The notes beneath the pieces were generated by a model. It had not been told where the DNA came from, made no database searches, and saw only the letters and a list, made by a program, of their open reading frames with translations. DNA of 54,454 nucleotides from a virus: positions 1 through 54,454 of IMG/VR virus record IMGVR_UViG_3300036668_000246; one strand, 5' to 3'. Positions 1 to 54,454 of this stretch are shown here, piece by piece; the first letter of the stretch is position 1; the number at the start of each line of letters is the position of its first letter. Position numbers and translations under genes: made by a program.

Positions 1-1752
<1,752 letters not shown>

Positions 1753-1773
1753 CTAGAAGTAGAGGTGATTTAA

Positions 1774-3606
1774 GTGGTTCAGACAAATGCAAACTTTAGC
1801 TCACGCCCGCAATACAGAATAGAACTCTTCACCGAAGCTTACGCGGTGTCTGGCGGCACTAGAATTGATGTCTCTGCCAATCTAGTAAAGTGGCAAACCG
1901 TAAATAATAGCCCAAACAGTACTGGAACTCCTCGCTCGTACTCTGTGCCCAATGGTAGGGTAAACAGCACTAGTGGCACCTTGGTACCGTCGGGCGGGGA
2001 CAGCAATCTAAGCTTCGACTTCAACTATGCTGCAGGTCAAAGCTTTACCATATATAGCGGATTCAGCAGGTACATACCTTCCGCAAATGGCAGCACTACT
2101 GTTTCTATTTCCGCGAGTCACAGCTTGCTGGGCTCAGCTACTGCAACTGTAAGTGTAGCCCAAGTTGTTACTGTAGTTAATAGAACTATCTCTTTTAATG
2201 GTAACGGCGGAGACACCCCGAGCTCTCAAACCGTGAGTGAAGGCAGTACAATATCTCTGCCGTCATCCTCACGATCCGGTTACACTTTTGACTACTGGAT
2301 TATAGGCGGGTCAGCATACTATGCTAGCCAAAACTATACTGTCAACAGTGACGTAACTGCGACCGCTAGCTGGACTGCCAACACTCCTGCTCCTAGTTTC
2401 AGTGACGGCCTGGACTTTCCTTACAGTATGCGCGTCGGGACTTACTATTATGAGCCGTTTACCGCCAATAATACCACTAACTATCAGCTGATCCAAACCG
2501 TCTCTGGGTTAACTATATATAATGCAAATAGCACCAGTGGATTTATAGCTGGTACTGTCTCCGCATCTCCCGGAGGGTACACATTCATTGTTAGAGCTAA
2601 TGGTCCTGGCGGGTCTACTGACACTTCAAGAACCGTATACATCAGCCCCGCCCTTCCACAGTGGACGGACACCTCTGTAACGAGTAGCGGGAGATTAGGA
2701 GCTTACTATAGTTCAAGCTTTTCTGCCACATACGCCACTTCTTGGGTAATCAGTGGGGTACCTAGCGGGCTAACTACTTCTGGGACGTCCTCTTCTACGG
2801 TGACAATATCAGGGACGCCTACAAGTGCTGGAACTTACACCTTTAATGCAACGCCTCGAAATTCAGACAACGAGGCAGCTTCTACTGAGTACTTTACAAT
2901 AACGATCACCCCTAGACTTCCTGTCTGGTCCGACACATCTTTAACAACTACCGCCCGCGTTGGTGTCACGTATAGCAGTACCATTTCTGCAAATTATGTA
3001 CACAATTGGAGTGTTGTAAGCCTAGAGGGTGTGGGGTTATTTTTTAACGAACAAACAAACCAGACTGCTCTCAGTACGTCGACACTTTCAGGAACTCCCA
3101 CAAGTTTTGGTAACTTATCCTTTAGCCTAACTCCCAGGAATTCCGCCAATGAGGCAACAACAACGGAAAATTACTCAATAACAATATATGATGCCTCAGT
3201 TGTTTGGTCTGATCAAGTCCTAGCTTCCAGTGTTGTAGTGCAAGATGAAGCCTACTCCGATCAGGTATCAGTTGCAGCAGGCCCAGTTTCTATTACTTAC
3301 TCTGAGACCCCTGGATTCCCGCTACCACCTGGTCTGTTTGTTAACTCGACTACTGGTACTGTCACCGGGTCAGTTTCAACTCCGGGAACTTACTCATTTA
3401 AAATACGTGCCACAAACGGTAGTTCAGAGTCTATCGATACCAGTCTACTAAGCCTATCTGTTGAAGCGGCTGGAGGCTATGTAAAGGTCTGGAATGGAAC
3501 CGTTTGGGTCGACGGGACGGTAAACGTTAGGACTGCTGGCGGCTGGGTTGAAGGTACTGCTCAAGTCAGATCCGCGAGCAGCTGGGTGACCAGCTTCACT
3601 AGCTAG
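1774..3606 (+). CDS. Ig-like / InlB-repeat virion surface protein
   Basis: Probable tail appendage or adhesin-like virion protein of 610 aa. The GTG start has an AGAGGTGAT ribosome site upstream and lies 21 bases after the collagen gene, so the two are likely co-transcribed. Residues about 138-200 form a Listeria-Bacteroides (InlB B-type) repeat: ISFNGNGG, then GYTFDYW, then TATASW. From about 205 onward are several putative-Ig modules with repeated ISGTPTSAGTYTF-like blocks. The C-terminus repeats a VWNGTVWVDGTV / GGWVEGTAQV pattern common at the ends of actinophage minor tail proteins. It is Ser/Thr-rich with no catalytic motif seen. Its last 8 bases overlap the convergent minus-strand gene. 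Confidence 0.75.
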   Translation: MVQTNANFSSRPQYRIELFTEAYAVSGGTRIDVSANLVKWQTVNNSPNSTGTPRSYSVPNGRVNSTSGTLVPSGGDSNLSFDFNYAAGQSFTIYSGFSRYIPSANGSTTVSISASHSLLGSATATVSVAQVVTVVNRTISFNGNGGDTPSSQTVSEGSTISLPSSSRSGYTFDYWIIGGSAYYASQNYTVNSDVTATASWTANTPAPSFSDGLDFPYSMRVGTYYYEPFTANNTTNYQLIQTVSGLTIYNANSTSGFIAGTVSASPGGYTFIVRANGPGGSTDTSRTVYISPALPQWTDTSVTSSGRLGAYYSSSFSATYATSWVISGVPSGLTTSGTSSSTVTISGTPTSAGTYTFNATPRNSDNEAASTEYFTITITPRLPVWSDTSLTTTARVGVTYSSTISANYVHNWSVVSLEGVGLFFNEQTNQTALSTSTLSGTPTSFGNLSFSLTPRNSANEATTTENYSITIYDASVVWSDQVLASSVVVQDEAYSDQVSVAAGPVSITYSETPGFPLPPGLFVNSTTGTVTGSVSTPGTYSFKIRATNGSSESIDTSLLSLSVEAAGGYVKVWNGTVWVDGTVNVRTAGGWVEGTAQVRSASSWVTSFTS

Positions 3607-3961
3607 GCTTCTTCTTCCTAGTGCGAGTTACTGGCTTGTGTAGGCTCTCAACTATTTTCATCTCTCTGGTCTGAACTTTTTGGAGGCCAATAGTTAAATC
3701 ACGAATAATATCCAACTGAGACGATACTTTTATTACGTGATTTTCAATATTATTCACACGATCTGCCAGCGAGCCCCCGCCATTCTCCCATAGTTGGTGC
3801 TCGACCCTATCTAAGCGGTCTGCTACTGACCTGCCGTCCTTATCAATGCCAAGCGCATCATCGACACGCTTTGCTATCCGATAAACAGCGACCATAGCCG
3901 CAATTAAGACACCAAAAGCAGTAATTGATGCTGCCACGGCCATCAGGAGTTCATTGTTCAT
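3599..3961 (-). CDS. Small membrane protein with coiled coil (holin-like or unknown)
   Basis: A 120-aa protein. Residues about 5-27 (LLMAVAASITAFGVLIAAMV) form one hydrophobic helix. A charged helix follows, with DRLDRVEHQLW and DRVNNIENHVIKVSSQLDIIRDL heptads (coiled coil), and a basic tail TRTRKKKPS. This single-TM plus coiled-coil plan is common in small actinophage proteins next to tail and lysis genes (DUF2746-like) and could be a holin or a membrane-anchored accessory. No endolysin lies beside it, so a lysis role is unproven. It is divergent from the primase gene and convergent with the Ig-like gene, and has an AGGTAGGA ribosome site before the ATG. Confidence 0.6.
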   Translation of the reverse strand: MNNELLMAVAASITAFGVLIAAMVAVYRIAKRVDDALGIDKDGRSVADRLDRVEHQLWENGGGSLADRVNNIENHVIKVSSQLDIIRDLTIGLQKVQTREMKIVESLHKPVTRTRKKKPS

Positions 3962-4008
3962 ATATACTTAGTCCTACCTGGGAGAGTGATTAGGTTTGCT
4001 TTTACCCA

Positions 4009-4019
4009 TTTTACCCTAC
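4009..4019 (-). promoter_or_regulatory. TAGGGTAAAAT element, copy 1
   Basis: Reading the minus strand, the 11-mer TAGGGTAAAAT lies about 50 bases upstream of the membrane-protein ATG at 3961. The same 11-mer occurs at 37217-37227 and 46438-46448, each upstream of a minus-strand gene. TAAAAT resembles an actinobacterial -10 hexamer; no shared -35 was found. Confidence 0.45.
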
Positions 4020-4088
4020 TAAGGGCCCCCCGATTCGGGAGTCTAGCCATTAAGTTGGTCACTCCTTACAATCTTTTAAAACATTTTT

Positions 4089-4110
4089 TGCGTTTTGTTT
4101 TGCAAACGCA
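4089..4110. promoter_or_regulatory. Inverted repeat in divergent intergenic region
   Basis: TGCGTTT at 4089-4095 and AAACGCA at 4104-4110 form a 7-bp inverted repeat separated by 8 bases. It sits between the divergent membrane-protein and primase units, just before the leader ORF. It could be an operator or a transcript hairpin. A possible -35-like TTGGTC lies near 4056, but no convincing -10 was found. Confidence 0.35.
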
Positions 4111-4128
4111 CTTAAAAGGTGTAAGCTG

Positions 4129-4185
4129 ATGACAGATTTTGGAGAACTAATGACTACTCGCAATTACGGAAGATTGGTAAAATAA
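4129..4185 (+). CDS. 18-codon leader peptide coupled to the primase
   Basis: ATG at 4129 follows AAAAGGTG at a good distance and gives an 18-residue peptide (MTDFGELMTTRNYGRLVK). Its TAA at 4183-4185 overlaps the primase ATG as TAATG. A second in-frame ATG at 4150 has its own GGAG five bases upstream and gives an 11-residue version. The primase ATG has no strong ribosome site of its own, so translation of the leader probably feeds the primase by termination-reinitiation. It may be only a coupling device, with no function for the peptide itself. Confidence 0.45.
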   Translation: MTDFGELMTTRNYGRLVK

Positions 4186-6890
4186 TGGGAGACTGGACCT
4201 CAGCTGACGGACGACTCGGTCCTGCAGCTAAATACTACGCTCAGACTCTCAACTGGCAAGTTTTTCCTGTACACGGCATAGACCTTGTTGGTAAGTGCAC
4301 TTGCGGTAGGGCACATAAGGAGACTAAAGAAATTGCCAAACACCCGGCTTCGCCGCAGGGCCAGAAAGACGCAACAACTGACACTGTCAAACTAAACGCA
4401 TGGTGGGAAGAAAACCCTAGATATAACGTTGCCCTTTTCGCAAAAGAGTCAGGTTATTTTGTAATCGATATTGACCCAAGGTCCGGTGGTGACGCATCCT
4501 TTGAGAAGCTTAAAGAGATGGCTAAAGATGCCCTGCCCCCGACTGTAGAGGCAATAACAGGCGTTTATTGGAGCAAGGAAACTGGCGAACATGTTCGCGG
4601 GCGTCACATGATATATAAATGCTCCCCCGATGAGAAATTTATCGGTAATTTTAACGCTAAAGGCCTTGGCGGTATAGACATAAAGCATAACGGCTATGTA
4701 TTGATTGCCCCATCAAGGCACCATTCAGGGGTGACCTATGAATGGAAAGAAGGCCACGCTCCTTGGAACATAGAGGTTGCAGAGGCACCAGAAGAGCTTC
4801 TCAACATAATACGCGTCAGATCAGTGCAGAGGAGCGCATCTGGCACTAGCTATTCAGTTGGTGACTGGGACTTTCTAGACGGACTTTCACTTGGAGACGG
4901 CCGTGTAGATATAAAAAAGATCTTAGAAGAAGGCATATCAGAAGGCAACAGAGCAGTAGGCCTGTACTCGCTTGCTTGCGCTCTAGCCAATAAGTTTGGT
5001 ACAACAGTAGACGGAAGACTAGCAGTAGAGTCCATGATGCTTAGGTTTAATGCAGAAATGGTCAGGCCGCCTATGGAAATAGAGGGCCCTAACTCGATCC
5101 TGATGCACACCAGGAGAGCACTCGACTGGGTGGCCGATAACCCCAAGACGAATCTCTACTGGGATGGCATCTCAGATTGGGTTAAAGATCAGGGTATGGA
5201 AGTTGGCTCAAATCTACAACGTCAGTTCTTATCGCCAGTCACCTCTTCTACTGCTTTTAATTACGAAACTGATGAAGGTACATACTTAGCACCCTTAGGT
5301 GAAGAAGATGGCATTACCAAGAATACTGCAAATAATATTGGTGATCAAATGGCGTCATTTGCAGCGGAGGGTCGTGGCCTCAAGGAAGTCGCACTGGGTG
5401 GTAATCTAAATCTGCCTAAAGATGTCGATGCCTTAAGCGGAGACGCTGGCGGGCGGCCTGGATTTAGGAGTCTCTCTGATGTCGGTAACGGTAGGCGACT
5501 AGTTGACTCTTTTGGGTCAACTATTAGATATACCCCAGACGTTGGTTGGTTTGTCTGGGATGGGAATTACTGGAAGCCCGATGCTCAAAAGTTATCTATT
5601 AGAGAAGTATCTAAGATGGTCTCCACAGTTACCGCTAGCGAAGTTATAAACTATGGACCTGATGACGCTAGAGCTTCTGAGATAGTTAAATGGGCTAACC
5701 AGGCTAAGTCAAACTCTAGAATTACCTCAATGATCGAGCAAGCAACCTCAGACACCCGCATACAAGTAAACATTAACGAGTGGGATAGCAGCCCCACTTT
5801 GCTAGGTGTAGCTAACGGAGTAGTCGATCTAAAAACTGGAGAGCTAAAGAGTGGACGACCGGATCTCCACATAACTAGGCGATCTCCTATCTCGTACGTG
5901 CCCGGTATGACCAACATCAGGTGGTCCACTTTTTTGGATGAAGCCACTAACGGAGACAAGGAAATGCAAGCCTGGCTCCAGCGGGCAGTCGGGTATACCC
6001 TCACTGGGTTGAATAATCAAGACGTTCTTTTCTTGATCTACGGACCTCCGGGTTCAGGTAAGAATACTTTCATTGAGACAATATATGAGGCATTAGGTAA
6101 ATCTGAGTATGCATGGGCACTAGACCCTAACGTGCTTGCACTTGGCGATCGAATGAACTCCACCGATGAGTACCACATGGCCGAACTACGTGGTCGTCGC
6201 ATGATCTGGGTGGATGAGCTCCCTGAGAGTGAGCGTATCAAGGAAAATCAGGTCAAAAAGCTGACTGGTTCTGGTACTCTACAGGGGCGATCCCCTGGAG
6301 AAAAGCCGATCCAGTTCACCTCGCACGGCAAGCTGTGGATTTCTACAAACCACCGTCCTATTATTACAGACGATGCTATGTGGCGTCGTATGCGACCTAT
6401 TCCTCTGACAAATAAGCCAGAGGTACCGGACCCTAGCCTAAAAGAGTATTTGGCCGACCCAGAAGGAGCTCTTCCAGCAGTCTTAGCATGGGCAGTAGAA
6501 GGTGCTGTTAAATATCTTAACTCCAGTGCAGTTGACCCGTTGGGTTGGTGTACGAGGGTGAAAGAAGCTCATGATGTTTACAAAAAGAATGAAGATAGAA
6601 TCGGAGCTTTCCTAGACGAGGAGATCAAAGTTGTGGTAGGAGCGTCTATAAACCTATCGTCCCTGTTCCAACTATATAAGAACTGGAGCTATGCTCGTGA
6701 TGAGAAAAATCTCACTCAGATTGGATTCCAACGGAAACTTTCTGATAGAGGTATAGAGATAATTGGAGTTGGCAACAAGGCAACCATCCTAGGATATCAA
6801 ATGGGCCTAAGGGAAGTTCCGAGTACTACTATGATAGACTACAGCGCACACGCTAGATACGCAGCTGGAACTCCAGGTGGGAACTTTTAG
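4185..6890 (+). CDS. DNA primase-polymerase / SF3 (D5-like) helicase
   Basis: Replication initiator of 901 aa joining an archaeo-eukaryotic-type primase-polymerase to a superfamily 3 helicase. N-terminal Prim-Pol features: WQVFPVHG near residue 25, a CTCG motif at 38-41, DATTD and WW near 62-74, and the metal-binding DIDPRSGG with Asp95 and Asp97. GGIDIKHNGYVLIAPS follows. The C-terminal half has Walker A GPPGSGKN at 620-627 (Asn after the Lys rather than Thr/Ser), Walker B-like RRMIWVDELPE, and SF3 motif C near GKLWISTNHRP. It should unwind and prime phage DNA together with the family A polymerase at 17797. First main gene of the plus operon; the next gene follows after 14 bases. Confidence 0.9.
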   Translation: MGDWTSADGRLGPAAKYYAQTLNWQVFPVHGIDLVGKCTCGRAHKETKEIAKHPASPQGQKDATTDTVKLNAWWEENPRYNVALFAKESGYFVIDIDPRSGGDASFEKLKEMAKDALPPTVEAITGVYWSKETGEHVRGRHMIYKCSPDEKFIGNFNAKGLGGIDIKHNGYVLIAPSRHHSGVTYEWKEGHAPWNIEVAEAPEELLNIIRVRSVQRSASGTSYSVGDWDFLDGLSLGDGRVDIKKILEEGISEGNRAVGLYSLACALANKFGTTVDGRLAVESMMLRFNAEMVRPPMEIEGPNSILMHTRRALDWVADNPKTNLYWDGISDWVKDQGMEVGSNLQRQFLSPVTSSTAFNYETDEGTYLAPLGEEDGITKNTANNIGDQMASFAAEGRGLKEVALGGNLNLPKDVDALSGDAGGRPGFRSLSDVGNGRRLVDSFGSTIRYTPDVGWFVWDGNYWKPDAQKLSIREVSKMVSTVTASEVINYGPDDARASEIVKWANQAKSNSRITSMIEQATSDTRIQVNINEWDSSPTLLGVANGVVDLKTGELKSGRPDLHITRRSPISYVPGMTNIRWSTFLDEATNGDKEMQAWLQRAVGYTLTGLNNQDVLFLIYGPPGSGKNTFIETIYEALGKSEYAWALDPNVLALGDRMNSTDEYHMAELRGRRMIWVDELPESERIKENQVKKLTGSGTLQGRSPGEKPIQFTSHGKLWISTNHRPIITDDAMWRRMRPIPLTNKPEVPDPSLKEYLADPEGALPAVLAWAVEGAVKYLNSSAVDPLGWCTRVKEAHDVYKKNEDRIGAFLDEEIKVVVGASINLSSLFQLYKNWSYARDEKNLTQIGFQRKLSDRGIEIIGVGNKATILGYQMGLREVPSTTMIDYSAHARYAAGTPGGNF

Positions 6891-6904
6891 GTCTAAGGAG
6901 CAGT

Positions 6905-7723
6905 ATGAAAATCTTTATAGCTACACCAATGTATGGCGGTATTGCCAAAAGCAATTACACTATAAGTTTGCAAAACCTAGTTACTAGACTAGCTCAGGGC
7001 GGTCATACGGTAGGAGTTACAACAGTCGGTAACGAAAGTTTGATTACTAGAGCTAGAAACACCCTTGCACATAAGTTCTTAAAGACGGATTTTGACGTAC
7101 TTTTATTTATCGATGGAGACCATGGTTTTGATTCGGAAGATGTACTAAAAATGATTGAATCCGACAAGGATATAATCGGTGCGATCTACCCGATGAAGGG
7201 CATTAACTGGGAAAATGTTAGACTTGCAGCACTAGCAGGGTTCCAAGATCTTTCAATTTTTTCTGGGTATTTTGCATCTAACCTACTTCCTGAATCTACA
7301 AAGGATTTTGACAGTGATCAGCCTTTTAAGGTCAAAGACATGGGCACCGGCATGATGGCAATCAAGCGCTCTGTCCTTGAGGAGCTCAAGCAGGTACTAC
7401 CCACTTATAAAAGTAACTCTATTGGTAATTTAGGTATCGACATGGGAGAGCAGGTTACTGAGTTCTTTACAACTAGAATTGACGAAAACGGAATTCTTCT
7501 ATCAGAGGACTACACCTTCTGCAGAATGTGGCAAGAAGCTGGAAATGACGTGTGGGCAGCCCCATGGGTTAGGATAACCCACTCAGGTGATTATAATTTT
7601 AATGGCACTTTTACTGCCTCAGTTCAGATCGAAGAGGTTAGGCAGGAGCTGCTAAGAAGGCAAGAAGCTGCTAAGTTGGAACTTGCATCTACAGAAGCGG
7701 AAGAAAAAGAACCTTCTAAATAG
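6905..7723 (+). CDS. GT-A glycosyltransferase-like protein
   Basis: A 272-aa protein with a nucleotide-sugar transferase (GT-A) appearance: KIFIATPMYGG at the N-terminus, then LITRARNTLAHKF, and a DXD-type metal motif in FIDGDHGF. A late SEDYTFCRMWQEAG stretch fits the acceptor/base region of family 2-like enzymes. The ribosome site is AAGGAG just before the ATG, 14 bases after the primase stop. The C-terminal 30 residues are charged and helical. The substrate is unknown: phage DNA base, virion protein or host surface sugar are all possible. It is one of three glycosyltransferase-like genes in the window. Confidence 0.75.
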   Translation: MKIFIATPMYGGIAKSNYTISLQNLVTRLAQGGHTVGVTTVGNESLITRARNTLAHKFLKTDFDVLLFIDGDHGFDSEDVLKMIESDKDIIGAIYPMKGINWENVRLAALAGFQDLSIFSGYFASNLLPESTKDFDSDQPFKVKDMGTGMMAIKRSVLEELKQVLPTYKSNSIGNLGIDMGEQVTEFFTTRIDENGILLSEDYTFCRMWQEAGNDVWAAPWVRITHSGDYNFNGTFTASVQIEEVRQELLRRQEAAKLELASTEAEEKEPSK

Positions 7724-7775
7724 TGAGAAAATAGTTACTAAGGGAAACTCCCTAGATATCCGAGGTAACTAAATA

Positions 7776-7868
7776 TTGGCTAATTCAAACCTATATGTTT
7801 GTTCAATCTGTGTAAAGCATCACGTTGTTCCATCGCTAGCGCGGGAATGCGAAAGCAAGCACAAATAA
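7776..7868 (+). CDS. 30-residue putative zinc-binding peptide
   Basis: A TTG start at 7776 is preceded by CGAGGTAA at good spacing. The product has Cys-x2-Cys (CSIC), His-His (KHH), then Cys-x3-His (CESKH) before TAA. This dense Cys/His pattern in a 30-residue ORF suggests a knuckle-like zinc site. It sits between the glycosyltransferase and the 91-aa gene on the same strand. It is supported by ribosome site, motif and position only. A short hairpin (AGGGA-AAC-TCCCT, 7741-7753) precedes it. Confidence 0.5.
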   Translation: MANSNLYVCSICVKHHVVPSLARECESKHK

Positions 7869-7940
7869 ATATCTATTAAAGAGTAGCAAAAACCCCAACG
7901 ATGTAGTAGCATAGTCTTGACCCGTACTTAAGGAGAGATT

Positions 7941-8216
7941 ATGGCTTTAGTAGATCGAATAACGAATGCTAAGACATCATATAAGAAAACCTTCATGTGT
8001 AAGCTGATATCAGTCTTACAGGACCCAAAGCTAACTGAAGCGGACGTAGACGCCGTTATTTCGGTTATAAACTCTAGTCCGTTAGCCGAGGGTTATGTGC
8101 CGAACATACGACTCGCATACGCTCTTCGAGAAGAAGGATATGATGTAAGTTCAAGCGCAGTTGATCGCCATAGGCGTAGAGACTGTTCTTGCTATAGAGT
8201 GATAACGGGAGCATAA
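7941..8216 (+). CDS. Small DNA-binding-like protein, function unknown
   Basis: A 91-aa basic protein that I do not recognise with certainty. Residues about 51-82 (YVPNIRLAYALREEGYDVSSSAVDRHRRR) read like a helix-turn-helix followed by an arginine-rich recognition segment, and it ends with Cys residues (DCSCY). Its start has AAGGAGAGATT upstream. Its TAA overlaps the metallophosphoesterase ATG as TAATG, so the two are translationally coupled and may act together. A role in DNA binding, for example as an adaptor or regulator for the downstream phosphoesterase, is inference. Confidence 0.6.
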   Translation: MALVDRITNAKTSYKKTFMCKLISVLQDPKLTEADVDAVISVINSSPLAEGYVPNIRLAYALREEGYDVSSSAVDRHRRRDCSCYRVITGA

Positions 8217-9421
8217 TGGATTTGGCAAAGAAACTAGAAGAGCTTCGTTCACCTGGTCGCAGTGGGTCAGATTCGAAAAAGATTGGCACCCCTGAGGATT
8301 GGCGTTCTCGCATGGATCTTGACTCAGTAAAAGGAGGATTTGTAATATCCTCTCCACGCCCGGAAGGCGAGCAGACAGCAGATGCAACTAGTGTCTTGGC
8401 TGAATTTGGATTGGATCCCCGCGATTGGGTAGTGTCGTCGATGCGAAGGGGCAAGTGGCAGAAATATGATGGGGACTATCTAGAGTCACTTCGGGTAAAT
8501 CTACTTCCAACCGGTCAGGTTGCAGAAGACAGCTTTGATGTTGAATCTCTAATGGATGAGATTAAAAAGTGGCGTCCGGCCAAAGGAATTAAAAAGTCAA
8601 CAGGGACTGGTGCTTTCTTGGCTGCCCCTAGCGACCAGCAGATTGGTAAGAAAGCTAACGGTCAGGGGACAGAGCAGTCTATAGGACGACTACTGCAATT
8701 AACTGAGAGTGCTGTACATAAGTTTGAAGCGTATAAGCGAATGGGTCTATCACTAGGAACCATATGTCTTGCCCTACCAGGAGACCACGTTGAGGGTAAC
8801 ACTAGCCAGCACGGAAGACTTCAAGGGCTTGCTGCATCAGATCTAGGGCTCACAGAGCAGACCAGAGTTGCCCGTAGATTGCTTTTAGCACAGATTAAAG
8901 CCTTTGCACCACTTACGGAGAACATGATTGTTCCTGTGATCAACGGTAACCATGATGAGGTAACTCGTCAAGTTGCTGCCGACCCAGCTGACGGGTGGAA
9001 CGTAGAGATTGCGTCTGCAGTGCAAGATATCTGCGCAGAGAACCCTGCACTTGCACATGTCGAGTTCAGGTACCCGTCCAGCGGGCATCAGACGCTAACC
9101 GTGGACGTTGCTGGCACAATGTTAGGCCTATTTCACGGACACCAAGCTAGTCAGAATAACATCATGAAGTTTTTGTCCGGTCACGCAGCGGGGCAGACGG
9201 CCCTAGGTACGGCTGATCTTTGGATCTCAGGGCACTTTCACAACTTTAGGAGCATGGACATTAGCCAAAGATTGTGGCTACAGTGCCCCACAACAGATCC
9301 CGGAAGCGAATGGTACAGAGACCGTAGCGGCATGGAGTCAAAGCCCGGATTGCTGACTGCTGTTATCGGTGGAGACTTTGAGCCACGAGAATTCATAAGC
9401 GTACTAGCAGTGAGAGGTTAA
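8216..9421 (+). CDS. Calcineurin-like metallophosphoesterase
   Basis: A 401-aa protein with the binuclear metallophosphoesterase signatures in its C-terminal part: PGDHVEG near 184, INGNHDE near 245, LFHGHQ near 308 and WISGHFHNF near 337. The first ~150 residues are charged and linker-like. Members of this fold in phages act as nucleases or phosphodiesterases, and the replication-operon setting suggests a DNA-processing role (Mre11/SbcD-like), although no SbcC-like ATPase partner is seen. Its start overlaps the preceding stop as TAATG. Confidence 0.8.
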   Translation: MDLAKKLEELRSPGRSGSDSKKIGTPEDWRSRMDLDSVKGGFVISSPRPEGEQTADATSVLAEFGLDPRDWVVSSMRRGKWQKYDGDYLESLRVNLLPTGQVAEDSFDVESLMDEIKKWRPAKGIKKSTGTGAFLAAPSDQQIGKKANGQGTEQSIGRLLQLTESAVHKFEAYKRMGLSLGTICLALPGDHVEGNTSQHGRLQGLAASDLGLTEQTRVARRLLLAQIKAFAPLTENMIVPVINGNHDEVTRQVAADPADGWNVEIASAVQDICAENPALAHVEFRYPSSGHQTLTVDVAGTMLGLFHGHQASQNNIMKFLSGHAAGQTALGTADLWISGHFHNFRSMDISQRLWLQCPTTDPGSEWYRDRSGMESKPGLLTAVIGGDFEPREFISVLAVRG

Positions 9422-9432
9422 GTGTAAGAATA

Positions 9433-10494
9433 GTGAAGGTAGCGGTCTACACAGTTGCACTCAATGAAGAGAACTTTGTATCAAGATGGTATGAAAGCGC
9501 AAAAGACGCCGACTATCTCTTAATTGCAGATACCGGAAGCACTGATAAAACCGTGAAAATAGCAAAAAAGCTTGGAATCAACGTAATAAACGTAAAAGTC
9601 CGACCTTGGCGATTTGATGATGCACGTAATTCCTCTCTTATTTCGATTCCCGATGATGTCGACTACTGTATCGCCTTAGATATGGACGAGGTCCTCTTAC
9701 CCGGATGGCGTGAGGAGCTCGAGAATGCCCTAGAGAAGGGCTGGACGCGTCCGAGGTATGAATACACGTGGAACTGGAAAAACGACGCTGAGACCGAGCC
9801 AGGACTCCAATATGGTGGTGATAAGATTCACGCCAGAGCCGGGTACAGGTGGACGCACCCAGTTCATGAGGTTTTGACGCCCTACGGCGACATTGAGGAG
9901 ACTCAAGGGTGGGTAGGTCTCAAAATCCGCCATCATCCAGACAAAACTAAGTCAAGATCTCAGTACTTCCAGCTCTTAAAGATGTCCATAGAGGAAGCAC
10001 CAAATGACGACAGGAACGCATACTATTACGCCAGGGAGCTTTTCTTCTGGAATATGTATTCTGAGGCAATAGAAGAGTTTAAGCGCCACCTGAGTCTACC
10101 TACGGCTCTTTGGGCACCAGAACGAGCTGCCTCTATGAGGTATTTGGCCAAAATGATCCCGCTTGAGAGTGAAAAGTGGCTTCTATCAGCAATTCTCCAA
10201 GCTCCTGGTCGAAGAGAGTCCTTAGTTGAACTCTCTCAATTGTACTTCACTGAGTCTAACTGGCAGGAATGCTTGAAATACGCAAAAATGGCGTTAGATA
10301 TTGAAAATAAGCCATTGGACTTTTTATGCGAAGATTTCGCATGGGGATACCTTCCATGGGATCTGGCTGCAATTTCCAGTTACTGGCTTGGAAATAGTCA
10401 GGATTCAGTAACGTACGGCAAAATGGCCATAGAGTTAAGCCCTAAAGAACTGCGTCTAAAGAAAAATCTAGATTACTATTTAGGTAAAATTTAG
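9433..10494 (+). CDS. Family 2 glycosyltransferase with helical-repeat C-terminus
   Basis: A 353-aa protein. The N-terminal GT-A domain has YTVALNEENFV, the nucleotide-binding IADTGSTDKT, and the metal motif ALDMDEVLLPGW; KIRHHPDK follows. Residues about 190-350 look like TPR-type helical hairpins (YYARELFFWNMYSEAIEEFKRHL and similar), as in SunS-like or TPR-linked glycosyltransferases that modify proteins. The GTG start has only a weak ribosome site and lies 11 bases after the phosphoesterase stop. Last gene of the plus operon; it overlaps the convergent WhiB gene by 4 bases. Confidence 0.8.
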   Translation: MKVAVYTVALNEENFVSRWYESAKDADYLLIADTGSTDKTVKIAKKLGINVINVKVRPWRFDDARNSSLISIPDDVDYCIALDMDEVLLPGWREELENALEKGWTRPRYEYTWNWKNDAETEPGLQYGGDKIHARAGYRWTHPVHEVLTPYGDIEETQGWVGLKIRHHPDKTKSRSQYFQLLKMSIEEAPNDDRNAYYYARELFFWNMYSEAIEEFKRHLSLPTALWAPERAASMRYLAKMIPLESEKWLLSAILQAPGRRESLVELSQLYFTESNWQECLKYAKMALDIENKPLDFLCEDFAWGYLPWDLAAISSYWLGNSQDSVTYGKMAIELSPKELRLKKNLDYYLGKI

Positions 10495-10952
10495 CTATTT
10501 TTATTCTTTTCGATGAGAGCGTGGAATGCCTCTACAGCGTTAGCGCTAGTGCGACTCTGCCACGTGAACTTACACTCAGTGCAGCCAACTATTTTCATAG
10601 TTGCCCATCGGCCGCCGTCAGGCCGATCTACTGTAGCGGTTATTAGTTTGTCAGTTTTTGCACGACAGCTTGGACATAGTGGGAATTTCTTATATCGCAT
10701 CTCTTGCCCGTCCCAGTTTACGGAAAGAGTATTTCTCATCTTCTGGTAGTCTAAGCCACCCCAGATACCCCAAAGTTGCTTGCTATCAAGAGCCCACTTC
10801 ACGCAATCGCGCTTCACTGGGCACACTTCGCAAAGCTTTTTAGCTTCTATCTGCTGCGAGGGCTTATTAGCAAAGAAACTATCCATTCTATCTAGATTTT
10901 CTGGTTTAGCACACTCTGCCCTATCGTGCCAATCTGGTGATTCAATAAACAA
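10491..10952 (-). CDS. whiB: WhiB-type iron-sulfur regulator with zinc ribbon
   Basis: A 153-aa protein. The WhiB module has Cys14 (AECAK), Cys41-x2-Cys44 (CEVC), Cys50 (RDC) and the conserved turn WGIWGG at 61-66. WhiB proteins bind a 4Fe-4S cluster and contact the actinobacterial housekeeping sigma factor. A C-terminal extension carries CPSC (93-96) and CTEC (124-127), a zinc-ribbon pattern not part of the basic fold, ending in a tail KNKNS. It probably modulates host or phage transcription. Its start overlaps the upstream 113-aa gene by 11 bases. This is the strongest single evidence for an actinobacterial host. Confidence 0.93.
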   Translation of the reverse strand: MFIESPDWHDRAECAKPENLDRMDSFFANKPSQQIEAKKLCEVCPVKRDCVKWALDSKQLWGIWGGLDYQKMRNTLSVNWDGQEMRYKKFPLCPSCRAKTDKLITATVDRPDGGRWATMKIVGCTECKFTWQSRTSANAVEAFHALIEKNKNS

Positions 10953-11283
10953 TATCTACCTCCACAAAAGTTGCGTCTCGTTCATACTCTTCGTCTGATA
11001 AGTCGTAGTAGGTGGGGAATCTTTCGCCCTCAAGGTAGGAGTACCCAGCTTTAGTTATCCATGCTGCGTCTATAAGCCTATGGGCAGCGCCAATCGTCTC
11101 TGATACGCCTTCTTGCTGTATAGCAGATGCTAAAGACCTTCTGTAGGAGACATCACTGTCGAAGTATATGTGTTCACTCAGGAAGAAGATGATAGAGTCT
11201 TCTGACCCCTGGCGCGGAAAGCCGTCGCCATCCCAAGTGATCCAAGTAGGATCCTTAGGTAGTCTTAATTTTAATACGTCCAC
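10942..11283 (-). CDS. Hypothetical protein, possibly leaderless
   Basis: A 113-aa acidic protein I do not recognise. It has WITWDGDGFPRQ near the N-terminus, an aromatic middle and a DLSDEEYERDATF tail. The start is GTG at 11283 with no ribosome site; a TAAAAT hexamer lies 7 bases before it, as expected for a leaderless transcript. It is the first gene of the unit that continues into whiB. Co-expression with whiB is likely, but function is unknown. Confidence 0.6.
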   Translation of the reverse strand: MDVLKLRLPKDPTWITWDGDGFPRQGSEDSIIFFLSEHIYFDSDVSYRRSLASAIQQEGVSETIGAAHRLIDAAWITKAGYSYLEGERFPTYYDLSDEEYERDATFVEVDIVY

Positions 11284-11290
11284 ATAAGTA

Positions 11291-11296
11291 ATTTTA
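11291..11296 (-). promoter_or_regulatory. Candidate -10 for a leaderless transcript
   Basis: On the minus strand the AT-rich gap reads TATATAAAAT, then TACTTAT, then the GTG start. A TAAAAT -10 ending 7 bases before the start codon would place transcription initiation at or next to the GTG. Leaderless mRNAs are common in Actinobacteria. TAAAAT is also the 3' half of the TAGGGTAAAAT element. Confidence 0.4.
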
Positions 11297-11337
11297 TATA
11301 AAGTTTTATTGAAGTGTACCGTAGATTACAAAATTAG

Positions 11338-11595
11338 TTAATTAGTTCCAAAAGGGCTGACTGAAGCCTGTTTTAGAGATCCAAAAGCAGTAACTATAAA
11401 TATATTGGCCTTCTGGGCCTCTTCAACCTCAGAGATAGTTTCAGCCTTAGGATAGGAAACTTTGATCTCTAAAGTAACTTTATCCAAGACGTCCTCAGCC
11501 GCGATTGCTAGAAAAGATGCAATTTTACCTATAGCTAAAGTTTTTGCTTCCTCCAGAGTCTCTGCTGCAACTTTTAGCTCAAAAGATGTTCTCAC
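11338..11595 (-). CDS. Hypothetical small protein
   Basis: An 85-aa protein with an alternating strand/helix look: FELKVAAETLEEAKTLAIGKIASFL, then TLEIKVSYPKA and IFIVTAFG. It could be a small alpha/beta fold; no recognised motif. ATG at 11595 overlaps the stop of the upstream 146-aa gene by 4 bases (ATGA), so it is translationally coupled to it. Function unknown. Confidence 0.55.
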   Translation of the reverse strand: MRTSFELKVAAETLEEAKTLAIGKIASFLAIAAEDVLDKVTLEIKVSYPKAETISEVEEAQKANIFIVTAFGSLKQASVSPFGTN

Positions 11596-12032
11596 TGTTG
11601 AGCCTTCCTGTAGCGCTTTTCTAGTTTGTAAGGAGAATAGTGGACGCCCTTAAGCTCTGGTAATTTTCCATCAGTAGCGTTGAATATTACGTCTCCATAG
11701 CGTATAGCCGCAACGGAACCAACCCGTCCATTGTGGAGCGGTCCAAGTTTTTCTGAGAAACCGTCTGATTTTACCCGTACAACGTCGCCAACTGTGATCT
11801 GTCCAGGCTGTAGCGGTACCCAGATATAGTCGTTCTCGGTTATCTCTACCTTTAAGGCGTGACCTCTAGCCAGTAGTGGGAATACTCGAAGAACCTCTTC
11901 GGTCATATTATCACTAAGGGTCGCAGTCTGCTCCCAAGCCTCAAGAAGCTTTAAGATGGCCTTACCTGATCCAACTTTAACCTTTGCGGCTTCTAGTTGT
12001 TCTTTGATCCACTCGGGATTTAGTTCTGGCAT
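11592..12032 (-). CDS. Hypothetical protein with SH3/KOW-like C-terminus
   Basis: A 146-aa protein. The N-terminal half is helical; the C-terminal half (GDVVRVKSDGFSEKLG, then NGRVGSVAAIRYGDVIFN) reads as a small beta-barrel with a KOW-like GRVGSV turn, typical of nucleic-acid or protein-binding SH3-like folds. The pattern occurs in unnamed actinophage proteins. It overlaps the upstream glycosyltransferase stop as TAATG. Function unknown. Confidence 0.6.
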   Translation of the reverse strand: MPELNPEWIKEQLEAAKVKVGSGKAILKLLEAWEQTATLSDNMTEEVLRVFPLLARGHALKVEITENDYIWVPLQPGQITVGDVVRVKSDGFSEKLGPLHNGRVGSVAAIRYGDVIFNATDGKLPELKGVHYSPYKLEKRYRKAQQ

Positions 12033-13042
12033 TATATTCTCTCCTTTGATAAGTCTAACACTATAGATTCTAACTTGTTGAGTACTTCGTCTCTACTAGG
12101 AATATTATTCCTGTAGCTAATTAATTGCTCAGATGCTATTTGTTGACGCGCAAACGTGTCAGAGTCCTCCACTTGATACGCTAGGAGGCCCCAAGATTGG
12201 TCAAATCCCACAGTGTCTTGCCAATATGTCACAACGGGTGTTTCCGTGTTGAGGGCTTGGATGTGTCTATAGGACCACCAAGTTCCAATTTTTCGGTCCT
12301 GAGGGGGCATAATAAGACCTAAAGAAGTCTTTATGACACCTAATGCCTGCGTGTCAGTTGCTTTTGTGCCGGGTTTAGTTGCTAAGCCGGGATACCTAGC
12401 AGTAGCAGCCACAGTTTTCCACCAAGAACTAGACATATTCTCTACCGCCCAGGCTTCATTCCTTATGATCGTCTTGACGGGGGTAGTGAGTAGAAGGCTA
12501 TCAACAGAAACTGGGACTACAGAGCCAGAGTCTATAAAAGAAATTTTGTTAGCTATAGCACTACTAGAAAGCCAGGGCACAGACGGAACTAATGTCTTGG
12601 GCCACTCCAATGTGGCCATTTTGTCTGCAACGGACTCTATTGCTGATCTAACTGGACCAGTTTTAGCAGTTAGGTAGTCAACACGATTAGCAAAAAAGCT
12701 ACTAAAAATCTGATCTGGGTCACGCTTAAATGATCGGATGCTGTTTTTGTATTGCCAAATCTGGGGGCTGTCTACAACCAAGCGCAGCTTGGGAGACTCG
12801 TACATCAGGTTGAGCACGTGAAGTGCACCATAAAGCTTATTTGCTGCAGGGGAAGTTAGAGGTGAGAAGCCGAATATTACTAAATCGAACTCTTCCAGGT
12901 TGGACCTGGTCCAAAATATTTTAGGCTCAGACCATGTTACGGTTCCGAGCTCAGAATAAGCCGATGCTAGAGTGCTAAAGAATGAGACGTTGTTGGGCTC
13001 TTTGCAATGACTGGAGCTCATTCCGGTAAAAAGTATTTTCAT
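12032..13042 (-). CDS. GT-B-like glycosyltransferase
   Basis: A 336-aa protein with a GT-B outline: MKILFTGMSSSH and a Rossmann-like start, LVIFGFSPLTSP, then a C-terminal half with KTSLGLIMPPQDRKIG and WSYRHIQALNTETPVV, where this fold usually binds the sugar nucleotide. Phage enzymes of this shape glycosylate modified DNA bases or act on surface sugars. No base-modification enzyme such as a dCMP hydroxymethylase is visible here, so the acceptor is unknown. It sits among replication genes, preceded by AAGGAAAG before the ATG. Confidence 0.6.
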   Translation of the reverse strand: MKILFTGMSSSHCKEPNNVSFFSTLASAYSELGTVTWSEPKIFWTRSNLEEFDLVIFGFSPLTSPAANKLYGALHVLNLMYESPKLRLVVDSPQIWQYKNSIRSFKRDPDQIFSSFFANRVDYLTAKTGPVRSAIESVADKMATLEWPKTLVPSVPWLSSSAIANKISFIDSGSVVPVSVDSLLLTTPVKTIIRNEAWAVENMSSSWWKTVAATARYPGLATKPGTKATDTQALGVIKTSLGLIMPPQDRKIGTWWSYRHIQALNTETPVVTYWQDTVGFDQSWGLLAYQVEDSDTFARQQIASEQLISYRNNIPSRDEVLNKLESIVLDLSKERI

Positions 13043-13060
13043 AGTCTTTCCTTAAGTAGG

Positions 13061-13086
13061 AGGCAGGGTCCCTAAGAACCCCGCCT
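13061..13086 (-). terminator. Intergenic hairpin 3' of the SSB-like gene
   Basis: In minus-strand RNA, 9 bases (13086-13078) pair with 13069-13061 around an 8-base loop, with one G-U pair. It lies between the SSB-like stop and the glycosyltransferase start. No U-run follows, so a partial terminator or an mRNA-stabilising hairpin is more likely than a strong terminator. Confidence 0.4.
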
Positions 13087-13105
13087 TCTTCTTATATTCT
13101 ATTGG

Positions 13106-13711
13106 TTAGAACGGGGTGTCTGCACTAATTGGCGCTGCAGGAGCTGGTGCCGGTGCTGGTGCCTCAGAGTAAGCAGGCGCAGCAGCAGGGGCTGGTGCCT
13201 CGGAGTAAGCAGGCGCAACAGCAGGAGCTGGTGCCGGTGCTGGTGCAGGTGCAGGAGCCGCAGCTGCCATGGGAGCACTGACCGCAGCTGAAGCAGCTCC
13301 AGTAGGGTAATAACGCTTAATCTCGTTGCTCTGGTTGCCGTTATAGCTACGTATACCAAGGGTTCCACGGAAGGTGCGACCGAGAAAAGCCTGCTCTGCC
13401 TGGGCAGGTGTAGGGTTAGCTTCCCAGAAGTTGGTGCCTAAGCCCATTGAAGATGCCTTCATGAAGAACATCTGCATAGCCTTGGGGTTGTCAGGGCTCA
13501 CGACTAGTTGATCCCAGACGCGACGCTTGTCATGCGTTCCACCCTGGACCTCATTGGTAATCTTGAACATGAGCTTACCGGTTTGAGCAGTTGCGGCCTG
13601 AGCTTCAATAATCTTTAGCTCATAGTCGCCATCTGGTAGTGGCTCGAAGTTGTTGCTTGTTGCTGCTGTTCCAGCCTGCTTTAGCAGGTCTGAGAAGTTA
13701 ACAGTTGACAT
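13106..13711 (-). CDS. Single-stranded DNA-binding-like protein
   Basis: A 201-aa protein. Residues about 20-135 form a compact domain with PLPDGDYELKIIEAQA and GKLMFKITNEV, like phage ssDNA-binding or DUF669-type proteins. A long Ala/Pro linker with two APAYSEAPAPA repeats follows, and the protein ends ISADTPF. This globular domain, disordered linker and acidic tip ending in Pro-Phe copies the plan of bacterial SSB, whose tail recruits repair proteins. It lies next to the Sak4-like ATPase and the Cas4-like nuclease. The OB-fold itself is inferred. Confidence 0.65.
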   Translation of the reverse strand: MSTVNFSDLLKQAGTAATSNNFEPLPDGDYELKIIEAQAATAQTGKLMFKITNEVQGGTHDKRRVWDQLVVSPDNPKAMQMFFMKASSMGLGTNFWEANPTPAQAEQAFLGRTFRGTLGIRSYNGNQSNEIKRYYPTGAASAAVSAPMAAAAPAPAPAPAPAPAVAPAYSEAPAPAAAPAYSEAPAPAPAPAAPISADTPF

Positions 13712-13722
13712 ATTATCTTTCC

Positions 13723-14487
13723 TTACTTAGTTGTTGGTATTGTTGGAGTCTTCTTTTCACCGAAGACCATGTCTAGCATACGTTCGACCCCGAGGTCGCC
13801 CTGTTGTACTATTTTTCCTAGACGCCCTTGGACGCGCTCTCCAGCTTCCCACTCAGGAGTACGCTCAACATACATGCGTCTTACCTTCAGGGGGGCCTGC
13901 ATTGGATCGGGGTTTGGTTCCGTCTCCACTGTGAGTGCTCCGAGGATGTCATAGAAATAGGGGGCCTGAATAGCTAGCTGGCCCTGTAGGTACGGACGGA
14001 ATACACCGTCTTGGCCCTTACGTGCCATGGCTGTCAGTACTACAGCCTCTAAAGGCTGAGTAGGGTGCATAGTGAGGTCACGAAGGTCACGAAGTAGCGC
14101 TCCCATGTGGCGAAGTAGTTCGCCCCACTGTTGCATCTTCATTTGCTCTGTGCCAGCAATGTTGTCCATGCACTTAACCTGCAACTCTGAGATGGAGTCA
14201 ATGATTAGGGACTTGAACTGGTGCTTACCGCTCTGAAGCCATTGAAATGTCTTCATGACCACATCGTACTCACGGACTTGGACCACAACTGTGTCCCAAG
14301 TTCCATCAGCGATTGGCGGTTCTTCGGTCATTGGATCCCAATACTTGATAGTTACGGGTAGAAATCTGTGTCCACCCTCAACATCAAGCATTAGGCGTGG
14401 GTATGGTGCCGTGACTGCAAAGCTGGACTTTCCAACTTTGGATTCGCCATAAACCATAATTGTTAAACTGCGATCGACGTCAGACAT
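13723..14487 (-). CDS. Sak4-like RecA-family ATPase
   Basis: A 254-aa ATPase with Walker A GESKVGKS at residues 14-21, a Walker B-like SLIIDS, and VVLTAMARKG, which fits a sensor strand. Size and motifs match the Sak4/RecA-like AAA proteins that phages use for strand annealing or recombination. Position supports this: SSB-like protein downstream, PD-(D/E)XK nuclease upstream with TAATG overlap. It would load on ssDNA and promote annealing during phage replication and repair. Confidence 0.8.
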   Translation of the reverse strand: MSDVDRSLTIMVYGESKVGKSSFAVTAPYPRLMLDVEGGHRFLPVTIKYWDPMTEEPPIADGTWDTVVVQVREYDVVMKTFQWLQSGKHQFKSLIIDSISELQVKCMDNIAGTEQMKMQQWGELLRHMGALLRDLRDLTMHPTQPLEAVVLTAMARKGQDGVFRPYLQGQLAIQAPYFYDILGALTVETEPNPDPMQAPLKVRRMYVERTPEWEAGERVQGRLGKIVQQGDLGVERMLDMVFGEKKTPTIPTTK

Positions 14488-15419
14488 TACTCACTTCCTT
14501 TCTTCTCTTCTGTTATTCCATAGTAGCCGTAAGGGTCGGAGACCGCAAACGCATCGCTAAGTGCCGCCTCTGCGGCAGAGCCGTCATCAAAGAGCGGACA
14601 AGTAGCGAAGAATTGACACTTCCACTTGCAATCCTTAGTTGGTGTAGGGTATGCATTTCTATAGTGACTACCGCCAGCATCGAGTGCTTCACGCACGTCT
14701 AGCATGTCGGTCAGTGTGCCTTCTAGTTGATCTAGAAAAGCACGGAGTGTAAATCTATTGTGCCGAACTTCAATCTGTTCGTAGAATGGTGGCTTGGCAT
14801 ATGCGCCACGCTTGACCTTACGGAGCATAGTAAAGATGGCCCCATCTGTGCGCTCGCCTGGTACTTCTTGCGCCTCGTCTAGGAGCATGTAGGTCTTAAC
14901 CTGCTCGTTCATGTGTGCCATGGAGCCAAAGTCAGCAAAAGAGCCGCCTACGGTCTTAAAGTCACGAATCATGCGCGCACCATCAAGCTTTCGACGTACA
15001 CGCATGTCAATCTTACCCTGAAGGATAACCTTACCGTCAAGCATAGGACGCTCGAGAATCTCCTCTGTGGAAATCATTTCAAGTTCTGCGTCAATACCCT
15101 CTTGCTCGATCCACTCTAGGTAGCCCTCAAGCATAATGCGACCAAGGTCTGCCTCAGCTTCCAGTGACGTAGTGTCTCTATACGAATCGCTCATCTTTTT
15201 TAGATCTTCTCGTACTAGGTCAGTGTGCGCCTCTAATAGATCCTGCCCCGTTGAGTAATGACGGTCTAGTGCTTCGTGAATTCGTGAGCCCAGTGCAAGC
15301 GCCCCGGTGAAGTTTTGAATCTTTGGCTTCAAACGTCGATAGTATGTTAGCCACCAACGGCGCCTGCAGTCCTTAAAAGTTTGAATCTCTGAATTAGAGA
15401 TTCTAATTGGGTCTGACAT
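14487..15419 (-). CDS. Cas4/RecB-like PD-(D/E)XK nuclease with Fe-S cysteines
   Basis: A 310-aa nuclease. The N-terminus has ISNSEIQTFKDCRRRWWLTY with Cys18, then GSRIHEALDRHY; the PD-(D/E)XK core is GKIDMRV followed by IRDFKT and a QVKTYMLL helix. Cys265, Cys269 and Cys275 (CKWKCQFFATC) with Cys18 give the four-cysteine iron-sulfur arrangement of Cas4 and AddB-type nucleases. It probably resects DNA ends for the Sak4 system. TAATG overlaps at both ends show tight coupling with its neighbours. Confidence 0.85.
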   Translation of the reverse strand: MSDPIRISNSEIQTFKDCRRRWWLTYYRRLKPKIQNFTGALALGSRIHEALDRHYSTGQDLLEAHTDLVREDLKKMSDSYRDTTSLEAEADLGRIMLEGYLEWIEQEGIDAELEMISTEEILERPMLDGKVILQGKIDMRVRRKLDGARMIRDFKTVGGSFADFGSMAHMNEQVKTYMLLDEAQEVPGERTDGAIFTMLRKVKRGAYAKPPFYEQIEVRHNRFTLRAFLDQLEGTLTDMLDVREALDAGGSHYRNAYPTPTKDCKWKCQFFATCPLFDDGSAAEAALSDAFAVSDPYGYYGITEEKKGSE

Positions 15420-17278
15420 TATTTTCCTTTCTTACTGTTCTCTAATAGTTCTAGTAGCTTGGCCTTATCTTTTACAATCTGGTCAAAGTTCTCGGACTTC
15501 ACGTCAAGCGCTTCAATTACACGCTCTTCGATAGTTCCTTCAGTCACATAGTCCGTGATAATCACTGAGTCGTGGATCTCTGACCCAATCCTGTGAACGC
15601 GATCCATTGCCTGCTTGTGGTCAACAAGTGACCACGGTCTCTGAAGCATAACAAGTCTTCTTGCTGCTGTCAAGGTAATTCCAACACCACCAGCTTGCGC
15701 AGTGAAGAGAATCCACTTAATTCGTCCAGCCTGGAAGTCGTCGACTGCCTTTTGACGCTCGTCACCCGACTGTGAGCCGGTAATCAAACCGTGGGCCATA
15801 CCTTCTTTGGTCATGCGGGCGCTAAGTATCTCAATCAACTGTCGAGAGACAGCGCAAACGGCGACAGAGTCGCCTCCAAAGTCTCCATTTTTGACGTCAT
15901 CCATCAAGGCATCTACCTTGCAAGACGGGTCAGACAGCAGTAATTTCTCATCGCCGGATTCGTCTATTGTCATCTGACCGTAAGAGCTAGCAAACTGGAG
16001 CAATCTCATCGTTTGAGTGAGCGGATTAGGTGCAACAATAACGCCACCTTCGCCGTTACCAGATTCCATATCTATTTGCTCGAACTGTTCGGCAGGAGTC
16101 GAGTCCAGCAGTGCGATCATATTCTCAAGCATTTGCTTATAGGCCTTTGCCTGTTTAGCGCCCATCTCAACGTCTCTGCGATCATTAATAATCTCTGGAA
16201 GCCACGGGAGCACACGGGCTTTAAGCATGCGACGCATGCGAGGATGTATCCCGGCATAGAATTCATCCTCCATGTGTGGCTTAAGCCCTAGGATCATCAT
16301 TCCACCAAAAGCATTCATCATGGTGTTGACATAGCGGTCAATCCACTTAGTCTTGCTTGGCCACTCTTTGTCGTCTAGCCAACGCAGGATCGGGTACAGG
16401 TCTACAACATTATTTGCTATAGGAGTACCGGTAAGTGCAAATCTAAGATCTGCAGCACCGCTAGCAGCCCAGAGAGCTCGTGTTTGCTTGGACTTAGGGT
16501 CCTTAGAGCGGTGAATTTCATCGGCAACTACTGCCTTAAAGGGAATATCATTCAATTCTCTGTTGTGCACCTCGCATCTGCCCTCTGAGACGGCAGAATT
16601 GTGGCCACCGCATGCCACACAGCGGGCCAGGGCAATGCCTCCATAAGACTGAAGTTTAGAGTGAGTCCGTAGGGATTCCCAATTTATGATGTAAACATCT
16701 GCTTCTGTCTCGAAAGCCTTCCTCCGCTGAGTAGCAGTGCCTTTAATGATCTGAACGTTAGTCCCTGGCCACCACTTCTCAAACTCTCTCGCCCAGTTGG
16801 CCTTCAAAGTGTTGGGGCAGACAATCAAAGCCGGGAAAACTTCCTCTCCGCGGTCCTGTAAGGCCTTTAGGGACCTAATAGCCTGAGCGGTCTTACCTAG
16901 GCCTGGTTCGTCCGCTAAGAGTGCCCTGCGAGCTGTTGTGAGGAACTCTACGCCAGCTCTCTGGTGGGGAAATAGGTCTTCATCGCCAGTGTCTGAAGTT
17001 TCAAGCTCTCTAAGAGCATTCGCTGGGTCAATTCTAGTCAATCGCTCATTAGATGCCCATTCTTTGAGCAGTGGGCCGATCTCAAGTTGGTCCTTGAAGG
17101 TTGAGCGGAGCGATAAGCATCCAGTCCACGACACCGGGATGCGCCAAACATTCTTGGCACCGTCCCATTTGGAGCCAGGAAGTGCTCTACAGACCTCTTT
17201 TAGACGCCATTCGGTATTGATGATGATGTGCTCACCGTCAAGCTCTACATAGACAGACAACCTGTCCTCCTTCGTCAT
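15419..17278 (-). CDS. SNF2-family DNA helicase/translocase
   Basis: A 619-aa superfamily 2 ATPase. The N-terminal ~65 residues (LPGSKWDGAKNVWRIPVSW) look HARP-like. Then come FPHQRAGVEFL, Walker A DEPGLGKT with Lys129, a DEIHRSKD box, LTGTPIANN, and the C-terminal helicase half with TAQAGGVGITLTAA and QAMDRVHRIGS. An inserted CVACGG...CEVHN segment may bind zinc. Phage SNF2 proteins of this kind act in replication-fork processing or recombination. Stop overlaps the Cas4-like start as TAATG. Confidence 0.9.
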   Translation of the reverse strand: MTKEDRLSVYVELDGEHIIINTEWRLKEVCRALPGSKWDGAKNVWRIPVSWTGCLSLRSTFKDQLEIGPLLKEWASNERLTRIDPANALRELETSDTGDEDLFPHQRAGVEFLTTARRALLADEPGLGKTAQAIRSLKALQDRGEEVFPALIVCPNTLKANWAREFEKWWPGTNVQIIKGTATQRRKAFETEADVYIINWESLRTHSKLQSYGGIALARCVACGGHNSAVSEGRCEVHNRELNDIPFKAVVADEIHRSKDPKSKQTRALWAASGAADLRFALTGTPIANNVVDLYPILRWLDDKEWPSKTKWIDRYVNTMMNAFGGMMILGLKPHMEDEFYAGIHPRMRRMLKARVLPWLPEIINDRRDVEMGAKQAKAYKQMLENMIALLDSTPAEQFEQIDMESGNGEGGVIVAPNPLTQTMRLLQFASSYGQMTIDESGDEKLLLSDPSCKVDALMDDVKNGDFGGDSVAVCAVSRQLIEILSARMTKEGMAHGLITGSQSGDERQKAVDDFQAGRIKWILFTAQAGGVGITLTAARRLVMLQRPWSLVDHKQAMDRVHRIGSEIHDSVIITDYVTEGTIEERVIEALDVKSENFDQIVKDKAKLLELLENSKKGK

Positions 17279-17335
17279 TAAGTAATTATATTATCAGAAA
17301 AAAAGCTATCTGACTACTATTTTTTGATAATAGTT

Positions 17336-17800
17336 TTAATCTTGTAGCAATGCTACAGGTTTCCAGCCAGTTTTTACTAATCTTAGTAGACCATGTCTAA
17401 TTGCATCAAGTGCGTGACCCTCGCCACCCCTGTGCCAATACTCTAGCTTCTTTAGTTTAGGGTTGTCAAACATTGCTTTTGCATCTGCAGGTGATTGAAA
17501 GTAGATATCATCCGCTGGACGTCCGTTATCCATTAGGCACTGCTTAAGTATGCCAATCTGCTCTAGAGAGTAAGGCGCTTGAGTGCTTTTAACAGTCTTA
17601 GCATTAATCGTAAACCGCTCGCAAGTAATATCTAGGTTATACCGCATCGCAGGATCCCACAGGACCTTACGTATGACCTCCGCATACCCTTCCTGTTGTA
17701 CTTCAAGAGACCACTCTAGAACTGGCTCAGCGGCTCCGTCACGGCTGAATAGAGCTATACCAGTAGCTTTACCTGGATCAACTGCTAATACATACATCAT
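17336..17800 (-). CDS. RuvC-like Holliday-junction resolvase
   Basis: RNase H-fold nuclease, 154 aa from the ATG at 17800, which overlaps the polymerase TGA as ATGA; a TTG at 17818 would add six residues but is less likely. Acidic catalytic residues: Asp8 in AVDPGKATG, Glu61 in TCERF and Asp132 in GHALDAIRHG. Such RuvC-like enzymes resolve branched DNA before packaging. The 57-base gap after it is AT-rich, with weak inverted repeats and no clear terminator. Confidence 0.85.
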   Translation of the reverse strand: MMYVLAVDPGKATGIALFSRDGAAEPVLEWSLEVQQEGYAEVIRKVLWDPAMRYNLDITCERFTINAKTVKSTQAPYSLEQIGILKQCLMDNGRPADDIYFQSPADAKAMFDNPKLKKLEYWHRGGEGHALDAIRHGLLRLVKTGWKPVALLQD

Positions 17801-19617
17801 GCGTACTTCACTCCCCAATTCTCTAGAGGCCCTTCAACGTCAGCAGTTAGCGGTACAGCCCAACCTTCTGTTGTAGTCATGCACTCTTTCACTATTCTCT
17901 TAATCTCTTCTGCGTCTTTTCTAGGCGCATTTAGGACAATCTCGTCATGAACTGGGACAATTAGCAAGTCAGTTAGGTCAGCTTGGTCTAGTTTTACGAG
18001 ATTTGATTTAAAAATCTCGGCCGCTCCTCCCTGAATTAGGTAGTTAACCAATGTGTACACACGATCATCATCACAAGGGAGGCGCCTACCGGTCCAGGTG
18101 TTGACATAACCGGTACCTTCTGCTTCTAGTCTTTGGAGGCCTCTAGCCTCTACAGCCTTTTGGAACCCCTGCATACCCGGGAATCTAGTATCAAAGCTGT
18201 CTGATACCGCACGCATCTGATCTTCAGCTACGCCGGCAGTTAGTGCTTGCTTAGCTATACCAGCACCGTATAGCCGTCCATAGACAACTCCCTTAATTAG
18301 GGCACGTCGTTTATCAGACTTCTCCATAGTTGGATCTTGGTATATCTCACGGCCAATCTCGGTAAACGGGTCAGAGCCAGTGGCATCTGCCCGCAAAAAG
18401 AGTTGAATCAGGTTTGGATCCTGGGACAGAGTAGCAAACATACGGAACTCCACCTGGTCAAGGTCCGAAGTAATAATTACGTGGTCATCATCTTTTGGCA
18501 AAAATGCGCGGCGAACGGTGTCATCACCCTTTGGGAGAGTCTGCAGAGCTGGATTCTGAATTGACATGCGACCAGTACGAGCGCCCATGGTATTAATTGA
18601 TGGATGAACATACCCATCTACATTTTCATTGATAAAGTTGGAAAAGTAGGTATTAGCAACTTTAAGAGCTTTGCGGTACTTAAGTGTTGTATCTGCCAGC
18701 TGCTGGACTTCCAGGCTACCGTCACGAACTAACATCTTAAGTTGATCAGCATTTGCAGACCTCTGTCCAGTCTCTGTAAACTCTGTTATTACTGCCCCCA
18801 TGCTCTCAAACACTTTTACTAATTGTTGGTTACTGCCAATTGATATCCCATAACGGGACTTACCCCAATCGCGAACCTGATCTGTATACGAGATCAGCTC
18901 GTCGTACTTTTTCTGAGAGTAGTTAAGGTCTAATCGCGCACCATTCAATTCCATTGTTGTGGCTATGCGTCTAGTATTCATCTCTAATTCGTACGCCATA
19001 CTATACGGCTTGCCCGGAGCAGTCTTTTCCCAGAATTTTTCAAATAGTCTCATAGTTAATACTGGATCAAGCGCGCCATACTGCCAGTATGGGTCAAACT
19101 TAATCGGAACAGTGCCCCAAGTCCAGCCGTTATCGGACATACCGTAGTCTAATACCGACTGGGCAGCAGCAGCTTGTGGGTCTATGTACTGGGACGTAAG
19201 CCTCTTCAGCGCCCCGGACCCAAGCGGATCTATGAGCTTAGCCATAATCATTGTGTCGTGAGAGCGATACCACGGCATCTTCCAAGCCGAGTGTTGGTCA
19301 AACCATTTGGCCTCAAAGGCAATATTATGGCAGACTAAGGGGCCTTCAAATCTATCCATTGCCTCATAGAAGACACCCTTCCAGTCATCCCAAGGAATAG
19401 ACCAACCAGTCATACCGTCACCAACTTGGACTAGTCGCAGCTGGCCGTGCCAGGGGGAAAGTGCATCTTTACGAGGCTTACCTGGAAGTTCTCCGGTTTC
19501 GGTGTCGATCGCGATGGCTTCCAGCGGACGCCGCTCTCCCAACCAAGTTAGGAACTCTCTAGCTTTGTCAACTGTGTCTACCAAGTGGAGTTGTACTCCG
19601 TCTAGACCAGTTATCAT
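17797..19617 (-). CDS. polA: Family A DNA polymerase with 3'-5' exonuclease
   Basis: A 606-aa DNA polymerase I-type enzyme lacking a 5'-3' exonuclease domain, as usual for phages. Exonuclease: AIDTETGEL (Asp38, Glu40) and CHNIAFEAKWFD. Polymerase: TGRMSIQNPALQTLP, motif A SDLDQVEFRMFA, motif B region with KGVVYGRLYGAG, LIQGGAAEIFK, and motif C VPVHDEIVL. It should be the replicative polymerase working with the primase-helicase. Its TGA overlaps the resolvase ATG. Confidence 0.95.
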   Translation of the reverse strand: MITGLDGVQLHLVDTVDKAREFLTWLGERRPLEAIAIDTETGELPGKPRKDALSPWHGQLRLVQVGDGMTGWSIPWDDWKGVFYEAMDRFEGPLVCHNIAFEAKWFDQHSAWKMPWYRSHDTMIMAKLIDPLGSGALKRLTSQYIDPQAAAAQSVLDYGMSDNGWTWGTVPIKFDPYWQYGALDPVLTMRLFEKFWEKTAPGKPYSMAYELEMNTRRIATTMELNGARLDLNYSQKKYDELISYTDQVRDWGKSRYGISIGSNQQLVKVFESMGAVITEFTETGQRSANADQLKMLVRDGSLEVQQLADTTLKYRKALKVANTYFSNFINENVDGYVHPSINTMGARTGRMSIQNPALQTLPKGDDTVRRAFLPKDDDHVIITSDLDQVEFRMFATLSQDPNLIQLFLRADATGSDPFTEIGREIYQDPTMEKSDKRRALIKGVVYGRLYGAGIAKQALTAGVAEDQMRAVSDSFDTRFPGMQGFQKAVEARGLQRLEAEGTGYVNTWTGRRLPCDDDRVYTLVNYLIQGGAAEIFKSNLVKLDQADLTDLLIVPVHDEIVLNAPRKDAEEIKRIVKECMTTTEGWAVPLTADVEGPLENWGVKYA

Positions 19618-19630
19618 TTTAAATCTTTCG

Positions 19631-20101
19631 TTAAGGTATTATCTCAACATTATAGATCTCTGCAACGGCAAAGTCAACTGCTGCTGCATTTTTTAATAAT
19701 CTTTGCGCCACGACAGTTAGATATCTGGCACCATTGTCGTCGTATTTATAGAGAGCATCTAGTACTGCGTCTGGTTTATCACTCACTTGAGACCAATATC
19801 TATATTTCTCTGGAAATATTAAATCAAGACTATCATCGGGAGCACAATCGTCGCAAGGCACTGAGCTCTCAATTAAACTTGAAGAAGGCTTCTCCTCAAG
19901 TTTATACCGAGACACTAGACGACAGGCTGCCCCGTGAAAAATAAGGGAGACACCGATGCGATATAGAACATATGAACCAGATTCTGTTTTATATAGCTCA
20001 AATTCAATCCAACGGTACGAGCCTCTACGTGCTGAAGTTGACTTAGCAATTAGGGAACCATTGAATTGCAGAGTGCGGTCCCCGTCCCTTACTGAATACA
20101 T
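19631..20101 (-). CDS. Hypothetical protein with CDDC motif
   Basis: A 156-aa protein of unknown function. The N-terminal half is beta-rich (RTLQFNGSLIAKSTSARRGSYRWIEFELYKT). A central PCDDCAPDD segment may bind metal, and the C-terminus is helical (YLTVVAQRLLKNAAAVDFAVAEIYN). It lies between the tail-tip gene (3 bases upstream) and the polymerase, at the junction of the structural and replication parts of the minus block. A role in either module is possible. Confidence 0.6.
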   Translation of the reverse strand: MYSVRDGDRTLQFNGSLIAKSTSARRGSYRWIEFELYKTESGSYVLYRIGVSLIFHGAACRLVSRYKLEEKPSSSLIESSVPCDDCAPDDSLDLIFPEKYRYWSQVSDKPDAVLDALYKYDDNGARYLTVVAQRLLKNAAAVDFAVAEIYNVEIIP

Positions 20102-20104
20102 AAA

Positions 20105-22945
20105 TTAAACGCCACCCTCCAGGTCTGACAATCTCTGTTCAAAAGATTTCAGTTGGCCTTCCTGCCTCTGAATTATTCTGTGAAGCCCTGCAATTATGGA
20201 GTTAAACTGAACTGCGTCTGGCTCGCCGTTTTCATCGTACAAGACAAATTTACTTAAGCCTAAATCATGTAGTTCTTCTGCGATATATCCATAAAGGAGA
20301 GGGGCTCTAAGGTCCCCATCTCTACTTACATCACCTGTGTACTTAAATTGACGTATGACTGCAGATGTCAAGAGATCTAAGTCGATATCAGCATCACTAA
20401 TCTGTTCCTTGTACTTCTTAGAGGAGCTCTGCTTTACTACAAGATTATTGCTTTGTATGCTCATCTGGGTTCCAGACCCGGTTGGTGCTGCGTAGCTGAA
20501 ACTACCTGCTACGTTAAGGTCACCAGTGGATCGGAATCCTGGTGCCTCTATCTGACCGTTAGCATTTTTTGTAATAATTGCGCCATTAAGATTTATATTA
20601 CTGTTTGCGCCATTAAGATTTATATTACCGACTATGTTGGCATCACCATCTACGTCAAGATCTGCTTCAATAGTGTATAGTTTGTTACCACCAACAGCAA
20701 ACCCATTATCACTGAGTGCGGCATAAGTGCCATTACCGCCCTCTATGACTGCCCCGTTACTCCAGATGTAAAACCTACCGCTACCTGGACCAGCTAAAAG
20801 TAGCGATGAGCCCCTGTCAGTGCCCGAACCTATGATTGTCCCGGTTAAGTCACCCGCAATGTCATAAAATGCTGCAACGCTACCCTGGATTTCTACGTGC
20901 TGGTTGCCGCTGTTAGGAGGGGGCGCAGTGGCCAGGGTGCTACCGGTTATGGCGGTACCGAATATAGTACCACCGGTTATGGTAGTACCGTTTATGGTTA
21001 CACCATTTATACTACTTGCATCAATGGTGCCACCGCTAATTCTATCCGCGCTAAAGGTTCCAGAAGTTATAGAGGTAGCTGATAAGTTAGTTACTGTTAT
21101 TAGATTGGCATTCAAGGTCCCACCATTGATAGTGTCAGCACTTAAAGTCCCTGTGGCTACCTTGTTACCATTTATTTGAGTAAGTAATGTGGAGTCTACA
21201 GTGCCAGTAGGACCTGACCCAATAGTGAGTCCAGATGCAATTGTAACCTGCCCCGTGTTGGCGTCTATAGAGAACTTAACGTCACTAGAACTTGCACCAT
21301 ATGCCACGAATAGATCTTTACTCATCTCAATTCTAGGATAAGTGGTGCCAGAACCTGTAGCAATTGTGTTAGCGCTAACTAGATAAGCAGTGAGCTCCCC
21401 CACCCCTATCTTTGAAGCGGTAATACTTCCTGCTACGATATCGTCGGTGCCTACTCTGCTGATCCTAATTGGGTTAGGTTGAGCAGATCCGGCAGTTCTA
21501 TTCCCAGCGTTGTCAACGGCCACTAGCTTAAAGTAATAATCAGTTTCGTAATCCATGTCTACATATCCGCCAGCTCCATCGGGATATCTGGAGACAGGGA
21601 TATAGTTGTCAGTTTTTGCAATCATCGACCCAATTCGCGTCGACGAGCTAGTGCTAAATCCATTTATAGGTGACACATGTACTTCAATAAACGCAAGAGA
21701 GGGGTTAGGGGGGCTTCCGCTATTGTCAATACCATTCCAAGTGACAGTAACTACCCCAAGGTCAGCAGACAGGATTGGAGCTGACGGAGGCAGTAAGGTG
21801 GAAGAGTAGACACCAGTGCTAGTTGTGTAGGTAGTAGGGACGGACCGATTTAAACTTGTATCTACTGCAACTACTTGTAGGTATACAGTTACGCCTGGTC
21901 TCAGATTGTCTAGGAAAAAACTTGTATCTGTGCTGACAATACCGGTTTTTATATTCCAGTCCCCACTGGGCGAATAGCGAAGCCACACATCATAGCCAGC
22001 CAGATCTGTCAACGGACTATCGTTAGCATTTGTAGTGGGTGCCTCCCACAGGAGTAGCATGCTTGCCTTAGGTTGACCTGCCTCATCGGCGTAATTGTCA
22101 GCCGTGTCTGACACGTTCACAACGGGTGAGGGAGCAATAGCGTCAGAAGTTATAGCGCTGGCAGGATTAAATACTGCCCATCGGATTCCATCCCAATAGT
22201 AGGTTGTGTCGGGGTTAGTACTAGTGTCAATCCAAGTGTCCCCAACATTTATGACTTCCTGTGCCACTGAGTATACGTATTGAGTAGCCAGAACAGTTTC
22301 TAATGCTATTGGGGACGCTATTTCCTGATCAAACTCATATGTAATGCTAGAAGAGGTGGGCGTACCTGATACTAAGTAGATACCGTCTAATCCTGGATAA
22401 AGACCGCCAAGTTCAATTGTGCTAATGATGTCCCCAACCTCAAAAGTGTGGGGCCCTGTAAAGTTTATCGTAGCTGTAGTAGTACTTGACTCTGTTGTGT
22501 CTACTAAAAACCTACTTAATAGGTCCTCTACACTTGTTGAAGGGACATCTAAATTTGGGCTGTACGTCACCGTGTACAGAGGGTCGGCTGACACCCTCTC
22601 GGTTACAACAAAAACACCCGACACAGCGTAAGGTGAGTTTAGGCCCGACACTTTTATGGATTTATCTTTGGATAGTCCATTATTTGTGTCAAAAGTAAGG
22701 ACCACTTCATCTATTCCTCCAGTAACTAGTTTAGATTTGTAAGTTGCACTCACTATTTTTTTAAAAGTTGATGGCGCTGACGTTGAGACAACAACAGAGG
22801 GAGTAGAGGTGCTCCCCGCTACGTAGAATGACTCTGTCGCAGCATACGAGGCGACTTTAGTCTGGCGCAATTCTGTTGATCGGATCCTGCTGTCCATACT
22901 AGAAAGTACGTTGGTTATATTTTTTGGTCTTCTTCTAATTGTCAT
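20105..22945 (-). CDS. Tail fibre/tip protein with Fn3 and S74 chaperone domains
   Basis: A 946-aa tail protein. Residues about 270-500 contain fibronectin type III-like modules (SMLLLWEAP, YDVWLRYSP, VTVYLQVVAVD). Then come beta-helical repeats (GTFSADRISGGTIDASSINGVTINGTT). The last 106 residues, from 841, match a peptidase S74 intramolecular chaperone: SSKKYKEQI with the cleavage serine, YGYIAEEL, and a C-terminal coiled coil. This chaperone trimerises fibres and then cuts itself off. Start overlaps the hub-protein stop as TAATG. Confidence 0.88.
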   Translation of the reverse strand: MTIRRRPKNITNVLSSMDSRIRSTELRQTKVASYAATESFYVAGSTSTPSVVVSTSAPSTFKKIVSATYKSKLVTGGIDEVVLTFDTNNGLSKDKSIKVSGLNSPYAVSGVFVVTERVSADPLYTVTYSPNLDVPSTSVEDLLSRFLVDTTESSTTTATINFTGPHTFEVGDIISTIELGGLYPGLDGIYLVSGTPTSSSITYEFDQEIASPIALETVLATQYVYSVAQEVINVGDTWIDTSTNPDTTYYWDGIRWAVFNPASAITSDAIAPSPVVNVSDTADNYADEAGQPKASMLLLWEAPTTNANDSPLTDLAGYDVWLRYSPSGDWNIKTGIVSTDTSFFLDNLRPGVTVYLQVVAVDTSLNRSVPTTYTTSTGVYSSTLLPPSAPILSADLGVVTVTWNGIDNSGSPPNPSLAFIEVHVSPINGFSTSSSTRIGSMIAKTDNYIPVSRYPDGAGGYVDMDYETDYYFKLVAVDNAGNRTAGSAQPNPIRISRVGTDDIVAGSITASKIGVGELTAYLVSANTIATGSGTTYPRIEMSKDLFVAYGASSSDVKFSIDANTGQVTIASGLTIGSGPTGTVDSTLLTQINGNKVATGTLSADTINGGTLNANLITVTNLSATSITSGTFSADRISGGTIDASSINGVTINGTTITGGTIFGTAITGSTLATAPPPNSGNQHVEIQGSVAAFYDIAGDLTGTIIGSGTDRGSSLLLAGPGSGRFYIWSNGAVIEGGNGTYAALSDNGFAVGGNKLYTIEADLDVDGDANIVGNINLNGANSNINLNGAIITKNANGQIEAPGFRSTGDLNVAGSFSYAAPTGSGTQMSIQSNNLVVKQSSSKKYKEQISDADIDLDLLTSAVIRQFKYTGDVSRDGDLRAPLLYGYIAEELHDLGLSKFVLYDENGEPDAVQFNSIIAGLHRIIQRQEGQLKSFEQRLSDLEGGV

Positions 22946-25116
22946 TATGAGCGCACGCCACCAATCTTTTGTATTGAGCCATCTGAAATAAGGGTTAAGG
23001 AGACTTCTTCTGGAAGCGATGATGCGTCCGGGACGCTAACATCAAATTCTAAGATCTTGCGAATAAGTACGCCATTACTGCTTGGCTCCAGCGGGCTAGC
23101 AAGTCGCAATTTTATAAATTCGTCTTCAATAATTACTGAACACCAGTCCCCAGGCGAGAATGTCCCCACACTCGGTAGAGCCGAGCCATTTATAGACATT
23201 TGAAAGTTAGAAATTGGTGGTTTAGCATCATTTAAAAACTGCTGGGCATATATAAAAAGAGTTCCCTCGTCGCTGACATTGTCTACTTTCTCTACTTGAT
23301 CAAGTAGTGGCCATCCATCAGCTAGGTAACTTAGACTTGACTCAGCGGCGTATGGCAAGCTTGCCTCAGAGAATCCGGTGTCGTCGACACCTTGAACCCA
23401 GAATCTAGTGGCAGCATCTTCAGCTGTCTCATCTAATTGCACATCTAATATGTTGCCGGGATGCTCAAATACAAGTTGGTCTGCACCATAAGCTGCTGGA
23501 GGGGCTGTAGTACCGTCGGGAATTACACCTATATCTCCAGTGTATACCCAGGCTACGCCATTCCAAACATATAGTAGTCCGTTGGAGTTCACTATCCTGG
23601 AATCATTCACTGAATTGCCTGAGGATGGTAACTCTATATAGTAATCAACAGCATTTAAGCTATTTAGAAGGGATGTTAGGTATGCCCGTAAAGTCGGAGG
23701 AATTAGCGGCAAGAACATGAAAGTTTTTTTAAAAGTTTTAATTGCATTATCGTAAGTGCAGTCAATCCTGTACTCAAAGCCGTTAATCACGTTGGAATAC
23801 TCAGAGAGTATATCTCCCACATAAAGTAGTTCCGATCCTCTGAACAGTGGATTAACACGGGGGTCTTGTGCACTAAGATCTTGCGTAGAGTAGTCTATGT
23901 CAAGCCCAGAGTTTCCAGTAAACTCCCCATATGTGGAGAATTTTGCAGAGGGTGCTACTACCACAGTTCCACCGCCAGTTGGGCTAAATCTAATATTGGT
24001 AGATGACAGGGTTACATAGCTAAAAGTTAGGGTTGTAGGGACAGAAGATATAACGTAGAGGCCGTTTAGCGTGCCATTTACTCCACTAACTGTGACAATG
24101 TTGTTAGCCTCAAAACCGTGCGGTGTGGTAGTAGTAAGAGTGGCTAGTCCGCTCACTCGCTGCGCGTGGCTTACTGAAGCCTGTATCGGGCTTATAGCCG
24201 TATTGGTTATATTAGACCCGGTATTTTCGTAACTAAAGCTATTTACAGTTGCGGCAGTTACTACGTACCTCCCGTTAAAGTTAGGGTCCAATGCAATATC
24301 AGACATTGAGATCCGCTGACCCAGGACTAACCCATGAGCGGCATCTAACACTATAGTTGCCACATTAGACGACCTGCCTACTGACAGGATTGTTTGAAAA
24401 AACTCGGCGGATGGCTCTATTTCAGAATTGGAGAACGAAAAGTCAAAGAAGTCAACCTTCAGGCTTTCTAGTAAGTCTCTTGCGTACTCATAGGTATCTT
24501 GGCGGACGGTCACGGTCGATGCACCGTCAACTCGATCTGTAGAGGACAGGTTTACGCCATTTTTCTTTTTAAAGTAAAAGGTATCGTTAGTTGGTGCGGG
24601 CGATGCTACTACGTAGTAGTATCCGTCAAGATCTCTGTTCGTATCTAGGCCCCATGTTAGGTAGACTGGCATACCGGCTAGAAAGTCGAAACTCCCGTAA
24701 GGAAGTACCGACTTGCCGACCCCCGCAGTAATTGAAAGTTCAGTCTCATATGAGTTGCTCCAAGTTTTCCAGGCCACTCTTTTATGTAAATAGCTCGTAA
24801 ACTCAGAACCTTCTACAGAAAGAACCCTGTCTTTGACATTATAAGATCTAGTCCATATGATCCCTCCCCATACGCAGACCCCATTACGGGTCACGTAGAG
24901 GGAAGTCTTCCCGGGCAGCGTGTTGTCGTAGAGCCCTAAACCAGAAGTATCTTCTATTACAGGTATATCACCCGAAAAGCTACCAGCTTCGCGAAGAGAT
25001 CTGCTGTAGGACACATTTGAAAAAGGGATTTCTGCTAAAAAATCGTTAGAGACCAAGTCATGCACAAAGTATCGATACTGAACGTCTATACTTTGACGCA
25101 AAATTGTCTCTACCAT
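22945..25116 (-). CDS. Tail-tip hub (Gp37-like / Tal-type) protein
   Basis: A 723-aa minor tail protein. The N-terminal FLAEIPFSNVSYSRSLREAGSFSGDIP and GVCVWGGIIWTRSYN are typical of siphovirus baseplate-hub proteins of the ReqiPepy6 Gp37-like type found in actinophages. The middle carries inserted beta modules (GHGLVLG-type and VSGVNGTLNGLYVIS) and ends with YLADGWPLLDQVEKV and a carbohydrate/adaptor-like tail. It lies between the Dit-like gene and the S74 fibre gene, the usual order for tail tips. Confidence 0.8.
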   Translation of the reverse strand: MVETILRQSIDVQYRYFVHDLVSNDFLAEIPFSNVSYSRSLREAGSFSGDIPVIEDTSGLGLYDNTLPGKTSLYVTRNGVCVWGGIIWTRSYNVKDRVLSVEGSEFTSYLHKRVAWKTWSNSYETELSITAGVGKSVLPYGSFDFLAGMPVYLTWGLDTNRDLDGYYYVVASPAPTNDTFYFKKKNGVNLSSTDRVDGASTVTVRQDTYEYARDLLESLKVDFFDFSFSNSEIEPSAEFFQTILSVGRSSNVATIVLDAAHGLVLGQRISMSDIALDPNFNGRYVVTAATVNSFSYENTGSNITNTAISPIQASVSHAQRVSGLATLTTTTPHGFEANNIVTVSGVNGTLNGLYVISSVPTTLTFSYVTLSSTNIRFSPTGGGTVVVAPSAKFSTYGEFTGNSGLDIDYSTQDLSAQDPRVNPLFRGSELLYVGDILSEYSNVINGFEYRIDCTYDNAIKTFKKTFMFLPLIPPTLRAYLTSLLNSLNAVDYYIELPSSGNSVNDSRIVNSNGLLYVWNGVAWVYTGDIGVIPDGTTAPPAAYGADQLVFEHPGNILDVQLDETAEDAATRFWVQGVDDTGFSEASLPYAAESSLSYLADGWPLLDQVEKVDNVSDEGTLFIYAQQFLNDAKPPISNFQMSINGSALPSVGTFSPGDWCSVIIEDEFIKLRLASPLEPSSNGVLIRKILEFDVSVPDASSLPEEVSLTLISDGSIQKIGGVRS

Positions 25117-25155
25117 GTCTTTACCTTTGTCTTTTTGTTAGTCTAAGTCTAGCAG

Positions 25156-26373
25156 CTAGCCGATCCAGCCAGACTTGTACAGCACTGTCAAGCTTGCTAG
25201 CCCATCGGGGTCTGTGAATTCAATGTAGGTTTTTTCAGGAGATTCCAAAAGGTATGCCCAGTCGAGTAAGGTTTCAGTTCTAGACCTACCGCTCGTTACG
25301 ATGTCGGATCCCGAAGTAGAGATCGAGACTTCTCGAGAATAGGTGTCTATATCTAAGGTCTCCGTAGCTGCAATCGGGGCAACTATGGTTATGGTCCCAT
25401 AAATTACACCAGCTGAGCTAGAGACATATATAACTGCAGGAGAACTTGGAGAGGCTGAAGCTACTCCCCCTTCTATCCTAAAGATGGCAGGAACCGGTAT
25501 GTTACCTATATTCTCCACCTCTACCCTTGAGGCCGGGAATTGCGCCCCAGCTGGGATAGTGACCGAGTTGTAGGTGTAGAAGCTATCGTCTACCCACTCG
25601 TACTTTATTGGGTCTCCGGCCTTAAGGTCTATAGAAAAATCAATCCTACCCCTAGCATTTACGCTAGTAATTTCTGGTCTTCCGCTTAGTCTAACAAAAG
25701 AAGCTTTCGATGGCGATTCATCTACTTTTAACCATGTGCCTTTAGAGACCAGATTTGTTGCCTGTATTAGCTTATTCCTGGCTGCAGGAGTGTCCTTAGG
25801 ATTTTGAACAAGTATTGAACCTGAGAGTGTTATCTCCCTTGCAGTGTATCTACCTTTGGAGTCATACGAGCCGTCGCCCCATCCGCGGGGGAGGTCTGGT
25901 ATCTCAACGTCCGGCTGTTGCCACCATCCATCGATGTCACTGCAGATCCAAATCACCGGGTCAATATACCCGTTCTCATCGGTTGGGTCTTCTATAAAGT
26001 TTAACTTTAAATCTCCAAGACTTATCCCTGCTTGTAGCTTTAGTCCAGTTAAGTAGGGAGTTGGCAATCTAGTTAGTGAGCCATTTACTAGCCTGGTTTC
26101 GGCAGCTTGCAGGTCTGCAGATGGCGCGTCTTCGTGGTACGTACGCGCTCTCCCCCAATGGGCATAGATCACTACATTTTCCGTAGGTGTGTACGGAAGT
26201 AGAACTCGGGTGCCGCCCGTCTGTGCTGTAAACCAGCCCAGTAACTCAAAATCATATCGTACGGATGCCAAATTGTGGCCACCCGGTACGGGAGAATACG
26301 ACTCTCCTTGGACTACATCCACGCTTGTAATTGCGCTGCCACCCTGAGAATCAAACGTAATTGTATAGGCCAC
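25156..26373 (-). CDS. Distal tail (Dit-like) protein with InlB repeat
   Basis: A 405-aa tail protein. Residues about 3-74 are a Listeria-Bacteroides/InlB-type repeat (YTITFDSQGGSA, then LLGWFTAQTGGTRV, then VVIYAHWG). The rest is Dit-like: GRYTAREITLSGSILV, ARNKLIQATNLVSKGTWLKV and RPEITSVNARGRIDFSIDLKAGDPIKY are typical of siphovirus tail-hub ring proteins. The added N-terminal repeat would decorate the tail tip and may bind the host. Its start overlaps the tape-measure stop as TAATG. Confidence 0.75.
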   Translation of the reverse strand: MAYTITFDSQGGSAITSVDVVQGESYSPVPGGHNLASVRYDFELLGWFTAQTGGTRVLLPYTPTENVVIYAHWGRARTYHEDAPSADLQAAETRLVNGSLTRLPTPYLTGLKLQAGISLGDLKLNFIEDPTDENGYIDPVIWICSDIDGWWQQPDVEIPDLPRGWGDGSYDSKGRYTAREITLSGSILVQNPKDTPAARNKLIQATNLVSKGTWLKVDESPSKASFVRLSGRPEITSVNARGRIDFSIDLKAGDPIKYEWVDDSFYTYNSVTIPAGAQFPASRVEVENIGNIPVPAIFRIEGGVASASPSSPAVIYVSSSAGVIYGTITIVAPIAATETLDIDTYSREVSISTSGSDIVTSGRSRTETLLDWAYLLESPEKTYIEFTDPDGLASLTVLYKSGWIG

Positions 26374-29300
26374 TAGAACCCACCTCGCCTCATCTGGAAT
26401 GCAAGTTTGCGGGAAACCATATTAGCTAACGCTTTCTCATCCATACCTTGAGATGGATTTACAATAATTTGGACAGTAGAGCCAGTACCTGCAGACTTAT
26501 TAGAGTTTATAGCCTCCAGTAGGCTCCTATTCTGAGCAGTTGCTCTAGCGTTGACTACAAATTCTCCATTTGATAGCATCGCAGGTATGGAGTCAGATCT
26601 AGCAGTCCCTGCACCAGACAAAAAGCCGCCGGAGGCAAAACCAGCTAGTCCGCCATTTTTAAATGCAGAAATGTATCCACCGTCTTTGTTGCCGCGGGTA
26701 ACGCCGACGCCTTTAAAGGACCTCATGTCAAACTCGGGAATAGTGAGCCTGAAGTCCTTCAATCCGGCTTCTATACTGGTCTTGAGCGCATTTGCGCCGT
26801 CTGTACCAGACTTGGAAAGACTCTTTACCAAGCTCGCTCTTTGCCCCTCCGTGCCCTCTACCAAACTTTTAACTAGGTCCGCTCCAGCTTCACCCATATT
26901 TTCTACTTGTTTATAGACCTCTTCCGGCAGCTGCGTGACAAGTATAGCTAGGTTGTCCTTCCAGTTCTGCTGTGCAACGACTTGTTCAGCAAGGCCTTCT
27001 AGATAGAAGTCTAGGTTAAATTTTTGATCGTTATAGTAGTCTTCCCAGTTATCGGTGGCGTCTTCAGTGTCGTCTGCCTGCGCCTGCGCCCAGATCTTTA
27101 GGTCTGCCTTGTTCTGGTTTAGGCCTTCTCTGTAGTCAATAAAGTCATCAAGTAGTCCTTGAATTCTTATTTTCTCGGCTCTAGCAAGCTCGCCCGCGGC
27201 TGCGGCTGCTTCGGAGGCTTCTACTTTATGACGCCTAATCGCTGTCTCGCCTTCACCTATTGCAAGATTAGCAAGTTTCTGCATGTCAATTTGACCGTCA
27301 GTGGTGTGAACGTTAATTTTTAATTGATCAGCTTGCTCAATTAGTGAAGTTTTGTACTCATCCATCTCATTTAGAGCAGTTACAATTTCTTCATTAGAGA
27401 ATCCAACTTCTGCGGTAAAACTTTTAAACTGCTCTTGCGCCTTAGGTAGATCAGTCACTGCAACGTTGGATAGAGCGCGTCCCATTGCTCCAAAAGAATC
27501 AGCGATGGCTGTAGTTTTAAAGGTAGAGTAAGTGTAATCATCTTGCGCTAAAGATAGTCGGCTCATGCTATCTTTCATTGAGTCTAAGCTTTTTATTGAA
27601 TTCGCGTAATATCCTGAATTTGCCTTAGTTGCTTCACCCCAAATATCGGATGCAGACTTTGCCTCTTCAAATCCCTCGGCAATTCCCTTGGTAGCTTTCT
27701 CCATCCGAGCACCTTTAACTGCGACCACTGCAGTGACTCCAATCAATACTGCAGCTATTATCGCAATAATAGGCGCTAGAGGCGCCATGGCAGCCACGAC
27801 TGATGCACCAACCGCTTTTGCTGTACCTCCGGTTGCAACCAAGGCCGCAGTGGCGCCGCCGGCAGCTGGAACGACTAGCCCTAGTTGGACAACAAGTCTA
27901 GTTATAAACCCCACACCAATTGTTCCAATGTTAGTCAATACAATGAACATAAGACCGAGCGCACTTGAGACTGCCACTATCTGACCTACAAAACTATCAA
28001 ATATTGGTTTTAGGGCTATCATCATTTGGTCTATACCCTCTAGGAAAAAGTTCAAAGTTTCAAAGAAAGTAGTAGGGACCGAGGAATCAGCAAGTGAAGC
28101 CACGATGCTGGTAAGAGTTTGGAGAACATCTGCAAGAGCAGGGCCCGTTTCTACTGCAGCTTGGACCAACTGTTGGAACTGGAAGCTACCGGAATCTAGA
28201 ATTCTCCAGAATTCGCCAACGGCAGGGTTTGCGCCAAGTCTTAGTATCGTCTCAAAGGCTCCGCCTATGGCATTACCCATATCTATAAAGTTCTGGGCAG
28301 CCCCTTGGAAGTACGATTCTAGGAAGATTGCATCAGCATCTTCCCACGCTTGAGTGACCTCTTCCAGCCAGTCCAAGATCATGTAGCCACCACTACCTGG
28401 TACAAAATTAGCTGCAACTATTGCCCCAAGTGATCCAAATATGTTGCTAAAAATAGAACCAAATTTGGCAGCATTATCGCCAACTTGGTTAAAGAACTCC
28501 TCAAGTTCTCCGTTTGCTTGCTGAGTATCTAAAAATGAGGCCCAAGCGTTAGTTTTATCCTCGAGGTATTCGATAAATCTTCGAGTCAGTGGGTCAGCAG
28601 CGATTAGTGATGAAAGCAGGCCGGAGAACAAGTTGCCAAAGATAGTCCCAAAGCTAGGAATGTCTCTAGCCATATTTCTAAGCACAGTATCTAGATCTTC
28701 TAAGTCATCAGTAGCTAGGAACACATCGTTAAAATTACCAAAAGCCTCACCGGATGCGGCTCCTATGTCATAGAATCTTTCCTCTAATACTGTAAATAGT
28801 CCAGAATTAATCAGCCTAGAGAGCTGCTCTTCCAGAATAGGCAAAAACCCATTGGCGGCAGACTCTCTAAGGTCATCTTGGAGAGGAGATATGAAAGTTA
28901 AGAATTCAGCAAAGGACCTCTGGGAGTCAGTGAGACCCGCGAAAGGGTCTTTAATGCCCGCGCCCATACCCTGTACGCCCTTGTTAACCTGGTTGTTGAG
29001 GTCTTCTCTATTAGAGATTGCCCTTCTATATGCAAGTTCTGCTTCGGTAAAGGCCTGCTGTGCCTCTCTTCTTGCCCTAGAGTTTGGAGCAAGGTCAGCA
29101 GTCCTAAGCAGGGCCTCCCTGGCCTTCTCTAAATCTAGTGCCGCACTGCCCTCTGTAAGGGCCGCCTCTTCTGCAGCAAATTTAAGATCTTTATAAGACT
29201 TAGCCAAATCATCTACTGACCCGCCTAATGCTGTTGTAGGGTCAGTAGCATCTGCTACTGCTGCCCCCACTCCGTTTAGTGCGAATTTAGCAACCCCCGT

Positions 29301-29699
29301 TGCAACTTTTAGTGTTATGGCCGCAGAAGCAACCGCTATAAATGCTGGGACTACAGACAAAGCAGCTCCAGCTACAGCTCCAAGCCCTCCAACTAGTGCG
29401 CCGAGGCTTCCTGCAAGCGCGCCTAAGGCGCCTTGAAGAACATATCCTCTACGGACCAGAGAACTAAAAGATTTAGATGCCTGTTCTGCTTCAGGATATA
29501 AGTCGCGAAGTTGATCACGAAGTACCGTAAATCTGTTAGTCTTGCCCCCTCGGTTGAGCCCCCTGGTTAGGGCATTTCCCATATCTCGGCCGGCCTTGTT
29601 TGCAGACTTGACAGTGCCACTAAAGCCTCTTTGTATGTCACTCTCTACCCTATCGGTAAGTGCGCGAACAACTACATATGCTGAACCTACAACGGCCAC
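26373..29699 (-). CDS. Tape measure protein
   Basis: A 1108-aa protein, the longest in the tail module, located just after the tail-assembly chaperone. The N-terminus has VESDIQRGFSGTVKSANKAG; residues about 90-150 and 620-680 are strongly hydrophobic (GALAGSLGALVGGLGAVAG; PLAPIIAIIAAVLIG). Long helices with many Ala/Glu/Gln follow, and the end has GGYISAFKNGGLAGFASGG and SDSIPAMLSNGEFVVNA, a signature at the C-termini of actinophage tape measures. It sets tail length and helps DNA pass the membrane. Confidence 0.92.
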   Translation of the reverse strand: MAVVGSAYVVVRALTDRVESDIQRGFSGTVKSANKAGRDMGNALTRGLNRGGKTNRFTVLRDQLRDLYPEAEQASKSFSSLVRRGYVLQGALGALAGSLGALVGGLGAVAGAALSVVPAFIAVASAAITLKVATGVAKFALNGVGAAVADATDPTTALGGSVDDLAKSYKDLKFAAEEAALTEGSAALDLEKAREALLRTADLAPNSRARREAQQAFTEAELAYRRAISNREDLNNQVNKGVQGMGAGIKDPFAGLTDSQRSFAEFLTFISPLQDDLRESAANGFLPILEEQLSRLINSGLFTVLEERFYDIGAASGEAFGNFNDVFLATDDLEDLDTVLRNMARDIPSFGTIFGNLFSGLLSSLIAADPLTRRFIEYLEDKTNAWASFLDTQQANGELEEFFNQVGDNAAKFGSIFSNIFGSLGAIVAANFVPGSGGYMILDWLEEVTQAWEDADAIFLESYFQGAAQNFIDMGNAIGGAFETILRLGANPAVGEFWRILDSGSFQFQQLVQAAVETGPALADVLQTLTSIVASLADSSVPTTFFETLNFFLEGIDQMMIALKPIFDSFVGQIVAVSSALGLMFIVLTNIGTIGVGFITRLVVQLGLVVPAAGGATAALVATGGTAKAVGASVVAAMAPLAPIIAIIAAVLIGVTAVVAVKGARMEKATKGIAEGFEEAKSASDIWGEATKANSGYYANSIKSLDSMKDSMSRLSLAQDDYTYSTFKTTAIADSFGAMGRALSNVAVTDLPKAQEQFKSFTAEVGFSNEEIVTALNEMDEYKTSLIEQADQLKINVHTTDGQIDMQKLANLAIGEGETAIRRHKVEASEAAAAAGELARAEKIRIQGLLDDFIDYREGLNQNKADLKIWAQAQADDTEDATDNWEDYYNDQKFNLDFYLEGLAEQVVAQQNWKDNLAILVTQLPEEVYKQVENMGEAGADLVKSLVEGTEGQRASLVKSLSKSGTDGANALKTSIEAGLKDFRLTIPEFDMRSFKGVGVTRGNKDGGYISAFKNGGLAGFASGGFLSGAGTARSDSIPAMLSNGEFVVNARATAQNRSLLEAINSNKSAGTGSTVQIIVNPSQGMDEKALANMVSRKLAFQMRRGGF

Positions 29700-29711
29700 T
29701 GTCAGTCCTCC

Positions 29712-30104
29712 TTACTGCCCTATTGGGGAGTCAAGTACGCTGCCAAATGGCATCGCGCTATCTCCATTAAAATCAGTCGGTGCTACATAAGATTTTGTCT
29801 CAAATGACTCTGCCTCATAGTCGTAGTCGCCATTAGAGTTTGCAGCTCTAGACGACGATGGTGACTTAATACCCCAGTTGTATGGAACTCCATACATAAC
29901 GCCATATATGTGCTCTCTGGCTCTTGTCATCATTTCAGCAGATTCGGGGCTAGCATAGCGAAGATCCTCCTCGAAGAAGAAATGCAAGACATCACACATG
30001 TCTGATGCATCCAACTCTCCCAAGTTGATTTTATTTACCATTGCTTTTCCATGTACGTAGGGCCAGAGGTCTACCGCCCAGCTTATTAGGCCTCTGGCTG
30101 CTGA
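29712..30104 (-). CDS. Tail-assembly chaperone, -1 frame extension (T part)
   Basis: The -1 frame after the slippery heptamer at 30104-30110. It encodes 130 residues joined to the first 106 residues of the upstream frame, giving a fusion of about 236 aa. It is helical and acidic, with CDVLHFFFEEDLRYASPESAEMM. A free-standing reading from a TTG at 30137 is possible on paper but lacks a ribosome site. By analogy with lambda gpG/gpGT, the extension recruits the tail tube to the tape measure. It stops 12 bases before the tape-measure start. Confidence 0.85.
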   Translation of the reverse strand, partial: SAARGLISWAVDLWPYVHGKAMVNKINLGELDASDMCDVLHFFFEEDLRYASPESAEMMTRAREHIYGVMYGVPYNWGIKSPSSSRAANSNGDYDYEAESFETKSYVAPTDFNGDSAMPFGSVLDSPIGQ

Positions 30105-30110
30105 TTTGGG
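30062..30110 (-). promoter_or_regulatory. -1 programmed frameshift signal (tail-assembly chaperone)
   Basis: Minus-strand heptamer CCCAAAT (30110-30104) is in the phase C CCA AAT of the first frame, the X XXY YYZ pattern. After a 5-base spacer, GCCAGAGG (30098-30091) pairs perfectly with CCTCTGGC (30069-30062) across a 21-base loop that contains the first-frame UAA (30088-30086). Slipping by -1 enters exactly the frame that stays open to 29712. Confidence 0.88.
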
Positions 30111-30421
30111 CGGTCTGAGTACTGTCCTACTAGCCAAGCGACAATCTCGCTTAGAGTTTCAACATGTACAATTTTTTCCTTGTGATGAATTAACGTATTG
30201 AATCGTTTGAAGCTCTCGTCAACTAATATGTTTCCGAAAAAATCAGTAATCACTTGAGCAGATGTTCCACTATCTTCGCTTGATGATTTTGCAATAAGTT
30301 CTAATAGAACCGACCCCTGGATATGCCTTACGCAGGTAAATTCTTCTTCGTGTAGTTTAAATGTAACGGGCTCACGAACGGTTAATTCTTTGCCAGCACC
30401 AAAATCTTTGAATCTTTCCAT
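30086..30421 (-). CDS. Tail-assembly chaperone, G part
   Basis: Product of 111 aa from the ATG at 30421, chosen because AGGAAAG lies 8 bases upstream; a TTG at 30445 would add 8 residues. MERFKDFGAGKELTVREPVTFKLHEEEFTC fits the N-terminal domain of siphovirus tail-assembly chaperones. It coats the tape measure during tail assembly. A fraction of ribosomes shift frame near its end to make the G-T fusion. It lies immediately upstream of the tape measure, as expected. Confidence 0.85.
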   Translation of the reverse strand: MERFKDFGAGKELTVREPVTFKLHEEEFTCVRHIQGSVLLELIAKSSSEDSGTSAQVITDFFGNILVDESFKRFNTLIHHKEKIVHVETLSEIVAWLVGQYSDRPNQQPEA

Positions 30422-30478
30422 TATATGTCTTTCCTGTATCGTCAATACCTACATAAATACGCAGATACATCAATTGTA

Positions 30479-30991
30479 CTATCTAATGTGACGTATCAGT
30501 TGGCTGCTTAGGTAGCGATTAGGCTTTGTCCCCGGGTGTTGGACTATTTTTGTTTTTATGATTCTAGAACCCTTGCTAAAAATTAGATTCCCCCCGGGTT
30601 TATTTGGGGTGATTATATGCGGGCGAGTCCCCTGGTGGTGCAAGTAGGCGTAATTTAGTCCAGAGCCAATTTTTAGTGTTTGGCCGTTAGCTGATCCTCG
30701 GTGGTGCATGTAGATGGAACCCCTAAGAGCTCCTGTCTTAACACCAACTTGTCTTCTGGCACCGGCAACTATCTTTACACCTATTTTATGCATGTGCCGC
30801 CCCACCATGCCGCTTGGTACGTTCATCTCATAATTGAGGATTGGTTTATATATAACAACACCAGACAATTCAAGGTAGACCGATGCTCTAGCCATCCTAG
30901 AGCTAGCTGGCCTACCTCTGCTTCGAGAGCGTAAGCCTTTGCCCGCCCAATATATGATTGGACTATCTGGTATTAAACCCCATGCTGGCAT
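30479..30991 (-). CDS. HK97 gp10-like head-tail/tail completion protein
   Basis: A 170-aa basic protein. The core (MHKIGVKIVAGARRQVGVKTGALRGSIYMHHRG, then GLNYAYLHHQGTRPHIITP) is the pattern of HK97 gp10-type proteins, which join or complete the head-tail interface. The ATG at 30991 is one base after the upstream stop. Its first ~32 residues (RSRSRGRPASSRM) look non-core, so an internal start at Met33 is possible; neither has a strong ribosome site. Confidence 0.75.
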   Translation of the reverse strand: MPAWGLIPDSPIIYWAGKGLRSRSRGRPASSRMARASVYLELSGVVIYKPILNYEMNVPSGMVGRHMHKIGVKIVAGARRQVGVKTGALRGSIYMHHRGSANGQTLKIGSGLNYAYLHHQGTRPHIITPNKPGGNLIFSKGSRIIKTKIVQHPGTKPNRYLSSQLIRHIR

Positions 30992-30992
30992 T

Positions 30993-31502
30993 TTATGGTA
31001 CCGCCATAGTAATCACTAAGTCTGTAGTCTGAAAGCCGCCCTCGGGTGCAGAGGTTTCTAGGGTAGCAAGTACTCCAATACCATAGCCGGTCTCATCCCA
31101 TTGGTCTAATTGATTAATGGACTCCATTAAAACCCATGCGTCGATGGCCATAATCTCCGAAGCAGCTTCTATACGCTCTGCAGAAGGAGGTCGGCCATTC
31201 TGACCTACTATTGGCGTCTCCCTTGATATAGAGATCGTCATTGTAGCACTACGTGGCACATGACACCGCTGAGGTTCACCAGCTTGTGCTCCTGGAGGCC
31301 CTAGATACATTTGTTGGAAGTAGACAACTAGTTGCTCACAGTCAATAGCGGGCATGCCCATCGTCCAATACTGACGGCGTGGTAGCGGGACGTTATAGGA
31401 CTGAAAAACAGTAGCAACCCTTTGAAGCACACCTGACATCATGTCCCGAAGATTTACTGCGTCCTCAGAGACACCACTTAGATCTAGCTCTCCGCTTACC
31501 AT
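30993..31502 (-). CDS. Tail terminator-like / connector protein
   Basis: A 169-aa protein in the head-tail connector segment. It has LRDMMSGVLQRVATVFQSYNVPLPRRQYWTMG near the N-terminus, a CEQLVVYFQQMYLGPPG stretch and MTISISRETPIVGQNG. Position between the connector and the gp10-like gene and its size fit a tail terminator or head-completion protein. No catalytic motif. The exact ring it forms cannot be settled from sequence alone. Confidence 0.6.
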   Translation of the reverse strand: MVSGELDLSGVSEDAVNLRDMMSGVLQRVATVFQSYNVPLPRRQYWTMGMPAIDCEQLVVYFQQMYLGPPGAQAGEPQRCHVPRSATMTISISRETPIVGQNGRPPSAERIEAASEIMAIDAWVLMESINQLDQWDETGYGIGVLATLETSAPEGGFQTTDLVITMAVP

Positions 31503-31504
31503 GA

Positions 31505-31693
31505 TTACTCAGCTTCTGTAGCTGTGTCGTCCTCTACAACAACTTCTTCTTCAACTACGTCTTCAACTACAACCGGGGCAACTTCAACAACTGGCTCTGG
31601 CTTAGGTGCAACGTACTTAGGAGCTGCTTTCTTCACTACTGGCTTTGCGCTACCTGGCATATCCTGGGCACGAAAGTTAGTTTGTACTGACAT
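31505..31693 (-). CDS. Small acidic Pro/Val/Glu-rich protein
   Basis: A 62-aa protein from the ATG at 31693, preceded by AAGAAAGAAGA; a longer ORF from 31741 is in frame but overlaps the connector gene more and is less likely. KPVVKKAAPKYVAPKPE is followed by a tail of Val/Glu pairs (VVEDVVEEEVVVEDD). It looks disordered and very acidic at the end. It lies within the connector genes; a virion accessory or assembly role is possible. Function unknown. Confidence 0.55.
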   Translation of the reverse strand: MSVQTNFRAQDMPGSAKPVVKKAAPKYVAPKPEPVVEVAPVVVEDVVEEEVVVEDDTATEAE

Positions 31694-31706
31694 GATTTCT
31701 TCTTTC

Positions 31707-32828
31707 TTAATACGTCTTGATCTGGAGGTTTCCAGATGCAAGTATCGGAGTAAGGCTCTCTAGGCCGTCAACCATTTGATTGCCGTAGAGCTCCCATGTT
31801 CCTGGATCCACCATACCTAGAGTAGCTTGCGCTTCCTTGTAGGTTATAGTGAAACTTAATATGTCCTCCCCTTCGACGGTGGTTAGCGTGAAGTTGCCAT
31901 CGATAGGAGATGATTTAGTGGCTCCGTAATTTCTAAGATTAACAACTGGCGACCACCCGGATGCGGGGAAAAAATTACTCAGATCTGCCCCACTGCCAGC
32001 GGAAGACCAGCTAACTGAAGCTGTCTGAACGGTGGCACTCATTGAAAGATCGAACTCGGGGTCTGCTACCTGCTTTAGTGGCTTAGCTACATACTTACGA
32101 GCACGAGGTCTGTCAGGGGAGAACACCTTTGACTTGCGACGAGCATTATCCGGGTTTACGACTTTTAGAAACAAGTCAATCTCATAGAGACCGGTTCGAA
32201 GTTCGTCAATGAATTCTTGGTTGTCCAAGATTGTGTACGAGACGCCCTGCCTTGAGACGGAGGTTACACGCTGAGGTAGCTCGCAATCTTCGTCACCAGC
32301 CCAAAGTCGAGCAAATTCAATCGCTAATTTACGAGCAGCCATTTTTCCAGCTATTGGCACTGGCATCCCGTAAGCGTAAGTAACTTCTACATTGCAGGGT
32401 GTCCAGGGGGTACCGGATTTAATATGTATTGTTGAATGATCTACAAGGTAGTAGCTTGAAGGATCTAAGATAGTGCCTGTCCTATTACGAATAGTTATAA
32501 TTCTAGTTACGGGACGGCCGCGGAGGCGTATTCGAGAGTCAGGAGACATGCCATCTGCAGCTAGCTCGGAGTACTCGTCAAAATCCCCTGAAGGGATGTT
32601 GAAAACGTCTCCGCCAAAAAGAACGGGGCTAATTGTGTTAGTAGACGCCCCCATGCGGTTATTTCTAAGAGTGCAGGTGTAACGCTCAGTTACAACTGTC
32701 TCACCCATATACTTGCGACCGGACATTGCCCAGAGTAGATTCGACGCAGTCTGAGCAGCCTCTAAGCTGTACTCAGTGTAGGAGAAATCTCCCATGTCTT
32801 CTGGGAGTACCCAAAGGTTGCTTGCCAT
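31707..32828 (-). CDS. Head-to-tail connector (adaptor) protein
   Basis: A 373-aa protein following the tail-tube gene. Residues about 1-240 fit a gp6/gp15-type adaptor: helical LEAAQTASNLLWAMSGRKYMG, then a beta region and MAARKLAIEFARLWAGDEDCELPQRVTSVSRQGVSY. A C-terminal domain with SWSSAGSGADLSNFFPASGW and EGEDILSFTITYKEAQ is likely an Ig- or jelly-roll-like decoration. Start has GAGGTAATAAAT upstream. Confidence 0.7.
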   Translation of the reverse strand: MASNLWVLPEDMGDFSYTEYSLEAAQTASNLLWAMSGRKYMGETVVTERYTCTLRNNRMGASTNTISPVLFGGDVFNIPSGDFDEYSELAADGMSPDSRIRLRGRPVTRIITIRNRTGTILDPSSYYLVDHSTIHIKSGTPWTPCNVEVTYAYGMPVPIAGKMAARKLAIEFARLWAGDEDCELPQRVTSVSRQGVSYTILDNQEFIDELRTGLYEIDLFLKVVNPDNARRKSKVFSPDRPRARKYVAKPLKQVADPEFDLSMSATVQTASVSWSSAGSGADLSNFFPASGWSPVVNLRNYGATKSSPIDGNFTLTTVEGEDILSFTITYKEAQATLGMVDPGTWELYGNQMVDGLESLTPILASGNLQIKTY

Positions 32829-32853
32829 ATTTATTACCTCTTAGATAAAGTTT

Positions 32854-32897
32854 AACGGGTGGTAGCCTAAGCTAGTTTGCTCAAGCCGCCACCCGTT
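32854..32897 (-). terminator. Hairpin 3' of the tail-tube gene
   Basis: AACGGGTGG (32854-32862) and CCACCCGTT (32889-32897) are perfectly complementary, a 9-bp stem with a 26-base loop, located 15 bases after the tail-tube stop in the minus direction. The following minus bases (AAACTTTATC) are not a clean U-run, so it may slow or protect rather than end transcription. Confidence 0.45.
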
Positions 32898-32911
32898 CTT
32901 GTTAACTATTT

Positions 32912-34024
32912 TTAGCTAGGGTTTTCGTTTGACGTAATTACGTTATCAATAGAACCGTCTTCGTCATAGCCAACTGCTCCTGGCACATTGTAGCCAGCTC
33001 CACCAGAGGTGATGCTAGTAGTTGCAACTGGGTACGGGAAGCTCTCTGCCAATGAGTTCACAGTCGTTACACGAGCGCCACGGGTGACAGGCGTGCTTAG
33101 AATGTCTTGAGTAATTGAAGAGTTTAGGTAGCTAACAACGTTACCCGATACTCCAGAGACAGTCTTGTCACCATTAAATAGTGATCCAACATTCTGAACT
33201 GAAATAACATCGCCAACTTCTAGTAGTGGCGGTGCACTAAAGGTCAGGCTTGCAGTAGTGTCAGTCAGTGTTGCAAGGAAGCTGTCAACTGTGATGGCGC
33301 TTGGTGAGCTAGCATTAGCCGAGGTAAATACTACCTGGTCAGTTGCGTTGTCAGTCCAAGTGTAGAATCCAGATAGTCCGGTTGGAGCCCAGTCAGAACG
33401 TGCATAAGCGTATGGACGCTCCGTAGCAACCGGGAACTCCCAGCGGCCGTCGATACCTGACTTAAAGTTCTCGTTTCCTAGACCATAGCCTTCGAAGGTG
33501 TTAGCCATTAGACCGTTTTCAATAACACGGTCGCCGGACTGACGCATCTTGACGTACGGGAAGACCCAGTAGAAGTAAGGAAGAACGCCAGAACGCTTTC
33601 CGCTCTTCACTGCGTGGGACCATGCTTCAATGGCAACACCGTTGCCGGCAGGGTCATCACCAACACCAGGAGCGGCCCAACCGATTGACTTGTTGTTTGG
33701 GTCGAGCGCGGTGCCTAGGTTCTTGCGTAGTAGTAGTCCACCAGAAATCAGAGCCGAAAGCTCTGGGTCTGGCTCGCAGATAGCAAGTTCCATAGTGATT
33801 CGCTTTAGAGTGTCCGGGGCCTTGTAGGTCACGCAAATAACGCCGTTAGCGCCCTTTTCAGTGATCTCGTCGCCCTCTTCGTACTCGGGGGTAAAAGAAA
33901 CTCTCATGAAGGCGGAGGTAGTGTAGCTATCCTGATTGCCAGTCATAAGGTTCCCAGCAGCATCTAGGCGTGTGACACGGATTGACACACCCTGAATGCT
34001 GGCTGCATATTCTTGAGTAGCCAT
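32912..34024 (-). CDS. Major tail tube protein with Ig-like C-terminus
   Basis: A 370-aa protein. The N-terminal ~220 residues carry patterns of actinophage major tail proteins: KRITMELAICEPDPELSALISGG, VAIEAWSHAV, PYFYWVFPYVKMRQSGDRVIENGL and FEGYGLGNENFKSG. The remainder (TLTDTTASLTFSAPP, VSVQNVGSLFNGDKTVSGVSG) is a beta module that would project from the tube. Strong AAGGAGAATAGC ribosome site. Tail tube protein is one of the most abundant products expected here. Confidence 0.78.
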   Translation of the reverse strand: MATQEYAASIQGVSIRVTRLDAAGNLMTGNQDSYTTSAFMRVSFTPEYEEGDEITEKGANGVICVTYKAPDTLKRITMELAICEPDPELSALISGGLLLRKNLGTALDPNNKSIGWAAPGVGDDPAGNGVAIEAWSHAVKSGKRSGVLPYFYWVFPYVKMRQSGDRVIENGLMANTFEGYGLGNENFKSGIDGRWEFPVATERPYAYARSDWAPTGLSGFYTWTDNATDQVVFTSANASSPSAITVDSFLATLTDTTASLTFSAPPLLEVGDVISVQNVGSLFNGDKTVSGVSGNVVSYLNSSITQDILSTPVTRGARVTTVNSLAESFPYPVATTSITSGGAGYNVPGAVGYDEDGSIDNVITSNENPS

Positions 34025-34047
34025 AAGCTATTCTCCTTATTTCTTGA

Positions 34048-34911
34048 TTAAGCTGTTAGATCGACTCGAACAGCGAGGTGGATGGATGTGTCAAAGTAAG
34101 CTGCCGCAGGGCGGATTGCCTTGATCCTCATGTCATTTTTATTGCCCGACACATCGTAAGCTTGCGCTAGATTGTCGTTTACGACATCAACGTCACCAAG
34201 GTAAACCTTGACAGCGCCTGTGCCATAAATCCATTTGTTGGTGCCTGATGCAGCAGCACCTGTTACACCTGTTGGGCCATTACCTGAATAGCCAGCACCT
34301 ACGATTACTGGGGTGCCAATTCTAGTGACAAGAGTTCCGTCTTTTGACTTCTCTAACCTAGTATTTAGAAGGGAAGCTACGTCGCTGGTCATGTGGATTA
34401 CTCCAGTCTCGCCTGCGTCTGATGCGACTGCAATTGAGCGCTCTAGCTCAGCAAGTGCAAGTATGGCACCAAGAGCGGTTCCGCTATTAACTAGATCAGT
34501 TCCGGCATCAGATAGGGCTTTATTGTCGTGACTCTCGCCCTTTCGAACCGCACCGTCCCAAAGCTCTGTCTCTATAGATTTCTGGCTCATGCCTTCAATC
34601 TGACGAGATAGTCGAGCAATTCTGTCAATAGCGTTGAAACTTAGTCCCGAGCGTACCTCGGTCAATTCGATGAAGAAGGGCTTGATGTCATCGTAGTAGT
34701 TGATAACTCCGCCGGTAACTACAGACCCACTGGTGTTATCTGTGTCATCCCAGTTTTTGAGCTCCTGTACGGTGGTCTCCCATTCTTGGGCAAAACCGCG
34801 GACCCACTGGTCCTCTCCTGGAGCGTTCTCTGGCTTAACAACAGCAAGTAGGCCAAAGGCGGATGGCACGATTGCGGGTGCCGATACTACGCCTGTCTTT
34901 GAGAAAGCCAT
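34048..34911 (-). CDS. Capsid-associated protein, possibly HK97-like
   Basis: A 287-aa protein directly after the MCP gene. FNAIDRIARLSRQIEGMSQKSIETELWDGAVRKG and the later LAELERSIAVASDAGETGVIHMTSDVASLL, with IGTPVIVGAGYSG and AYFDTSIHLAVRVD, resemble segments of phage coat proteins. It may be a second HK97-fold protein, a vertex or a decoration protein. It starts after AAGGATTTTAA. Distinct from the MCP by sequence and length; the assignment is tentative. Confidence 0.5.
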   Translation of the reverse strand: MAFSKTGVVSAPAIVPSAFGLLAVVKPENAPGEDQWVRGFAQEWETTVQELKNWDDTDNTSGSVVTGGVINYYDDIKPFFIELTEVRSGLSFNAIDRIARLSRQIEGMSQKSIETELWDGAVRKGESHDNKALSDAGTDLVNSGTALGAILALAELERSIAVASDAGETGVIHMTSDVASLLNTRLEKSKDGTLVTRIGTPVIVGAGYSGNGPTGVTGAAASGTNKWIYGTGAVKVYLGDVDVVNDNLAQAYDVSGNKNDMRIKAIRPAAAYFDTSIHLAVRVDLTA

Positions 34912-34946
34912 TTAAAATCCTTAATTTAAAATTATTTAGGGGGTGG

Positions 34947-34976
34947 GAGCCCCCCGAGCCGAAGCCCGGGGAGCCG
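34947..34976 (-). terminator. UUCG-capped hairpin 3' of the MCP gene
   Basis: In minus RNA, 34976-34964 pairs with 34959-34947 around a UUCG tetraloop, a 13-bp stem with three G-U pairs, starting 16 bases after the MCP stop. Very stable. No U-run follows, so it probably protects the 3' end of MCP mRNA or partly attenuates readthrough. Confidence 0.6.
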
Positions 34977-34992
34977 CCCTATTTAGTTATAT

Positions 34993-37119
34993 TTAGAGCT
35001 CGATGGTTGATGCAGCTACGCCACCAAGGGTGTCGCGCAATGCAGCAGCCGAACCGTTAATGTTAACGGTCTGAGTGATCTTTAGAGATTCGATACCAAC
35101 CTTGGCAACGCCCTCGAAGGTCTCAACGAACATCTTGTAATCGTTGGTTCCAACTAGTGACGAGTCACGGATAATACCTAGGTCCAGCGATCCACCGTCT
35201 AGGAACAAGAATGTTCCTTCAGCGAATAGGAACCAGTCGAAGCTATCTGGGAACTCAAGAAGTGCAGCTGCACCCTGAGCACCAAAGTAAGTCATGTCAG
35301 GTGAACCGACTAGAGTTACGTTTGAACCAGATAGGTAGCCTTCGATCTCTGCACGGCCAACAGCTAGGGTGCTGTCTCCAGGCATTGAAACTGCAAGGTC
35401 AGAAGCCATAGCATCGTATACCCAGTCTGGGATAAGAGCCTTTAGTGTAGTGGTCTGAGCAATGCGGTGACGTGAACGGTAAGCAACAGCTGCCTTACGT
35501 ACTGATACCAAGAAGTCGCGACCAAAACCAAGGATGGTTCCGGAAGTAACTGCAGTTGATGCTGCAGCAATCTTGGTTAGTAGGTCAACTTCACCTGCAC
35601 GAGCGTGTGCAACTAGAGCTAGCTCGTTGTGGCGAGCAATCAACTCTGGGTACGCACGGGTCATTAGGTTACCGAACTGTAGCTGTAGTGTTACAGCGTC
35701 AGTTACTGCGGTGTTTTCTGCAGCAGCAACAACCGTTAGGCTTTCCTTTGTTGCGCCACCTGGAGCAGCGTCAACAGCAGCAGTCCATACACCAACAGCG
35801 TCAGCGTAGTCACCCGATGCAAAGCTCGGAGCAGTTACGAAGCGGATACCGCCACGGTCTGCCTGGAACTTTGGAAGTGAGTCACGTACTGGACGTACAG
35901 TGGTTGAACCTAGGCCGAAGATGTCATACTTGGTCTCAACTGGAGCACCATGTCCACCAGAAGCAACAAGTGCCTGGGCTGATAGTGATTCAATCTTGGC
36001 CGAGTTAGCCTCAGCATCGGTACCGAGGAAGCGGTCCTCAGCATATGTGGTCGAGAAAGACGCAACAATGTGCTGCTCTCCGTCGCCACCGTTTACACGG
36101 CGAAGAGAGTGAAGTCTCTTCTCCATGGCCTGAGATAGCTCAGACATATCGTTAATGGTGCTTCCCGCGGTGTATCCAGGGATGTCAGCGCCAGCAGTAA
36201 TTGCTACTACAGGTGCCAGAGATTCCTGAACTACAGGTTGACGGTCGGCTGGGGCCTCGAAAGGCTGTTCAGCTGCAGCAGTCACTGCTTGCTCCTTCTG
36301 CTCTTCTACAAGAGCTGTTGATGTTTCAATAGTTTCATCTGAAGAGAGCTCAGTGGCTTCTTCAGTCGTGGTTGATAGTTCAGAACCGTCTACCTGAGCG
36401 GTTGATGCTTGAATTGTGGCGTCCTCAGTAACTACTTCAGTAGTAACTTCTTCTTCTGCAGAAAGTTCTGCAGCAGCCTCTGTTACAACTTCAGCAAGTT
36501 CCTCGGCAGCAGCCTCAGTCTCAACTGGAGTCTCGACGACTTCCTCTTCTGCTGCGGCTACTACCTCATCGGTAGAAAGCTCAGCTTCAGTGGTAACCTC
36601 TTCGACTACTTCTTCTGCAGAAAGTTCTGCAGCTTCGGTAATCTCGACAGCAGTGTCAACAACAACTTCGGCAGAAGCGAGTTCTTCAGAAGCGGATGCC
36701 TTAATCGACATTTCCTCTTCTTCCGTCTCTTCTTCTTCCTCGGCTGGCATCTCTTCTGCCTCTACCTCTTCGGTCTCTTCTACAGCAGGAGTTTCCTCTG
36801 CTGGAGTTTCGTCCATAGGTACGTCTTCTTCGGTCATAGCCATTTCCTCTCCTTCGTCGTCAGCCATACCCTTGACACGGGCAGTAGCTTCTGCTGCACG
36901 GGTTGCAAGTTCTGCAGCCTGTGCTTCGCGGTTTGAAAGTTCCCCGCGTACCATGTCTAGAGAGTCGGCAAGCGACGTCATAGCATCAACTGTCTCAGGA
37001 GTCGGGTCTTCACCCTCAACCATTTCAAACTGCGAGATGATCTCTGCCTGAAGCTCTGTGACTTGATCGTCACCTAGCTCAGCGAGTGAATCTAGCTGAG
37101 TTTTAATTTGGTCGTACAC
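34993..37119 (-). CDS. Major capsid protein with N-terminal scaffold/acidic region
   Basis: A 708-aa precursor. The C-terminal ~400 residues are an actinophage HK97-type coat: GYTAGSTINDMSELSQAMEKRLHSL, later VGSPDMTYFGAQGAAALLEFPDSFDW, FLFAEGTFLFLDGGSLDLGIIRDSSL and ESLKITQTVNING. The first ~100 residues are helical, scaffold (delta-domain)-like. Then come ~200 residues of Glu/Thr/Val/Ala low complexity with repeats such as TEAELS and VVEE. This N-terminal part is probably cut off by the protease encoded just upstream. GTG start with a strong AGGAGGT site. Confidence 0.88.
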   Translation of the reverse strand: MYDQIKTQLDSLAELGDDQVTELQAEIISQFEMVEGEDPTPETVDAMTSLADSLDMVRGELSNREAQAAELATRAAEATARVKGMADDEGEEMAMTEEDVPMDETPAEETPAVEETEEVEAEEMPAEEEEETEEEEMSIKASASEELASAEVVVDTAVEITEAAELSAEEVVEEVTTEAELSTDEVVAAAEEEVVETPVETEAAAEELAEVVTEAAAELSAEEEVTTEVVTEDATIQASTAQVDGSELSTTTEEATELSSDETIETSTALVEEQKEQAVTAAAEQPFEAPADRQPVVQESLAPVVAITAGADIPGYTAGSTINDMSELSQAMEKRLHSLRRVNGGDGEQHIVASFSTTYAEDRFLGTDAEANSAKIESLSAQALVASGGHGAPVETKYDIFGLGSTTVRPVRDSLPKFQADRGGIRFVTAPSFASGDYADAVGVWTAAVDAAPGGATKESLTVVAAAENTAVTDAVTLQLQFGNLMTRAYPELIARHNELALVAHARAGEVDLLTKIAAASTAVTSGTILGFGRDFLVSVRKAAVAYRSRHRIAQTTTLKALIPDWVYDAMASDLAVSMPGDSTLAVGRAEIEGYLSGSNVTLVGSPDMTYFGAQGAAALLEFPDSFDWFLFAEGTFLFLDGGSLDLGIIRDSSLVGTNDYKMFVETFEGVAKVGIESLKITQTVNINGSAAALRDTLGGVAASTIEL

Positions 37120-37143
37120 TGTACCTCCTAGGCCAGTTAGTTT

Positions 37144-37162
37144 TGGGTGGTTGTTCCACCCA
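37144..37162 (-). promoter_or_regulatory. 5' leader hairpin of the MCP gene
   Basis: TGGGTGG (37144-37150) and CCACCCA (37156-37162) form a 7-bp stem with a 5-base loop about 25 bases before the MCP start and upstream of its AGGAGGT site. It would lie in the 5' leader of a transcript started at the TAGGGTAAAAT element and could stabilise the message. Confidence 0.45.
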
Positions 37163-37216
37163 CTGATTTACAGTCAAGGCCGAGGGACTTACGCATAATA
37201 CGCAAGGCGCTCCACC

Positions 37217-37227
37217 TAGGGATAATT
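37217..37227 (-). promoter_or_regulatory. TAGGGTAAAAT element, copy 2 (before MCP)
   Basis: Exact minus-strand TAGGGTAAAAT about 100 bases upstream of the MCP start, in the gap after the capsid-protease gene. A dedicated promoter for the most abundant virion protein would make sense here. Confidence 0.5.
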
Positions 37228-37239
37228 TTACCCTACTTT

Positions 37240-40200
37240 TTAGGTAAGGAGTCGGAGCAGCTTGCTCATCTCAGATTGAACTTCACCCTGAGAGTACACA
37301 TCTGCTCCAGATATGTAGGATTTTAGACTTTGCGTAGCAATATCTGCATCCTTTTTACCGATTTTTGCCTCGACACGAGTAATCATCTGATCGATGAGGT
37401 CCTTGAGTCCAGACGGTAGATCGCTAAACTTTAATTTCTCTGCATCCTTGCCAAAAGGGAGAGGTAGGTTGGAAATCACAGTGCCTAGCTCTGCGGCGGT
37501 TGCGCGAACATTCTCTAGAGCTTCTGGATTTAAAGCTTTTGAGTCAATTCGGTCAATCATCCCAAGAAGGTCGTCACTCGCACCTGCGGAAGCGGCATAG
37601 TCTCCAGCAAAATCAAGATTCTCAGCTTCCTCTGCCTTCTTTAGAGCTTTTGATAGACCTGCAACACCTAGGTTTTGCTTTAGGCGAGCCAGAACCGTTC
37701 GGTACTTGCCCTTTGCGTCGCGTGGCTGATTTACACCGGAAACGTATTTAGGCTTGCCATCCTCGTCTAGACCGTTGGGGTCTGTTTTACCAGACTTGAC
37801 ATCCTTAGCTGCTTTAATCTCTTCTTCGGTTTGCTTGTCGGCCTCGGACTTAGAGTCTCGTAGTTTTTTTAGGTCAGCGTCAGAGATTTCGTCGTCATCA
37901 GTTTTTGCAAATTCTGAGTAAGCACTAGCTGTAATGCTGGCACGCATGGACGCTACCCTCTGGGCAGCTGCCATGGACTCAGCGTTTTTCCATTGCATCG
38001 GGATCAGAGCGGACTTCTTTAGAGCTCTAGCACGCTTCGCAATGTGTCTGCGCACTGCAGCCCGATCGGTTGCCTTAGCCCTTCCGTAGGCTTGGATTGC
38101 ATTTTTAAGGTCTTCTTCATCCCTAATTGGGTAAGCACCATCTGGCATTGCAATCCCTTTATCCGCTAATTCCAGCCGCTCCTCGGGGGATATCTTTGCC
38201 AGCTCTGCTACTGCCGCTGCGGTTAGAGTCTTCTCTCGAAGGATCATGGCGCTAGCAGTGATTGCTTGTAGATTTGCCTCGCGGAGAGACTTTTTTGCTT
38301 CCCTGACACGGATTTTTAGGTCTGGAGCAGTAGCAGCTAACTTTCCAAAGGTGTGAGCCTTATAAGATAAAGCCTGTACCGCTTCACTCTTTAATACGGC
38401 CATATGGCTCGCTCCAGCAGCGACTAACGCAAGCATCTTTCCGCCTGCTATCATCGCACGAGCAGTTGGGAATCCAGGCACGTTTACCTGGCAAACGGCA
38501 ACTAGCTCTAATGAGCCTCCAATTGGACGCCAGTCTCCGGAGGGGGCAGATGCGCGAAGTGCACGAACCTGCATCTCATCTGCATCTGGACGCAAACAGC
38601 CTGCAACCCATATACCAAACTGATCTTCGCCAGCGTGAACATCCGCAATGGCAGAAGCAGTGTCATCGTAATGCTTTGCTGCATCGGCAGCACTGGCATT
38701 CAGTGGAGCGTGCCCACCAGCAAGAGTTAACTGACCAACAGTGGCATCAGTTCCCTCTGCAGTGTGCACTACTCCAGTGTTGAAGTATGCGTACTTACTA
38801 CGTGAGCGAGGAGGCTTAGTTGAACGTGGTAGCCCAATGTGGCTAACGTGCCACGCAGCAATATGGCCATAGATGCGGCCATCCTTGTCTACGCTTAGAG
38901 GCGTGGGTTTGTCAAGTTTTTGGTCTTCAAACCAGGATGCAGGCGGTGCCATCGGGATCTCGGATTCTAGATACCCGGAAGCCATAATCGGCTCAAGGTC
39001 GCAAAGACCATCGATGCACTCTTCGTAGATACCGTCTTCTGGAGTCACGTATTCTTCCTGATCCCCCAAGTTAATAATTGCAATCGTGCATTCCTGGAAT
39101 GCAGGCTTAGCTACAATTGTAGCAGCCATAACACGGGCTTTGTTTATAGTGAGCTTGTCCTTGCCCATCTCTTCGCCAGCTTCATCCTCGGATCCTTCTT
39201 TCAGAGACGCCTTTGGGTTCTTCTCTTCTTTAGCTTCAAATTTATCAAGATCGACGGACACCCCACGCAAAAAACCATTCTCGACTAGTCTTTGAGCTTC
39301 GCGACCATACGGTCCAGTGTCGAATACACCAGTAGCATTCCCTAGGCCGCCTTTGATGCGCTCCACATTGTCAATACGACCAACAACTACAGAACCATCG
39401 TGACCGTTACCAGTTTTAATCTGCCACAGAAGAGGTAGAGGTAGGTCACGTAGTGTTATTGCCCCACTCACAAACTTGCGCCCATCGCCGGACTCGAGCT
39501 CTTCCGGCACCAACATAGGGATCATAAACCCAGCGCCTTTATCAGTACGAGCAGATGCAATTAATGCAACTTTTTCGCGGGCATCTGCTGCCTTAGCGAG
39601 TAGCTCGGATCTTCTAAACATTGCGGAGTCAAACTCTGCTTCTGAAGAGAATAAGCTGTACTCTGAGCTCATATTCTTGTCATTGCCTGGATTTAGCTTG
39701 CTACCTGTATAAACACCAGTTACTTCCTTGTGACGCAGCTGGCAGTAGCCCTTTGCGCGTGGGCCCATGTACTTAGAGAGATTACGGACACAGCGGGTCC
39801 AGTCCCCAGGAGTGCCCCATCGGATTTTTGCTGCACCCTTGCCTTTGGTCCAGTATCGACGAAGACCTTCCGCGTTTCCACGATTACGGTCAGCACCGCC
39901 AGCTGCAAGCAGCGGCTCTACTACCTTTTCCCAGAAGATGGAGAAATTGTATGCTGAAGCCTGCAAAGGCGACGCCTCGTCTGCCTGCTCTAAGACATCA
40001 TTTAAGACTTCTTTATCATCAAGTTCTACTACCGGTGGAGGCGTAGAGGACTTAAGGTCACTGAGGACTTGATTGTCCCGGTTCCACTTTCCATTCAAGC
40101 GTACATAAGTTACTGGATCGGTGGATGTCTTACTTTCGGGGACAATTGCAACAACATCCATCACGGCTTCTAAATCGTCAGGAGATAGCAGTGCCAAATA

Positions 40201-41520
40201 TTTAACAACTATGTCCGACTCACTCGGGGAATTTATAGCATCAGATGCTTTCTCACCAGCGGCATTTAGAGGCTTAAATGTGCTCCGCTGCTTTGCCGCC
40301 CATTTAGGGAAATCAGACATAAGCTCATTAATATCTTTAGCACTAAGAGGAGGAAGCGTCCCTGGCAAATGAGCCTTTGGCTGGTTAATTGGGGTCCTAG
40401 GCTCTCCAATTATCCCAGACATGTCTAAGGGTCCTTCATATGTGGGAACTCTGCGTGGACCAGTTACTGGGGCATCTGCCTCTGCACGCGTAAACTTGGC
40501 ATCAACGCTTACAGTTTTGCCATTATCTAATTTAACGTCAACCAATCCAGTGGCAGAGTCTACATTTTGTATGACACCAGAGCCACGCTCGCTGTCTCCC
40601 GCTATTACAACACGTCCTCCAGCTTTTGAGAACAAGCCCCCCGCATCTCTAACCTGATTTGAAGCTTTCTCTGAGCGCTCTTCAGGCGTGTAGTTGCCAT
40701 CTCGATTTGTAGGTGCTGCAGCGCTAATAATTGGTACACCCGCGGCACTTAGGACTTGGTCTATCATGTCAAAGTCTTCGTCAGCTAGCGCACCCCCCAT
40801 GAGTTGGGTCTCTTCTGGGTCAATCTCATGCAGCATCACTGGCGAGTAAGGGCGGTCCTGTAGGAAAGCAGAAATAATAACAGCAGAAGACGGGTCAATC
40901 ATCACGTAATCTTTTTTACACGTATCTGAGCTGTTGTCTAAGGCCTTATCGTATGAATATAGGTCTGCATCAACGTGACCCATGTTGTCCCAGTTGCAAT
41001 CGTCCCAAACATAGACTGACCCGTCGATGTCTATCTTGTACAGACGATCTATGCCAGAGTTATCCATGCGAATCCTTGCCATAAACTCTGGACCAACAAA
41101 GGGATCTAACTCGTGAGCTAGCTTAAAAGCATTTAGATCTGGCTCATAGTATGGTTCGACTTCTGAAATCTCGTAGGCGCCGGCTGACATGGCCTTCTTG
41201 TTCTCACGTTCAACTAAAGTAGATGCCCACCGTTGAGCAGCGTCCCCACCCCAAAGTGCCCAAGCGATACGGCCGTTAGACGGGAATCCATCCTCTCCGC
41301 GCTCGTAGCCTTTTGCCTTCTTGTCAACTTCGTGACGAGGGAAATATTTAGCAATGTGTCGAATCTTCTCTAGGCCAATTTGACCGCCAGAAGCAAGAGT
41401 GCGGGCAGTGTTCAACCCAACAGGTGTGCCACCACGTCCGGTTTCTTTGCGCCAGCTTAGAGCTTTTTTAGCCTCATTTTGGACTCCACCTGGAATAGTG
41501 TACATTCTGGACTCTGCCAT
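37240..41520 (-). CDS. Capsid maturation protease polyprotein
   Basis: A 1426-aa multidomain protein directly upstream of the MCP. Residues ~1-110: a short module with KALSWRKETGRGGTPVGLNTAR and GRIAWALWGGDAAQ. About 521-600: RYWTKGKGAAKIRWGTPGDW with TRCVRNLSKY. About 660-815: HK97/S78-type prohead protease-like region with GNGHDGSVVVGRID, FLRGVSVDL (candidate Ser) and ATIVAKPAFQE. About 860-1017: GRIYGHIAAWHVSHIG, GEDQFGIWVAG and PIGGSLELVAV, seen in actinophage capsid proteases. The rest is helical and charged. It likely cuts MCP and perhaps itself. Catalytic residues are inferred. Confidence 0.75.
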   Translation of the reverse strand: MAESRMYTIPGGVQNEAKKALSWRKETGRGGTPVGLNTARTLASGGQIGLEKIRHIAKYFPRHEVDKKAKGYERGEDGFPSNGRIAWALWGGDAAQRWASTLVERENKKAMSAGAYEISEVEPYYEPDLNAFKLAHELDPFVGPEFMARIRMDNSGIDRLYKIDIDGSVYVWDDCNWDNMGHVDADLYSYDKALDNSSDTCKKDYVMIDPSSAVIISAFLQDRPYSPVMLHEIDPEETQLMGGALADEDFDMIDQVLSAAGVPIISAAAPTNRDGNYTPEERSEKASNQVRDAGGLFSKAGGRVVIAGDSERGSGVIQNVDSATGLVDVKLDNGKTVSVDAKFTRAEADAPVTGPRRVPTYEGPLDMSGIIGEPRTPINQPKAHLPGTLPPLSAKDINELMSDFPKWAAKQRSTFKPLNAAGEKASDAINSPSESDIVVKYLALLSPDDLEAVMDVVAIVPESKTSTDPVTYVRLNGKWNRDNQVLSDLKSSTPPPVVELDDKEVLNDVLEQADEASPLQASAYNFSIFWEKVVEPLLAAGGADRNRGNAEGLRRYWTKGKGAAKIRWGTPGDWTRCVRNLSKYMGPRAKGYCQLRHKEVTGVYTGSKLNPGNDKNMSSEYSLFSSEAEFDSAMFRRSELLAKAADAREKVALIASARTDKGAGFMIPMLVPEELESGDGRKFVSGAITLRDLPLPLLWQIKTGNGHDGSVVVGRIDNVERIKGGLGNATGVFDTGPYGREAQRLVENGFLRGVSVDLDKFEAKEEKNPKASLKEGSEDEAGEEMGKDKLTINKARVMAATIVAKPAFQECTIAIINLGDQEEYVTPEDGIYEECIDGLCDLEPIMASGYLESEIPMAPPASWFEDQKLDKPTPLSVDKDGRIYGHIAAWHVSHIGLPRSTKPPRSRSKYAYFNTGVVHTAEGTDATVGQLTLAGGHAPLNASAADAAKHYDDTASAIADVHAGEDQFGIWVAGCLRPDADEMQVRALRASAPSGDWRPIGGSLELVAVCQVNVPGFPTARAMIAGGKMLALVAAGASHMAVLKSEAVQALSYKAHTFGKLAATAPDLKIRVREAKKSLREANLQAITASAMILREKTLTAAAVAELAKISPEERLELADKGIAMPDGAYPIRDEEDLKNAIQAYGRAKATDRAAVRRHIAKRARALKKSALIPMQWKNAESMAAAQRVASMRASITASAYSEFAKTDDDEISDADLKKLRDSKSEADKQTEEEIKAAKDVKSGKTDPNGLDEDGKPKYVSGVNQPRDAKGKYRTVLARLKQNLGVAGLSKALKKAEEAENLDFAGDYAASAGASDDLLGMIDRIDSKALNPEALENVRATAAELGTVISNLPLPFGKDAEKLKFSDLPSGLKDLIDQMITRVEAKIGKKDADIATQSLKSYISGADVYSQGEVQSEMSKLLRLLT

Positions 41521-41523
41521 TTG

Positions 41524-41853
41524 CTATCCTTCTTGAGTGCCGTCATAGTAGAGGTTAGTTACACCATCTAGATCAGCGATGGTAATCGGGCCTTGATCAA
41601 ACTTCTTGACTATCTCTGGGACTAGATCATCATCGCCAAAGTCGTCAGGCAGAGGGGCTGTGTCAGATGACCAGTCGTAGTTGTAGATTACAGACTTAAC
41701 AGTGTCATCAATTCCAGATTCGTCACGTTCAATAAACTCCCAGTCGGAGTCTTTTCTGATTAGCAAACCTAGGGGGCCAATCATCAATACTTTTGATACT
41801 GTGTCGGACTCTTGGTCTATTATAAACCAGATGCTGATTAAATCTTGGGCCAT
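41524..41853 (-). CDS. Hypothetical acidic protein
   Basis: A 109-aa acidic protein (IWFIIDQESDTVSKVLMIGPLGLL, then a DDFGDDDLVPEIV stretch). No recognised motif. It lies 3 bases before the capsid-protease gene in the minus direction, so they are co-transcribed; a role in virion assembly is possible. A TATAAT-like sequence, in GCTAAAATATAATAG near 41898-41912, precedes it. Confidence 0.55.
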   Translation of the reverse strand: MAQDLISIWFIIDQESDTVSKVLMIGPLGLLIRKDSDWEFIERDESGIDDTVKSVIYNYDWSSDTAPLPDDFGDDDLVPEIVKKFDQGPITIADLDGVTNLYYDGTQEG

Positions 41854-41922
41854 GATTTACTTTCTACGTAGTAAGTTGAGCAGCGTCCTGCTATGGCTAT
41901 TATATTTTAGCACGAAAATGTG

Positions 41923-42123
41923 TTATCGTTCTGTATCTTCATCTAAAATGCCGGTAAGAGTCCTGTAGTAGAGCTCGTCAGTCGCTTGAGGCAACTCAAA
42001 AACTAAACTATAAAGCTCAGATGTTGTCAGTGTCTCTAAGTCTACTACAATTTCCTGCGCGCCGTCCTCTGCATCAATGCGGATGGATATTTTAGTCTCA
42101 TGAAGGCGTTTTATCTCTGCCAT
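41923..42123 (-). CDS. Hypothetical small protein
   Basis: A 66-aa protein: ISIRIDAEDGAQEIVVDLETLTTSELYSLVFELP, then ELYYRTLTGILDEDTER. Beta-then-helix, acidic. Its ATG overlaps the stop of the metallopeptidase frame as TGATG, so its translation is coupled to the frameshifted product. It might be a partner or an inhibitor of that domain, which is inference from coupling only. Confidence 0.55.
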   Translation of the reverse strand: MAEIKRLHETKISIRIDAEDGAQEIVVDLETLTTSELYSLVFELPQATDELYYRTLTGILDEDTER

Positions 42124-43526
42124 CAGTTACCGCCTTCCTTTTCTTGAGATTTTAACAGACCCTTAGATCTTAGCAGGTCCATAAACTCAGGGGTTGCGTT
42201 GCCAGTAACTACGTACTTGGTTAAAGCTTCTGCAAAGTTCTCTTGAACATTTTTTTCCCCGTAATTGCTTACTTTTTGACCTCTAACTCCATATAACTTG
42301 TAATCTTCAGCTAATGCCACGTCTCCATCATCTTTTGGACCACGGCCCCAGTTGTCAAAGGCTATAACGTGAGCTAGTTCATGAATAGATGTACCTGTTG
42401 ACTTTTCGCCTAGGGTTTTAGGCTCTATGGAGTGCCAACCGGTCTCAGTTCTGGCTCTATTTTCCCAAGCTTTAGCCAGTCTAGAAGGTAACATATGACC
42501 GCCACCCGAAGGGAATGCAAAACCAAGAGTATTGGCCGAACTACTATACATGCTCCCCATTGTAGCTGCCAAAACTGAACTAGGCGCCGTAATTGACATG
42601 CTCATGGGTTTAGGAATATCAAGTTTTTCTTTAATTGTATTAAATGCATTTGCAACGTATTTTATATCGTCGTTAGTACCGACCGCGCCTCTCCCAGCGG
42701 GGGACGCATATACTTTAATTGTATTGCCGTCAGGATCAGATATTTCGCGATATGCACTCCGCTTACCGTCTGTCCCAGAGAGCACTCTTCTGTACGCATT
42801 GGATAGTACAACTTTTCTAGCGTAATCAATCTGCGCGGCGGGAGCTGTGTCCTCGTATCGTTCTATTGCGTTAGATAGTCTTACATTTTCGAAAGTTGAA
42901 AGCATTGCCCCCTTATCTGAGATTTTCCAATCTCCCTTTAGGCTGGCTATAAATCCTTCATCTAAGTCCGGAACATTTCTGTATATCTCGTTTTTGTAGC
43001 TAGCTAGGAGCCTATCCTCTTCCCGAGCTAAGTTGACATAAGGCTGAGCTAAATTACCTTTTGAGAACTGCCTCCTGTGCAAGGGAGCCATAAGCTTGGC
43101 TACGTCTTCAGCCTCCAACACTCCATCTTCTCTTATCTGAGGTGCCCTGTATTGAGAATTAATCCCTAAGGTCGACATATCAGAATACTGCTCAAGAAGA
43201 TATTGCAACTGAGCTATGTATTGCTCTTTAAGCTCAACCGACGGTTCTTCCCCGTATCTACGCCTCAGGCGACCAATTGTTGCTACATTCTGTAGAACAA
43301 AGTCTCCCCCTGAACCCTTGCTTACAGGTAAGGAATTAAATACGTCACTTATAAATGAGTCGTAATTCTGAGATTGTAGCTCAGTGAGGGATGTTTCAGG
43401 TGCGGTCTCGTCTGGCTCGATTGGGTCGTCCCAAGAAATGGCAGATGTGTCATAATTACGACCAGACCTTGAAGCCTTAGTTTGCTCAGACGAGGCAGTA
43501 TCAGGGGCTGCCTCAGCCCCTCTTAT
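42123..43526 (-). CDS. Frameshift-expressed zinc metallopeptidase extension
   Basis: The -1 frame entered at the slippery site 43526-43532; it adds 467 residues to the 958-residue upstream product (total about 1425 aa). Extension residues 1-106 have no ATG, GTG or TTG codon, so free translation of this part is not expected; an internal TTG at 43208 lacks support. The C-terminal part has an HExxH zinc motif (HELAH at 42369-42383) in TSIHELAHVIAFDNWG, followed about 45 residues later by NFAEALTKY, whose Glu fits a third zinc ligand (gluzincin-like). Toxin-like domains of this kind occur at the ends of phage-delivered proteins. Activity and target unknown. Confidence 0.8.
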   Translation of the reverse strand: MRGAEAAPDTASSEQTKASRSGRNYDTSAISWDDPIEPDETAPETSLTELQSQNYDSFISDVFNSLPVSKGSGGDFVLQNVATIGRLRRRYGEEPSVELKEQYIAQLQYLLEQYSDMSTLGINSQYRAPQIREDGVLEAEDVAKLMAPLHRRQFSKGNLAQPYVNLAREEDRLLASYKNEIYRNVPDLDEGFIASLKGDWKISDKGAMLSTFENVRLSNAIERYEDTAPAAQIDYARKVVLSNAYRRVLSGTDGKRSAYREISDPDGNTIKVYASPAGRGAVGTNDDIKYVANAFNTIKEKLDIPKPMSMSITAPSSVLAATMGSMYSSSANTLGFAFPSGGGHMLPSRLAKAWENRARTETGWHSIEPKTLGEKSTGTSIHELAHVIAFDNWGRGPKDDGDVALAEDYKLYGVRGQKVSNYGEKNVQENFAEALTKYVVTGNATPEFMDLLRSKGLLKSQEKEGGN

Positions 43527-43532
43527 TTTGGG
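43503..43532 (-). promoter_or_regulatory. -1 programmed frameshift signal (958-aa gene)
   Basis: Heptamer CCCAAAA (43532-43526) in phase C CCA AAA, then the 0-frame UAA (43525-43523). After a 4-base spacer comes an 8-bp stem: AGGGGCTG (43521-43514) pairs with CAGCCCCT (43510-43503) around loop AGG. All parts of a -1 slippage signal are present with standard spacing. Confidence 0.85.
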
Positions 43533-46399
43533 CCGCGGCCCTCGCCTTTGTCTAGAATTTCTGTCTGGAGGTTGCCGTCAATATCAAGGTATTGGATTGC
43601 AACTCCAGGCTCTCCACCGTCGGTAGCCGGGACTTCTTTAACTTGTTGCACGGTGCCAATGTACCCGCCATCGGGGTCGTACAATGGGTCGCCAGATTGC
43701 ATATCTTCGGCTAGCTTAGTCCCGCCGGAGGGGGCAGATGCGTCATCGGCTGACTCTCCATCCTCGCCTAAGTACGGTGCATTGGCATCTCCGCCTGCAA
43801 AATCAGGGTCCTCAGGGTCGAAGTCAGGATCTTGATCCCTATTCTTGGCGTATTCTTCGAAGTCGATACCTAGCTCGTCTGCTCTGCGGCGTAGCTTCTC
43901 GTCTAACCTAACCCACTTCGCGTAAGGAGTTGGAGCATCGTCCGTATGTAGCATATTCCTAGTCTGAAGGTTGTCGACTACCTCCCCGTCGCCGAACCTG
44001 ACTGCAGCCGTGTCCTTGTAGCCGCCGTTTTTACCAGAAACTGCATTTAGTCTAACCACTGTACCGATTACTAAATCACCCTGGTTGTTGATAAACCGTA
44101 CTTGGTCTCCAGGCGCAACTATGGTGACACCATCTTCAGATACAAACGGAATTTGATCCTTATTTCTTAGATCAAATGATTCTGATTGTAAGAACCTCTT
44201 CAAATTCATAGGTAGCGTCTGTACTACTTTTTCAAGTGCAGTGCCCTTGTAGCGGCTGCCTAGCTCTGTTTTAAGAGTGCTTAGAAGTTTATCGATCGAT
44301 TCAGGGGAGTTAGGTAGCCTGCCCAAGAGCTGCACAAGGCGCTCTTTAACTAGGGCAAAGTCCTTTGAGTCAACGGCTTCATAGAATGATGCAACAAAGC
44401 TACGGCTCACATTGCCGAACTGGTTCCTGTAATTCTTTTTGTTTCCAGTATCTGACTTGTTTAGCTTGCGTGCTCTACCTGTGAGGAACTTAGAAATATT
44501 CTCATCTTCGGTCACCAGCCTCCAGTTGTTCACATCTTTAGTCTTGCGAAGGTACTTCAACCTCTGAGCCATATCTTTGTCTGGTCCAAAGTAGCTGCGA
44601 AGCTCTTTTTCAACGGGGACGCCTTTAGCGTCCACACCCTTAAGTCCGGGAGTTGTTCTGCCTAGCAGTAAGTCACGGGTCTTTGTTAGCCCGCTGGTCT
44701 TACCGTAAAGTCCAGCAAAGCTGTCCTTGTAGTCAGAATTGTAGAAGTCATAGACAACTTCTCCACTATCAGGGTCTGTGACCGTGTAGCGTTCCATGAA
44801 CTGGTTTCCAATTGTGCGCTGAACTCCAACTTCATAGTTGTAGGTTTTGCCATCAGTATCAGTGAATGACCCTCTCTCTACAACAATAGTTCCGTCTTCC
44901 TTAATTTTGGCATTAGGGTTTTCTTCAAGAAGAGCGTCAATAATAGAGTTAGGGTCTTCGACTTGGCGAGGGTTGCCCTTGTCGTTCTCCACCATAATTA
45001 GCTTACCGTTCTGGTCTACCAGATTCTTAATTTTCTTGTTGCGGAGCTCTTCGTCAGTCTTTTCAGATGGGGCAATCGGATTACCGTCATCTGCACGGTC
45101 TATTTTGTTAACCTCTTCAGACTTAGGTGCCTTCTTAGGGACTACCTTTTTAGGGGTAGTCACTTTTGGAGGTTCCGGTGTCGTGGGGTCAGCAGGATTT
45201 TCAGGCTTAGTTGGCTTAGCAGTTGGCTTAGCTGGTTTAGTTGGTTTAGCTGGTGTCAGTTCACTGCCCTCTACTACTGAGTAGTCTCTGCTAGGGACTA
45301 GAGGGACCCTAGTCCTTTCCCCCTTAGAGTCCTTGATCTCCATCCAAGACTGTCCACCTTGAGAGACATCTATACGGAGGTTCTCGACCAGGTACTCATT
45401 ACCTTTGCCGTCAGTTATAACATCACCCTTGTTTAGGGCGGATCCTTTAGCAAGTTTAATCTTAGAGTACGCAGCCTGGACTTTTATCAGCTTACCCAGG
45501 TCAGGTGCAGGAGCATCTTGTTCAAATGCAACTAAATACGCTTCATTGGCGGAGTTTCGAACTTTGACAGGATTAAATATATCCAAGAGCCTAGCTAGCT
45601 CTGAATCCTTCTCGTCCTGAGACATCCCATCATACTTAGAGTCGGTCTCGCTCTCTTCAATATCTCCAGGGCCGCCTCCACTTTTACCAAAAATTCTCTC
45701 AGCGAGCTCAATGTACTGTTCCTTTTGAGCTGGATCATTAGAGTCTATTTTTTCAAGTTCAGCCATTAGTTCTAGGGGTGTCTTGACATCAACAGTTTCT
45801 TTAGGATCTTCAACAAGTTTGTTTACTTCTTCACCTTTTAGGGCCTGCTCTGCTAGTGCCGGCGGGAGCTTAGCCAGTGGCTCTTGATCCCTCTCTGAGC
45901 GGAAATCTTTGTCCTCATCGGTGGTTAGGCCGCTGGTAGCTAATTCAATGTCCAATTCATCTGCAGGCTGGACGTTTAGACTTGCCAGATCTTGAGGTTG
46001 CTCGGCTACTGACTTTGGCAGAGTGTGGGCTAGATCTGGATCTACGCCTCTTGCCTTCAGGAAATCTTTGTCAATCTTTATCTTAGAGCTGACTTCTGCG
46101 TTTTTAGGAGTTACCTCTACTACGCTATTCTCTGGGATTCCGTACTCTTCATAGCCCTTGCCGACTAGCATACGAATGTTGTTTACTTCACTCTTGTCGG
46201 TTGCAGTTCCACCGATTGCTCTACCCTTTAGCTTTACTATTCCTCTACCATCACCAATGCTAAAAGCTGCCAATAGTGCGGCCCCTGTGACTACCCAACG
46301 GCCTTTTTTATCCCTAGGTTGGCCCTTAACACGTGCTTTACGTGCAGCGGTGGAGTTACCGCCTGCTGCGATTAGGGCGTCAAGAGTTAATTTGGACAT
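43523..46399 (-). CDS. Large virion-region protein, 0-frame product
   Basis: A 958-aa protein of unknown fold. The N-terminus is basic (KARVKGQPRDKKGRW), a KGQPRDKKGRW motif seen in phage internal or capsid-associated proteins. Residues about 385-430 are a Lys/Pro/Thr linker (PAKPTKPAKPTAKPT). Several SH3-like small beta modules follow (GDVITDGKGNEYLVENLRI; GDQVRFINNQGDLVIGTVVRL; GDPLYDPDGGYIGTVQQV). It may be an internal head or ejected protein. Its stop is directly preceded by a slippery site that adds a metallopeptidase. A TAGGGTAAAAT element precedes it. Confidence 0.75.
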   Translation of the reverse strand: MSKLTLDALIAAGGNSTAARKARVKGQPRDKKGRWVVTGAALLAAFSIGDGRGIVKLKGRAIGGTATDKSEVNNIRMLVGKGYEEYGIPENSVVEVTPKNAEVSSKIKIDKDFLKARGVDPDLAHTLPKSVAEQPQDLASLNVQPADELDIELATSGLTTDEDKDFRSERDQEPLAKLPPALAEQALKGEEVNKLVEDPKETVDVKTPLELMAELEKIDSNDPAQKEQYIELAERIFGKSGGGPGDIEESETDSKYDGMSQDEKDSELARLLDIFNPVKVRNSANEAYLVAFEQDAPAPDLGKLIKVQAAYSKIKLAKGSALNKGDVITDGKGNEYLVENLRIDVSQGGQSWMEIKDSKGERTRVPLVPSRDYSVVEGSELTPAKPTKPAKPTAKPTKPENPADPTTPEPPKVTTPKKVVPKKAPKSEEVNKIDRADDGNPIAPSEKTDEELRNKKIKNLVDQNGKLIMVENDKGNPRQVEDPNSIIDALLEENPNAKIKEDGTIVVERGSFTDTDGKTYNYEVGVQRTIGNQFMERYTVTDPDSGEVVYDFYNSDYKDSFAGLYGKTSGLTKTRDLLLGRTTPGLKGVDAKGVPVEKELRSYFGPDKDMAQRLKYLRKTKDVNNWRLVTEDENISKFLTGRARKLNKSDTGNKKNYRNQFGNVSRSFVASFYEAVDSKDFALVKERLVQLLGRLPNSPESIDKLLSTLKTELGSRYKGTALEKVVQTLPMNLKRFLQSESFDLRNKDQIPFVSEDGVTIVAPGDQVRFINNQGDLVIGTVVRLNAVSGKNGGYKDTAAVRFGDGEVVDNLQTRNMLHTDDAPTPYAKWVRLDEKLRRRADELGIDFEEYAKNRDQDPDFDPEDPDFAGGDANAPYLGEDGESADDASAPSGGTKLAEDMQSGDPLYDPDGGYIGTVQQVKEVPATDGGEPGVAIQYLDIDGNLQTEILDKGEGRGPK

Positions 46400-46437
46400 A
46401 GAGGTAATCCTTTATATAGTAATAGAACTAGTTAAAA

Positions 46438-46448
46438 TTTTACCCTAT
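46438..46448 (-). promoter_or_regulatory. TAGGGTAAAAT element, copy 3
   Basis: Exact minus-strand copy about 40 bases upstream of the 958-aa gene ATG. With copies 1 and 2 it forms a set of three elements placed upstream of minus-strand genes. Possible phage or host promoter. Confidence 0.5.
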
Positions 46449-46467
46449 TTGTAAGTTAGTTAGTAGT

Positions 46468-47328
46468 TCAAGACTCTTTACGAGGCATAGAAGCTAGTCT
46501 ACCTAACTGCAGTAGGGTAGTCTCACCGAGTGATCCCGAAGCAATCAGAACCTTTATACGGACAGCTGAGTGCAATACCGAAACATCATCAGCTGAATTT
46601 GAATAAGTTTGCGTAATTGCAAATCTCTGAGAATCATCTAACTCGGGTGCGCCAGATATCCACAATGCAGAGGCGTAAATAGGTGCCTCTACCCCTGGGT
46701 GGCCTTCGGGCAGTAAGTCCGAGTAATCTGACAAGTCATCTAAATCTTCTGACTCTCCAGAAGTCGCATACTCTGCAAAGGTAAATACTTCCCACAGTAT
46801 TGCGGATCTCAGTGCGTCATTGTCGCCAAGGTAGCTGTACTTGGTGCAGGCTTTTCTAGCTACAGCATAGGCGCTCTCAAGAGAGACTGCCCTGCTAGCA
46901 CCAAACTCGGAATTTATGCTATACACAACCTCTGTTATCGACGCAGACGAAGGTACGCAGTTAGGGACTTTTTTACCCTTCTTGTCCTTCATGCCTACTT
47001 GTACGTAACCCTTCCAGCACGGGTCATCAGACTCTTTCTCTAAAGCTGCTGCAGTAATGCCATCTGCGGACTGGTCGATTGGCACACAGTTAGGGACTTC
47101 CTTGCCATCTTTACCTTTTTTTGTGCCAAGTTGTACGTAACCCTTCCAGCACGGGTCATCAGACTCTTTCTCTAAGGACGCGGCTTCATGAGCTGAATCC
47201 TTCATTAACTCGCCGTCTGGCATGTAATGGTAACCCTCAGGGGGTTCTTTCTTGCTGTCATCTATAATCTCTTCAGGTGCAGCATATCCGCCAGCAGCTC
47301 TAATAACGTTCTTTATGTAGTCTGACAT
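46468..47328 (-). CDS. Virion-region protein with PCWKGY repeat
   Basis: A 286-aa protein. Two tandem copies of a Cys-containing module: LEKESDDPCWKGYVQLG...VPNCVP and LEKESDDPCWKGYVQVG...VPNCVP (residues about 52-83 and 96-126). Each could form a disulfide or bind metal through its Cys pair. This motif recurs in phage capsid-region proteins of several lineages. The C-terminal half is helical. It has an AGGAG site and lies directly before the 958-aa gene. Role unknown; a virion component is likely. Confidence 0.65.
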   Translation of the reverse strand: MSDYIKNVIRAAGGYAAPEEIIDDSKKEPPEGYHYMPDGELMKDSAHEAASLEKESDDPCWKGYVQLGTKKGKDGKEVPNCVPIDQSADGITAAALEKESDDPCWKGYVQVGMKDKKGKKVPNCVPSSASITEVVYSINSEFGASRAVSLESAYAVARKACTKYSYLGDNDALRSAILWEVFTFAEYATSGESEDLDDLSDYSDLLPEGHPGVEAPIYASALWISGAPELDDSQRFAITQTYSNSADDVSVLHSAVRIKVLIASGSLGETTLLQLGRLASMPRKES

Positions 47329-47787
47329 TTAGCGAACTCCTAGGAATGATTTGATCTGCCAGTTGAATGTTTTATGTGTATCAATACGGCCTGCAAGAAA
47401 ATCCATCAGGCCTTGCTCGTTGCAATCCTGTGCTTTTTTGAAGGTGTCTAATAGTGAGTGCATTAACTCATCGTTTATTCTTTTAGCAGATTGCAATAAG
47501 AAGGCAGGAGATGACCCATCTAGGCGATCCTCTTTTATACGAGACATCTCTGCATAATCAGTCAAAAAATATGGGGCAGGAAATCCGGCTTTAAGGATAT
47601 TCTCACCCAACGGGTCAATCGAACTATCCACGTCTTTATACAGGGTTTTAAAGAACTTGTGGTATTCCCCGAAGTCCGGTCCTAGGACGTTCCAGTGATA
47701 TCCATGAAAAATAAACTTGGCTGCCACTGTATCTGCTAGCAGGTGCGCTAGCTTTCTCGCTAGTTCTGTGTTCTGATCTGAATGCAT
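47329..47787 (-). CDS. dps: Dps-like ferritin
   Basis: A 152-aa four-helix-bundle protein of the Dps family. HGYHWNVLGPDF has His31, EYHKFF His43, and SSIDPLGENI Asp58 and Glu62, the usual ferroxidase ligand positions; the fifth (Asp47 in known Dps) is Lys47 here. The end (MDFLAGRIDTHKTFNWQIKSFLG) matches the last Dps helix. Dps dodecamers store iron and protect DNA from oxidative damage. It is sandwiched between portal and capsid genes, with only one base separating it from the portal stop, so it is expressed late. It may protect host or packaged DNA. Confidence 0.85.
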   Translation of the reverse strand: MHSDQNTELARKLAHLLADTVAAKFIFHGYHWNVLGPDFGEYHKFFKTLYKDVDSSIDPLGENILKAGFPAPYFLTDYAEMSRIKEDRLDGSSPAFLLQSAKRINDELMHSLLDTFKKAQDCNEQGLMDFLAGRIDTHKTFNWQIKSFLGVR

Positions 47788-47788
47788 G

Positions 47789-49555
47789 TTAGGCCTCTGG
47801 CTCTGCTAGTGGTGGCGCTGTATCAGCGGGGTTTAGAGTGGAATCTTCAACCTGCTCTGAACCGTCTACTTCTGCTGCGGGGGCTTCACCCTGCAATAGT
47901 GAATCAATTTCTGGAGGTATTGCTGCCCCTGTGGCTTCTGAGGCATTTGATCGCACCTGTTGCATCATATCGGGGGCTACAGCAGTTAACATTGCCTCTG
48001 TAAGCTCAGGTGTTACTTGACCTTTTTGAATGATCAACCTGAGGGCCAGTTCCTTAGGGTCAGGCGCATCTGCATCCGAGAATCCATGGGCCCTACGCCA
48101 AGTACTGTAAGAAATGGCTAATTTATCAAAACCAGCATCTGCATCTGTTGCGCGATCATTACGAGTAGCAACCTGTGATGGGTCGTACCAGATACAGACC
48201 TTAGAAACTTCTTCTTCAGAGTAACCGTTGGCAATTAGGTATGGACGCAAGTAAACAACATTTATAGCATCAACGATTAGCAACATCAAAGGCTCTATGT
48301 GAGCTTTGTAGAGGCTTTCATCAATCTGTAAGGCGTTAGAGTATTTAACGTTGGCAAGTCCCGTCACAATGTCTTTGGGGACGTCTAGGCCCTGCATGAT
48401 ACGCTCTAGAACACGGTCGGAGCGCTCAGCTAGTGCTGGGTCGAACGAACGTTCGAACTTAAACTGCTTGATCTTGTCGCCAAGCTCTGCTGGACCACGG
48501 ATAATCAAAGGAACGATAGCAGACGCGGAGTCTTCATCCTTGATCGGGGTGGTCATTGCATCGATTAGTTGATCTTCGAAGTCGTCTGCGGCCTCTTCGG
48601 GGTTAAACTGCTCGTTGTAGTTACCTTCTTCATCATATGGGTAGTCGGGGTCAGGCGATGCAGCGACCGATAGACCATCAGGTAGATAAAGAGCACCAGC
48701 GTTGAGACGAGATCTTGCAGTCGCACGGAAAGTCCTATTCAGTAGTAGTAGTTCGGCACAAAGGTCCAGTAGACCTCTTAGGGATGAGTCAGACTCCTGG
48801 CTGTAACGAGGGTGAGCCCTCCAAATTCGGCCAACAAATGCCCCCTTCGGGAGAAGAATTGCATCAAGGTTACCCTGTGACATCATCGAAGCGACCCCTC
48901 CACCAACATCGCGGCGAGGATTAATTATATAGTTACCTTTTTGATCTATCTGCAGCTCATCGGTTGACCGGACGTCCCATGATTCAGGAAGACCCGACCC
49001 GAGGCGCTCTGGAATCTGAACCAGGTAGCATTCTCCGGTAACTTGCAAGTTTAGGGCGGCATCTTTCAAAAGACCAGGCTGTCCACCGTAGGCGGAACTT
49101 AGGCGGTCAAGGGCTCGCTCGGCAGCTGCAGCTAGGCGAGGGTCTACAGACTCTACGTCTTGAATAGGAGACGGTGCTTCGCTTGGATTGCCAACTGCAG
49201 CTGGATATAGACGAATTCTTGAGACAACAGACGCAACTAGGTTAAAAGCGTACTTGATTTCGCCAATTGCGTCGTAGTACTCCCATGCTTCCGACTGCCA
49301 AGCGAATGCAGCAGACTGCCTGCGAGACTTAAAACGCTCAGCTTCGGTTTTATCGTCTAATTTTACCTGTGAGGCAGCTGCAGTCATGGCCCGCGGTGCA
49401 TTAAAAGCCTGAGGCTCAGCGTAAACTATTCCAAAGGCATCTACTGACACACCCGGGGCAACCCGAGTAGAGTTTTTTGGGGAACTAGCACGAATAGTTG
49501 GGCTAGTTGCCCAATCGTTAGTCGATTTTGCCGGTTCTTTCTTAAAAATACCCAA
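47789..49555 (-). CDS. Portal protein
   Basis: A 588-aa portal from a TTG start with GGGAG upstream. SEAWEYYDAIGEIKYAFNLVASVVSRIRLYPA, GECYLVQIPERLG, WDVRSTDELQ and LDVPKDIVTGLANVKYSNALQIDESLYKAHIEPLM are typical of siphovirus portal rings. The C-terminus (EQVEDSTLNPADTAPPLAEPEA) is acidic and disordered. Lies between the membrane protein and the Dps gene, downstream of TerL as expected for a packaging module. Confidence 0.92.
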   Translation of the reverse strand: MGIFKKEPAKSTNDWATSPTIRASSPKNSTRVAPGVSVDAFGIVYAEPQAFNAPRAMTAAASQVKLDDKTEAERFKSRRQSAAFAWQSEAWEYYDAIGEIKYAFNLVASVVSRIRLYPAAVGNPSEAPSPIQDVESVDPRLAAAAERALDRLSSAYGGQPGLLKDAALNLQVTGECYLVQIPERLGSGLPESWDVRSTDELQIDQKGNYIINPRRDVGGGVASMMSQGNLDAILLPKGAFVGRIWRAHPRYSQESDSSLRGLLDLCAELLLLNRTFRATARSRLNAGALYLPDGLSVAASPDPDYPYDEEGNYNEQFNPEEAADDFEDQLIDAMTTPIKDEDSASAIVPLIIRGPAELGDKIKQFKFERSFDPALAERSDRVLERIMQGLDVPKDIVTGLANVKYSNALQIDESLYKAHIEPLMLLIVDAINVVYLRPYLIANGYSEEEVSKVCIWYDPSQVATRNDRATDADAGFDKLAISYSTWRRAHGFSDADAPDPKELALRLIIQKGQVTPELTEAMLTAVAPDMMQQVRSNASEATGAAIPPEIDSLLQGEAPAAEVDGSEQVEDSTLNPADTAPPLAEPEA

Positions 49556-49573
49556 GACGGGCTCCCTGTCTGT

Positions 49574-49864
49574 TTAGCGTTCTATCCAAGCGGAAATAAT
49601 TCCAATCATGGCGGATATAGCCAAGATTAATGATACCACAAACGTAAGTTGAGGTAAAATTGATGCTCCGGCGACAAAAATACCTGCCATCCAGAACCCT
49701 GTACACCAGTTACAAGTGATTAAGTACCCGATCTTAGTTCTTGGTGGGAACTTTGACCAAACTTTATTGCGAAATCCATCCGCAATGGCGTCAGTTGTGA
49801 TCAAATGAGTTGCACGGTAAGCTCCAAGAGCAAGAATTACAAAAGTAAACGCATCTATAGTCAT
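49574..49864 (-). CDS. DUF1360-like membrane protein
   Basis: A 96-aa membrane protein. LGAYRATHLITTDAI and GYLITCNWCTGFW match the pattern of DUF1360 proteins, with two or three hydrophobic helices (ILALGAYRA, FWMAGIFVAGASIL, TFVVSLILAISAMIGII). The CNWC pair may bind metal or form a disulfide. Found in several actinophages near portal or lysis genes. Could be a superinfection-exclusion or lysis-associated protein. Stop of the 119-aa gene overlaps its start. Confidence 0.7.
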   Translation of the reverse strand: MTIDAFTFVILALGAYRATHLITTDAIADGFRNKVWSKFPPRTKIGYLITCNWCTGFWMAGIFVAGASILPQLTFVVSLILAISAMIGIISAWIER

Positions 49865-50223
49865 TAGTCCTCCATCGAATTAATTGTATTGTATGGATTC
49901 CAGCCACGAAGGCGAGAACCGCATCCGCAGCCTGTATCTTTCTTAAATGCTAGCATCTTTCCGGATGATGTGACAACAAAAGAATCTTTTGTGACCTCTT
50001 TTGATGGAATAAACTCAGTATATCGCTCTCTAAAGACGATTTGTGGCCCTTCCGGAGCGTCTTTTGCGACAATAACATGATCTTCAGTGACAATGACTCT
50101 AGTTATTTCTAAATACGTTGCGCCCCCGGTGGGCTCGTAGCTTCGGAGTGTAGTCACATCGTCATACTGGCCAGTACCAGCAGCAACCAAGTGGCATGGA
50201 AACCTATCCATTAGGACCTTCAT
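49864..50223 (-). CDS. Hypothetical protein with CGCG tail
   Basis: A 119-aa protein. ATG at 50223 lies one base after the TerL stop, with AGGT upstream, and is preferred over a longer ORF starting inside TerL at 50319. Residues show beta-rich YLEITRVIVTEDHVIVAKDAPEG and a Cys-rich end DTGCGCGSRLRGWNPYN. No recognised family. Located between TerL and portal and co-transcribed with both. Confidence 0.6.
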   Translation of the reverse strand: MKVLMDRFPCHLVAAGTGQYDDVTTLRSYEPTGGATYLEITRVIVTEDHVIVAKDAPEGPQIVFRERYTEFIPSKEVTKDSFVVTSSGKMLAFKKDTGCGCGSRLRGWNPYNTINSMED

Positions 50224-50224
50224 G

Positions 50225-53200
50225 CTACCTGACCCTAAATACGCGACCAACATTGCCAGTATTTGGTCTAGCGACACCCATTTTACGATCTGCGAGGCTT
50301 TTTGCACGTAATTTACCACCAGAAAAGCCCGGCGGGGGTTTAATTAGCAGCGCGGTCATGGCGTGAACCATTGCATCGATGCGGTCAGGGGATTTACCTT
50401 CTCCTGGGATCCAAGAGTACATTTGAGATTCTAGTTCTGGGAGGTAATTTACGTGGTGGACACGTCCTTGCTCGTATGCAAGAAGAATTGGTTCTGCTCT
50501 TAGCTGTTTTCCGTACTTAGAGTGGACCTCGAGGACTTTGACGCTGGGGTCAATAGAGTTAATTGCGTTTCGTACGAGTGCGCCACCTTGATTAACTTCG
50601 GCAACAACGGGACAACCCCACTTGCGAGCCATTTCCACAACTTTACGGGCCCAGGTATCTGGGGAACCATGAATTGAAGCGTCCTCAAGAACCCAAGCAT
50701 GACGCTTGTATAAATCGTGCTCTGCAGTCGATGCGCAGACAACAATACCGCACTCGTCGCGGGGGTTCTCAGCGACCGAAGGGTCAACGCCGATAACACG
50801 TAACGGAGTAGACGCAGGGTAATTAGTGTGTCTAGCTGCTTCAACTAGCTCTTCGTTCCACATTGCGCCTTCTAGGTCGTCAAGCATCTCTCCATAGAGC
50901 TCTTGTCGAGCTAGAGATGTGCCTTCGTAGACGCCCATAATAGTCTCAAGATATGCGCCGGAGAGGTTTCCAGCGTTATCCATTGTGGAACCTTTTGTGA
51001 CAACTACCTTTGCGGCAGTCGCCCTATCTGTGCGAGATTCTTCAATAAGTTTGTAGAGAAGCGGAGTACGCTTAGGGGTGGTGGTCGCCAATATCTGTGG
51101 GTTCTTACCAAGACGAGTACCGACTCGTAAGTTGTCAAAAGCAGTCATGCCCGCAGCGTCTGGGGTCTGCCGCCAAGCGGCAACTTCGTCGCCCCATGCG
51201 TGACTATTGGACGTCGGGATCAGACCTTCACCTGCAAGATAGAGGTGACTTGCAGAGTCAACGGTTATACATCTCATGAATTTTGGAGTGGTTGGGTCGA
51301 TAGACACAATAGAGTGCTGAGTAGACTGATACTTCCACTCATACTTAGCTTTAGCTAACTTACGTGGATTACGCACGAGGGGGAAGGTGGAGTTAACTTG
51401 GACGTACCAAGCCTCTTTACTATAGACTCCGGCCCGCTCCCTAGGTTTCCGATAGTAGACCTTAGGTACCAGACCTAAACTCCTAGCAAGTTCTATGTAT
51501 CCATCGATTAGTACCTTATTTGTGTTATAGAACCTGAAAGCACCATTTGGCTCAACGCCGCCGTCAGAGTCAGTCAGTCCCTGTAGTAGAGAGAGGCGAT
51601 CTTCTGCTGACGCCCTTAAGTAGATCTCGGGAACATGCTTGTTGTTGTACAGACCCAACTCCCTCCAAGGAGCTATCAAGTCAGCAGCCCAAACGTGATC
51701 TTTATTCATGTCTCTACTGGCTAAGCCTGAACGCCCTAACTCCTCTAAAAGCCATGATTTGTCATCTGTGTGGGTAGCAATGTAACTAGGAGCAGCGCTC
51801 GCGCCATCTCCTAGAACTAGTCCAAGCACCCAAGGGTCGATTGGTAGAGGCTCAGTGGATACTACATACTCTACCGCTTTTGTTGCAGGGATGTACAAGC
51901 GTCTTTTGGTATTTGCACGTAGCTGGTTAGTGTCTTTTACTTGATGATTAGTGGACTCTCTGCCAAACCGGTCAGTTGCCCATGTCTCAGGGATAACCCC
52001 ATCAAAGTGAGTGGTAACGTAGCGAAGGTCGGTGTTTGTGAGAACCTTCCACCTGTGCTTGCCGTCTGCGTCAATGTGCGTTCCGTTTGAGAAGTTCAAC
52101 CTGTAGCTGTCTAGGGCCAGCTCAATCTCGTGGACTGCCGTCACATTGCAGGGGCTACCTAACTCATCGAATACAACATCTCCTACCTGTAGGTCTCCCA
52201 TAGTTGACCATCCAGTAGGTGTAGGCACAGGGGTAGCAATGTCCAGCCTAAATTGCGGTCCACGCAAACCATCAGGTTCGTCGGCAGTGAAGAGGGTTGC
52301 AGTGTTACCATTCGGCCAAGTCAGACGTCTTTTAGACGGCTCGTAGTGTGGCTTCTCTGAAGGAGGGGAGATGTTTATGATTCCGGAATTGTGAGTTTTT
52401 ATGTAGCTCTCAGTAATTAGGAAGGTGTGATCAGAGGAATCTACAGCTATACATCTAACGGGTACGCTCTCTGTGGGAGAGACGGACTTCACGTACCTCC
52501 ACTTTTCTTCTGACCTATATTTCTTCAGACTGGCTGCTTTTCGAGTCAAAGAAGCCACAGGTAGTGACGTTGTGAAAGTTATACGATATGCGTCAGACGC
52601 AGTGTAGGTTTTGCCATTTGGTGCGGCTACCTGCCTACCACCGAGGCGAAATTTTACACCTCCGTGCTTTATCCCGAGCGTGGAAACTAATCTAGCGACA
52701 TCGTTAATAAGAGTTTTATTTGTATTGTCAAACTCTATCTGACCCCTCTTGGATACACTGCCATCCGAGTCTATAAGTCCCTGAAGGAGCGACATCCTCT
52801 GGTCGATACTTGAGTGAAAGTATGACTCTGGGATGTGTTTATTTTGTATAAGATTGTTTAACTTAAGAGCCCGATTAAGTCCATCCGTGACCCCAAAAGT
52901 ATAGATAGTCTTATTGTCGGTAGTAGTGTAACCTTCGGAGTCAATTCGAGCACGCACTTCCGGTTGGTCGTCAGTGTGACTGGTGATAGTGGCAGACTTT
53001 GCCGTACCGTCCCCAAGCCACATCCCGAGGGTATATGGACCGATTGGCAGAGAAGCATCCTGCCCTACAACAGCAGCTATGCGGATTCCATGATTAGAGT
53101 TGAGGTAGCCATTTAAAGTTTTCTGGGTATTGTGCAGCTCTTCGGTAGTCCTAACGCCTTGGTACGTGTTTGGCATTCTCTGCTCGTAACTACGCTCTAC

Positions 53201-53716
53201 ATGAGTAGAAGTCAGCCATTTGTGGTTAGCATCTGCAACCACTTCAGTACCTGATATGTCTAACTTGTAGCAAGGTCGATTGTTTAGTACTGAAAAAACG
53301 TGAGTTACTTTACATGGGTTGCCGTCGCCGCCTATGACGATGTCGCCCACTTTTACGTCTGCCATAGACACAAAACCAGTAGGAGTAGCTATTTTAGTGT
53401 CTAGCGCTAAAGCTTCTCCCTCGACGATTACGTCTCGAACGTCAGCAGCAGTACGAGCAACAAGTGCAAACCGACGTTGACCTTCAGTTGTGTACTTTGC
53501 CGTCTCGCGAACCCACTCGGAGGCCATTCTGGTTTTTCCAAATCCACGCCCGGCAAGAACCAACCAAACATTCCAGTCGTCGCTAGGGGGAAGCTGCTCG
53601 GGGCGCGCCCAGACATTCCAGTCCCAGAGTAGGGCGTCTGGATCAATCCCCTCTAGTGCAGCAGCCTGCTCCTCTGGAGGGAGCATAGCAATAAGTTCCA
53701 TAATACTTTTACTCAT
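50225..53716 (-). CDS. terL: Terminase large subunit with two inteins
   Basis: An 1163-aa precursor; removing inteins at residues 102-443 and 490-837 leaves a 473-aa TerL of normal size. ATPase: Walker A AGRGFGKT at 55-62, then VRDVIVEGE|SGIINISPP and GLRGPQF|SHAWGDE across the intein sites, with Asp843-Glu844 of Walker B. Nuclease: IGVDPSVAENPRDECGIVV, VVAEVNQGG and KSPDRIDAMVHAMTAL, giving the acidic metal site. It packages phage DNA. Splicing is required to restore both ATPase sites. No small terminase subunit is seen in the window. Confidence 0.95.
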   Translation of the reverse strand: MSKSIMELIAMLPPEEQAAALEGIDPDALLWDWNVWARPEQLPPSDDWNVWLVLAGRGFGKTRMASEWVRETAKYTTEGQRRFALVARTAADVRDVIVEGEALALDTKIATPTGFVSMADVKVGDIVIGGDGNPCKVTHVFSVLNNRPCYKLDISGTEVVADANHKWLTSTHVERSYEQRMPNTYQGVRTTEELHNTQKTLNGYLNSNHGIRIAAVVGQDASLPIGPYTLGMWLGDGTAKSATITSHTDDQPEVRARIDSEGYTTTDNKTIYTFGVTDGLNRALKLNNLIQNKHIPESYFHSSIDQRMSLLQGLIDSDGSVSKRGQIEFDNTNKTLINDVARLVSTLGIKHGGVKFRLGGRQVAAPNGKTYTASDAYRITFTTSLPVASLTRKAASLKKYRSEEKWRYVKSVSPTESVPVRCIAVDSSDHTFLITESYIKTHNSGIINISPPSEKPHYEPSKRRLTWPNGNTATLFTADEPDGLRGPQFRLDIATPVPTPTGWSTMGDLQVGDVVFDELGSPCNVTAVHEIELALDSYRLNFSNGTHIDADGKHRWKVLTNTDLRYVTTHFDGVIPETWATDRFGRESTNHQVKDTNQLRANTKRRLYIPATKAVEYVVSTEPLPIDPWVLGLVLGDGASAAPSYIATHTDDKSWLLEELGRSGLASRDMNKDHVWAADLIAPWRELGLYNNKHVPEIYLRASAEDRLSLLQGLTDSDGGVEPNGAFRFYNTNKVLIDGYIELARSLGLVPKVYYRKPRERAGVYSKEAWYVQVNSTFPLVRNPRKLAKAKYEWKYQSTQHSIVSIDPTTPKFMRCITVDSASHLYLAGEGLIPTSNSHAWGDEVAAWRQTPDAAGMTAFDNLRVGTRLGKNPQILATTTPKRTPLLYKLIEESRTDRATAAKVVVTKGSTMDNAGNLSGAYLETIMGVYEGTSLARQELYGEMLDDLEGAMWNEELVEAARHTNYPASTPLRVIGVDPSVAENPRDECGIVVCASTAEHDLYKRHAWVLEDASIHGSPDTWARKVVEMARKWGCPVVAEVNQGGALVRNAINSIDPSVKVLEVHSKYGKQLRAEPILLAYEQGRVHHVNYLPELESQMYSWIPGEGKSPDRIDAMVHAMTALLIKPPPGFSGGKLRAKSLADRKMGVARPNTGNVGRVFRVR
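51206..52249 (-). mobile_element. Intein 2 of TerL (class 3, LAGLIDADG)
   Basis: A 348-residue intein (490-837 of the precursor). It starts with Arg (RLDIATPVPTPTGW) instead of Cys or Ser and ends PTSN before Ser838. It has Trp556 in KHRW, Cys816 in MRCITVD and Thr835, the WCT set of class 3 inteins. LAGLIDADG endonuclease motifs LGLVLGDG and LLQGLTDSDGG are intact. It interrupts the host just before the Walker B acidic pair. Confidence 0.85.
52388..53413 (-). mobile_element. Intein 1 of TerL (class 3, LAGLIDADG)
   Basis: A 342-residue intein (102-443 of the precursor). It starts with Ala (ALALDTKIATPTGF), ends KTHN before Ser444, and has Trp167 in NHKW, Cys422 in VRCIAVD and Thr441, again WCT. 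LAGLIDADG motifs TLGMWLGDG and LLQGLIDSDGS look active. Sequence order and motifs match intein 2, so the two are related. Confidence 0.87.
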
Positions 53717-53736
53717 GGTTACAGTCTATCTCTTTC

Positions 53737-54454
53737 TCACTTAGGTCGGTAGAGCATCTCTTCAGTGTATGCGCCTTCACCGGAGGATGGGTCAGTTAGG
53801 AGGTCCTTGGCCTTAACTTTTATAGAGATTACCTTGCCACCTCCAGAGTAGTCTTTTGCAAGTTGGGGCAGCGTAGTTACCCAATCGCCCGAAACAATTG
53901 AGTCGGCATCTGTGGGGACTCCTCTGTAGATTGTGATCTCTTCTTCAGGGTCAAAGCCTAAGTCAGTTAGAGGCGTGTCTTCAGCGGCATTGGACGAACT
54001 GTCAGAAGTTCTTTGTCCTGGGTCGTACTCGTTAAAAATGCCTGTCTTTGTCTCTTTAGGCTTGTAGTCCCTGCTCTTGTGAGTCATAAAAGGCTCCCCG
54101 CTCAACTCTTGTAGCGTTGAAAGCATTTTCATGGTGTTATCAAAACGATCATTTTTATAAGTCGCGTTCTCTCCTACCGTTTCCGATGAGAATATTTTAG
54201 CCGCGTCCAGCCCAATCTTACCGTTATCCAACTCAACAAATAAACTTTTTATATTTGCAAAACTAAGAGTGTTGCCGGAGTTTTTATAGTCTTCGTATGA
54301 CCCGTCCCCGTGGAGTTGCTCGAACTTGGATTTAATTGCTGATGCCTCGAGGCCATACTTATCCAAGAAGTCTGTAAGCGTTTCACCCAGCGGTTCCACC
54401 TCATGGAAATCAAAGGCTCCAGCAACGCTAAAGTGACGATAAGGAGTTCCGCCC
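53737..54454 (-). CDS. ADP-ribosyltransferase-like protein (5'-partial)
   Basis: Frame open to the right edge, so the start at GTG 54399 (220 aa) is probably internal to a longer protein. The last ~70 residues look like an ADP-ribosyltransferase toxin fold: EITIYRGVP (Arg), GDWVTTLPQLAKDY (a Thr-Thr in place of Ser-Thr-Ser), and GAYTEEMLYRP with the Glu-x-Glu region (TEE). The segment before is charged and linker-like. Phages often place such domains at the end of MuF-type or internal proteins. Ends 20 bases before TerL. Activity is not proven; the match is from motifs only. Confidence 0.55.
   Translation of the reverse strand, partial: GGTPYRHFSVAGAFDFHEVEPLGETLTDFLDKYGLEASAIKSKFEQLHGDGSYEDYKNSGNTLSFANIKSLFVELDNGKIGLDAAKIFSSETVGENATYKNDRFDNTMKMLSTLQELSGEPFMTHKSRDYKPKETKTGIFNEYDPGQRTSDSSSNAAEDTPLTDLGFDPEEEITIYRGVPTDADSIVSGDWVTTLPQLAKDYSGGGKVISIKVKAKDLLTDPSSGEGAYTEEMLYRPK

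Follow-up and report, generated by a model that had tools for sequence, protein, structure and literature searches.

The terminase large subunit (TerL) gene of the virus in IMG/VR record IMGVR_UViG_3300036668_000246 encodes a 1163 aa precursor interrupted by two inteins, here termed intein a and intein b (Table 1). Both are very probably class 3 inteins bearing their own LAGLIDADG endonucleases, which reached two sites 138 bp apart through independent homing events. The whole record of 54,454 nt, referred to as the window, was analysed, and its gene was compared with relatives found when the precursor was used to scan viral contigs. Of 113 matches the best 80, most of which are intein-free, were retained, such that occupancy counts among them do not estimate population frequencies.

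The interrupted terminase gene

The exteins have the attributes of a phage TerL, namely a Walker A/B ATPase and an RNase H-like nuclease, and the Pfam domains Terminase_6N and Terminase_6C are found both in the precursor and in L011 (2.8e-23 and 6.7e-10, respectively, in the latter), the closest intein-free relative among the best 80 of 113. Both insertions lie within the region coding for the ATPase domain, with that of intein b immediately ahead of Walker B. About 75 related terL genes in the retained set are uninterrupted at both sites. L011 encodes a TerL of 473 aa, the length predicted for the spliced product, with 99.2% amino acid identity to the precursor spliced in silico; at the DNA level it matches the precursor without its two inserts over 1417 nt, at 95.6% identity and with no gaps. 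As the match to intein-free alleles is gapless, both junctions are fixed to the residue. The 24 nt stretches at the empty sites are conserved, lying at the 98th percentile for site b and the 87th for site a.

Portal and major head genes are located near terL. A separate portal gene is present at 47789-49555, in addition to a 1426 aa ORF (37240-41520) that has matches in several PHROG families of head proteins (portal, maturation protease and virion protein), and a gene for a ferritin-like, Dps-type protein (PF00210) is found just downstream of the portal gene at 47329-47787. Upstream of terL, the protein encoded at 53737-54399 has a C-terminal part that by eye appears ADP-ribosyltransferase-like, and a weak match to the PHROG ParB C-terminal family. 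On the strand opposite the structural genes are a metallophosphatase-like gene (8216-9421, a weak match) and a Prim-Pol/D5 primase-helicase gene (4185-6890).

Table 1. Positions of the TerL precursor, its exteins and inteins, and their principal motifs in the window. Slashes within motifs mark splice junctions or insertion points.
Feature	Coordinates	Strand	Evidence
TerL precursor ORF, exteins and two inteins	50225..53716	-	Pfam Terminase_6N/6C and LAGLIDADG_3
N-extein, aa 1-101, Walker A LAGRGFGKT	53414..53716	-	Sequence; intein-free allele alignment
Intein a, aa 102-443, 342 aa, A1...THN/S+1, site VEGE/SGI	52388..53413	-	WCT, termini, 6rix/6bs8 match 1e-20, AlphaFold2, fold match
Trp B:12, intein a (W167)	53216..53218	-	Structure and homologue alignment
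LAGLIDADG motif 1, intein a (YTLGMWLGDG)	53006..53035	-	Sequence; Asp in 61 of 63 aligned rows
LAGLIDADG motif 2, intein a (LLQGLIDSDG)	52760..52789	-	PF14528 3.1e-10; D215/D217 invariant
Cys F:4, predicted nucleophile, intein a (C422)	52451..52453	-	Structure and homologue alignment
Thr G:5, intein a (T441)	52394..52396	-	Structure and homologue alignment
Middle extein, aa 444-489, 46 aa, 138 bp	52250..52387	-	Joined to both flanks in intein-free relatives
Intein b, aa 490-837, 348 aa, R1...TSN/S+1, site RGPQF/SHAWGDE	51206..52249	-	WCT, termini, 6rix match 3e-20, AlphaFold2, fold match
Trp B:12, intein b (W556)	52049..52051	-	Structure and homologue alignment
LAGLIDADG motif 1, intein b (WVLGLVLGDG)	51803..51832	-	Sequence; homologue alignment
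LAGLIDADG motif 2, intein b (LLQGLTDSDG)	51560..51589	-	PF14528 2.6e-06; D227/D229 invariant
Cys F:4, predicted nucleophile, intein b (C816)	51269..51271	-	Structure and homologue alignment
Thr G:5, intein b (T835); Ser next, where penultimate His is usual	51212..51214	-	Homologue alignment
C-extein, aa 838-1163, Walker B DE and RNase H-like nuclease	50228..51205	-	Terminase_6C at aa 975-1121

Class 3 splicing centres and endonuclease domains

Class 3 inteins are defined by a Trp at B:12, a Cys at F:4 and a Thr at G:5 (WCT), with a dispensable N-terminal nucleophile and Ser or Thr at position +1 (PMC5222942). Alignment to the solved structures 6rix and 6bs8 identifies this set in intein a as W167, C422 and T441, and intein b has the equivalent W556, C816 and T835. 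Position 1 is occupied by a residue lacking a nucleophile in each case, Ala in intein a and Arg in intein b, and both have the block B His, a C-terminal Asn and Ser+1. When solved structures were searched with phmmer, class 3 DnaB inteins (6rix, 6bs8 and 6riy) were the best matches to both inserts, at 1e-20 to 4e-19, compared with 1e-4 to 7e-3 for the class 1 intein gp41-1 (6qaz) or its WCT-grafted form (6riz). Among 63 aligned homologues, chosen by profile score with the motif playing no part, the block B His, the W, C and T, and the terminal Asn are invariant in the splicing centre, as are D215, D217 and K192 in the endonuclease. Aligned over their full lengths, the two inserts are 34% identical (E=2e-51), hence their resemblance is not due to chance.

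Predicted structures, of high mean confidence in AlphaFold2 (pLDDT 94.4 for intein a and 94.3 for intein b), point in the same direction. With Foldseek, the whole inteins match PI-SceI (E=6e-20 for a, 7e-17 for b), while the splicing parts match class 3 DnaB inteins; for most chains the TM-score, normalised by target length, is 0.8-0.9. Both inserts contain two LAGLIDADG motifs with the catalytic Asp, a PF14528 domain and a PI-SceI-like predicted fold, and their endonuclease parts are under purifying selection (dN/dS 0.07-0.12) similar to that on the splicing parts. Judged on sequence and predicted fold, inteins a and b are class 3 inteins with intact LAGLIDADG endonucleases, which would be expected to splice and to cleave DNA.

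A preliminary description, made from the letters of this DNA, had already recognised much of this arrangement. The TerL host, supported by terminase domains found in the exteins, the coordinates and the 46-residue extein between the inserts are all exactly as it gave them, the six WCT residues lie at the positions it listed, and its insert borders agree with blocks A and G and the +1 Ser. Its assignment of both inserts to class 3 is borne out by the WCT residues, by the absence of a nucleophile at position 1 and by class 3 DnaB inteins being the best matches among solved structures; the alignment it had put forward as a check, of the inteins to each other and to known class 3 members, places both nearest to class 3. 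The presence of LAGLIDADG motifs in the same domain order in each likewise agrees with Pfam (LAGLIDADG_3/PF14528) and with the predicted folds.

A penultimate His at G:6 is usual in all inteins, but is not a criterion for class 3. It is present in intein a (THN) and replaced by Ser in intein b (TSN), a substitution common to the site-b inteins compared (intein b and those of L007, L010 and L104), through which C-terminal cleavage could be slowed. This Ser might be taken as a sign that one or both inserts have decayed and lost the ability to splice or cut, and decay does occur in the family, as LAGLIDADG motifs are no longer present in the inteins that Microbacterium phages have at site a. Such decay is nevertheless highly improbable here: the frame is open throughout an essential gene, every catalytic residue is retained, dN/dS is about 0.1 in both splicing and endonuclease parts, and the Ser is itself conserved among the intact site-b inteins of L007, L010 and L104.

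Occupancy among related alleles

The relatives that harbour inteins do so in several combinations. L009 has an insert at site a only (VEGE/S), 95% identical to intein a, and L094 and L095 are also filled at site a, their sequences stopping before site b. Site b alone is occupied in L007 and L104 (GPQF/S or GPQF/T), with 85% and 74% identity to intein b respectively, and L008 starts within a copy 99.4% identical to intein b of this phage. In L010, a P-loop class 3 intein (GK/T) accompanies intein b, and the 1692 aa TerL ORF of L105 (947-6022) is interrupted three times, by a class 3 intein at the P-loop, by a class 1-like intein with Cys1 at SLF/T, and by a class 3 intein at site b. Finally, a distant metagenomic TerL, L146 (162-3650), hosts two class 3 inteins, in the P-loop (PPRH/T) and at Walker B (DDPH/S), such that a TerL with two class 3 inteins is not unique to this phage. 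L158, a relative of L146, has one class 3 intein and a further insert beginning with Cys.

The combination of a and b is rarer. A degenerate pattern spanning the two junctions, which recovers this contig as a positive control, found the pair nowhere else among the viral contigs. Pattern-based searches of 84,980 prokaryote genomes with peptides of the precursor did not find a relative, a GenBank megablast with 8.5 kb did not find a near-identical phage, and no phage record covered 80% of the three-intein protein of L105. A class 3 profile scan of phage loci, covering part of the 700+ matching records, found no described phage in which a single protein has two inteins of class 3.

As the pair is seen in a single assembled contig, and singly occupied alleles exist among the relatives, the contig might have been produced by an assembler joining two strains, one with only intein a and one with only intein b, across their common 138 bp middle extein. 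Chimerism is improbable, because all of the exteins and the downstream flank match a single lineage about equally: the N-extein, middle extein, C-extein and downstream flank are 97, 94, 95 and 97.5% identical to L011. In addition, the middle extein is identical to that of no a-only or b-only allele compared (93.5% to L009), and two or three inteins in terL are likewise found on the contigs L010 and L105.

Probable independent arrival, and horizontal transfer of intein b

The preliminary description had left the pair to either duplication or repeated homing. When 80 class 3 inteins were placed in a maximum-likelihood tree, those at site a formed one clade (support 100/99), comprising metagenomic relatives and Microbacterium phages, and those at site b formed a separate clade (100/99), with L007, L010 and L104. 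Several inteins of other genes have higher identity to intein a (up to 43%) than intein b does (34%), which, together with the separate site-specific clades, excludes a recent duplication. An intragenic duplication, in which one intein was copied from the other within terL and then diverged, would explain the shared class, the common domain order and the 34% identity between the two. Forcing the site-a and site-b clades together makes the tree 26 log-likelihood units worse, although this joint grouping is not rejected (p-AU 0.194) and an ancient common origin is thus compatible with the data. The P-loop and Walker B inteins of L146 also fall in neighbouring, closely related clades, so spread from site to site within one gene may occur elsewhere. 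Duplication is still unlikely for this pair, given that the free tree places each intein within a strongly supported clade of other phages' inteins at the same site, that intein a lies nearer to inteins of other genes, and that a-only and b-only alleles exist. The pair is better explained by repeated homing events independent of one another; that half of the original proposal is supported by the site-specific clades and by a transfer tract, while recent duplication is not.

Transfer was assessed by comparing differences at four-fold degenerate sites in intein and extein, in 11 comparisons for which the raw p-values treat sites as independent. Against L008, intein b of this phage differs at 0/151 such sites and the extein at 23/182 (13%; p=6e-7). 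Similar deficits in intein b are found between this phage and L010 (48/145 in the intein, 106/188 in the extein; p=2.5e-5) and between L010 and L105 (10/166 and 57/238; p=1e-6); no excess indicative of transfer was found at four-fold sites when intein b was compared with L007 and L104. Intein b has therefore moved recently between phages, by local horizontal transfer. The signals for intein a are only moderate, being 28/94 in the intein and 21/36 in the extein against L095 (p=0.004), and 28/164 and 64/249 against L009 (p=0.04).

The C-extein matches L008 without a difference over its first 464 nt and then has 37 differences in 514 nt, and the 2.8 kb beyond the C-extein have 84% identity. This tract beside intein b looks like a footprint of co-conversion, although ordinary recombination could also produce one; its upstream end is hidden, as L008 begins inside intein b.

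Proposed mechanism and possible regulation

We infer the following sequence of events. In each intein, Cys F:4 would attack the N-terminal junction and the acyl group would be transferred to Ser+1, after which cyclisation of Asn would allow the exteins to join; the precursor would be spliced twice by this class 3 route to give the mature TerL. The endonucleases would cut the uninterrupted VEGE/SGI and GPQF/SHA coding sites of intein-free terL, and repair of the cut allele would copy the intein together with adjoining extein sequence. The two inteins probably arrived independently of one another. As the distance between the sites is shorter than the identical tract, conversion at one would often carry or erase the intein at the other. 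In haloarchaeal MCM genes, two neighbouring inteins co-home inefficiently into an empty allele, and alleles with a single intein are better targets (PMC10643990). This would predict stepwise filling of terL, which fits with the singly occupied alleles.

Differences in regulation between the two inteins are also conceivable. Position 48 of intein a is a Cys and corresponds to Cys48 of M. smegmatis DnaBi1, a redox-sensing residue that pairs with the catalytic Cys in a disulfide (PMC6195587). This residue is present in all site-a inteins examined, those of the Microbacterium phages included, and absent from site-b inteins, a distribution that might suggest intein a acts as a redox-gated switch on TerL maturation and intein b does not. 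Such gating is doubtful, as Cys at position 48 is common in class 3 inteins (26/63) and may thus be ancestral or structural, and about 75 relatives manage without any intein. A broader and equally speculative proposal is that in this phage group TerL traps class 3 inteins at several sites (P-loop, VEGE/S and GPQF/S, with the class 1-like site in addition), that two closely set endonucleases might travel together or compete, and that redox control might differ through the presence of Cys48 in intein a only, so that assembly of the packaging motor would need two splicing events of unequal sensitivity.

Comparison with known systems

Class 3 inteins are thought to have originated in phages, and to our knowledge their spread between sites is little documented. 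The relatives described here provide, within one phage gene family, closely related alleles that are empty, a-only, b-only, doubly occupied at the P-loop and site b, or filled by three inteins; with such natural alleles, experiments could address directly how homing proceeds, how sites are chosen, whether neighbouring inteins interfere with one another and whether Cys48 confers redox control.

Phage TerL proteins with class 3 inteins have been described before. Inteins of mycobacteriophages favour TerL, where seven insertion sites are known; class 3 inteins occupy two of these, TerL1-c and TerL1-e (PMC5050341). Kelley et al. 2016 placed TerL inteins, including those of Bethlehem and Gaia, in splicing reporters and assayed some for DNA cleavage (PMC5050341). 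The TerL1-c and TerL1-e inteins resemble inteins a and b in class and in interrupting the ATPase region of a phage TerL, but the mycobacteriophage examples examined have one intein per gene, whereas this phage has two. The Gaia site follows the Walker B Glu (FIILNE/SHH) and that of Anglerfish is SQDQ/TKN, by motif neither VEGE/S nor GPQF/S; the TerL proteins are too divergent for an alignment-based comparison of these sites to be reliable. A literature search, covering few subscription papers, did not find a report of two class 3 inteins in one protein; such an arrangement appears undescribed, but L146 has two as well.

In sequence, the best matches to both inteins are M. smegmatis DnaBi1 (6bs8) and M. 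chimaera DnaB1 (6rix), which have the same WCT set and block B His and share A1 and Cys48 with intein a. These are mini-inteins in DnaB without an endonuclease domain, unlike inteins a and b. In M. smegmatis, DnaB is likewise interrupted twice, but by one intein of class 3 and one of class 1 (PMC6195587). A parallel in layout is found in haloarchaeal MCM-a and MCM-d, two homing inteins at neighbouring sites of one gene for which singly occupied alleles are common; the host in that case is an archaeal helicase gene, and the abstract does not describe these inteins as class 3 (PMC10643990).

The Microbacterium phages Pumpernickel, Zooman, A3Wally and Cece (L002-L005) have TerL proteins recorded only as terminase, with inteins that resemble splicing-only products of decay. 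These inteins are inserted at exactly site a and belong to the clade of intein a, but are 269-271 aa long and have lost the endonuclease motifs, and in these phages site b is empty.
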